Shown here: positions 1 to 64,000 of the stretch, piece by piece
How positions within the stretch are numbered: position 1 is the first letter of the stretch
Layout of the letters: each line of letters opens with the position of its first letter
NCBI GenBank assembly: GCA_030268105.1
Contig: BSDZ01000004.1
Coordinates: 6,056,001 to 6,120,000, forward strand
Length of the DNA: 64,000 nt
Source of the DNA: Volvox africanus
Lineage: Eukaryota > Chlorophyta > Chlorophyceae > Chlamydomonadales > Volvocaceae
Reading direction: 5' to 3'
Translations under genes and position numbers: made by a program
The notes under the pieces: model-generated
Database searches by the model: none
The model's input: the letters and a program-made list of their open reading frames with translations, nothing else
What the model was told of the DNA's origin: nothing

Positions 1-2157
1 GCCCCTTTTTAACCCAGAGATTACCCCCACACACACTTTACCTCCTAACACGCATCGCGCTCTTCCATTATTATGTCAAAAGTGTCATAGTTATCCCTTC
101 AGCTTGATGCATTGTACCGATACGGTTACCTAAGTAAAAGGCACGTTGGGCAAGACGGGCTGATGCTTGCTGTCAACAGTCCAGCTGAATGCGCCCAGGC
201 AACTGTGCACGCGCATTGCGCTTTGTGCTCGCTTTCCACGTCACTTGTTATGCAGCTTGTCCTATGTTTCAGCCGTTAGCTCTTACGGCAGTAGCGAACG
301 TTCAAGAGCTAGCACTAGATCAGTAAGTGGCGTGATCTTCGATAATCTAAATTGATTTGGGTCAGTGGCGTTATTGTCCAACAATTCATCCGCCGTGCTT
401 CTTAGGCTACCCTGACATATTTCGCGCAGAGGGTTTAAAATCGCCAGTAGTACGCCGCTTTTGTAACCGGTACGTTGTCCTTTCTCCACTGCAGACTCTT
501 TCCCACTTTCCCCCGCCTAGTAGGCATGCTGACGCGAACCTGCCAGACCATTTGGAGAACCGCTAGCGAATCCATTTAAGTAGTACGGAGCTGACCAGCT
601 GACAGCTGACGACTAGTCAAAGCCTTTCTTCTTACCCTCGTTGGCCAACCCCAAGACAAGGTAGCACCGGATCTATCAGATTGCATACTGCTTCATAATT
701 TAGCTAATCAAGTCAACCTCTGATAATCCACAAAAGGCATATGCAGTCAAAGATTACAAAGTATGCCATTTCGTTGGCCATTTCGTGATGGCTCTACATG
801 ATGAGCATCCATGAGCGTACAATACCAGGAGCAGCTCCGGAGCCAGCAGGTGGACGCTCCGCGGTCCTAGGCCTCCAGGGTTATGTTGCCGAGGAGAGGC
901 CGTATCGTCGCCGCTGTCGCCATCTCTCGCCTGATATGGAAAATAGGAGAGAGGCGCAGGCTTGCGGCCTTCCACCCATCAGCTGGTGGTACTTCACGGA
1001 AGATAGTTCGCGGGCACCCAATTCAATGTACCCTCCTGCACCCCGGGTGAGCTTGTTGCTTCCCACCGTTCACTTTAAAGTTTTGCTCGCAAGCACTTTG
1101 GTGAAAAGAAAGCACATGCATGTCACGCCGGTGATTAAAGGACCCCAAGAGAAAGGCGGGCTGGATAAATCAAATAGGCTTCCGTAGCCATTGCGAGGGC
1201 TTTGGGACTTAGGATAATAAGGTTTCATAAAGAGGGTTTGCCTTGCCAAAGCCCTAAGAGTACCTCACCCTACGTATTGCCGGTGGGTTTCTGCAGGGCA
1301 CCTGACGATATCCAAAATCTCCACAGGCGCTTACGCTGCGTGTGGACATTTGAATATCAACAATAGCTTCCAGTCCGGGTAGAGTTGGCTCAGCCCTGGT
1401 GGTGGCGGTGCGAGTGTCGTTGTGCGACAGATAGCACAAGATACCGCTAGGTACCGCCGTACATGAAGCTGAATCCAGAATCTTGATCATCACCATACCA
1501 TATCAGAATCCGGAATTTAAAATCAACCTCGCTTGTACGGGATCCCACTAGCTAGAGGCCTGACAAGCCTCTATCAAAGTGGATCGTGTTGTTGTCAAAG
1601 TGCATTTCGTTATTAGAATGCACGGTTCTGGATTCTTAGGTGGCTCTTCGTCGTGTGAACGAGACTGCTGCTACTGCGACTGCTCCGGCTGCAACTGCTG
1701 CTACTGCAGCTGCAAGATCATCCACTCCATTATTTCTGAACTCTTCCTGCACGTCTTGAAACCAGGAAAGAACATACCACTCGTCTGGGTTCGCTGGCGC
1801 TGTGGCCGGCAGTGGCCGGTGGGAATGAAGCCCTCACCGCATTGCAGGCTGTAGTGGAGTATAACGCGCCTGATATATACCAGGGGGAGGGAGGGGTTGA
1901 GAGAGGGACAGGAAGGGAGGGAGAGGAAGGGAGGGAGGGACAGGGAGGGAGGGAGGGAGAGGGAGGGAGGGAGACAGTCCGTAAACAGTGCATCAGGAAG
2001 ACAGTCGTCAAGATCACAATGGAGCCCACGGCCGCAAATCAAAGCCCGGCCCGCAAGCAGTTCTGTGTGCAAAGTTCACGGATGGATGTCGAGATGTACT
2101 ACATTCACGGGTTCAGTCGACATCTTCATGGCATGGCAGTAAAGATCGGCTCCGTAC
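1..2157. other. No confident gene; possible downstream exons of the cold-shock gene
   Basis: I see no reading frame here with recognisable family conservation on either strand. The neighbouring minus-strand cold-shock gene ends an exon at 2158 with a good donor, so its remaining exons should lie here, but I could not place them. A minus-strand open frame at 1254-1496 is a weak candidate only. The stretch 1886-1975 is a purine-rich simple repeat. Confidence 0.4.
1886..1975 (+). repeat. GGGA-rich polypurine tract
   Basis: About 90 bases of imperfect GGGA/GGGAGA repeats with almost no pyrimidines on the plus strand. Its run of G-triplets could form G-quadruplex or triplex structure; this is inferred from composition only. 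Confidence 0.8.
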
Positions 2158-3024
2158 CTTCACCGCCTCCTCCAGTACCTGAAGGAGGACAGCTTGGCGC
2201 TGCAGATGCGGGCTGGCAGCCAGCTCTGAGGGTCCCACGGGTCGGAGATCCACGGCGCACTGGTAAGCCGCACGCCGCGCGGATGCGGCGCCGCGCGCTG
2301 CAGCTTCCTGTGCCATTTGCGCTGCACGCATGTCGGTGCATATGCGGAAAAAAACCAGCTGCCCCCTTTCCAGGCAAGAGGATATGGATTGGGGCGTCTG
2401 TACAATGTTGGGGCCTGAGTGCGGTTGAGGTGGTGCTGGAACTCCTGAACGGCGCGGATCGGATGGCTCGATCGTTTTGGTCGCTTGTTCCGGCGAAGGT
2501 GCTGTTGCCGTTGCCGATGCACGTTCGTGCAGTGCCGACCTAAGCTCCGAGTGAGATTGATGGCGATCAGCTGCATATGAAGTCTGAAGCGGTTCAATAG
2601 AATCGGCGGCCCCTTGCACGTCGCTGCTGTTATACAGGAGGTGTTCGGCCATGCCGGCAAGGTTCAGGAACCGGATGACACCCTTGGCATCGCCGCGGGC
2701 TGGATCGGATACTTGGCCGAAGCAGATGCCGGGTTCTAGCTTTGTCAGGCAAACTCGGGTGCCCACAGGGGCCAGTCGCACGCACTTGGCGACGGCCTTG
2801 CCGCCATCATTTTGCTCAACGACAAAAGAGACGGCTGTGCCATTGGAGAGCTGCTCCATCGTGCAGTCCTCGAGAGCTGTGTTGTGAAAGAACACATCCC
2901 TGACTCGATGTGGACAAGAGATAAACCCGAAGGTATGCCGCAGTTTCGCGATGACGCCGTGTTCTACGACAGCACACGCTTCCATGAAACAGCACAGCAC
3001 ATCAATAACCATACCTATAAACAA
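2158..3024 (-). CDS. Unr/CSDE1-like cold-shock-domain RNA-binding protein (5' part)
   Basis: A minus-strand open frame of 289 codons that ends at a GTACGG donor after a complete AAG codon, so the gene continues downstream (lower coordinates). Near residue 22 it has a cold-shock nucleic-acid-binding core: a GVIAKL strand, then FGFI, then DVFFH. These are the RNP1/RNP2-type motifs of the family. A second, weaker segment (GVIRF followed by HLLYN) and a third (RGQLVFFRIC) resemble the degenerate alternating cold-shock repeats of Unr/CSDE1. The repeats are separated by Ala/Pro/Ser-rich linkers. Unr-type proteins bind mRNA in the cytoplasm and affect translation and stability; that role is inferred from the family. 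The first ATG of the frame (3024) is used; an ATG nearer the domain is also possible, as is an upstream exon. The gene is divergent from presenilin. Confidence 0.72.
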
Positions 3025-3421
3025 ACCTTGTTAAGCAGAAATTTTTAAATGCTTTCATCCGGATCCCGGGAAACATCAAATGCGTACGGACATTTCAGTT
3101 GCTCGTCACTGTCCCTTATGCAATGAAGTCCACTGTGCGATGCCTTGTCGTTTTCTCAAATGTAGTATTACTAGAGGCATCGCGTGGAATTTTTCTTCCT
3201 TTAACTTGCGCAGTATACGAATATCATTGAAACCGTTTGTCACATTCTCTGCTCCGCTCTTTACAGCGACAGGGACAGCTCACTTACAACATCTATGTTC
3301 AAGTTGTATTTGTATACATTTAGTTAGGTAGCCATATGTTATAAAATTAAAATATTACTGTCCAGTCCTTAACGGCAAAACAAAAACGGAGGTCGACGAT
3401 TCACACAGTCGGGCGAGGAGT
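3025..3421. promoter_or_regulatory. Divergent intergenic spacer (cold-shock gene / presenilin)
   Basis: About 400 bp between the two predicted start codons, which point away from each other, so it should hold both 5' UTRs and promoters. No convincing TATA box or other element could be assigned. Confidence 0.45.
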
Positions 3422-5462
3422 ATGGCGACAAGGCCATCCCTCCTCGACGATTTGGGAGAAGAGGTCACGGGCATTGTGGCACCCGTGTCCCTTTGTATGG
3501 CAGTGACCGTCCTATTGGTTCGCCTTCTCAACCCCGAGGGGTCATCATCACCCAGCTCAGTAGTGATTGCCAGCATAGCTTATCATGAAAATGTAAGTCT
3601 TGGGTTACGAACAGCCGCGGCGCAATTGCGAACCTTGCATGTTTATGTCATTTTTAATCATGTCGCTCTTCGTAATTTACACCGAATATAAAGTATTCTC
3701 ATATTGTTCCACAAATGATTACAGGCGTCCGACAGTTCCGGCAAAAAATTGGGAGGCGCCCTTCTGAATGCTATCATTTTTGTGGCCGTCATTGCGGGGA
3801 TGACCGTGGTGCTCCTTCTACTTTTCAAATACAAAGTAAGTGAGGGGCTGCCCAGAAGTCACAGAGAATGCTCTGGATCATCCTCAAAACAGTTCACACG
3901 GATCCATGGGGAGCAACCTTCGGGCAGTCAAGGTTCAAATGATGTCCAATGCGACCGGGTCCAGCGCAAATGATGTTGTACGACTCAATGGTTAAAAAAC
4001 TCAAATTAGGTGCATCCCGTACAACCCAGGTTACCCTATTATTCCCTGCTCCGTAATCCGCGAGGATGTCCCCGTCCTAACCGTCTAGCAAGACCCTTAC
4101 TGGCGTCTGTAGGATAAAAGTCGTAGTTGAAATATCTACCCATGTTTGCATTTTCGGGCCAATGCGGCTCTGTGGCTCTGTGGCAGCGACCTTATCTTAC
4201 GAGTTACGGGAGATTGGCACTCTTGTCGCTGAACAGGACGCTGCGTGGAAAGGGTATTTTCTCATTTCTTTTTCGTACACGCCTAATCTGCTTCTCTGAG
4301 GAGGACCGCCGATTCAGCCGCAGGCAAACAAGGGGCAGAAGAGGCGCATCTTTTTCTACTCGCAATGCCCGCTATGCGCCAGCCAGGCAGCCGCCTCACC
4401 ACGGTACCCCAAAACAACTTTCAAAATCCTAACCGCCATAACGACCCTCTTCCTTCCCCTTCTCCCATTGCACAGTGCTACAAATTCATATATGCGTATA
4501 TGGGCTTCGCGGTCTTCAACATCTTCTTCTTCCTGACCGGTGCACTGTTCATCCAGGTTATGAAGGTAGTTGATGATGGCCAAAGGGGTAGTTGAGTAGT
4601 TTGGTAGTTCAGCATAACCGTTGAATATTTTCTGGTCATAATGCGCATTCTCCACATTCGCTTCCACTACAGCATCCATCTCTTTCTGGCTCTCTGCTTT
4701 CCTCCTGTCTACTTCACATTCGTGTCTTCCCGTCTCCCAATCCGACGTCTTCCACTTTTCCCGGCATGCATCAGGTGATCAAGCTCCATATAGATGCCTT
4801 CTCACTGGCATACGGCCTCCTCAACTTTTCGGTGAGGATTGAGCGGTGACGCGCGTTGGCGATTCCAAAACATGCAGCAGGGGCAGCTGGGGCAGCTGGG
4901 GACACCCTCAGTGGCTGATCGGCGTAGCTGGGGAGGAGCGGCCTCACAATGAGACACCAGGAGCTGCCCTGAGGGCAGGAGGTCTCGGTGGCAGGGGGCC
5001 GGGAGCGGGGGCGCAGGGGGCCAGAGGGCAGGGGGCAGAGGCCATAATTACCATACTCCGTGGCTCCAACCCCCTGCTGCTACCCGGTTCTGTTGCCATT
5101 CCCCCCGATGTGGTCGGGAAGAGCGAGTGAGACCTCCTGACAGCTGACCCGCGTACCGGCTGATGCTGCTACCCATGTTGATGCATATGTCGATCCTGCA
5201 CCTTGGCCATTACGGCTGCTACTGCGATTGCTGCTACTGCCGCTGTCAGGTGATTGGCACGCTGGGGCTGCTGTTCATGCCCATACCGCTGCTCATGAAG
5301 CAGGTGAGTGAACCGCCGCCGCAGTACCCAGCCTCTGCAGTATCGACATCTGTGAGATTTGGGTGTGCATTGCTTGATTAGTACTGGTGTAAAATCAACA
5401 CCATTTACTTGTTATACAAAATATTATTATTCAATTAATGTGGATGTATATGGAAATAAAAT

Positions 5463-5505
<43 letters not shown>

Positions 5506-8500
5506 AATATTTCGTCATTGCCCTCGTCGTGGTTGGTGGCAGTCGTGGGGACTTAGAAAGAGCAAAGTACGTACTCCGTACTCCGTACCCCGCTTTCCAC
5601 GTCGCAGCTGTACCTCATCTGGGTCGGTATCATCGTGGCGTACGTCTTCACCTGGATCCCCGAGTGGACGTCATGGGTCATCTTGGTGTTCATGGCGTTG
5701 TACGACATCGTTGCCGTACTTATTCCGGGAGGACCTCTCCAGGTGGGTTTGGAGGTTATGGGGTGGAGGGCACAGAGCATCGGTTGGTTGGATTGGTTGG
5801 ATTGGTTGGATCGGTTGGACGGGCCGTGGGTGGGAATTTACGTGGGTGTTTATGTCAGGGGATGATATTCCAATTCGATATTCGTATTGATCAAGACATG
5901 GTGTCGTATCACCCCGTACCACCTCTGCAATGACTATATACTAGAAAAATTAATGTTTTAATTTAATTCGATTCCAATTAGGTCATGAATGTTTCGTTCG
6001 AGGGTTTATGACCTGGCACTCCTGATCCGTACTGCTCGCCCCTCTCTATTTATATTTAATATATATGATATATTTAATGCATGATATATTCCTCCATTCC
6101 GCTTTTTCCTTACTCCCCCACCCCCTTGGACCACTGGCGCCTGCTTAGGCCCTTGTTAAACTGGCCATTGAGAGGAATCAGGACCTCCCCGCCCTGGTGT
6201 ACGAGGCTCGGCCCGCGGGGGGCAGGCCGTACGTGCGAGGCTGGGGCAATCGGGGACGAGCTGCACAGCAAGAGGGGGGAGAAGGAGCCGGCATGGCGGC
6301 GCAGCGTCCTGTGGCGGAAGGAGCGGCGACACCGGCGACGGCTCCAAACTCAGTGGAGATGCGGCGGCCGGCGTCCCGTGGGTCGGGAGGAGCATCGCCA
6401 TCGCGGATGGCATCAGACGGCGGCTCCCCGACCGTACGGCACGGCAGCGGCAGCGTCCCGGTGAACGGCGGGTGGGTGACGGGGCCGTCGCGAATGGTGC
6501 TGGCAGCCCCCGAGTCGGTGTCTCCGGCTGGTGGAGGCGGTGACGGGGAGGTGGCGGGGGGCGACGCGGGATCGAGTGGGGACGACGTCAGGTGAGGTCG
6601 GGGAGAGGGCATCCCGCCGTGATCCCGAAATCTGTCTATCCGAACGAGCCCCGTATCAGGTAGTGTGCTCTGCCTGCATAGGAAAGTGATGGGACGCACG
6701 CAAGGGCTGAGAAAGGGTCCGGTGGTGTACGGTAGGGTAGAGTAGGATACGATACGGTACGGTACGGTAGGGCGGGATAGAGGCACAGAATGAACCTGTG
6801 GAATGGTGAAACGGAAATGTCTCGCGTGGTAAGGAATTATACCGCAGGCCCCCCTCCCCCCACGCACTCCCTGTCGTAAACCCAAACAGTCTTCCCCCCC
6901 CCCCCCATACCCATACACATACACACACACAATAGCGGCTTCCTTTGTCCTGAAACTCCCCTCAGCCACTCCAGCCCAACAAGATCCGCAAAACAGAGTT
7001 GCACCACCCCTTGAAACGTCCCGGGGAAATTGCTTATACTCTATTTACGTTTAGGTCGTTTGGCAGTCCGTGCGGTCCGGACCTGCAGCAGCAGCAGAAG
7101 AAGAAGAAGCAGCAGCAGCAGCAACAGGCCAGGAAGCCCGGGTCGAGCAACGCCACCGGGCCCTGGGCAGTGGCGGAGGGATTGGAGGCTATGGGCGAGG
7201 GGTGGGAGCAGCTGCGGCCTGCCGAGGGGGATACTGCCCAGGTGCGTATATGTTCTGAGTGAGCATGTACATATGTGTGTGAGAAAAGGAGAGGGAAGAA
7301 AGGCGAATGTACACGAGAAATGTTACTGCTGTAGAGAAGATGCTAAAAGTACAATCGCTAATTATTTGGTGGCCTAATGGTGGATGAAATATACGGCATG
7401 AGTAGCTCCCAACAGCCCGTACACACTAGGCGCATGTTCATGTAGGCCATTTGTGCAGTGACATGGGGGTGGGTGGGTAGAAGGAGAAAGACTTCTTTCT
7501 CAACCCGCCAACGCCCTCCAACCTCCCTTGTCGCCTCCCCCTCCTCGTAGGGCGGCTCCCGGGGCGGCAGTGACCGGAACAACACCCGGCGGTCCCGAGG
7601 GCTGTCCGGATCCCAGTGGGGAGCCACGAACACGGACACCTCCAACTACACGGGTCGGGAGCCACTCTTAGAGCCACCCAGCAGCTCAGATGTCCCGCGG
7701 CAGCAGCAGCAACAACAACAACAACAACAACAACAACAACCCAGCGATAATCAGCTACAACTGCGGCTGTCCGGTGCAGTGCCCGCAGAAGGGGCTCAGC
7801 ACTACCACTGGGTAAGATGCGGAGTGAGGGGGTGGGTAGATAAGAAGGGTGGGAGATGGGCAAGGAGTTTCCCCCTCTCTCATCAATGTTGTCAAGAGTT
7901 GCAGGAGTTCACAAAGTTCGGGTGAACTTCGGCTTCTGACCAGGGCATTGCATTTGTGGCCTGTGAGCGAGGGTTTCGTGAGGCAGGCAGGCAGGGACGT
8001 CAACGCCTGATGGTGGCCGCATTTGGTGCTGTGGTCTGCGCGGTGGATGACGTGGATGACTGCAAGCAGTGGATATCACGACTGCACTGCACGTGACCCC
8101 GCAGCTGTGATCCCGATCTCGATCCTCCCCGTCTACCAGTCCCTGCTGCCTAGCCTAGCCCAGCCTTTCTCCCTGCCTACCCGTCTATCCGTATCCAAAC
8201 TTACCTGTTCGAAGACACCCTCACCTTCAAGGAGAGCTCACGACACGACATGTCCCCACGTGCTGGTACCACCGGAGCAAGCTGCAGGCCGATTCACCCG
8301 CCCCCTCTCCCCGCCGGCCCTCGTCCGCCAGCTGCAGTTTTCGTGCTTTCGCCATCCCTCCGCCCGCACGAGCACCCTCCCTCATCCCTCCTATTCTCCT
8401 CTCCCACCACCCGCGCCCTCCATGCTGCAGGCTGGTAGTGGTCCGTCAGGAGCGATCGGCCCCACCGCCACGGCGTCACCCAGCAGGGGTGGGAGCTACG

Positions 8501-9228
8501 ACGCCGCGCTTAGACCAGCAGCCGGGAGTGGTGCGTTTCGGAGCAGCACGGGGTCCAATGTGGGCGTTGAAAGCGGCCGAAAGTCATCCCCGTTGCAGCA
8601 GCTGGCCCAGTCTCCCGGCCGCCTCCCAGATGGCTCCACGATGGGTGTGCGACCCGTGGCTCCGGCTCTGAGTGAGGAGCAGCTGGCGGAAGCTGTCAGG
8701 TAAAGCGAACAACCTGTTGTGAAGGGGCACCTTCCGAAGGAGGAAGGACAGGGAGAGGGGGTAGAAAGTACTCCAGTTTGGGTGGGCTGGGCTGTGCTGT
8801 GCTAAGCAGGATGGGGATTTTTCAGGAAGGGGCGGGCAGGCGCGTAGATGAGAGCCTGTACTGCTGTTTGGCGGGGCACAGATTACTGGAAGAGTGATGC
8901 AACTTGGTTTCAATGAGTCTGGTGGTGGTGGGAGTGGGTGGTTGGGAGGGCCCAGGCGGCTGGGAGCTTCGGCTCGGACCTGCGCTCGGTCAAGTTAAGG
9001 TGAATGTGAGAGCCACAATAAGATTGGTTCGGTTGAGAGAGAGGGAGAAATGTGTTTAATTCAATGATTAGGAGGGCGCGTGTTGGCTCTTGCATGTGCG
9101 CGCAGGGCCTGTCAACATGCGTGTGCAGGCGACGGCAGAAGGGAGAGGGCGGCCGGGAAATGCATTTTTGTCCCTGCATGTGTGTATGTATGTGTATGTG
9201 TGTGTGTATGTATGTATGTGTATGTGTA

Positions 9229-9260
<32 letters not shown>

Positions 9261-10230
9261 CGTGTGTGTATGTGTGTATGTATGTGTATACATGTGTATG
9301 TGTACATGTGTATGTGTATGTGTGTGTATTCCCCCGAGCCTTCTTGAAACACACACATGCGCACACATACACACACCCAAATCCCCACCGTGCCTATCAC
9401 CGCTGCTGTACACTAAAACAGTTGAATTCGCATATCCTGACGAAGAGATCGAAGCACACACATTCGTACATTCGTACATACATACATGGTCACACATACA
9501 CATTAGCGCACGTATCCATTACACTACGCCGCTCACACCTCGCCCAGCAGTCCGGGCCCGTTGTGTACCCTAACCCACCAGCCCCACATGCACCCGGGGC
9601 CCGGGGGACGCTGCCGCCGCCGCCTTCCCTACCCTCGAATTGATTTCTCCGGGACCCAATGCCAGCAGGCGGAGCATTCGAAGTCTCGGCGAGCCCGGGC
9701 AGCAGCCACCTCCGCCGCCGCCGCCGCCGGTACCGCCGGTAACAGCGGGCGAGGGACGGGCGAGGGGCGGGGAGGCGGGAGAGGAGGCGTTTGAGCAGGA
9801 CCTCCCCGACGCGATCAAGCTGGGCTTGGGAGACTTCATCTTCTACTCGCTGCTTGTCGGTCGCGCGGCGATGTACGACTTCATGACAGGTTCGTCGTCC
9901 CTGCGGTTTCTGTCTGTCTGTCTGCCTGTCTATGTATTTCTTAACCTGTAAAACATTTTCACTTCATGCATACTCTTATGCGAACCTTACGATTCCAAAA
10001 TACGGTCAATTTTTGCCCCTTCACCTCCGTCCCCCCCCTTTGCAGTGTTCTCCTCATACCTCGCCATCATTGCTGGCCTGGGCCTGACGCTTCTGTGCCT
10101 TGCCATCTATCAGAAAGCCCTGCCTGCGCTGCCCTTCTCTATTGCGTTGGGAGTCTTATTCTACTTCCTGACGCGCTTCACTCTGGAGCCCTTCCTGGTG
10201 CCCATGACCGTGCACCTGGCGTATTACTGA
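3422..10230 (+). CDS. Presenilin, catalytic aspartyl protease of gamma-secretase
   Basis: Twelve exons: 3422-3592, 3725-3835, 4476-4556, 4775-4831, 5250-5303, 5608-5742, 6149-6591, 7055-7241, 7551-7811, 8431-8699, 9582-9889, 10046-10230. All junctions are GT-AG and in phase, giving 753 residues. Presenilin cuts single-pass membrane proteins within the membrane, in a complex with nicastrin, APH-1 and PEN-2. Seen: the first transmembrane block (APVSLCM, LVRLLNPEG); KLGGALLNAI; the TM6 catalytic Asp in LYDIVAVL (D191); the TM7 catalytic Asp in GLGDF (D674); and the PAL motif (719-721). All residues needed for activity are therefore present. The start sits directly before TM1, so the usual N-terminal tail is almost absent. 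The TM6-TM7 loop is very long (about 440 residues), Gly/Ser/Pro-rich, with glutamine runs encoded by CAG/CAA. The start of exon 11 is the least certain junction. Confidence 0.93.
5462..5507 (+). repeat. (TA)n-(TG)n dinucleotide repeat in presenilin intron 5
   Basis: A run of about ten TA units followed directly by about twelve TG units between exons 5 and 6 of presenilin. Confidence 0.9.
7701..7739 (+). repeat. CAG/CAA run encoding 13 glutamines in presenilin exon 9
   Basis: Three CAG then ten CAA codons in the reading frame of the large loop. A second run of CAG and AAG codons sits in exon 8 (7085-7125). Both are in the predicted cytosolic loop. Confidence 0.85.
9178..9335 (+). repeat. (TGTA/TGTG)n repeat in presenilin intron 10
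   Basis: About 155 bases of mixed TGTATG, TGTG and TGTA units between exons 10 and 11. Confidence 0.88.
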
Positions 10231-11356
10231 AGACCGCATATCGAGGACGATTGAAGGGCACCCTAGGTTGGCGCCTTAGTCCTGGAGTCGAAATGGGGCC
10301 CGGTCTCCACCGACCCCTGGGTCAGTGTCCGGTTCGCCCCCCGGCCCTAATCAGCTGCATATATATACATACATTCGCGTCACATCGGAATGCAAGCGAG
10401 CGAGTGCTTGTTAAGTACGACAAACTTATTCCATATAGTTGTCCTCATATAGATGGGTTATATGTGAGCCAAAGCCATAGGAGTGGCGGAAAAGGAGAAG
10501 AGGGGGGTGGTAGAGGGTGTCGATGAGACAGCAGCAGAATGCGCTGGGATGAGCTGGGATGGTGGTGGTGGTGGTGGTGGTGGTGGTGGTGGTTAAATGC
10601 TATCCTAATTAGGGTACGGAAGTGTATACCGCCACCAGCGCAATGGGGAGGGGAGGGGAGAGGAGAGGCCGGAGTCCACTCCTTTCCCCCAACTCCCGGG
10701 GGCCCCAGGTGGTGCACGTGGCGCAGGTTGCTGGGGCCACATACCTGCATCAGTTTATGCGACCAGTGCAGCGGAGGCAGCAACACCAGAAACAACAACA
10801 GCTGCAGTTCTCTTTCCCGCCGCGCAGATTTTCCTGGGTGGCGGTGGCGGTGGCGGTGTTGGTAGCGGTGGCGGTTCTAGTGATCTAATGGGTCTTGCAG
10901 GAGGCGGCCTCGGGGGCTGGGGGGGAGGCCGTCGCCGCCCTAGCATTCACTTCAAGGAGAGCTGCCCGGACGTGGCCGAATTTATAGCCGGTGGTAAAAA
11001 GAACACGATCACACTACTGGTGCTGCAGGGGGTTGTGGGTTATAAGAAGGCCGCGGCTGAAACCATGCCGGAGTCTCTGTTAGGATATCCTAGTTAAGCG
11101 TCTCGTCGCTATATTATATATGGGGAAAGCAAGCAGTGCCCTTTGGACATATGAGGACGCACCTGGGCTGAGAAAGAGTGACAATCTTTATGCGGATGTA
11201 GGTTGTGGTGTTCTTCTTTCCATGCCTGTTTCGGTTACGTCATCGTATTTCGACGTTCTACCCCCCCCCCTACACACACACACAAACACAAGAAAAAGAT
11301 ATTGAAAATCTGGAGGGCTCCCGGAGGCCGAAGGGAGAGGAAGAGGTGGGATTTCT

Positions 11357-11387
<31 letters not shown>

Positions 11388-11520
11388 CGTGTGTGTGCGT
11401 GTGTGTGTGTGTGTGTGTGTTGGGGAAGAAAAGCCAAAGGAGGCGTGTGGGCACTGCACAGGTGGGGCCACCGCAAATCTGGATAGGTGATGCGCAGACG
11501 GAGAGTTGTGCCTTGCCGTG
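10231..11520 (+). other. Probable presenilin 3' UTR
   Basis: Between the presenilin stop and the first TGTAA word on this strand. It contains a (TGG)n run (10560-10592) and a (TG)n run (11357-11420). A 69-codon open frame at 10888-11097 has no family resemblance that I recognise and is not called as a gene. Confidence 0.5.
11357..11420 (+). repeat. (TG)n repeat
   Basis: About 30 TG units with a few TGCG interruptions, in the probable 3' UTR of presenilin. Confidence 0.9.
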
Positions 11521-11525
11521 TGTAA
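11521..11525 (+). terminator. TGTAA polyadenylation word (presenilin candidate)
   Basis: The first TGTAA after the presenilin stop codon on the plus strand. TGTAA is the usual poly(A) signal of chlorophycean algae. The distance (about 1.3 kb) is long, so the assignment is tentative. Confidence 0.45.
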
Positions 11526-12046
11526 GCAACTTGCGCTAAAGTTTGCTGCGTTTACCAAAAGTTAAAAATAAAAAGATAGTAGCAATCGTTATTATTACGA
11601 TACCCTGTTTATTATTACTATTACAGTAAGACCTTGCATATTTATTCGTTTCAAAAGTCAAAAGGGGGGGTCCCTCTCAGAAACCTTACTAGCCTGAAGT
11701 ACCGCAGGCATAGGTGTGTTTGACATCCGGAACATGAACACTGCCATCACGCGGGGGGAGGTTCAAATTGGGCCTTTTTTTCCTCAAATGGTTGACCGCG
11801 GCCCCCTGCGTTGTCACAAGCGAATCATGAAGCACCCCTCCCCTCCCGTCCCCTCCCTTCCCCTCCACACCCCTCCCCGTGGATAACTGCTGTCGCCATT
11901 CCGACAGCCGACCCGTAGCCCAAGGTAGATTCCACATCAGATCTTTACAATCAAGAAAGGACTTCAAGGATCCAATCAAAGGATTCCATAAACATAGAGA
12001 TGACAGATCCAGAGCAGACCAGACGATCTGCTCTGAACGGATCTGC

Positions 12047-12051
12047 TTACA
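12047..12051 (-). terminator. TGTAA polyadenylation word (importin-11 candidate)
   Basis: TGTAA on the minus strand about 240 nt after the importin-11 stop. Two more copies lie at 11945-11949 and 11631-11635, and I cannot choose between them from sequence alone. Confidence 0.45.
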
Positions 12052-12287
12052 TCGTACTTCCGTACACCTTCCGTGCACCGTTTTCACGTACGTTCTTTCT
12101 CAGTCTCAGTGTTAGTCTCTCGCTCTGCCTCTTTCTCTGCTACTCGGCTGCGGGAGTCCTCTCAACAAAACGAATGATTGCGACATTGCTCACACACCGG
12201 TTCTTCGATACCCTTCCTCCCACATCCTCCTTGTCGACCGACCCACACGGGAAGGTGTGTTTTGGTCGCCTCCCACCGCTCAGTCGT

Positions 12288-15200
12288 TCAACTCCCATCG
12301 CCCGCAGCAGCACCCCCCATCCCCCCATCGCCTCGAGAGCTGTCACCACCACCACCACCACCACCGGCTGAAGTGGCCTGGTGCACAGTCGTCATCAAGT
12401 GCTCGTCAAGTCGGCCCAGTGCCGCGTGAAGCGCAGGGCCGTGCAGCGCAGCACAGGCAGCCAGACCCTCTCTCAACGTAAGGCCCACTTGCAGGGCCGC
12501 AGCGGGGTCCGATTCCCGGAGCTGCATGAGGGAAGCGGGCAGTGGGGTTTGAGCGCGGGGAGGGGGGGGGAGGGCGAGATCAGAACTTTGGGCGTGGCGG
12601 TGTGGCTTCGAGGTCTGGAGCCCAACCGCGGAGCGAGCCAGCTAACGTTTCACCCATGTACACGATCCGCAGCCCGCGCTCACAGTTAGCTGAGCCAATT
12701 GAACAGCGCTTGCATGGCTCCCTGTGACCCCTAAGGTCATTGTTTAATTTCCTAAAACACCCACCTGTCGTCCCCACATCCCAAATCTCGCCCACCACTC
12801 GATTGTCTTTTTCCTTGGCCTTTTCGTTCGCTGCCGCCCTCCCTTGCCCACACACAAACGAGGGCCCATCCACACATGGCATACACACACACACACACAC
12901 GCGCACACACACACGCACCTGCGCTCTGCGGTTGCTCTCCCCGTCAGCGTCCTCGGAATCCAGTGCGGGCCCCGCAATCTCACCGAGTCCGTCGTCACCT
13001 CCTCGCATGCCCGCAGAGAAGTAGTCGTAGCTGGGTGGCACTCCTTCCAACCGAAATCCCCCCGGGCCCCCACCGCCGCCCTCCGTCTCGTACCTGAAGA
13101 TTGGGATGGGGATTGGGATAGGGCGGGAGTTAGGTGTCAACGGTTCAGTTAATAAAACAAACCGCGCAAGGACGCCTGACTCTAGGTGACGAACAACGTC
13201 CCAAGACACAGTCCCATCAACGCGTCTGCCCGACTTTCCGTACATCAAAACTCATAACGGAACCCCCCCAACCGTCGTCGAAACACCCCCCGGTCCCGCC
13301 TCCGTTGGGCTGCTCACCATACGGCCGTTATAGCGGCCAGGAGTACATCCAGCACCCCAAGGATGGCTCGGCTAGGAAGGGCCAGCGCGCGGCTCAGCGC
13401 CAGTGCACACAGCCGCCTTGCACCCGCTTGCCCGATGGCATCGAATTGTTCCGTCCACAGCTCCAGAAGCCGCCATAACACAACCTCTCCAGGTGCTGGG
13501 GTTTCTCAGAACCGTCCGTAATGGCGAAGGGGACGAAGCGGTGCGGGAGTTGATTTGGCTTTTGTTCAGTGCTTCCAGTGCTTCCAGTGGACACAAAGGG
13601 CCGCAAGTGCGGGTTTGAGTGACTTACGCTTTCCGCCCGATCATGCAGATACGGCTTCTATCAGTTGGCATACCGAGATTATTTACGCGAGGATGACGTA
13701 GACAACACGAATGCGCGTCTATATTACAATACAAAGAAACCTGAAAAAACGTGTGTATGTTGGTGTTTGTGAAGAGAGTACGGCACAAGTGCACTCACAA
13801 AGCTCCGCCAAAATGCCCTCCCTGGCGCCAGAGCCGGCCCCCGCTGCCGCCGCAGCTCCGCAAAGCGCAACAAACTGTTGGGGCGCTGCGAGCAGCAAAC
13901 GCCCCAGCACTGGTAGGGCGTTGGTGACGACCAGACTGGACTCCTGCACCACCAATGAAGGGGACACGTATAAGAAACATAAGGAAACACATTCGCTCGT
14001 TTCCATAAGTGGAGAAAGCCAACAAAGCAAATGAGGGGACGAATCCAAATATGTGAGAAGAGCATTGCGGCACGGTGTCATACACATACACATACACATA
14101 TACATGTACACGCGAGCACACACACATACACACGCAAATACACACACGCGAACCACCGTCACAAGTACGGAGGGGAATAACAGTCGTCGCACCTTTCCCC
14201 CAAGCAGCAGCCCCACCAGCCGGACCAGCACGGGCTGCAGCGCCGCAGCGGCAGCATCGGGTGCCGCTTGCAGCATGAGCTCCAGGGCTGGGAAGGTCAG
14301 CAGCATGCCTCGCTCGCTGACGTTGCCTAGAAGCGGGTGGGTTAACGGCTAACGGCTAACGGCTCACGCTTACCGGTGAAGGGGGCATGACGAATACAAA
14401 CCGCTCCCTGGTGTCTCAGGAGTTCCGCGTGTACGGCAGGGGTCGGTAATTGTTGTCATCACTTAAAATCTTAAATAGAGCCCTAAGCTGTCACGATCGT
14501 AATTCCCCTCGTCAGACACACTATGTGCCAAAGTCGAGCGACAGCAGTACCCGGTAGGTCTCTCCTCTCCCCTCCCCTCCCCTCCCCTCCCCTCCCCTCC
14601 CCTCCCCTCCCCTCCCCTCCCCTCCCCTCCCCTCCCCTCCCCTCCCCTCCCCTCCCCTCCCCTCCCCTCCCCTCCCCTCCCCTCCCCTCCCCTCCCCTCC
14701 CCTCCCCTCCCCTCCCCTCCCCTCCCCTCCCCTCCCATGCACTTACCCCCCCCTGCACTTACCCACCACCGCCAGCAGGACCGCCAGCACATGCTGCCCG
14801 ACTGCACCGTACAACGTCGGCCCCGAAACCAGAGCCGCACTCGACAAGATGGCGACCACCTGCAGGGCCCACACCACCACCGCGCGCGTGCACACCACGT
14901 GTGGATCTGACACTCACATCTTCGTCTTCCGACCCGCAACGACCCAGCGACCCACACACCAGAGGGAGGTGCTCCGTGGATGCCTGAGTGATGGCGCCGA
15001 GGGTGGGGAAGGGGCTCAGCAGCGCCTCCAGGGTGGGCTGCATGCCCGCAAGGAGCCGCAGGGCCCGCGGGGCGGCGCCGCCAGGGGTGCCCGCTGTCGC
15101 CGCCGCCGTTGTGTCTTGTTCGCAACAGTCGGGCGCGTTTCTCAGCGCCACCAGCCACAACGCCAGACCGTCCTCCAAGAGGCCCTCGGAAACCTGCGGC

Positions 15201-18200
15201 ATCACCATCCTCCTCACCAAATACAATAAAACATATAATATAATATAATATAATATAATATAATATAATATAATATAATATAATATAATATAATATAATA
15301 TAATATAATATAATATAATATAATATAATATAATATAATATAATATAATATAATATAATATAATATAATATAATATAATATAATATAATATAATATAATA
15401 TAATATAATATAATATAATATAATATAATATAATATAATATAATATAATATAATATGATATGATATGATATGATATATGATATAATATAATATAATACAA
15501 TACAATATGATATCATATCATATAAAACAGCAAATATATTTTCGCAAGTTGACTGCCTCCCCATACCTAATGCCAATCTCTTCCTCCTCCTCATCATCAA
15601 TGTCGTCATCCTTCCCAGTACGATAAAAATTACGAACTTAATCTAAAGATACAAATTTACGTACTTAATTGTTTTATGTAATGTTTTGGATTAACTTTTC
15701 TTTCGAGATCCGGTGCACGCGAACCCATCTCCTCTACTCGTCTCCTTCGTTTCCTGAAGCCCCGGCTCCATCCCCCTCACCCCGCGCCTCACCTCAGGCT
15801 GGCGCAAGTCCAGACTGTAGCCCAGCAGTGGCAGCACCAGCGGGTAGAGGGCGGGAGAACCGGTGCCAGTCAGGTTGACGAGCCGCTGCACGGCTTCCAG
15901 AATCTGAAGGTGGGACATCCGTGAAAGATGAGGTGAGGTGAGGTGAGGTGAGGTGAGGTGAGGTGAGGTGAGGTGAGGTGAGGTGAGATGAGGTGAGGTG
16001 AGGTGAGGTGAGGTGAGGTGCGGTGAGGTGAGGTGAGATGAGGTAATTGGCCACAAGAGATTGGGAAAATTGCCAAAAAAGCCACTTGTGACTTTAAGAA
16101 TCTTCTCTTCTGTAACTTATCCAAAACAGTTTGCCGCGTTACCCAACAGGCAACGGACAACGGACAACGGAACGGTATGTGCCAAACATTTTCCAGCCGT
16201 TACGAAAATCCCCCTCCCCCTTCCCCTCCCCGAATGCTCACCTGGATGCGCAGTAAGCTCTGTCCCGCAGCCGCCTCCCACAGGGCAGGCAACGCGGCAA
16301 CCAGCGACATCACGTGCGGCCGGAGGGTCTCTCCGCACCTCTCGATGACCAGGTTTAGGAGCCCAAAGGCCTGACGGGAGGGGGCGGGGCAGGCGGGGTG
16401 GGGAGGGGGGGATGAAGAGCGCTGCTGGGTGTTTGGAGGCGGAAAATGATTATTTGATGAGCAGAACAGGGCCAGAGACAAAGAGAGAAATGGACTGCTA
16501 AGAAAAATGACCGTCATTAAACGCTCCTTTATTCCTTAAAGAGTAAGAGAGCCGCGAGAGGCAAGTCGGCGTTGCCCGAGGCGGCAGGCGATGCATGCAC
16601 AGCTTTTATTGCGCCGAAAGAGACATGCCCGCCCGCCCCTCCTTTCTCAATGTGAAAATAAAAAACACGTCTTTTTAGAAAAATCACAAAGTAAAAATAA
16701 TTATAAGTTAAAAATTCATATACAAACTATATATAAATTTATTTTTATTATTTTTATCTTATCATTTCTAATTCAATGAGCTCAAGCTCTAGTATCCCAC
16801 CTGCTTCTGCGTGTCCAGGTCCTCGGTTGCCCTCAGCAACTGCAGTAGCAGTTGCAAACAGGTCGGCAGTAGCGCCGCAAATGGCTCCTCCGTGAAGGAG
16901 AAGTCACCCAGGAGCGCCGTCAGCGCGCTGATCCCGGACAGCGCTACGGCGGCGTCGGGCTCTGATACAAGGCCCAACATAGCGCTGTACAGCGTCGGTC
17001 TGGAGCCGCGGCGCAGAGTGAAGGGCCGAGGGCGGGGCATAAATTCCCGCACATACAAACACATACACACACACACCAGACAACACCAGACAACACATGC
17101 TCCAAATGAAGCATCTGAATGCGTCACCCACCTTCCCCTGAAGCAACCCCCCAACACCCCCCCTCACCCCCCACCCCTCACCCCCCATACACACCTGACC
17201 GGGTCGTCCTCCCGAACCCTGTCCACGTTTGCCGACACTACCAGGCCGATGCGCCGCCGGATGGGCTTATTGGCGGTACTGGCATCAGACAACTCCTGAG
17301 GGGGGGGGCCAGGAGTGCAGGGGGACGGACCCATGGGGTGCAGTAAACTTATATCATTCCATAACACATTTTTAAATATGTAAGATTTAAGTAATATCGG
17401 ATTCCCTCCCACTTCACCATCCTCCCTATTTTAGTTTCGTACATTTACAGTTACGTTCTGAGTCAGACCTGTACCTGTAACAGACTGCCGGTAAGCCACG
17501 ACCGATAATCCAAATAGTCATGCAGCACGTACGATCCCGCCGCCAGCGCGCCGTACACCGCATCTTTTTGGAGCACCTGGCCGGTTTAGTCAAGGGAGGG
17601 TGAATCGAAAGACGACCGGATATTCGCAGGTTTGAGAGATTCCCTAACAATCTTTTTCACATACACGCACATGTCATCACTTTTTTGTCTCCCCATCGTC
17701 ACAGCTCAGTTTCTTAAAGAACACACCATATACACATACACGTGCACATACACATACACGTGCACATACACATACACGTGCACATACACATACACATACA
17801 CACACAGCGTCCTCCCCCCTCCACCTGCAGCGGCACCCCCACAAGTCTCTCGCCCCCCAGGCTATCCGCGGGAACTCCAGGGGGGGCGCCCGCCTGCACC
17901 GCCGGAAGCAGAGCAGCCACTGCGGGACCCAGAACCTCCCGATAAGCCTGTCGGTTAGTCAGTCATTGGATCGGCCGGGGGAGTGGGGGCCAGCAACAAG
18001 AGCGATACCGACTTCAGTATACGGGGAGGGAGAACGACGACACCCCCAACCCCCCCGCATACCTGCAGCAGTGCCACGTAGAGCTGGTCCGCAGCCAGGG
18101 CCAGACTGTCGCACCACGACCCGCTCGCGTGTGTATGCGCGAACTCCTCGGGGTAATTCCGCCACTGCTCCAAATCTGATTTTGAAAGCACCATGTGCCG

Positions 18201-21200
18201 GCTGACCTGAGAGTGTGTGTGTGTGTGTGTTTCACCAATGGGGGAGTTGGGGGGAGAGTGGGAGGGGGAAGGAGGTAAGGTAAGGCCGTCCGTACGGCAA
18301 CTGGTGGGTCAAATAATCCATCGCCGGGATCAACGAAGCAAGCAAAACCACGATATGGCCCCCTCTGCAAAGGGCTGACCCCCCAACCCCCTGAACCCAA
18401 AATAAAATTTGTTGATTATATTTATTTGACAAATTAAAAATATTTGTAGTGAAAGAGCTGATAACTATTCCCGGTAAAGATGGCTTACAAGTGCACTAAC
18501 GAGCGACACCAAACGGCTGCTGGCGGCTGTCGAAGCTCCAGGGGAGTGACATCCCGCTGCCGCCGCCGCCACAGCCGTGGCGGAGGCGCCGCCGGCGGCC
18601 CCTCCCCCTCCCCCAGGCCCCCCTGTCATCGGCGCCGCCCAAAATGCCTGGAGGGCTGCTCGGACCTCCGCCGCCATGGCTTTGAGCTGGCTGCTGTCCT
18701 GATGTACGACAACAAATAAGCAGGCGATAAAGAGGGGAAGACAAGAGGGGAAGAGGGGAAGACACAGAAGTCCACGGGGTTGTACGACATGGTACGGAAG
18801 TTGTGAAATCCGTAAGAAGATGTACCAAAGATGGTAGGAACGTTTGAAAGTGCGAATATGTGTGTAAAGAATATGATAATGCATGTGAAGTCATGGAATG
18901 TGGGTTGCTCAACTTAGCCCTGAGGAGTGAAAGGTGGTGGGAAAAAGACTCGGCTGCCTGAAAGATGGGTAGCCGGGACAGCGCCGTAGCGGATAAATGG
19001 AAGATGATTAGCGGACATGACGTGGTGTATGTAAATGTACGGCATTTGTTGCACAATGTAACCCACATACCCGCGGCTGCCCCGATGTGTCCAGGGAGCC
19101 CGCGGCCCCTTTGTACGACATGCACGACATGACGGCGTTAAGCAACGCGCAGCACTGGGTGAGCAGCCGCTCCTGGTTGTTCACCGCCGCCGCGCCACTA
19201 CCGCCAGTGCCCGTGGCGCTTCCGCTACCGCTACCGCTGCCACTTCCGCTGCCGCTGCCGCCGCCGGCGGGTCCCGCCGCCGCTGCCTCCACGAGCTGAG
19301 TTGTGCAGATCTCCATTGTGGGCATTAATACACCGGCCCCATGGAAAGACCTAGCGCAGGACAACATGAACGGTTTCGGAGCCTAATGCACAGCATTCCT
19401 CAGATGGTGATAAGTATTATTATTACTATTATCATTTGCCTGATGATCCGCAACTTAAAATTTTTTTCTTCACTTTGGTCGAGTCCCCACTTCCCAGATT
19501 GCTGCCGGCCCCTACCTCCCAATCCCTCCCTCCCTCCCTCCCGCCCTCGCGCTCCCCAAAACCCTCCCTCCCCAGTCCCTCCCTGCCCCGCCTGGAGACC
19601 CACCAAGGGTGCACCTCCAGCACCTGCGCCAATGTCTTCAGCAGCTTTAGGACGGCGCGATGTAACATGGCTTGCAGATGGGAGCGGGGGAGAGCTCGGC
19701 CGGGGGCACGAACAGCTAACAAACCCTGACGGTGGGGTGGGGTGGGAAAATTTTCGATAATAATATAACCCGAAAAGGTTGGATATGTTAATGAAGTAGT
19801 TGGGAATTGAAAACTTATTCCTATGTAGTATTAAGAATTAGTTTCCAAACATTATATTAAAGCCCCCATAAATGCTTCCCATAACATGTTTAAAAACCCA
19901 AATATAAACTCATCATACGATAAAGAAAACGTATATTTTAAACATAAATTGTAAATACGAGATATATCCCTGACACTCATGCTCATCAAACATAACCTCA
20001 CGCGCACCTGCAGCGCCGCAACCATATGCGGACAGCAGCTGTGTACGGCAGCCACCGGGGCCAGTGTACGAGCATCGGAGGGGAAGCCGTGAAGGATGAG
20101 GCGCCGGAGGATCTGCGACGGCGCCACAATGTGAGTGTGAGTGTACATATATGTGTGTGTAAATATGCTGCCGGAAACACAGAGGCGGCCCCGTCATGCT
20201 CTCAGGGCTCCGCCAGCTCCAGTTCCTGGCAGCGATGTCACTTGGGACTGCTCTCCACAGACCACTAGGCAGTGGATTTCTGGCAGACAGAGAGAATCCA
20301 TTTCCCTGACCGCGTCATGTTCAAATAAACTTAAATAATTTAAGTAAATTTCTATCCATTCATATAATCGCACTACATTTGTTGATGCACCAATAAGTAA
20401 CTATTACATATATTTGTTGCTGCTCGTCACCCTCCGCCTTATCGTGTCCTACTTTGAGCAGCAGCATCCATCTCTCGCAGATCTGCATCAGCGACTGGGC
20501 CGGCGTCGCGCTCTCCAGCCCGGACGGCAGTCCGCTCAGCAGCAGCTGGGTATCAGAGCACCACTGACCCCATACGTGTCCGAATAGAAGCTCGGTGACC
20601 TGTGTGTGTGTGGGGGGGGGGAAGAAAAGGGGAGGAGAATCGATTCGTTGGGATAAGGCAAACGTCAATGTGTGTGTGTGTACCGGGGGGAGAGGGGTGT
20701 TGACGGCGTGAAGGTAGGGGCTGTGGCTGTGGTGAGGGAATGATAAAAAACACATGAACATATGTGCATGTGCATGTCACGCAGTGGGCTAATCCTAAAA
20801 ACCTAAGATTTGATTCGTACTGTTCTACGAACGGATAGATCACCTGAGCAAAGTTGGCTTGGTCCGCGACGAGGCGCTTGGATGAGAGTTCCTTGAGGAC
20901 GTGGTGCAGGATCAAATACACCCTGTGTGTGTGTGAGAGAGAGAGTTTGGGAGGGTTTGGGAGAGGCGAGCGTGAGGGAATGGGTGAGAGTGGGGGGAGT
21001 GAGTGCGAGTGTGTGTGTATGTGTGTATGTATGTGTCAGAGGGATGAAGAGGACCACCAGTGGGGGGATCACTTACCTGTGCTGGGTTTTCCACCCGCCA
21101 GCACGTTCCCTCACCCGCCTCTGACCACCCCACCTGCGCACCGAGAGCGGGTTGCCCGACCCCAGGCTCATCATGAGGTCGCTGAACAGACCGGGCCAGT

Positions 21201-22227
21201 CTGAGGGGTAGTCGAACCGGGCTATTTTGGCAAACACCAGCGCCACCTGGACCGCGATCTGGCGGAACAAGACAGACAAACAAACAGACAAAGGGCGTTA
21301 GGGAGGAGGAGTCTCACGAACACACAATAGACAATGTCCCATGTGGATATAAGACACAACAAACCGGTTCGCAACCATGTCCGGTATTCGTTATTCGTTA
21401 GTCCCTCTGCCTGGCAGTACTCCTCCCCTTGGCGTTGGAGGTGGTATTGGCGGTGGCGCTGCAAGGGCACCGCACCGCCGACGCCCACACCAGTGCCAGA
21501 GGCGGCATCAAGGTCTGCGGTGGCCCCCCTTTTCCCCCCTCCAGATAACGCTCGCCCTTCAGAGATACAAACACACACACACACCTGGTTATCATCCTGT
21601 GGGATGAGTTGAGAGAGCTTAGCTCGCAAGTGAGCTTTCTCTTCTGGGGAGATGGCACTGCGCGTGAGACCGACGGAGGGGTAGAAGGGTGAGGGAAGGA
21701 AATTAGAGTACACAATGGACTCGGGACACAATCCGCAGAGGGGAGGGAAAGGAGAAAGGGGACGAGGTGAGAGGGGACGAGAGGACGACGAGACGAGAGG
21801 CTGTCGCAAGCGCGGCTGCTAGGGGAGGCTATTGGACTGGAACCCCTATGGGGGCTTCAGGTAAGGCGGTGCATAGCAGGCCGCGCACAGCACGCAACTC
21901 ACGCATGGGAAATCCGTTTCTTCCAGTTTCGGTGGATACTGTTCTTCAGATGAACTGATGCCAGGTAACGAGCACTGTGATCGGCATCGCGGGTGCTGAC
22001 AATCTCCTGCGGCGGCAGAGTCATGCGTGTCGATCCAAATGTGCCACGCGCACTTACTACAAGAACATCCGGAAGCTTACTGCAAGAGCTGAGCTAAACC
22101 CAGATCGGCTGTCGAGCGATTGTATATAATCCTCTGCCCGCTTCTGCACCTCGGGGTTCGGGTTCAGGGCATTCAGCAGGCAAGCAAGTAGGCCATTATA
22201 TTCCTGCTGGGAAAGTGGCTGGCTCAT
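12288..22227 (-). CDS. Importin-11-type karyopherin beta (nuclear transport receptor)
   Basis: Twenty-four exons, read downward: 22081-22227, 21903-22006, 21585-21657, 21134-21258, 20844-20922, 20453-20599, 20008-20112, 19604-19725, 19071-19350, 18489-18698, 18063-18206, 17825-17947, 17475-17576, 17195-17295, 16801-16999, 16242-16370, 15793-15903, 14918-15193, 14763-14859, 14193-14326, 13799-13943, 13318-13495, 12919-13093, 12288-12521. All junctions are GT-AG and in phase: 1179 residues, against about 975 in human IPO11. Seen: the importin-beta N-terminal helix pair ending RNWKKRI, then AKIARFDYPSDWP, SSKRLVAD, the KDAVYGAL helix, LYSAMLGLV, LLEDGLALWLVAL, and a C-terminal REGLAACAAL-type helix. 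These follow the order of importin-11 HEAT repeats. Importin-11 brings cargo into the nucleus with RanGTP; cargo here is unknown. Exons 9, 10 and 23 carry Gly/Ser/Ala-rich insertions. The gene is head to head with the aldolase-family gene and tail to tail with presenilin. Confidence 0.92.
14564..14736 (+). repeat. (CCCCT)n pentanucleotide array in importin-11 intron 19
   Basis: About 34 nearly perfect copies of CCCCT. On the coding (minus) strand it reads AGGGG, so the pre-mRNA would hold a long G-run array that could form G-quadruplexes. Confidence 0.95.
15236..15470 (+). repeat. (TAATA)n pentanucleotide array in importin-11 intron 17
   Basis: About 44 perfect copies, then a few TGATA variants at the right edge, between the exons at 15793-15903 and 14918-15193. 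Confidence 0.95.
15931..16044 (+). repeat. (AGGTG)n pentanucleotide array in importin-11 intron 16
   Basis: About 22 copies with a few single-base changes. The same unit, in the opposite orientation (CACCT), recurs at 26357-26393 in the SCFD2-like gene. Confidence 0.95.
17731..17808 (+). repeat. CA/TA-rich minisatellite (CACATACACATACACGTG unit)
   Basis: An 18-base unit repeated about three times, then shorter CACATA units, in an importin-11 intron. Confidence 0.85.
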
Positions 22228-22386
22228 TTTGATCTAAATAATCCTGCTCGTCACAGTCGGCCCGCAGAATGGAGACAACCAATCCGTAAAACAGCTGTCG
22301 GCGTAGAACGCAAATCTCGTGACTATGCTGCAACCATACATTATTATTATACTTGTAATGTAAGGCACTAGAGTTTATATAATTAT
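22228..22386. promoter_or_regulatory. Compact bidirectional promoter region
   Basis: Only 159 bp separate the importin-11 ATG (minus, 22227) from the first ATG of the aldolase-family gene (plus, 22387), or 216 bp if the second ATG at 22444 is used. Both 5' UTRs and core promoters must fit here. The centre is AT-rich; no specific element was assigned. Confidence 0.55.
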
Positions 22387-24430
22387 ATGAGCAGCAAACA
22401 GTATTTAAGCAGTTCTCAAGAACGAAACACGAAACCAATTTCCATGGCCGAACTGATCACCGAAGACCGGCCCCGTATAAAGTATGTAACCCGTTTCACG
22501 GGGAAGCTTAATTTGATTTTGGATGACGAGCCTGAATTGGAGTTGCAAAGCCTTTCTCAGTTAATGAGTCGCATGGAAGCTCTTGGTGCCGCTCCCATTT
22601 TAAACGATGGGCAGGTTGCTGGCAACTGCGCCATCAGTCCTAAAATTCTACATCATGGCGTCGTGTTGCAGTCGTCATGTACTTCTCGGCGAGTCGATCA
22701 TGGCCCGCTGACCCAGGGACCGGATGGGCTTGCATTAGTAAGCATGTCGGGGAAACCGCCAGGACATACTTTGAATCCAAGTAAAGATTTTGTATTGGTG
22801 ACGAGCTTTGACCGAAGCGAATGGGCGGCGGAGTACCGCTCTCGCGAGCCAGCCATCCGCCCATCAAGCGACACCCCGCTACTGACGGCGGCCCTGGCGC
22901 ACGGCGATGAGTATGGCTGGAAAGACACGCCTTTGGTGGTGCTTCATGGCCACGCACTGGCAGAGGGCGAAGGTACGGCTTTCAACTACCACATCGACCT
23001 TGCTGATGCGATGACAAATCCTTAACAGCAACCTGTCACAACTTACTCCGACCTCTGCCCTGCCGTGTATGGATTACCACCACGAGCGCAACGTATCATA
23101 GCGCAACGTGGAAACCTCAAGAGAAGATCCACGGGTCCATGTTAGATGCTAGTTAAGGCGTTATGTGTCGTGAACTTATATACGGTTTTACCTATATATA
23201 ACGTCTTTAACTGTGAACAGGTAACCAAATTATTTGTTAGTTCCCCACTTCCCCTTCTCATATAACGCATACTAAAGCCTTTTGCCTATGGAGCTGGCGC
23301 GACACTGTTGTTGCAACAAGCTCGGTTTGGTCGCTGCAAGGCGCTGCAAGCTGACCTGTCTGGACCACCTCAATAGGCCTCATGATGCCGATGCTGGTGC
23401 TGATGCTGATGCTGATGCTGATGCTGGTGCTGTGGAAGCCATGGCAACACGGCAGTGCCTATACCGTGTCCAAAAGGTCCCCCAAGGCCCTGACGATGTC
23501 CTCATCGTTCCATGCTGATCCGTTGTGGCCCCGTCCCTCTACTCCCCTCTAGTCCCCTCCAGCTCTTGCTATCCAAGCAAGATATATATATATATATATA
23601 CACACACACATGGAATAAAAAAATACATATATATATGGAATGATAATATGAAATAAAAAGATATATATATATATATCTTTTATTCCATATTGCGAATATG
23701 AAAATACTCAAATCCGTCATACCATCATTCGTACTCAACCCCCACGCATACGCACACATACACACAGGTTTGTCGTACGCAGCCCAACTGGGCCTCCCCA
23801 TAAGCCCCCGGGAGACGCTGTTTTCCACCCCCGAGGACCTCTCTGAGCTCGAGGGGCTATTTCGGGAGTACCCCTACCCGCAGCACCGCTGCTACATCCG
23901 TAGAGGACACGGTAGGGGCTCCGGAACCAGATTATGCCTCTGATGCCCGAAGCCAGGTGCCGTACGCCGCATCCGGGTCTAGGCGGGTTGAACAATTAAT
24001 GAACTATCAAATCCAGAAAGTGAAGGGAGGGGACCTATTGCGGGAATATCTTGGCAGAGCCGTGTGGTAGGTGCCGGTGTACGACAAACACAGGCAGCAG
24101 CGGCAAGCCTTATTATATGCCATGTGGCTGAATGTGGGAAGTGAAGGAATTGGCTGGGCGAAACGCCAACTCTAAACCCCAAGTAAGACAACCGTATTGA
24201 CGTCCATCCATCGCCTAGCAATCTTCGGGTCTACCTTCCTTTCTCCCCTAATTGCACCTTTGGTATTTTGTGCCCCCAAGTACATGTGTTTTCCTCTCCC
24301 CTTTCTTTCCCTCCTTTCCCCCTCCTCCCCCTTAGGGTTTTTCCTGCTGTCGAAAACGACAGCCGAGGCGAAGGCGTGGTTTGAGCAGTGGGTGCAACCG
24401 TGGCTGCTGGCGAGGAAGGTCCAGGAATAA
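22387..24430 (+). CDS. Class II aldolase/adducin-family protein
   Basis: Three exons: 22387-22972, 23768-23911, 24336-24430, all GT-AG and in phase, 274 residues. The fold family comprises zinc-dependent sugar-phosphate aldolases and epimerases, MtnB dehydratases and the non-enzymatic adducin head. Seen: a glycine-rich entry (DGQVAGNCAIS), FVLVTSFDRSEW, the PSSDTPL motif, the paired zinc ligands H187 and H189 in LHGHAL, and the third histidine H243 in RRGHGFFLL followed by an AEAKAWFEQW helix. In class II aldolases the motif before the paired histidines normally carries a catalytic Glu; here the aligned residue is Asp (D162). The substrate cannot be named. If exon 1 is read through its donor it stops at 23025, which would lose H243, so the spliced model is preferred. 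A start at 22444 is also possible. Confidence 0.85.
23389..23428 (+). repeat. (GATGCT)n repeat in intron 1 of the aldolase-family gene
   Basis: About six imperfect hexamer copies of GATGCT/GGTGCT. Confidence 0.75.
23581..23695 (+). repeat. AT-rich palindromic (TA)n region
   Basis: Three TA runs separated by copies of a GGAATAAAA-like word. The last run is flanked by inverted AATAAAAAG/CTTTTATT arms and could form a hairpin. It lies just upstream of exon 2. Confidence 0.75.
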
Positions 24431-24863
24431 TGAGGCCTACAACAGTAGGCAACGTGACGCGATACGATAGACGCGATACGATGACGCGATACGATGGGGG
24501 CCGTGGCGAGGCGATGGGTAACGGGGTGGGGCCGGGCCGGAAGGGTGGGGAAAGTAGACAAAAGGCTCTGTATGGCGCTGAGGTGGAAGGGTGTGCTTAA
24601 TTGGTCACTTTCAGGCTTTTGATGGCGGCTGAATCACTACTTGTAGTTTTCTGTTGCATGAAAACACTAGCGCTTGGCGGAGGAGTGAGCGGAGCAAGGA
24701 GAAGGAGTTGGCATTTTCACGTTGTACATCTTGCAGAACGCATTTTTGGACGGCTGCTTTATATCATCAAGAACTGCGGTCCTCCTGGCCGGGCTTTATC
24801 AATCCCAACATGTCCGAGGTAGCACTTGGTATGATTTGTCTACCTGTCAGGATCTGTCTCAAT

Positions 24864-24868
24864 TGTAA
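24864..24868 (+). terminator. TGTAA polyadenylation word (aldolase-family gene)
   Basis: TGTAA about 430 nt after the stop at 24430, a normal 3' UTR length for this group of algae. The remaining 24431-25301 stretch holds no gene that I can see. Confidence 0.6.
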
Positions 24869-25301
24869 CACATACGCGATTGATGATGATTTTTGTTAGT
24901 CGTGCTTTTGGAGGGAAAGGGACAGGACGGACTCCCAAAGGGTATCTCTGTGTGCCCCTATCTTGCCCGTATCTCTGTCCACCGCAGTGGGGTTGCATCT
25001 TCCTCACATGATGCGAAGGGTATTCCCTCATTAGTGCACAGGAGGATGAACTCTGTGGTAGAAATAATCGCTTTATATATTGTTTTACGCTTGGTGCAAG
25101 GTCGTACGTCACCGTTAACGGTCCCGAATCAGCGTAGAGGACGCGGCAGCAATGAAACAGGTTATTTTTGTCACATTTACCGTTGCATTGGGCTACGATA
25201 GGTTATTAGCTTACTGTAATCTAAATAATAATTAAGTTATTGTTCTTGCCATCTAGCCTGGTTTCTAAATTATGTCTTGGGTGCGGCAGTAGCAAATCAT
25301 C

Positions 25302-28300
25302 ATGTTTGAAGTCATACAAGCACCTGTACTAGAACTTGCAGAAAGTATTCAGGGATCGCTGCTTTACTTAGATGTGGGTGCGGGCGAGATCGCACGAACG
25401 ACGCTCGGGCTTCCCTTCTTGTTCGGTGAGTTAGGACTTGAAAATAAAACGGGGTTGGTTTTGTTGCTGAAAACGATATTCGTAAGAGGTACAACTTCGG
25501 GAATGGCGCTTCAGGTCTCGGCGTGAGTCATGTGTGCTTGCTGGAATCGGCATCGACCGAAGACGCATCCTTTCCGCTGCTGGCAACTGGCTCCCTGCCT
25601 AATAAGCTGACCATCTTCACGACACAGCTGCTAACGGATGCCCACCAGCACATCCTTCGTGCCGTGCTGGTACGTAACACATACCAGTATCGCCACTAAG
25701 AAAACCAGCATTTTTCTCGCACACTCCGGCAAAACGCACGGTCCCGGGAACGGGGGCGGGAAGAGGGAGAACGCATAGTGGCACCTCTTCTAATTGAGAC
25801 CAGCCCGCAATTTGGGTTTCGTGGGAATTTGCGATCTGGGTTACTGAGGTCGACGACGACAGGATTGACGCCACTTTTTCTCAACCAATTGGATCAGATG
25901 TAGGATTTGAGTTCACATCCAAACTTCCGTCCGACCATTGACTTGACTTGACTCCTATGCCCCAGAGTCCGTTGGTTATCCTCTCATCCCCCACCTACGC
26001 CTCGTTAGGTGACACCCACCACCCCTGTCAACAAGTCCCTCTACTAATTTCTTGATCTTTTAGGATAATTTTAATCTCTTTGAGGACGGCGGGTCCCCCC
26101 TTTTCCTCCCCCCGCTTTTCCCCTTTCCACACACATCTACATCCACATACCCACGCATGCAGGCGCACCCGGCCCTCATCAGCGTCTCCGTGTACTCCTC
26201 TGTTAGCGAGCACGCTCATGCCTGTCAGGCGGCATCGGAGCTGGGCGTGGAGGCGTACCGAGAGTATGCCGAACTGCTGCAGGTGCTTGTGTAGTATCAG
26301 TGCAACCGGGTGGTGGTGATGGTGGCATATATGGCGATGTACAGTTATAGTGGTGGCTCACCTCACCTCACCTCACCTCACCTCACCTCACCTTATCACC
26401 TCACCGTCATCTTACACTCTCCGTGAACCCCGCCGAACTGGACTTTGATGTTGTACGACAGGAGGAAGTGCGGAGAGCGCGTACCGTGGGTTTGGCAACC
26501 GCCGCCAGCAGTGCCGGCGCCAGCAGCGGAGTTCCGCCGTCATCGCTCTTGTCCGTACGTGTGGCCTTCCTGCCGCTTCTGGCATGCTGTCTGGATCCCG
26601 GACTAATCGTACTACCGGCAGCTAGCTCGGCGGCAAGGAGAGCTGTGTGAGTAGCTGGATATGGATTCAGGGACCGGTTTGTGGTTGACCGTTGACGGTT
26701 AGATATTAGCAAATTAACGAAAGCGGTTCCTAATGATGTGGGTCCTGCCTCCTGATGCGGATCGGTTGACGCATTCACGTGTTTGCGCCGTACACATATT
26801 TGGTAGTTTTGTTTTCCTGGCGGTTTAGAGCACTACGGCCTGCTCCCTCACTTTTTTTCCCTCCCTCACTCTTTTAAAATTCACTGTGCTGCGGTGTGGT
26901 CTAGGGTTTACCGCGATGTTGTTTCAGACTCCCCTCCCTTCTCCGACGTCGTCGATTCGTATGCTATTGTTTGGTTGCCGTGATGAAACTGAATGAGACC
27001 CTCTCCGAAGCGGTCGGCCCCCCTCGGTCTCGGACCAGGAATCTGGGTGTTAGAGCGTCTAGCTCTTGACCCCGTACGAAAAAGTTGACTTATGTAATAC
27101 AAAGTCTCAGGACGGTCACGACCCGTCAAGCGAAGGTTTCGGTCTAAAAGTTCTCTCCCCTCCCTGCTTCCTCCAAATGGCATTGTTGCCCTCTTGTTGC
27201 CTAGGAGGCCGAAACGACTTCTGTACGGGTTCGGTGTCTCCCCGCTTCGGAGGTTACCCTCAAAAGCTAGGAGTCTTTCTAATATCCAGGCGTTTCACAA
27301 GGACGCCTGGTCATTTTACGTTATAGTTCTTATTTAGACCATCTTTATGTGGCATCTCAAGCACGACATTAACTTCCGTTTTTTTCTATTCATTCCTTCT
27401 TAGATGCTACAACACTGGTGTCTCCCGGTTAACAAAGACTTGATCGAACTCCCCCCGTACGGCCCACTCCTCTTAACGGCAGGGTGGGGGCCGCGGCGGC
27501 AGGGTTTGCTCCCCCGGAGTTGGGTGCGGGGGACGCTGCTGTCCACGGAGAAGGAGCCTCAGGGGCCTTATCGCTGACGGCACACGGGCTGCTGGCGCTG
27601 GCGGCGGCGATGGGTGCGCCGCGACCTGAGCCGTACGCCATTGGGCCCGTCAGCTCGGCGCTGGGTGAGATCAGCTATCATTTATCATTCATCAGTTAGT
27701 TCGTTAGCGGAGGCTCATTGCGCCGCGGAGGCAAGCCAGCTGATTTAGCATGCAAGGGCTTCCTTCCCGGCCACCGTGAGACTTGTCATCATTTCGGTTG
27801 CTAACTTCCATCGTCCCAACTGTCGCTTGTTCCCCACACATTCAACCACCACTGATACACCGATGTAGTATTTATTAAGTTCCGGATTTCGCGCACTTCC
27901 GTGCTCGTGCATTCAGGCCACTCACACAATGGTTCCGGTCAGTCGGCTCCATCCTCCGCCTCCCAAATACATCCCGATAGCCCCCATGTCCCATCCATAA
28001 CCACGGTCATTCACCCCCCCCCCCATTGTCCCCTCATGCCTCGTTTATTCGACCTCCCCCTTCCCCCTCCCCCTGCCATCTCCCCCCCACCCCACCTCTT
28101 TCCCCCCCTGCCAGCGGCGGAGCTGGCCTCCCTGCCCAGCGTCTCCGTCTCGGTCTCCGTGCCACCCGGCAGTCTGGTGGGGGCCTCATCGACGGCGAGC
28201 TCTGGCGGAGCCTCCTCGTCCTCGTTGGCCATCATCCTGGTGGACCGCGCCCTGGACTTGGCCAGCCCCTGCACGCACACAGACCACCCCTGGGATCTGA

Positions 28301-31300
28301 TCTTGGCAGCGGCAGCAGTGCGGCAGGCAAAGACTGCGGCCGTCGCTGCCGCCGCCGTGTCTGCGGCGACGTCAGCCGGCGGTGCATCTCCACCGCGCCG
28401 CGGCATTGGAGGTGGACATGGAGGTGTGAGCGGCGGCGTGCAGGCGATTTGGCGGTGAGTGCGAGTAGATGGCGAGGCATCTGCTGCAGCTGCAGGGATG
28501 GCATGGCTCGTGGCGGGAGATAGGGAAAAGCGGGGGAAGAGGAAGAAACGAACGTGCGGGTTATAGGGGAGGCGTGTATCGTTAATGTGTTTTAGCGACT
28601 TGACATTTAATGGTTGCCCCGATTCACCGGCCGTGTGTTGTACACACACACACATACACACACATACACGCACGCTACACACAAGCACATGTGCCCACGC
28701 AGGCCATTGGACCTTAGGGTGGCGCTTTCAGCACCAGCGGATGCCGTACCTCTTGACGTGCCCTGGCCTTCCGTGAACAAGAAGCCGGCCACTGGGGTTG
28801 TAGAGTTGATGCCGTATGGACAGCTGTCGTATGACTCGTACGGCGTGGACTTGCTGGATCCGACGGATCGTACAGCAATCACGCGTGTTGAGGCGGTGGC
28901 GGGGCGTTCCCGGCGAGATGGCCTGGCGGCGTTGCGGCGCGGGCTGAAAGAGGCTCTGCGGGCGGAGAAGCTGACACCTGCCGTACGAAGTAAGGCAGGT
29001 GTAGTACAAGCGCCGGAATTGCAGGGCCTTTCGGAGCCGCTGGTTGCTGCATCAGGTGCGTTGGCGGGTTGTGATACCTCTTGACTGCTTATTGCATTTC
29101 CGACTATGACTTTACACCATGCGTCTGTGTGTCTGCTGTACGTGTATGGCATAAATTGTCGTACAAATCAGGCTCTTGCGGCAGTCATCGTGGCCTGGCG
29201 GCGCTAGGGCTGGCGATGGCGGACGTGATGACGTCGCCAGCGGCAGCAGAATGGGAGGCGGCGGCAGGTCTGGAGCGCAGCGTGTTGGCGGCGCTGTCGG
29301 GAAGTGGCGGCGGTGATGGCGGCGACGGCGCTGGCGGGTGTGAGGCGGCGGTGCAGGTGCTGCTGGATGCGCTGGCGGCGGCGAACAGCGGGTGCGAGTG
29401 CGGGAATACTTCTGAGGGGGGTTGCATTCAGATGGAGCGACTTCATGAATCATTGAGAAGTTAAAGTGTTTAATTAAGAGGTTCATTAATTGTAAGTAAA
29501 TTAGTTCAATTGTTTCGATTTCAAATTATTAGTTACCAAAATGGACATGATTAATTGTTTAGTAATTCCTGAAAATATTGAGTAATGGACAAAGGTGAAT
29601 CACAGTGATCTGACCTGACGGTGACTCACACATCATACGTGTATGTCCTGATTTCTTTCCCTTCCTCCATCCTCCTCCCACCCTTTTATGCCCAGATCCA
29701 TATTGTAACCTCGTCCCCTCGGCCCTGCCTCAATGCCGCAACTGTTCACCCACTCGACCCAGACGCGGCCTCCTGCACGTGGGACTCGTCCTGGACGTCC
29801 TCCCTGCCGTCTTCTCCGCTGCCGCCGACGCAGAAGTACCTGTCGCCGCCGCCGCCACCTCCTCGTCATCATCGGCCGCGACCGGCGGCGGCGGCCGCCA
29901 CCCCTTCTCTCCTCAGCATCTGACAGCACTCCGCGACGCTCTAGAATCAACCATACTGGCTTGTACGACTCCGCAGGAGGCCCTCGGGGGTAGGCTACCT
30001 GCTGATCTGGTTTCGGAGCTGACGGCGAGGGCAGCGGCGGAGTCAGAGGCGGCAGGTAGCAGAGAGGAGCAAGGTCCTACCGTCCCTGCTACAGTTGCTG
30101 CTGGCGAGGAGCCTGTGTTGCGGCGGCGCCTGGCGTCAGTAATGGATTCAATCTTTGCGGGATTGCGATATGCGGCGGGCGCGCGGGAGCCACTCAAGAC
30201 CTTTAAGAAGGTGCGGGTGCCGGACACCCTGGCGGGGGTCGTACGATGTAGCGCGGCGTGATGTTACTAGGTAATATTAAAATGTGCGTGTGTATGTGTG
30301 TATTTTGTATAATGCGCACGCGTGTGTGTGCGTGTGTATGCTTGTGAGTCCTTGAGGTGTATTATGATGCGTCCATTGACGGTGGGTCCTCCGCTGCCCT
30401 GATCTTCTCTCCCCGTGCGGGTGCTTGCCCTATTGAGGCTCCCCTTGCACGATCATGGCTCTCCGCACTACACCGCTCCCCCCTGTCCCCTGCCACTCTC
30501 CTCCCCCGTTTCGATGTTCGTCTCCCCCTCCCCCTCCAGGTGACCCACGTGGATGTATTCGCTGAGAACCACGGGACGCTCAGTCCGCTGCTGCGACAGG
30601 TGGTACGGAAGGTGCTGCAGCGCGCGGAAGTCGGCGATTGGCAACAGCAGGTGTGTGTGTGTGTGTGTGTTGTGGGGTGACTGATGGGGAGTGGGAAGCT
30701 GGTGCGGGACTGAGAAGAGGTCATGTTTCCGTCTTCTCGTCTCTTCTTCCTCGACATGTCCCTCACCAGGTTCTGCTGCCGCTATTTCACAAACCCCCCT
30801 TCGTCTGTAGCCCGCCAGCGCCGTTGGCGGCGGCGGTTTGGTCCGAGGGCTCCTGGGGGGCCTTATGGGTGCTTCCCGCGTGTTGGTTGGGCGGGCGGGT
30901 GGCCAGGCGGCGGCGGGTGGCCCACTGCCGGCAGACTGCGGAACCGTGTTGGTGTTCGTGATGGGGGGCATCAGCGCCGCCGAAGTCCGAGAGGTGGGTT
31001 TGTGTGTGGGAGGGGGATGAGGGTTGTGTGCGTGCGTGTGTTTGGGGGGGGGGGGAAGTGTCACGGGTGGGCTGGGGGTGTGATGGGGGGGGGGTTGATG
31101 GGGTGTGTGTGTATGATGGGGGTGTGTGATGGGGGGATGATTGGGGGGGTGTAGAGTGTGTGATGGGGGGGAGGGTAGAGATAAGCAAGCAAGTCCAAGC
31201 CTCAACGACAGGGTTTGTGAAAAGCTGTATGAGATGGGGTACGGGGTCACTCCTGGGCGGGTGAGACAAACGGCATCGCATGCATGTGTTTTACCGTACG

Positions 31301-31760
31301 TCATCGCACTACCATTACACACACAAGATCACAAGGCTGTCTTCCTCCGCCCCCGTTCTTTCTCATCCTCGAGTCATTTTCTCGGCACGGTATGTTTTGC
31401 TCAGGTACGAGCGGAGCTGGACGAGCACGTGGGTACGGGGAAGCCGAGGGTGCTGCTCGGGGGCACGTCACTGCTCCTGCCACAGGTGGGAGTTCTTCGG
31501 GGCGTTATGACTTGTGGACTGTGGAGTGTTCACTTTGCATGACAGGGCGACGGGGTGATGGGAGAGGGTGCGGTTTGTGGACGGTTCAGAGGGCACCTCG
31601 CTGTCCTGTTACATCACCCAGCCCTCATTCTCTCCCACCCATGAACTCTCTTTACCCCCCCCTTCGGGGGTCCATACACACGCATCCCCTCCATCCGCCT
31701 CCTCAGGACGTCATTTTGCAACTCGCGGGTGGTCCACTGCCGCAGCGGCGGTGGCCGTAA
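25302..31760 (+). CDS. SCFD2-type Sec1/Munc18-family protein
   Basis: Thirteen exons: 25302-25425, 25515-25669, 26163-26282, 26462-26646, 27483-27664, 28115-28454, 28703-29055, 29172-29391, 29763-30240, 30540-30650, 30811-30993, 31405-31485, 31707-31760; 861 residues, against about 684 in human SCFD2. Sec1-family proteins clasp SNARE bundles to control membrane fusion; SCFD2 is a little-studied branch. Seen in the expected order: SLLYLDVGA near the N-terminus; LTIFTTQLLTDAH; the diagnostic IILVDRALDLASP; GLAALGLAMAD; LKTFKKVRVPD; LSPLLRQVVRKVL; the penultimate strand VLVFVMGGISAAEV; then LLGGTSLLLP. These match SCFD2 better than Sly1/SCFD1 or Vps33. Large Ala/Gly/Ser-rich insertions account for the extra length. 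The junction between 29391 and 29763 is the weakest, because a donor at 29397 also fits the phase. Confidence 0.87.
26357..26393 (+). repeat. (CACCT)n repeat in SCFD2-like intron 3
   Basis: About seven copies. The unit is the reverse complement of the AGGTG array at 15931-16044. Confidence 0.9.
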
Positions 31761-32058
31761 CCGTAACGAGAACCGTTGTTCGTGTGTGTTTGGGGAGGGA
31801 TAGCGTACATTCAGTAGTACTTTAATGAGTCGAATCCTTGCCAGTGCAATCTGTCGCGGTTTTGACCGGGGGTTCTCGGAGGGGGCGGACTGAGGGGAAA
31901 GGTACGGAGGACGCAACGAACGAGGTCAAGATGGCGTGATTAGGGAAGAAAAACACAGTGCCAATGTGGTGGGCTTCCGAAGACATGACGCCGAGCCTTT
32001 GAAAGAATCGCGATAAAGAATAGGCGCAGTGCAAAACTGCATGCAAGCTAGGTTAGCG

Positions 32059-32063
32059 TGTAA
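32059..32063 (+). terminator. TGTAA polyadenylation word (SCFD2-like gene)
   Basis: The first TGTAA after the stop at 31760, about 300 nt downstream on the plus strand. Confidence 0.6.
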
Positions 32064-32375
32064 CAACGTACACATGAATGATGGAGTACGCATCCCCCTC
32101 TTAGCTTCTTTTCATAACCGTTTTGGTTCGTTGACCCAACTCCCAACGACCGGCAAGTTAGCTGCCCAATCGCATGGATGAGTGAAGCGTCATATCTATT
32201 TAAATCCCTCCATCGATTTGGGATCAGTTGCAGTAGTGAAAATCTCCCGTACGGCCCAAAGTACGGAGCGACACATTTTCGAACCTGAGTGGTGCCGTAC
32301 ATTCACTGGCACCGTAGCACCTCCTGTGTGTGGCATCGTGATTTCCCAGCGGCGACACGATCCCTAACCTAACAG

Positions 32376-32698
32376 CTAGATTGTGGAAGGTGTGGCAGCC
32401 ATTGCTGTGAGGGTTTGGAAGACGATGAGATATTTGCTCTTTCCAGCTCTTTCCCGATTGTTATGCGCTCTGATGTCGTCCTCGATCTCATCGTCGGGCC
32501 TCTGGATGCCTCTGCGGTGGCTAGCTGGCCGTACAGCCGCTCTCCCTCACATATGCACTCCCTCACGCTATGGCTGCTTACACATTGATCATCATGTCTG
32601 GTCCTGTTTCCATGACAAGCAATGCTTTGAGAAGGACCTGAGGTTACAGGCGCTTTTCCCGCCTGATGAAGTGGCGGGCGGAGCCATTACATACACAT

Positions 32699-32734
<36 letters not shown>

Positions 32735-33543
32735 CGATCTTCTGCAAGGGGACGCCTGATCTTGAAGAAAATTCCACTGTCGTGTCAGTTACATGGCTGG
32801 TAATAGTCTCCACGTGCACAGTATCCTTGCAGAAAATCCCCCCGGGTCCTGGCCCCCTCCCCAACCTTCCACCCCAAACACACACACGCGTGGAATACCA
32901 TGCCCAGGTCCGTTGCTTATTTCGACAATCCCCAATGAGACACCCCCAACAGACACACACGGCTCTGGACCAACCGGCCTGGAACCCCAGGGGGTGAGCA
33001 AACTCAAACAGGGGGTGGGCCTTACTAACAAAGTCTGAATGTCATAAGGCTCACGGGTGATCCGGCCGTTCATCTTATAGGCGGCTTGCAAGCCCAGAAC
33101 GGCTGCTGCCGGAAATTAATGAAACAACATCAGCACAGCAGACGCCTGGCTCGGAAGATTCGGGGAGATATTCTGTCCAACAACACCCCCAAAATGCACA
33201 CATACACACCAGCGCGTGCACCGTGCGGAATGCGGGATGGATGGATGGGTGGACGGAACAGTTCCGTCTAGGATCCTGATGACATGTCAGTTGCGGATTA
33301 GCCTCCAGCATGGAGTCGAGGGGCTTTCGCCAAAACAGCAAACAACTGCATGCCCTTGAGTTTGTACGTGTTTGCATGTGTGTATTGGATGAGGGGGGGG
33401 CCGGTGGGAGCTCCCACAATAAAGGCTTACGTGTGAAGTTTGCCGATCTTGACCACTACCATAACGGCCCGCAAGTACACCTGAGCTTTAACCAACTCCT
33501 CACCGAACAGGAAACTGAGCGGGATTAATGCGGCAGCAAGGGA
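32376..33543 (-). CDS. Unidentified minus-strand gene, 3' exons (tentative)
   Basis: Not recognised. Three minus-strand segments have clean splice edges and protein-like composition. At 33431-33543: a segment with SFLFGEELVKAQVYLRA, a CAG acceptor and a GTAAGC donor. At 33026-33105: a segment with AAYKMNGRITREPYDI and a GTAAGG donor. At 32376-32511: an acidic last exon with RPDDEIEDDIRAHN, ending in TAG. A further exon (frame with LLFWRKPLDSML) probably lies near 33290-33350, and another near 32600-32660. The phases of the first and last segments leave room for these missing exons. The upstream part of the gene was not found. Two hydrophobic stretches hint at a membrane-associated protein, but this is weak. 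The (AC)n run at 32699-32731 would be intronic. Confidence 0.4.
32699..32731 (+). repeat. (AC)n dinucleotide repeat
   Basis: About 16 uninterrupted AC units between candidate minus-strand exons. Confidence 0.9.
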
Positions 33544-36500
33544 CTGGTGGGCCCTGCGGACCGTCGATTGATGTCTTTGGACGGAGAATGGGAGCAGGCC
33601 AGCAAGTAGGCGTGTGAGCAGACTGGAAGGCGAGGGTTCGAAATGGCTGGAAACGGCGGTTTTGTGACACCCAATGCACTAAGAGGCTCAAGGGCCTTCC
33701 CAAGCCGGCAAAATCCTCAGCACAATTTTGGAAAACAACATTGCTTATAAGGCTTATTACGGTATGTATGGAACTATATGGACGACACATGAGACACCTG
33801 AACCATGTCTGTCTCAAACCGCATGGCGTCATCGTACGTCATCTTTGACCACGTTTAGAAAGCGTTCGCCATCCTCATGTCATCGCAATACAATGGTGCG
33901 ACAGTGGCAACAAAAATGCTTTAATTATCGTTACCACCAGTTCCTGTTCCAGACCAGGGTACCGTACAGGATCTGGATCTGTCCTGGATCATATGGACGA
34001 TGACTAATAATAATGATAATTAGTACAGCCTAGATAGCTGTGGTGGGGCACCTCCATATGAACCAGGCCAGGCCAGAGGCAGAAGCAGACGCAGAAGCTA
34101 CCGCCTTGATCATACCTCCATCACGTCCCCTACCTCCACATGCGCCAAAGGTCAAAGGTGAAAAGTCAGAATGATGGCGACTGCGAAAACAACCAGGCGG
34201 CCCACCCTGAAGTTCCGTGCCGTGCGTGTGCAGATGAATGTGTTTTGCCCTATAACGGGCGATCAGGTGCCGATGAACCCCCGGGGGCCCGGTGCATTTA
34301 ATTGCAGCAAGACGTCAGGTGCGTAGGTGCTGTCCTGCTAATCGCTGTCCCACACAGCCATACCCGAGGCCACGTGACCTTTCCCCTTCTACTGCTGTCC
34401 AAACATACACAGCAGGTACTCGAACACCCAAGTCATTCTACAATCCATACTTGATGTCATGATGTGTAACACTCCATAAGGCCCATGTAACTATCCCCCT
34501 TAACCCTGGGTGAAGGTGTCGGGAGACGAAGCCATGGGTTTCGGCCGCACCCGAACAAGTACGGCATATGTACGGGATGGACTCATGCGTAATTTGAACA
34601 CATCATTCCTTAGACCCCCCTGCTGGCCCGCCTGCCTTTGTAAAAGCCTCTGTCAAATGGATCTGAGAGCAACTGGGAACGGTCGCCCTCGTAATTGGCA
34701 TACAACATACTGCACGGCACGTACGGTATGCCAACTTACACGGCCATGCGTGATAGTGATAGATGTATCCCCAGTAGTGGCGGTCCAACGCACCGCAAGC
34801 AAGAGGGCCTCCGGGAAAAAGGCTCGCTCCGGGGTTTGTCGGTAAGAGAGCCGAACGAAGACAAGAGACTAATATACACACGAATACTGGCGTCCAAGCG
34901 GCACTGGAACTTTTCTTGCCATACGTAGTTACATGTGGACGAGTTGTATGGCATTGCCGTACAAGGAAAACAACAGCGACTGTGCTGGCAGCCCAGACGA
35001 GGGGAGAGTGGCGCCCGAAGCCACACTCACAGCGTGTCAAAACGGGTTTCTCCAATACAGCCTCCTGCTTGCTGCACACCCTGCAATGTCACACACCTCC
35101 CTGGAACCCACCCAACGTGCCTCATAGGGCCGTTGCGCGCAAGCATACACACGTGCATGCATAGCCGTCCAACGCACGTACAGGTGCTTAATACGTGCCT
35201 GTGTCTAAAACCCGTTTAGTCCTGACCAAATCTCCCCTGTGCCTATCCTGAATACGCACACATACACAAACACACATACACATACACAGCAACCAACCAT
35301 ATCCCCGGACGAGGCAGCCGTAAGTGCGGCAAACCAAGCCGCAGGCGGCCTTCGCCGGTGGAGTAGAGACGGTGGACGGTGGACCTCTAATAGTGCCACC
35401 GCTGCAGTTCCCGTTTCCCGAAAGTCCTGTCCTCGGCGTATCGTCATTATGTATCGTATCGTCGTTATTGTCAACTTCTCACTTCGAATCGCAGCTTTGG
35501 CAGCTTTGACTTTCTGCTGCCGCACGAAAACATGGACAATGCAGAGGTACGAACGGACAACGAACGTGCATGTGTGAACCGTCGGTTTTGCGTGCAATCG
35601 GTGCAACTATGAGTCAATGACAACGAGACCGCCACCAGACCTCAGCTCTTTTCGCAGCACCCTCGCTGGGCACGAGGTTCCGACTCTCAGACTCTCAGAT
35701 CGACAACAACCCAACTACCAACGTCTATCGTCCGCGATTGCTAGCTTTTTATTGCCACCTGACTCACGCTGAGTGATTATTGATTCGCTGGCCGAGGGCG
35801 GCTTCGCGCGTATGATGTTTTAATACCTCTCCAGGTAGTAATGGACAAACAAGAAAACGTATCAAACAGCCCCTTGCGCTAGCTAGCGCAGGCTGCCCTC
35901 GACTAGCAGTTGGCATGGCGAGAAATATATACGGAATCCCTAGAATGCCAGAACTAGGGGTCACCAGGGGTCTGACCCCTGGCCAGAACATGCACCCAAG
36001 AAAAAATCAACCACCCACAGACCTTTCCCTCCCGATAACTTGCCACACACAGGGAGCGAATTTCAGGAAGAGAAGAAAAAGCAAGGGTACAGCGCGGTGC
36101 AACAGGAGCTGGACGCATAATGATAGGGACCGGACCGTTCCCGCCAAATTGCGGAAACTGAAGCGCGAGGCTTGAGGTTAATGGCAGATATGTCGCCGCG
36201 TGCATAAGAATACAAATAGAGACCGAGAGAGCGGGAAAACAGCAGGACTCGGGAGAATTCAAGTGCGCCGCGTTCCCCGTGTGCACAGCATGCAAGAATT
36301 TCATAGGCTTCAATGGTATACCTGGACATGTAAGGGCGCTACCCTCTCCGAATCTGAGATTCAGATGTCGAAGAGGGTTGGACACAATATTTGTTTTCAT
36401 CCCATTATATCAGTCGTCAGTTATCACAGCTTTCAACACATCACTCAGCTTGTCACTTGGGTCGTTGGTAAGATACCGCTATGAGAAGGCAAAACGACGA

Positions 36501-37088
36501 CATAATAATAATCGTATCCTATGGCATAACTGGCCCACACACCATCCAGCGTCAACGCATGAACCTAAAACGCGACTTATGAGCAACATCAGCTGTCGGC
36601 GACATTGGCCGAAGTAACTTTTTATTCACCTCATCATGCAGTGGTCACGGCATCAAGAGCCCAAGGTCACACCACCAATCAGTTATTAGAAGACAGCGGC
36701 TCGTCGTGCGCACGCGTGCTTTGCGCGTGCTTGCAATCTTGCATTCACACCTTTTCCAGGTGGCCTCTGCATGATAACAGCAACTACGTAAAGAAGTATT
36801 TGCCCCGACAATGAAGATGCAGACAGGGATTGCCCAGCCACCTGTCTGCAACTTGTGGCCATACCGCCATGAGTCAAAATGGGCCATATGCGCACGTGCA
36901 CAGAGAAAAAGTGTTAAAACCACCATCCTGCGCGTGCATACACACACACGCCTCTGGCGTTCACATTTTTCCTGTCCTCATACACGGAATGATGCACATA
37001 ACACATATATACCTCATACGACACTCACTCAAGGAAAAGGGATCAGAATGTGCACACCCTCCATATTTTCTATATATACAGAACAGGG

Positions 37089-37124
<36 letters not shown>

Positions 37125-37896
37125 GGCGGACTTAGCCGACGGCAGAGGGTGTGAATTCGTGCTATGCAGCTTTCATGCAGACTTAAGCGCTGAGATCAGA
37201 TGTATGCGCTACTATTTCATTTCGTTGTTCATTAATGCTGTACCTCGCGTGGGAATACCTTTGCCGTATTCCCCCTCTCCCCCACGCCGGGGGAATTATG
37301 CCGCATCCAAATGATATCCATTCCGCCCAAATCGAATACCAGGCAGCATCCCCTCGGCCCCAAGTAAAAGGACATGGTCAAAAGGAGATGATACGTCTCT
37401 CCCAATACAAAACACAAACACACGCGCGCAAGTACGCCTCAGGAACTTCCCCTATTTACGTTAGTATGTAGAGAGATACGTCGTATGCCCGGGAACGCAC
37501 GCGGGTCCCCCATGTTGATATCCTCCTCTTCCCTTCCTCCTTCCCACCAATGGTCTCCCCCGACACAATGGCGGGAAGGCAACCCGCCTCCCTTGATGCC
37601 CCATCCAAACACCGCGCTCGGGTATGTCCCCTTCCCCTTGTCCTACCGGGCTTGAGGGAAGGAACTCGCTCACAAATCGGGCCAAAAACGAGAGACACTT
37701 CACGCGGATCAGGCTACGCGGCTTCAAACATACAACATGCAAAGGTCCCTTACGTCCCAGTGTCTATCTCGGACATATATACATGACATGACGTCAGGGT
37801 CGTTTTGCCTGGTAGCACGCAAGTGCGAATGGTTCGGAGGAAGGCTTAGCGGTTTGTTGAAATGTTGTTTTGATTAATGCCGTTTCTGCTGGTGGA
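33544..37896. other. 4.3 kb without a supportable gene
   Basis: Neither strand shows a frame with family conservation. The unidentified minus-strand gene to the left may extend into this region. There is an (AC)n run at 37090-37123. The frames at 34603-35079 and 35205-35606 on the minus strand were examined and look non-coding in composition. Confidence 0.4.
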
Positions 37897-44142
<6,246 letters not shown>

Positions 44143-47100
44143 TTTTATACCTATATGTGGCCGCGAAAGGGATATAAGGAGATGTATTTGCGGAAACACG
44201 CGAAACGAAAACGGAAGGAGCGGCCTGTTGGCATGGCCAGCACGCCGCTTGTTAGGACCACGCTTGCTAACGTTGAGATAGGAATGATATATAATCTATG
44301 GTTTTGTGCTTGATTCATTTTTCATAAATTGTTACGAGAGCGACGAGCGGCGAAAGGTGTGTATGTCATGCGCGAGGTTCGGCGCGGCTGCCTTCGTCTA
44401 TGTCCACCTAGCAATCTGCAGTTGAAGATCTTTAATGCCTCTAATACATAGCATCTTTAAAAAAGCTATCTACAATAATATTAAACGATTGGGGTTCAAA
44501 AAACTCTTACCTGGGTAGCAGGCCTTTCGCATGTCCACATCCGACTGGAGCGACCACAGAACGCAGCAGCAGCTCAAGCTGCCGACAATCAATAATTTCA
44601 ATTAATCAGAGCTTGTGATTATGTAAAATGTGCTTTTGTTGTTGCTGTGGTTGTGAGGATATGCTTACTCTTATGAATGATAGGGCGATAATGGAAGCAC
44701 TCTATATCCTATACTCAGTGTCCTAGTTAATTTTCGATTTGTGAAAGTGAATTTTGTCAGTGTGCCGTTTCGGGAGGCTAAGGAACAGGAGTGGGCATGT
44801 TGTACGGCAATCGACTCTGTACGAGTTTGACTCTTTCAGTATAAGCTCGAGTTACGTTGGAATATAAAATGTTAATAGAATAATTATTTATATTATATTA
44901 TTTTGCTTATTAGTTTTAGGGGGTAGGGTGAGTGGTAGTGAGTCAGACTGTACTGGGCGGAGAAGCAAGCGAAGGTACTGCTTACGATATACGAAATGAC
45001 GATAGGAACTATTAGACCAATATAGCGCAATAATTCAAAATGATTAACATTTTGTGTTGGATGTATCGCGAGGCTATCGGTATTGCACGTGTACTTGCGC
45101 AAAGCAACGCCCATAGATAGTTTGCAACGCGCCAGGAATCTCTTGTCATGCAGACATGCGATAATGAAGTAGATATATTTAATTGTTTGATTGGCTAGGA
45201 AACCTTAGAATGCAAGGCCAGATGAATGCAATATTACCATGCCGGAAGCCGAAGCACTGTGAAGCTAATCGGAGCTTCAGGATGCGATTTTTCAAAAGCT
45301 GTGTTTCAGAGAATATACATATTACAATATTTATCATCATCCGAGGTGATCACTCGCCGCACAAGCAAAATGGACACCAGTCACCCCAGGAACACTAAAG
45401 ATGCAACAAGGGTCTGAAGAAGCTGGAGACCTCTGAACGGCCACCAAACCACAATGCAAAAATTTATCGTCGTTGAGATTATGTTCAGGCGACGTGCAAA
45501 GGTGCATTAGTACCTAGCTTAGCGATCGGTATTCCGCGAAGCAGCTCAGTGCGGCTAACGGCTTGTCGTTAACCAAAGAAGCCTTTCGCCATCACCTCAC
45601 ACCACTTTAATACGTCGTGAAGATAACAACAAACCAAAATGTTAAGCTCAGATTTTATAATTAAACAGACATCCTTATTCGCAAGCAGTCGGCCTTGCGA
45701 ACTGCATTGTGACATCCTAGTCACATCCTCATCAACGCCGCGCATAGCTAACGAAAACGCGTTCATTTCTTGAGGAAAAGCTTACTTGTAGTTTTGTTAT
45801 TAATTTCTTTCTTAAACTAATAGTGGCCTTTGGTTCGGTTTGGTCTGTCGGAATGTATGCTGTCTGACATAGGGCATGCCAGCGAGGAAATGCGCAGCCA
45901 CCGGAAGCCCACGAGGATTTCGAGCAAGCAGCCGCAACAACTTAATTCTTTACAATGTGGCTCAGGCACACGTACGCATTTTTTCAAAAGGGATTCCATG
46001 GAAGTACATTTATTGCTGCTAGTCCTTGCTGCGAGTTTCTGCCTCAGGTTCCACGAGTGTCGTCTGCGGCAGCTGAAACCGATTTTCAGCCGTCAGACTC
46101 TTTGACGATAGTTCTTAAACTGCAAAAGTCCAACAGGTCTTAGTCCTCTCATCTCACAGACGCTTGCCAGTTAGCAGAAGCCCGTCAAGTAATGCGCTGT
46201 GTAACGGACCAACTAGGGCATAGAGCGAAAAGGCTCTCAGCTCCGTACCTTCTGTACCTCCATGAGCATAGAGCAACAAACTGCAGCAAAACCACAAAGG
46301 GCAAATAAAGCAGGCACCTTGCAGCAATTTTGCACCAACTAACGAATGCACACGTCATAGTGGCGGTGATGCGCTCCCGCCTTTCCTATATCTTCTCTTG
46401 CAGACGCGGTGGCAGGGGTCACGGAACTTATGTTAGCTGAGTTAGTTGGAAAGCAAATGACCCAGATGCGGTTTGCTGGCCCACCTACCTACCTACGCTG
46501 CGTGCAGCCATTTACATAAAAGAATCGCAGCAGAAGAGGTCCATACATTACGACACTTTAGTGCCGGTTACATTCAATTAAAAATACTATCAGCTTGCTA
46601 TTGTCGTATGCACGCACGTCAACACTGCCCAGAGAGAACTGCTCACGTACGCTGCGAGCCAGCACACCAGCTAGCAAGGAGAATAAGGTACGACCGCATC
46701 CGCGCCATGTATTACCAAACAAGGCAGGTAAAGATCATTGGTACATTAATTACGCGCTCATCTTGCAAACAAGTCATGGTCTAATGGGAACGTGTTTCGT
46801 TGCGAACATAAACCTACCCCTACCTTCCAAGTCTTCGAAATAGACCCATCAATACCAACGGCCCGACAAAGCCCACTGCCTTTGCGGCTGCAGACCACGC
46901 TCCACCCTACGTAGCACTTCCGTCCCGTCTTCAATAATTTCATCGCCATCGCTCCCCTTTTCGGCGATATCTACCCACGGCTGCCTCCAAAAGCACAACA
47001 CCAACTACATCACGAACCGATAGCCACGGTCCCCTTCCCAACTTTCCTAGCCACGGTCCCCCTCCAAGCTCCTGGAGCTCCAGAGCCTCTCGAGCCCCTA

Positions 47101-48775
47101 GATTTCTGGTGTAGCGGCGACCCTACTTCCCTCTCACGGCCCTCTCTATCTTTTCCAACCCGCCATCTTAGGGCCCCGCTTTGGCCACCGCGCAGAACAT
47201 CTCCCAATTTCACCTTTGCAAGCACCAATACAGTCCCAAAACCCATCCGAAGAAAGCCATTAATGGTATTACCTTCCCGCCTCCCTCCCCCTCTAGCTTC
47301 CTAGGTACTAACCTAGATATCTAGCTGGCGTCAACATTACTCAGGATGCCTCACCCTCGTACCTTGTCCTTCAGCCTCGCAAGCCGCTAACACTACCGTC
47401 TATGAACCGATCATCGGGATATCGCGAGCTATCAAGCAGCAAGAGACGTCCACGCATGAATGGATGCGTGTGCAAGGCCATGTAAATGTATCCTATGACC
47501 CATGACCCTCTAAGTGTATCCTAAACGTCAGCATGTTTCGCCAAACCTCGTCGTGTCCAGGTGTGCCTCCCAACGGACTTAAATACAAAAGTACAGAGAA
47601 TCCAATCGGGAAACTTGCAATCATCGTTCGCGCAGTAACCAATAAAGCTCCGTGCGTGCGTGCGTGGGGTCCGGGGCAACAACTTACCAACGCATCTTAT
47701 TATACCCTCAGAGGTCACCGGGACCAGTATTGTGTGGCTTCGAAAGTCATGGAAGTCGGACCTTGTCGTCGGCTGGGCCCCAGCCAGCATAGCGTGACGG
47801 GTGAGGTTGTCAGATCTCGTTCATCTACTGCCATTCTATCCGCGTGGCGTTCGGCCTAAATAGGAAAGAAGCTTAACTCCAGTTGAGAAAAAGGATAAGG
47901 GAAGGGCAAACAGCCCCCATCGATCTGTCTGTTCATCCATCCATCCATCCATCCATCCATCCATATATTATCATCTTTCTCGGTCCACACATCCACCCCT
48001 AACATCCATTCAACATCCTCCACTCCTTCGCCCTTTTTGTCGTGTGGGCATCACCACCAATAGAACCTCCACCTTCCACACTGCACCCAGCCCTCACCAA
48101 TCCACCCGCCACTGCAGCCATACATTGCCCCCCCCGCCTTCACAGCAAAGAGTACACCGTGAGGCGAAAGTGAGTTCAGGGACTACATACGGACGCACGT
48201 ACGTATGGCATATGGATACAGCACAGTCAGACGCACTGCACCGCAGCATCCTCTGACCGAGCTGCACCCCGTTCCCTCCTCGCGAAAGCATTTTACCACA
48301 CATACACATCTACACATACACGTCTACACATACACATCTACACCTACATAGCTATCCACATCCATATCCACATCCACATTTCGCACAGACTTCGCAGGGT
48401 GGTTGTGGCGGAGGGGGGAGACGAATACACGAGGCATGATACCGCTGTAGGGGCTGCTGTAAAGAATGACTAACCGCGATGGTGGAGGACGACGCGGGGA
48501 GGGAACTCGACTCGATCAAGCTCAGAATCTGTCCCCTACCCCCCGCCGTCAGCCGCAGCCGCCATATGGGATCCGCACACTGGTTTTCGGACCAGCACAG
48601 CACCAGAAACCTCTTGGTCGCGCAGTTGCATAACCACTTTGTGGATATCAACTGTGACGTCTCCGGTTGCGCTCACTTCTGTCGGCGTTCTGTTTGACCA
48701 ACAGAACAGAGATATGTCTTTCGCTGACCTCATCATCAACTGCCCGTTATCTGCCGCCACACGGCCTCCAAACCC
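44143..48775. other. 4.6 kb without a supportable gene
   Basis: It should contain the promoter of the proline-rich protein gene (left end) and the 3' UTR of the TMEM184-like gene (right end). No frame on either strand shows family conservation. A (CATC)n run lies at 47935-47963. Long AT-rich stretches near 44400-45200 look intergenic. Confidence 0.45.
47935..47963 (+). repeat. (CATC)n tetranucleotide repeat
   Basis: About seven CATC units. Confidence 0.9.
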
Positions 48776-51700
48776 CTACACCTCATCCGCGCATCGAGGG
48801 GACAGCAGCGGCTCCTTCAGATTCTCACCGACGGCGACAGGGACCACGGCCGCGGCGGCGACGGCGACGGCGACGGAGGACGAAGAGCTGGCAGACCTGC
48901 CGCCGCTGCCCCCGACGGCAGGCCACGCCGCCACGGCGGCCGATGTCTCCGCCGCTGGGCTGATACCATCGGGACTGCTGCTGCCAGTGCTCCTGCCTCC
49001 GCCGCCTCCGCCACCTGCTCCTGAACTCGATGTGAAAGATGTGGGTCTCAAAAGCACGCCCCCTGCCGCCACCTGCTCCTCGTCGTCGGTCAATCTGCCG
49101 CCAGGACTCCTGAGCAGGTTGGGGGGTGGGGGGAACGAACGGCAACGAAAACATCACAAGGGTTGGTTCATAGCTATAGAGGGACCGAGGGAGAGAGGGG
49201 GAGGGATCAAATCTTGGATGTTGTTTTTTGAATGCCTTTTTTTTCCGATCACTACGCCCCACTGAGCACAGGCACAGACTATGACCGTCATTGAGCGCTC
49301 CGAAGACGCCTTCCTCCTCCAGACCGATGATCAAAATCAGTGACATATACCCGGTCGCCCTGTTTTTGCTGCTATTTTAAGTAAAATTATTATTGTTTTG
49401 TTACTACTACTATGATTGTTACTTTTGTTTTTTATTTGAAATGTATACTTTTTCCTTGTTACTTATTTTAAACTGAAAAATAGCATGACATTGGTCAGAG
49501 GACACGACTGTGGGAGGGCGACGTAATACCCACTCCGCACTCTCCCGCTGCGTACCCCTTTCCAGCCACCGTGAAGAGCTTTCTCGTGCTCGCCAGCCCC
49601 CGAGCCGCCTTCTTGACCGCCCGCTTGGGCGCCTCCACCACCGCTGAGGCGGCAGAGGTCACGTGCTCCTCCATCACCTGAAGGCCAATATCAACTTTAT
49701 TATTATTATTATTATTGAATCATATTATCATTATCATTATTATTACTACTACTATTATTATAATAAATTATTTGTATTTTTATTCATTGATATTGTTTTT
49801 TATGATTAATATAATATTTATTAATAATGTTATTATATTATTGTTATTGTTGTTGTTATCAATAATGTTAATAAAGAGCAGTAAGCGAGGGGTTTATGAA
49901 TTGGTTAAGGCTCAGATGGGCAGGGCAATTGAGCAAGAACGGGCCAATCAGGGACGCGACTTTCATTCCACTGCGACAGCCAGTTGCTGCTTGGTTGGTT
50001 TGATGTCGCAGCCTGAGACGGACGGGCGGACCGTCCCACACACAAGGTCATCCCACGCAAGGGTGCAGCCTGGGCCCGAATGAATGGCGGTTTCCGAGCT
50101 ACACAGCCAGGAACACCATCACTCACCAGGAACACTATCAGGCGCGGCAGCCCTGGGCACGGTGTGCACGTATCATACACGCACAAACATCCACATCCAC
50201 ATATCACATATCACATACGCACGCGGCGGGAGGGAGGGCTAAGGAAACCCCCCGAGACTCACCCGACCGACGTCGTCCACGACGTCTCGAAGGTTGAAGA
50301 TGTGGAGCACGTTGGCGAAGAACCCGGCGGAGTAGCCCGCGCTCATGTAGTCCTGCAACAGAAGCAGATACCGCAACCCTTCACCATTAAACTGCCAACC
50401 ATGAACTGCCAACCGGCATGGACCCAGATCGGCACTATCTGGGCTCGAAATCACCCCTCTTTCCACACACACCCCACTACCGCATGGACCCAGACCTGAG
50501 TGAGAGGCCCCCCTGCCTCTGGAAACCCCCTCACGGTCCCACCACCCGCCCCGCAGCTCCAGTCCTGTGCCTCCCTGTCCACGGCATGGGGTCCTGCCTG
50601 CCTGCCCGCTGATCTCCTCCAACCCACCCCTCTTGGCGACCCCGCCGATCACACCCTGGACGTCAAGCCCGCATCCCAGCCCTGATGCCCGGTCCAAGCT
50701 GCGCCGCATACCCGGGGCGGAAAGGCATATGCGTGCGCCAGCGCTGCCAAAAACATCTCTATGCAAATTAAGAAGTCCTGGATGCCGAAGAAATGAATGG
50801 GCAGGGCAGGGCAGGTAGTGTTGGGGTTATGTACGTACCTAAGTACAGACCGAGAGACAGGTAAAGAGAGAGAGAGAGAGAGAGAGACGAGACAGAGACA
50901 CAGACACAGACACAGACCGAGAGACAGGTAAAGGTGAAGCGCCGCACTTGGGATGTTCGTCTGCTTGCCTTCAGGGGACTGGAAAATCGGAAATGGCACC
51001 TAGGCACTTGCAAGTACAGCGCCAGGTTGGGAGTCTTGGGCTGATCGCCCCGAATGAGGTTGAGAGCGGAAGTCCTCTGCGAAAAAGCTCGTACCGTACG
51101 TACGGCAGTCATGAACGGATTTGCGCACTTATCAGCGCCAGGGAGGGCAGTGGCTGTTTTCCAGGTCGTGCCGGCGGCTCCGTCCCTCATTCGTGGTAAT
51201 TCACTGTATTCGACCCACCTGCAGGCCAGACGCCACGTTCCGTGTGTCGTACCAAGATTCTTGTCGTATAACGCCCGCGTACACAAGGATTGCGATGGCA
51301 ATGCTCTGTCCCCGCGGTGTAAGTTGTTGGGGATGGCGGGCCGATGAGGAACAGGGGTGCGCGTGAGCGTGTAAGGAAACCCATCACCGAACAGAAAAAT
51401 CCCATGCGCGGAGGGGAGGGGAGTGGAGGGGTGTGGAGTGGAGTGGAGGGGAAGGGACGGGTATGATAAATAACGGGGCCGGAGGTACAGGACCCCTCCA
51501 TACTCGAGCCACTTTGCAATATCTGGAAGTTGTAAGTTACCTGATGGCGACGTCGAAAGAGAGAAGCACTCTCGAGTGGCAGCTTCTTGAATGTAACATC
51601 GACGAACTGGTGACGGCGAGATCTAGCTGGCTGTCCTATGGGTCTAACCTTTCATCGCTAGGTTTCCCCCACATAGACACACACATAGACACACATACGC

Positions 51701-54290
51701 GAACATGGGCGTGATTGAAGAACACTACAGCTAAGGGACCTAAGGGGCTTTCCCGTCAACGACACACACAGATATGGTCCACAACAGACACACAGACACA
51801 CGCAGATGTCCTCAGTCCCAGAAGGTTCGCATGTGCCCACCCACATGCGGGGTTGTCAACCCGAGCCATCGCTGGCGAGTTGTTTGTTGTACTGGATACT
51901 GGGACTTACACGTCTGTAGCTGAGACACTTCCACACGCAACAGAAAACCCCCACAGAAACACAAAGGAAATAACCGGCACGGCGCCGTACAAGGTACGAC
52001 CTCACCTGCCAAAACGTGACGAAGATGACGGCCTTAATGCACAGGAACTTCGACAGCGGACGAATGGGCGCCAGCTCCGAATGCATGGCATTGTACAACA
52101 TCACCAGGCAGTACAGCGCCCACAACTGCATACACACATACGTACACACATTCATGTAGGCAGCAGTTGCGGCTTGTAAATTATTTATGCATTTGGAGTC
52201 AGTTGGGAGTTCGGAATTGGAATTTTGTTCCTTGTATTGTTCACTTCATCACTTTAGGAATACAAAATCATATTCCATATCACACGTTTTTGTCGAATTT
52301 TCTTCCCGGCTTCAAGACCTCAGCAGACCACACAGCACGACACACGACACACGACACACGACACACGACACACGACACAGCACTACATACCCACCTGAGA
52401 GAAATTGGTCACTGCAGCCAGATAGACGTAACTCTTCTTAAAATCGATTTGGCCCCTGTCGTACATCCCGAATATGTCCGTTATGAAGGCCAGCGCTGTA
52501 CAGACGGGGCGGATGATAACGAAATTCAGAACGCCCTGAGCCGCGCGGAAGAGAGCGCGCACGCGGATGGGGGGAGGGACAGAGAGAGAGCGAGAGAGAG
52601 ATGGTATTTGACGGAATTTTGGAGGTGAGTGGTAATACGTGAGAAGCTCAAGGGACAGAGCCGGGCGATACTGGATTGTGCTGCTGACGACCGCAAAGCC
52701 ACGCATGGGCGCAGCGGCAACGAAACCCTGAGCCTAAACCCTGAGCCTAAGTCCACTCAATCCAATCGTCCGAGAGGACCTGCCGCGTCCTGTGCGATTG
52801 TGTATGTCTCTCCCCTGACTTTCCCCCAAGTTCCCGTGTGAAACCCTCTGTCTCGCACTCCCCCGCGCTTCACCCCCTCTCCAAAACTCATTTCCCCTGT
52901 CAGATGAAGCCGCGAAAGCTTTTCCCCCTGCTTCACCGGAGCGCACCTTCCTGCACTCCCACAGATAGCGTGTTCCCATGTCCCAGGGCCGTAGCAGCCA
53001 CCGAGCAATACACAGGTGCTGCACCTGGGGCTTCTCCCGCATGTGGTCCTCCAAGTTGGGGTACTTTTCCTACGAATCACTCGGGCAAAGGCAATAGTTG
53101 GGCTGCAACATGCTTAAGGGAAACGTTCAGCTGCAACATTCTCTGTTCATATTCTCAATATGACCTAACCACAAACTGCCCGCCATATTGGTGTGACCCA
53201 ACCATTCCATACCACCCCTAACCAACTCCCCAACTAAATAACTGTACCTGCAAAAATGCCATGAGATAGGCCAGAAAGGAATAAACGACAAACGCCTCAT
53301 AGCACTCCCGGATGGGATCCAGGTACTCGCGCGCCTGGAGTTTTGGATTTGGATTCAGAACTTAGATTTTGGTTGAGATTCGAATTGCTGAATTTGGATT
53401 CAACATGTTATATGGATTTAGATTGGAATGGGTTTTGAATTAGTTAACGACAACGGCATGATTGCGACCTGCATCCCGAGCCGAACGTGTCCGGCGAACG
53501 TCCAGAGCCGTTAATTCTGCGTTGGTTATCGGCTCCTTAGCCTGTAAACAAAGCCCACTCTACCTCCGCCGTTTAACTGCAGCTCCTGTTGTAAGACAAC
53601 CCGACATACTCTTTGCATCCGTGTTGGTATTCCCGTACAAAGTTGAATGCACTTCGCAGAGCTGTATGTGGCCCTGCCTGAAAGCTTCTTAGGGCCTTCA
53701 CTCATTTGCCTCCTTACCTTTGCGAAGCGCAAGGCCAACCAGGCGTCGACGGCGTAGATGGGCACCATGAGCAGGATCCGGATCACGTGTTTTTGAAGGT
53801 GCGGCTGCGTGTAGTACTCCGTGTGCAGAGCAATCTGCGCGCGGAGAATATACTTACAAGGGTGATGCCATGTGGGTTTCGGCCGCAGTGCAGCAATTAG
53901 AGTGGGAAGCGTGTCTTGTCACAGACCAAGATCGATGGCCCGTTTTATTGGGCGGGGTTGCAATCCGCCCAGAGGTTCAGAGTGTGCGATGCGGCACAGG
54001 GAAAAGTAGAAAAGCACTATCTGAGGCTCACCTCGTAAATGGAGATAGGGACAGACAGGATAGCGAAGATGCCGCCGATGAACCACGCTGTGGATTGTTC
54101 GATTGTGCCGTTGAATGGGTAGTGCCAATCGGTTAGCACGGTGTCAGAGGCGTTCTCACAACTAACCGTCGGTTAGGCGCAGATTTCCGAATATTCCGCA
54201 CCTTGGCGATGAACATCGTAATGAATTCTTTGAAATTCCCAAACCAAAAGCGGCAGTGCCATTAACGTCAAGAAACATAAGGTGAGCCAT
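48776..54290 (-). CDS. TMEM184 / Ost-alpha (DUF300) family multi-pass membrane protein
   Basis: Twelve exons, read downward: 54202-54290, 54032-54161, 53718-53834, 53248-53334, 52947-53069, 52395-52535, 52006-52125, 51219-51305, 50712-50777, 50263-50352, 49556-49677, 48776-49109; all GT-AG and in phase, 501 residues. The family has seven membrane segments and includes organic solute transporter alpha. In plants its members sit in endomembranes; a transport role here is inferred. Seen: [18 protein letters not shown] (TM1); [20 protein letters not shown] (TM2, a family hallmark); [17 protein letters not shown] (TM3); [46 protein letters not shown] then [17 protein letters not shown] (the second hallmark); and [19 protein letters not shown]. 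The tail (after about residue 365) is Ala/Gly/Ser-rich and cytosolic. Exon 1 is tentative: it fits phase and splice signals but has no family conservation. Confidence 0.92.
52331..52380 (+). repeat. (ACACACG)n-like repeat
   Basis: About seven copies of CACGACA/CACACGA in the short intron between exons 6 and 7 of the TMEM184-like gene. Confidence 0.85.
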
Positions 54291-54794
54291 AGCTACGGAA
54301 GCGAAGACAGGCAAGACGCGTTTAGCAGAACGTCTTAATGAATAATTATTGAACGTTTCGATTGTTGTAATAACCTCACCAGGCGAAAGTACCGACGGAC
54401 GGGCCACGCCATGAGTTTTCCCCGCGATAGAAATGAAACAGCTTGCAACGAGCGCGATGATTGCGTGCAGAAGTTGTCTGGAGCATGCAATATATGTCCA
54501 AATTTTAATGTAGTAAATCTATCATGAAACTCTTTCACAAGAGGTTTTGCCCGTTACAAACATATATCCGTACGGCATCGCCGACGTTAAATTCCGCGCG
54601 TCCGAAAGCATCGGTTAAAAAGAGTAGTGGGTGTTGTACTAAAGATTGTGATTAAGATAAGGTGTGTTTGCGGAGGTGTAATTGACGTCAGGTTTGACTG
54701 CCGTTGACGGGTATGCTCTGTCACGACTCCGTCCGTACATTGCGCGTGCGGACCCTGGGCCACGAGGACCCTAGCCTGATCCAACTATCCGGGG

Positions 54795-54885
54795 ATGTCC
54801 TCTGCTGCAACGGCAACTTTCGAGTTTCAACTAGATAATGACCTAGGAAGCTCCCGTGACATGAAATTCATTACCAAATTTGCTG
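54795..54885 (+). CDS. Orphan first-exon candidate
   Basis: ATG followed by 30 codons (MSSAATATFEFQLDNDLG and on), ending at a good GTATGT donor in phase 1. The composition is protein-like, but no following exon in a matching phase was recognised before the dynamin-like gene, and no family was recognised. It may be the start of a decayed gene or a chance frame. Confidence 0.25.
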
Positions 54886-55474
54886 GTATGTACGGAAGCT
54901 GTAGCATGCTGCTTGAACGCTGCTTGGTACGCACTAGCATTTTGCTACCATCATCTTTGACACGTTCCTTCCAACTTTCAATCTTGCCAGCTAATCACAA
55001 AGTGACATACACGGGAGGCAATCGGTTTCACGCATAGTAGTAAATTACATTGAATTACTTCCCTTAACGAGCAACGCATCCAGAAGTCACTATAATCGAC
55101 ATCACCAAGAACACTGGTCGATCACGACTACTATATCGGTTATTCACCAACCAGTGAAATACGCCTCACAAGCACCCAACCCAGACACAATTATGTCCAG
55201 CCGAGTTCCCATCCGTACTCAATGAACAAACTATAAAGGCCCTGCTGGGAGTTATGACGTTCAAGCCTTCGCTCCGCCTTTCATGGTAGGACTACTAGGT
55301 ACATTGGAATTAATAGCTTTTCGTCCTTCGGACCTGCCAGCACATGATGGAGCACCGCCGTCAGGGAAAGTCGATGCCCAGTGTGCTTGGCCACGTGCGC
55401 GATCATAACCAAATCTTCAAACCGTACCCAGGATGATGAAAATACGGTGAATGAGAACCATGCATATGTCTGGC

Positions 55475-55525
55475 CGTCTAAAGGAGCAGATGGACAAGGG
55501 CCTCATCGCTCCCTCACGTTGGCCA
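55475..55525 (+). mobile_element. Decayed Ty3/Gypsy-type reverse transcriptase fragment
   Basis: A short frame with LKEQMDKGLIAPSRWP matches the conserved 'L..ll..G.I.PS.SP' block that opens the reverse transcriptase of LTR retrotransposons. The frame is broken by a stop straight after, and neighbouring sequence keeps no further motif. Ends and LTRs were not found. Confidence 0.45.
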
Positions 55526-56851
55526 TAGTGTGCGCAAGATGTTGCTGTCGCACCTAAGGTCGGGCAGTAAAGCGGTCATAGGAACGCTATAACGCCTTTA
55601 TGAGGGTGCCTTGCAAGCCTCTATCAGTAAGATTTGAGTAACACTTCCCCTTCCACCCGCTATTGCTTTCCTCTCTCCCATTCCTGGGGTTGTGTACACT
55701 GTAATGTCCTGTCAGACCAGGTTTAAGGCAACAATTCAACAGCCAAGGATGGCCTCAACGCCGCCCTGATGATGGTCTGCTCACTCTTGCGCTGTATAAA
55801 CAGTCGAGGGCCTGAATATAGCACCCTCGCCCCTATATTCAGCGCTGAGAACCCGCCTTTCCACTTTAAGTCGTTGCCCAACGTAGCGCACTTACCAGCG
55901 TTCCAATCTTCAAGGCCTTTAATCGTGGTGCTAACGGCTTCCTGGACGCCACGACCTACCCAACCTGCAAGCGAAATTGGAGCCAGGGGCGGCGACGGCG
56001 CCCCAAAGCAAACGCACCTGAACCCCACCGTCTAGTTATTTCCATATGCTACGACTATCAATATACACGACATGTAAAAATGATGCGGTCAAGGATTACT
56101 TTAGGGAAGCCGCACAGCATGGCTCCTGCGCTATAACTGGCGAACCGCCAACGCAGCACGCACTTTGCTCTCCTTTGTTCCCTCTCCGACCACGGTGAGC
56201 AGGTTGCTTGATAGAAATCTTACTACCTCCGAAGAAACGGATAATGAAGAGTGGTCTGACGCTGGCGGCGCTGGGACGGCTCCGCCGGCCATTGTAGGGC
56301 CGCAATATCAATCGGCGCAAAAATCCACTCCCTGGAGAACAGAGTAACATGTGACGCTAAGGATTATTGCAAATCCTTCCTCACATTCGCGAACGCAGTG
56401 CTGTGCGCGAAGGTGCATAATTGGATCAGTCGCAGAGTGAGGGAAGATCTATGGGCTAAGTAAAAAGCAAACTGATAGTAGTAAGTTATGGGTCAGACAT
56501 TGGCGGCTGGAAGGAGATCGGCTGTAGTCTCAGCGAAGCGAAGAAACAGTATGTGTATTTCTGCCTTCGTGGCTGCCTGGCAGTTAACTAATTGCATGTA
56601 TTAACATTACCTTGACCAAGTTGAACGCAACGAGGATTTTATACATTTACGAAAATACGGAAGAAAACTGCCGTGGAACTAGCCGTGGCAATTATGTCCT
56701 TTGAGCGTTAGAGCCGTCCACTTCATCTTTGTTGTGCAGGTATTTTTGTTTCCTGTACCAACTCGTACTTTTGGGGATTGGGATGTCAGTTAGTGCAACG
56801 TTCATGACAGGTTGAGCCACCTTCACCAGTGACTTGAGTCAGCGCAGCGCA

Positions 56852-59800
56852 ATGGCAGCCATCGCAACTCAAACAATTGACGCACCCACGGCTGGTCTGG
56901 AGCAGGTGAGGTGTCTGTCCTTGCCATGGATGAAGGTGATCGTATCTACACGGGGTTCGTCGGTTGGGCTTCCCTGAGATGCTTTATTAATCAAGCTTAT
57001 TGTTTTCTTACTCTTACTATCGTGATCGATGTGTTCCCGTCCTTGCCGTGGGCAGCCAATTACGAAGCCCTCGTGCTCGCATCCTTTCCTATCACCTTCA
57101 GGTCCTCTACAGGCTTCAGGAGAAACGCGTAGCGCTCGAAAAAGTCGTATTGCAGTATGGAGAAGCTCCTGCTGGCATTAAGGAGGTGTTCGAGTTGTGC
57201 AGAGGCTTTGAACGTGCCTACACAAATTTTATCAATGTAGGCCTTGCCTTGGTGTTTCTGTCGGGACAGTACGAGCCTATATTGAATTTGGTGGATCGGC
57301 AGGAGCATGGAAGCAGATTTGGGGACCCACTGGGGGAGAGATGGTGTACTAGAGTGGGGTTTTGTTGGATCCCCGGGAGCATATGGACATACATAACCTG
57401 CAGTCAGTAATGCCAGTCGGCTTACTCGGTGTTTCTTCTTTTTTTCTCCAAATAAGTTAGAAGCCGTTTGAAACAGATATCGTGAAACGTGCTGATTCAT
57501 TGAACCCTTGCTCCGGCAGGAATCCCCTGTCGCCATGAAAATTAAGGAGGCGTTTTTAAGTGAGGCGGGCCTGGCTGGCAAGATCAAAAAGCTTCCCATG
57601 GAAAAGGTCTTCGAGCTGAAGAATGTCAAGTCTGTAAGTGACTCGGGGCAATCCGGGAGACATCAAGGGGCCAGCAACGCCACCCACTCGCGCGTTTGAG
57701 GAGCATGTTCCTGCGGCACAACTGACCTGTGCATGAACGCTTATGATGATGCTCACTGATCGTATTTCGTCGTGTTTGATCCTCCTCACTTTTTCCTTGA
57801 AACTTATCGGCTTGGCTCATTCGGTGACCGCTGCCCCACATGTGTTGACCCATGTGTGATGTACGCGGCATGACGCCATATCTCTGCGTTTATACTTACG
57901 AAACGTAAAACGCTTACGTGTCCAAGCCTAGAGCCCCTCTATACACAGCCTCTCCTATTTCATCCCACCCCTGAACTTGACCTACTGGTTTTTCCGTGTC
58001 CCGTTCCTCCCAATAGATTTGCCGCCAAGCGGACGGCTACTATCCCAGCCTCATAGCACCGGAGAATGGCCTGCGGGAGCTATCCAACCAGGCCCTGAAA
58101 AGCATCAACGAACCGGTCAACATATGCGTGCAGGAAGTTTATAATTTGTGCATCAATGCCGCTAGGTGAGCGGGGTGCTCATAGCACCAGGCGAGCCGAG
58201 TGCCGTTAACGCGGGACAGGGCATTATGGGATTTTGAATCGGCGGAGCGGTACCATGAGATGATGGGGCATGGGTGAAGAACTTGGGCTTATGTGCTGCA
58301 CGGGCGAGGAGGTCAGGGGCCTATTTCTACAGCCCGGCACAGGTATTCCAAGGGGCAGTACCCAGCAAAAGCTTTCTTCAGTTTGGGACTCGGCACTGCC
58401 AGGTCAGGTCTGCCGCGGTAGTAAGAATACGCCTCGGGGCAGATTAAAGAGGAACGTCTAATGCGGTCAGATAACCTGCCTAAGCGTGTTGCGATATGCT
58501 GTGATATGCTGTGATATCCATCAGCGGACCAAGTATTAGCGTTCGCACCTTTCCATAAGGCGCCTGAAACCCTGTTCCTGACCGTTCACCTGTCCTTGCG
58601 TGCTCCATGGCGGGCAGGGAGGCCGCGGAGAAGGCTGGACAGTTCACGGAGGCGGCCCTCATGGGTGCGATGCCCATGTACGTACCAGATTTTAAGAACG
58701 TGGTCATGCCAGCCATCATTTCAGCGCTGGACGAGTGGAAGAAGGATAGCGAGAAGAGTGAGTGCGGGAACATCCCCCGTCTGGGTGCAGATGGCGCACT
58801 GGGATCTGAGAAGTGGTGGTATAGTTCGGGTGGACCAAGCAATTGGTTGCCTGTTGCTTGGAGTTGCTGATATCATCCGCGATTGTCGACTGCGTCCCAA
58901 CCCGCAGTGGCGCATATGCTAGTGGACATGGAACGCTCCTACATCACCGCGGGCTTTTTCCGGCATACCACCCATAATCGTTATGCGAAAATCAAGCAGC
59001 AGGAGCAAATGCGCGCCGCCATGGCAGCCAAGGGCATTGTTACCGATCCAAAGGGCGTCATTTCGGCCGCGAAGCAAACGGCGGCGAAGTTCTTTCCGTC
59101 TTTCGGCCCCGGTCCTGGCGCACCCTCGTCCACTTCGCCGGGCACTCCGTCACCCAATGGTGCCGTGGTCGATGACGACTCGGACGACGGAAAGTCGCCA
59201 CCGCGGCCGGCAAATGGTGAGGGCGAAGACTAGTTTTGAGGAAGCCGAATTGGATACAAGGGTCGGCCAGGCGTAGATGTAAAAGGGCGACGCGCAATTT
59301 TGGGAGTAGGGTGCAGCGGGGACCGAAAAGCATGTCTAGGCACGAGGGTCCCGTGCGATACGTCCACACCAGTTTTTCATCGGTGAAAGAGGTATTCTTT
59401 CCGCCGCATAGCTCCTCTTGGGATCGGAAAGACGCTCACCTATTCCATCTCATAGTCTTACATGACAATACACTGTCCGTGCTTCCTGGCCGCACCGCAG
59501 GCGCGGGTCTTAACGTGTCAAACGCCGAGGACTTCATCGCATCATATTTTGATAAGCTCGTGTCTGATGACTCGGCGCGTTTCCTGGAGGCCATGAAGTG
59601 GCAGAGGCGCTTCTTCGTCTTCTCGGAGAGCCAGCGCATTCTGTACTACTTTAAAAGTCCGGAGGACGTGTCCAAGCCGCAAGGCCTGAAGGGCCAGGTC
59701 AACATAGCGGGTGCGTTTACCTGGATTTTATGTTTTGCAAGTATGCCATGAGCAAGTTACCCTTTGGATGGTAGTGGTACGGAGAGGTGACCTATTAGGG

Positions 59801-62800
59801 GGGGCTGATGTGCAAGACTATTTGCGATGCAAAATCGGGAATTCGTTTTTGTGCGAATAGGTCGGAAGGGGAGGTTGATATGGCTAGGCAGCCTTGCCGT
59901 TGTGTTCAACCAGGCCAGCTTCCACTGTGGATGATGTCCACCCCAGAGGTTGTCTGTATTTCCCTCCGTCTTCCTGTCACAACGCGTGCGCCGAAACGTG
60001 CTGCTGCTGCGTGTGATCCCTTCCTCTGCAGACTGCCTTGTGGAGGACCTGGACGAGAAAGGCAATCCGCGGCCACCGAACGCGGGGCCAATGTCGATGA
60101 CTACCCAGGACAAGGGGCAGCTCATGATACGCATTCGTCACAGGGATCCTCGTGGCGTAGTGGTTAAAGACCACAACGGCATCATCTTGCGCGCAGGTGC
60201 CAGGCGGAGGGATTCAATTTTGGGGCGCATGGGAGGGACTGGTTTCTTGTCCACCCAACAATTCAACTTCCATCACTCAGGCGCCAATGATCATGTACCT
60301 CTGTGACCGCACTTCTTTTTTCGCGCAGAAAGCATGGACACGAAGCTCACATGGCTGGCAAAGCTGCGTAAGGCTGCAGAGTCACGCCGGCCGCCCAATC
60401 CGCCTGGCGCGGCGCCAGCTGCGCAGCAACAACAACAGCAGCAACAGCAGCCGGGCGCGCCCGCTGCACCGGGAGCACCCGCCCCCGGGTCCGGCCCCAG
60501 GTGAGTGACCTGGGATAACTGCTCTGAAGGCTTCACTGTTAAGTTTCGTCTGCTGGGTACTGCCGTGTGCTCTGGCGATGAGCCCAGACATTGGAGCGGT
60601 TGAGCCAAGGGTCGGAGCCACCGACGCTTCTCATTACCCAAGCGCTGTGACTTGGGGGGTGAGGATCTCCTACTATAGGCCGTGTATTAAAACACCTAAC
60701 TGACATGGGGTATTGGCAATGCTTGAATATAGGCCCGAGAGCGGCTCATGCGTGGGGAAGCGAATGTTTATCGTAACTAAATCATTTGCTGCTTTCCCCA
60801 ATCGCGCGTTAGACACACTGGCTTGGCGGTTTCCTATGGATAACGGCCAACGCACTCATTGATTTGACATGTCCTCGCTCCGCGATGTTCTGTCGCCATG
60901 TCTTGTCCTGTGTTCTTAACATATTACATGTGATGTCTTATTCTGTGTTGCGGCTACCTGTCTGCAGCGTGGTCGGCCCTGGGCCTGCAGCGGGTGGCCC
61001 TGGACTTGGCGGGCCGGGAGTGTCAGTTAGCGGCCCCGCCGCCGCCTCGTCCGGAATTAACTTTGGCATGGACGACGGTGACCTGAGCTGGGCCAAGGAG
61101 GCGGAACCCGTGCTGGACTCGCACCTGGGTGAGGGTTCCTCTGCCTTCAGGTATGTTTGTGTACGGTCTCGACTTCGGCGCGTGCAGCTACATGTTAGAT
61201 GGTATGCATCGGAAGGCTATGACGAGGGACTGGTTGTATATCTCAATTAAAGTGCTGGTGGCCGCGGGGCGAAAAGCTTGCAGACAAGAATACCTCTGCC
61301 GGCAGATACTTCGTGACGTGTGCAGGAACAAAACGCACACATCTCTCGCTCAAACCGTCTCGTCAGATTCCACATACAGCTGCCCATTCGTCTGCGCTGC
61401 AGGGCCGACTCCGTCCGCGACCCGGAGGGCCGGCTGCTGCCTGCACCCCAAATGTTGCTGAACCCGCTGCGTTTGAAGGACCGCATGGCGCGCGCTACCG
61501 CCGCCAGCGCGCCCTGGGAGGTGCGCTATGACGCGCTGCTGGACCAGTTTTCTGCCGACATGCAGCTTTACATCTCGTGCATCTGCGACACGATTATCAT
61601 AACAGTTCCCAAGGCCGTCGTGCACTGCATGGTAAGGAGGGGACCTAATCAATGGGTGATAAGGAAAAGAGGTGTCAGTGAAGTAAAATCAAGCCGACGG
61701 CAAACGGATGTAGAAATCTATCCGATTGGTCGCACAGGGAAAATAGGAGAAGACCCCTAGGACGAGCTGGGGCTGAGATGGAATAGTTCTATTCTATCAC
61801 GGCTTGGAATTCTTTTCACGTGGCGTTGATCCCGGATGTGACCCAGATTCGCAAGTCGGAGAAAAACCTCCTGGAACGCCTCTTCACAGTCATCCACCAC
61901 CTGACTCCGACCCAGTTGGAGAACCTGCTGCGGGAAGATGAGCCCATTATTGAGAAACGCAAGGCGGCGCGTGCATGCTTGGAGGATGTCAAGACGGCAA
62001 TCTTCCAAGTGGGTTATGTGCACGAGGGAGGAATCTGTTTGTGTGTACTGACGAAAGCGGGTGTTGCAGCAAGGTGGCAAGGGTATGGTGAAACGTGGGG
62101 GGGAACGTATGATCGGGCAGAAGCGGGGAGGTGGGCGTCAGCTTGAGACTGGGTAGGTATGTGGCCAGTAGGGTCTCGCAGGATTGCCAGGGCAGGGTGT
62201 ATCATTGGAAGCTGCCCAAGCCGCAACTGTTGGTACATGTGCCCCGTGGAACGATAACCAGACCGTGCGTTATACATATATGATATCCAGACTGGGTCTT
62301 CTTTCACATGCTTGCGTTAAGCAGGTGCAACAAGTTCTGGAGCGGCAGAACATGGCGACACCCGCAGACCGGAAAGACCGTGTACCACTGCAGGTGGGTG
62401 GGTGGGGCAGTCCGCATGCGCACGAAATTAGCAGCTAATCCCGGTGTACTGGATGTGCAGTCCACGCGCTCAGTAACATTCCCGCAAGTTTTGGGTCGAA
62501 GCCGCCATAAGACCAGCTGGCGATAGTGCGAAACCCGGAATTCAACTGTAGGGATCAACTGGGTGGAACGTAAGCCCCAGATGCCAATCGATGGGACTCA
62601 GCAACAGCTGAAGCGTATATGCGGGGTTGTCCGTATCGCAAACCCTGGGGGAAGATGAGGCGCCGCGGAATAACCTGTAGTCCTCAAAAGTGTCACCATC
62701 CAAAGCCGTTGCCACTCTTGCCACACCTTACCTCAAAAGTCATAAGCTCATGGTTGCGGTATTTTTGGCACTCGATCCTCTTCACCTGCGAATTGCAGCC

Positions 62801-63349
62801 CAATTGCAATCCTTAATGACCCGGACCTGTGACCTTGTGCATCTTGAACGCCTGAGCATCTTTCAACGCTTCCTTTGATATTCGCATTCCTCCTGCCAGG
62901 CCCTTGTCTTCGCGTACGCTGGCATCAGGGAGATGCTTACACCCGAACAGTACAACTACTTTAATGCCAAGTTTAATGACAAGTACGCGCCCGAGTGTGC
63001 GCGCTTCAACTGGTACATCCGGCCACAGAACCCTCCACCAGGGGGACTGCAAGGTGGGCCTCCCTCCCGCGGCCCGCCGGGTCCCCCTGGTGGCCCTCCA
63101 CACGGCCCACCCGGTGGGCCTCCCCACCATGGGCATCTTGGCGGCCCTCAGCCGTCGCCTCAGCCCAGCAGCGTGCCACCGCTGCGGCCGGGAGGACCGG
63201 GGGCGCCATCCATGGCTGCCGGTGGCGGGCCCCCACCGCCACGACGGCCACCGCCAGCTGCACCGATGGGAACACCAATGGGTGCACCAATGGGGCCGCC
63301 CATGGCTGCGCAACGGCGGCCACCGCCACCGCCGCCGGGGCCGCGATAA
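56852..63349 (+). CDS. DRP2-like dynamin-related protein lacking a GTPase domain
   Basis: Fourteen exons: 56852-56905, 57102-57236, 57520-57633, 58017-58165, 58618-58757, 58908-59216, 59501-59710, 60032-60196, 60329-60500, 60968-61150, 61403-61631, 61847-62008, 62325-62393, 62900-63349; all in phase, 846 residues. DRP2 proteins bind phosphoinositides and pinch membranes during clathrin traffic. Seen: middle/stalk region (ELCRGFERAY; the ADGYYPSLIAPENGLREL block typical of plant DRP2; MLVDMERSYI, residues 19-230); PH domain at about 302-447 (WQRRFFVFSESQRILYYF to AESMDTKLTWLAKL); GED at about 567-690 (VPKAVVHCM, then EKNLLERLFTVI); and a C-terminal Pro/Gly tail at about 720-846, possibly an SH3 ligand. 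Missing: the roughly 300-residue N-terminal GTPase. It is replaced by an 18-residue leader whose frame has a stop 36 nt upstream of the ATG. Exon 13 (62325-62393) is tentative. Confidence 0.88.
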
Positions 63350-63593
63350 GGTTGCTGGTCGATTGGCTGTGACCACGAGTCACGTGCGCTTGGGAGAGTG
63401 GATGCACCTACCTGGTGGTTGCGATTTGACGATGGCGAAAAGTGTGGTGGAAGCGGTGCACGTTGAAACGGTCTGTCTTATGCATAGTGGCGTGGACAGG
63501 GAGTTATGCAACAGGTGGGCTTGCAGCTGCTTTAGCATTCCAAACTCGGGGGTGTATTTGAGTAGGGCAGCTAGTGGGCGTGATGGGCGGTAA

Positions 63594-63598
63594 TGTAA
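63594..63598 (+). terminator. TGTAA polyadenylation word (dynamin-like gene)
   Basis: TGTAA about 245 nt after the stop at 63349. The sequence from here to the window end holds no recognisable gene. Confidence 0.6.
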
Positions 63599-64000
63599 TG
63601 AGTGCATTGCAGCAGGCGGCTGGGGATGAGATGGGCTGTGTTAAAATTGCGTCAGGATGGAGGTCTGGTTGACTCCCTTGTATGAGGTACCATGGGTCTT
63701 TTGACTTCGCACTTGGTATGAGGAACCGGAGCGCGCACGGCTGGGCCAGTATCTACGAGATTTTGGAACACACACATCACACGCGTCATTATGCGATACA
63801 TAGGGTACTTATACCTTGGCTATGCGCATGGCAATGTTTGATTGCTTGTAGGAGACAAGCGGCCGTGACGAATGGACGTCGTAAGACACTGCATGTGATA
63901 AACTAAGCCTGCAGTTTTAATCTTCTTCTTGAGCGTATAATAACCGGATTGGTGCTAAAAGAATATAAAACTAGGTGCTGGAAAAACTAATATGTTAATG

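What the first reader, a model, noticed from the sequence alone, without database searches (positions are those of the whole stretch)
56852..63349. A DRP2-type dynamin gene with stalk, PH, GED and proline-rich tail but no GTPase
Exons 2-14 follow plant DRP2 through the stalk, PH and GED regions, almost residue for residue at key blocks. The first exon encodes only 18 unrelated residues. The 2.5 kb between this gene and its divergent neighbour shows no P-loop, DTPG or TKLD motif, and an in-frame stop lies 36 nt upstream of the ATG. If real, this is a non-catalytic dynamin that could act as an adaptor or a dominant regulator of a full-length paralogue. It could also be a truncated duplicate now using a new promoter.
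Basis: partly seen in the sequence, partly recalled or inferred. Interest (0 to 1): 0.78.

Follow-up and report, generated by a model that had tools for sequence, protein, structure and literature searches.

The report
A dynamin without its motor
Green algae from Volvox to Chlorella carry a dynamin-type membrane protein that has kept its assembly stalk, lipid-binding domain and proline-rich tail but has no GTPase motor at all, so it probably works as a membrane-anchoring partner for a separate motor-bearing dynamin.

Summary
The 14-exon gene at 56852-63349 (Volvox africanus, 846 aa, identical to public model VaNZ11_001793) encodes stalk, PH, GED and proline-rich tail, and no GTPase domain. It is no local truncation. 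None of the 88 database proteins retrieved (its own record included, some fragments), from Chlamydomonas, Scenedesmaceae, Chlorella, Myrmecia and others, has a GTPase domain; the longest is 878 aa. Dynamin homology starts at about dynamin-1 residue 291, Hinge 2, the joint between GTPase domain and neck. The 18 'unrelated' residues are a conserved start, modelled as a short strand, with another strand just after the GED. No DRP2-type GTPase was detected elsewhere in the genome; the likely partner is DRP1, a full dynamin without PH domain or tail. Published surveys say chlorophytes lack DRP2; one review asks how they make vesicles without it. Best reading: an ancient 'headless DRP2' that co-assembles through its stalk with DRP1, anchors the polymer by its PH domain and recruits an SH3 protein through a conserved C-terminal RRxPPPPPP. 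Architecture and conservation are shown; descent from DRP2 is best supported but not proven; co-assembly and SH3 partner are inferred. Loss or original state is open: prasinophytes and streptophyte algae were not seen.

The parts
56813..56815 (+). nearest in-frame stop upstream of the ATG (36 nt gap)
56852..56905 (+). exon 1: 18-residue conserved N-terminus (MAAIATQTIDAPTAGLEQ), a short strand (residues 8-12) and the start of a helix in the model
57102..57236 (+). exon 2: neck (BSE) helix, residue 19 aligned with dynamin-1 ~296, then start of the stalk
57520..57633 (+). exon 3: stalk
58017..58165 (+). exon 4: stalk
58029..58070 (+). stalk loop ADGYYPSLIAPENG (residues 106-119), aligned with dynamin IHGIR395-399, whose mutation gave a non-oligomerising dynamin; pattern found in 78 of 88 database proteins
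58618..58757 (+). exon 5: stalk
58908..59216 (+). exon 6: end of stalk half 1 and disordered linker
59501..59710 (+). exon 7: PH domain
60032..60196 (+). exon 8: PH domain
60329..60500 (+). exon 9: end of PH domain, poly-Q and Pro/Ala linker
60968..61150 (+). exon 10: linker
61403..61631 (+). exon 11: GED / returning stalk helix
61847..62008 (+). exon 12: GED
62325..62393 (+). exon 13: last neck helix and strand 693-697, the presumed partner of strand 8-12
62900..63349 (+). exon 14: post-GED helix, proline-rich tail, stop
63314..63346 (+). C-terminal RRPPPPPPGPR, fits the class I SH3-ligand consensus RxxPxxP (consensus recalled)

Best explanation
This is a headless DRP2: a DRP2-derived protein that lost (or never had) the first neck helix and the whole GTPase domain, starting at Hinge 2, and that caps the exposed neck with a short conserved N-terminal strand and a matching strand after the GED (SHOWN: absence, position of the start, conservation; SUPPORTED, not proven: descent from DRP2; PREDICTED: the cap). 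It is expected to polymerise through the conserved stalk, most likely together with DRP1, a GTPase-bearing dynamin of the same genome with no PH domain and no proline-rich tail (INFERRED). In such a mixed polymer DRP1 supplies GTP-driven force, while the headless subunit supplies phosphoinositide binding through its PH domain and recruitment through its C-terminal RRxPPPPPP, perhaps to TASH3 of the TSET/TPLATE complex, the one gene in this genome where SH3 domains were detected (INFERRED). It would thus be a dynamin split over two polypeptides, acting in endocytic or cytokinetic vesicle formation.
Against: No interaction, localisation or lipid-binding data exist for the algal protein here. The AU test does not reject grouping it with both DRP1 sequences instead of land-plant DRP2 (p 0.274) or placing it outside DRP1 plus land-plant DRP2 (0.216). 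That Cre02.g079550 is the orthologue is inferred from its being the dynamin among eleven PH-domain proteins of C. reinhardtii (868 residues; PMC12430284), and that Cre05.g245950 is plant-type DRP1 from its name; neither by sequence. The co-induction is two genes among 144. The strand pairing is read from DSSP strings, not coordinates; model pTM is only 0.54. The TASH3 identification rests on a sequence recalled from memory, and SH3 searches go exon by exon and score only the best candidates.
Confidence: 0.58

Rival explanations
1. GTP-independent scaffold: the headless protein polymerises with itself into rings or a static coat that bends or stabilises membranes, without DRP1.
For: Complete stalk, PH and GED modelled with high local confidence; assembly loop conserved; PH domain predicted by docking to bind PI4P in C. 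reinhardtii (PMC12430284, passages).
Against: Land-plant DRP2 works with DRP1; a polymer without a GTPase would lack the known disassembly step (general knowledge of dynamins).
Confidence: 0.22
2. Brake: a natural dominant-negative subunit that dilutes or caps DRP1 helices and limits fission.
For: DRP2 mutants without GTPase activity are dominant negative in Arabidopsis (PMC4154393, passages); a subunit without a G domain removes G-G contacts between helical turns (follows from dynamin structure).
Against: A pure brake need not keep both a PH domain and a C-terminal SH3-type ligand over this span of divergence.
Confidence: 0.15
3. Artefact: GTPase exons exist but were missed (gap, mis-assembly, unrecognised 5' exons).
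For: Gene models in most species are predictions, and own-genome searches go exon by exon.
Against: No N in the window and no GTPase motif upstream; no DRP2-type GTPase detected genome-wide (the weak C10 match, E 0.08, lies in Gly-rich low-complexity frames); same start in many genomes and in entries from transcript sources (P0009, P0017, P0075, P0081); conserved N-terminus.
Confidence: 0.03
4. A truncated local duplicate of a full DRP2.
For: None found.
Against: No full DRP2 detected in the genome; no GTPase domain in any of the 88 database proteins.
Confidence: 0.02

Closest known systems
Land-plant DRP2 (Arabidopsis DRP2A/DRP2B, ADL6/ADL3)
   Same: Stalk, PH domain, GED, proline-rich tail in the same order; best tree position.
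   Different: The 120 hits listed of 1029, land plants where an organism is named, carry PF00350; algal residue 14 aligns at about DRP2B residue 300, and the algal protein has a post-GED segment that Arabidopsis DRP2 lacks in the alignment.
Classical animal dynamin 1/2/3
   Different: No G domain, no first neck helix; 16% identity in stalk+GED over 262 sites.
Viridiplantae DRP1 (V. africanus C15:1272297-1275899)
   Same: Related stalk and GED.
   Different: Has the GTPase; no PH domain or proline-rich tail in the hand-spliced protein.
DRP4A short dynamin relatives
   Same: Short forms that the authors speculate regulate full-length DRP4C (PMC11326297, passage).
   Different: No relation tested here.

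Membership tests
Dynamin superfamily (large GTPases) | G domain with P-loop and switch motifs | tested here: not met
   PF00350 in 0 of 51 scanned; P-loop pattern in 0 of 88
Dynamin superfamily (large GTPases) | Stalk and neck fold | tested here: met
   Pfam Dynamin_M above cut-off; structural match to dynamin 293-743; first neck helix absent
DRP2 | PH domain between the stalk halves | tested here: met
   PF00169 37.2 bits, cut-off 25.1, residues 329-442; 50 of 51 homologues
DRP2 | GED | tested here: met
   PF02212 44.5 bits, cut-off 21.4; 50 of 51
DRP2 | Proline-rich C-terminal tail | tested here: met
   Residues ~745-846; RxxPxxP in last 25 aa in 72 of 78
DRP2 | GTPase domain at the N-terminus | tested here: not met
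DRP2 | Common descent with land-plant DRP2 | tested here: inconclusive
   ML support 97.6/96; AU test leaves two alternatives (p 0.274, 0.216), rejects union with V. africanus DRP1 alone (p 0.019)
DRP2 | Hetero-assembly with DRP1 | not testable with these tools
   needs binding or imaging

The most novel reading that the evidence does not exclude
The headless form is the older state of green-plant DRP2: DRP2 began as a non-catalytic, PH-bearing partner of DRP1, and the divergent GTPase of land-plant DRP2 was added later in the streptophyte line, joined at the very hinge where the algal proteins begin. Chlorophytes would then be living intermediates of a GTPase swap that others proposed from conflicting domain trees.
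Probability: 0.12. Interest if true: 0.88.

Novelty: new variant of a known kind. Interest (0 to 1): 0.74.

Why it matters
[quoted passage not shown] A survey whose main tree rests on GTPase domains, with a second tree of middle and GED regions, scores DRP2 as absent from green algae (PMC11326297, section 7 and a figure legend). A search that starts from the GTPase cannot see this protein. Its conservation gives a natural separation of dynamin's motor from its membrane anchor, in Chlamydomonas too, where the candidate gene Cre02.g079550 can be disrupted, and would let the DRP1-DRP2 hetero-polymer model be tested without a second GTPase in the way.

Tried and rejected
Missing upstream exons: scanned 50000-57102 in six frames for P-loop and DxPG patterns, none. 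Detached GTPase block: PF00350 over the own genome at E up to 1 gave 21 matches. Read by eye, the stronger ones are a DRP1 gene (C15:1.27 Mb), a second full dynamin (C4:0.51 Mb, DRP3-like), an FZL-like gene (C27), another dynamin-like GTPase (C3), an Era-like gene (C15:2.34 Mb) and a bacterial EngA on C36; the weaker matches elsewhere were not followed up. Arabidopsis DRP2B 1-521 and 1-301 found no DRP2-type GTPase; of the weak hits the one on C10 (E 0.08) lies in Gly-rich frames, the one on C117 (E 3.2) was not looked at.

Alien-GTPase idea: in favour, DRP1A-Dyn1 identity is 59% in the GTPase part and 21% in the stalk, against 27% and 36% for DRP1A-DRP2B. Against, among solved structures DRP2B's GTPase matches DRP1A best (70 bits against 57 for dynamin-1), which fits fast divergence equally well. 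Hence the low probability.

Third protein search: 1029 hits, only the best 120 listed, land plants where named, so streptophyte algae could not be inspected. No Mamiellophyceae was named in any list. NCBIfam gave nothing for three algal proteins; Rfam nothing in the window. P0081's record is labelled Picochlorum (taxid 464278), but it does not group with Nannochloris in the tree, so I draw no taxonomic conclusion for that marine clade. Papers: the ten searches listed no title or abstract start that describes a GTPase-less DRP2; only open-licence papers are held and I did not read the listed papers in full. The 2025 Chlamydomonas PH-domain paper calls the gene a dynamin GTPase without remark in the passages and sections I read.

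Full report
What is there. Fourteen exons between 56852 and 63349 on the + strand splice with GT donors and AG acceptors into 846 codons with no internal stop. The protein is identical to a V. africanus record (P0001, VaNZ11_001793; UniRef calls it 'Dynamin-related GTPase'). The window is G000:C4:6056001-6120000 of a 141 Mb assembly. Pfam finds the dynamin stalk, PH and GED above cut-off and no Dynamin_N.

It is not a local accident. The first search gave 34 proteins and a profile search 63, together 88 different ones, the window's own record and several fragments included. None has PF00350 among its precomputed domains, although proteins of up to 1.75 times the query length were eligible (tool description); only the candidates sharing most words were scored. 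The longest is 878 aa, too short for a GTPase domain on top of the rest. A Pfam scan of 51 chosen from the 88 found GED in 50, PH in 50, stalk in 48, Dynamin_N in none. None of the 88 has a G....GK[ST] P-loop. Of the 51 aligned, 40 reach residue 19, with at most 35 residues before it. The named species include Volvox, Astrephomene, Chlamydomonas (reinhardtii, incerta, schloesseri, leiostraca, sp. UWO 241), Edaphochlamys, Dunaliella, Sanguina, Raphidocelis, Tetradesmus, Scenedesmus, Micractinium, Chlorella, Auxenochlorella, Nannochloris, Elliptochloris and Myrmecia, and one record with a Botryococcus-type label. Some entries come from transcript collections (MMETSP, TSA). Models with visibly odd ends, such as V. 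carteri P0003, were kept in the counts.

The new N-terminus. Residues 1-18 are identical in V. africanus, V. reticuliferus, V. carteri and Astrephomene. In the 51-sequence alignment, position 16 is Leu in 32 of 35 sequences that reach it and position 9 is Val or Ile in 30 of 33. The model shows strand 8-12, helix 13-37 and, after the last neck helix, strand 693-697 and helix 698-704. A second model, of Micractinium P0028 at about 30% identity, shows strand 4-8, helix 9-33, strand 632-636, helix 637-643; its alignment overlaps with the first, so the two are not independent. The post-GED segment has no counterpart in Arabidopsis DRP2 and DRP1 in the alignment. Exon 1 ends about where dynamin homology begins.

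Ancestry. A tree of 314 stalk and GED sites groups 21 of the chlorophyte proteins (96.9/98) with five land-plant DRP2 (97.6/96), apart from DRP1 and dynamin-1. The AU test rejects union with V. africanus DRP1 alone (p 0.019) and a split of the marine clade from the rest (p 0.030), but not union with both DRP1 sequences (0.274) nor a position outside DRP1 plus land-plant DRP2 (0.216). The shared PH domain and proline-rich tail, which DRP1 lacks, tip the balance to DRP2.

The rest of the genome. Searches with PF01031, PF00350, and DRP2B 1-521 and 1-301 find one DRP1, one DRP3-like gene and other GTPases, and no DRP2-type GTPase. The DRP1, spliced by hand from open frames, has Dynamin_N, Dynamin_M and GED and no PH hit. 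SH3 searches with three Pfam families hit one gene, C23:1864320-1866141, with two SH3 stretches; three collinear stretches of that locus resemble Arabidopsis TASH3 as I recall it (42%, E 2e-6; 33%, 2e-5; 30%, 7e-4). These searches go exon by exon and score only the best candidates, so further SH3 genes are not excluded. The plant SH3P proteins that bind DRPs are listed as absent from Chlamydomonas and V. carteri (PMC6888108, Table 1 passage). The tail ends in RRxPPPPPP or a close form: [RK]RxPPP in the last 22 residues of 57 of 78, RxxPxxP in the last 25 of 72 of 78 proteins of 560 aa or more (ten shorter ones dropped), against 0.29 in shuffled tails; at least three of the six misses are partial or aberrant models.

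How it probably works. Polymerisation should be intact: the loop aligned with dynamin IHGIR395-399, whose mutation gave the non-oligomerising crystal form (PMC9653092, passage), is among the best-conserved blocks, its pattern matched in 78 of 88; eight of the ten misses are fragments, and P0058 and P0059 deviate. DRP1 and DRP2 of land plants interact in two-hybrid assays and co-localise in foci, and TPLATE subunits co-purify with both (PMC4154393, passages). In the alga one polypeptide has the motor and the other the membrane anchor and the docking tail, so a mixed DRP1-headless polymer is the simplest account. DRP1 marks division planes in Chlamydomonas, Tetrabaena and Gonium (PMC5717801, abstract and passages). 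In C. reinhardtii Cre02.g079550 (DRP2) and Cre05.g245950 (DRP1) are both in the table of 144 genes induced by singlet oxygen and by dark-to-light transition (log2 1.32 and 2.34; 1.03 and 2.15; PMC4067076, Table 9, section 14 part 1 and passages), and both are among the genes up-regulated in sak1 (Table 6 passages). None of this shows binding.

Against the literature. [quoted passage not shown] PMC11326297 says C. reinhardtii encodes only DRP1 and proposes that DRP2 took a divergent GTPase by recombination (section 7). PMC12430284 lists Cre02.g079550 among eleven PH proteins as 'Dynamin GTPase' (passages and sections 9-10). My ten paper searches listed no description of the missing GTPase.

Loss or original state. 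My own figures repeat the domain conflict: DRP1A-dynamin 59% in the GTPase part but 21% in the stalk; DRP1A-DRP2B 27% and 36%. This would fit a GTPase grafted onto a headless ancestor, but DRP2B's GTPase still matches DRP1A best among solved structures, so relaxed divergence, followed by loss in chlorophytes, is the more likely course. Streptophyte algae and Mamiellophyceae would decide and were not visible to these tools.

Noticed in passing
G000:C36:60500-68500 (L035): Bacterial-looking genes including an EngA/Der GTPase and a transposase-like frame on a 695 kb contig of the Volvox africanus assembly: a bacterial associate or contaminant (by eye).
   Followed up: no
G000:C23:1864320-1866141 (L043): The only gene in which three SH3 families were detected; two SH3 stretches and further stretches resembling TASH3 of the TSET/TPLATE complex as recalled.
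   Followed up: partly
P0075, P0079, P0081, P0084: A divergent clade of headless DRP2 from marine-type sources, one record labelled Picochlorum sp. RCC944 although it does not group with Nannochloris; the label may be wrong.
   Followed up: partly
G000:C3:3507000-3515000 (L036): A further dynamin-type GTPase (PF00350, 42.8 bits) that is not DRP1, DRP3 or FZL by eye; not classified.
   Followed up: no
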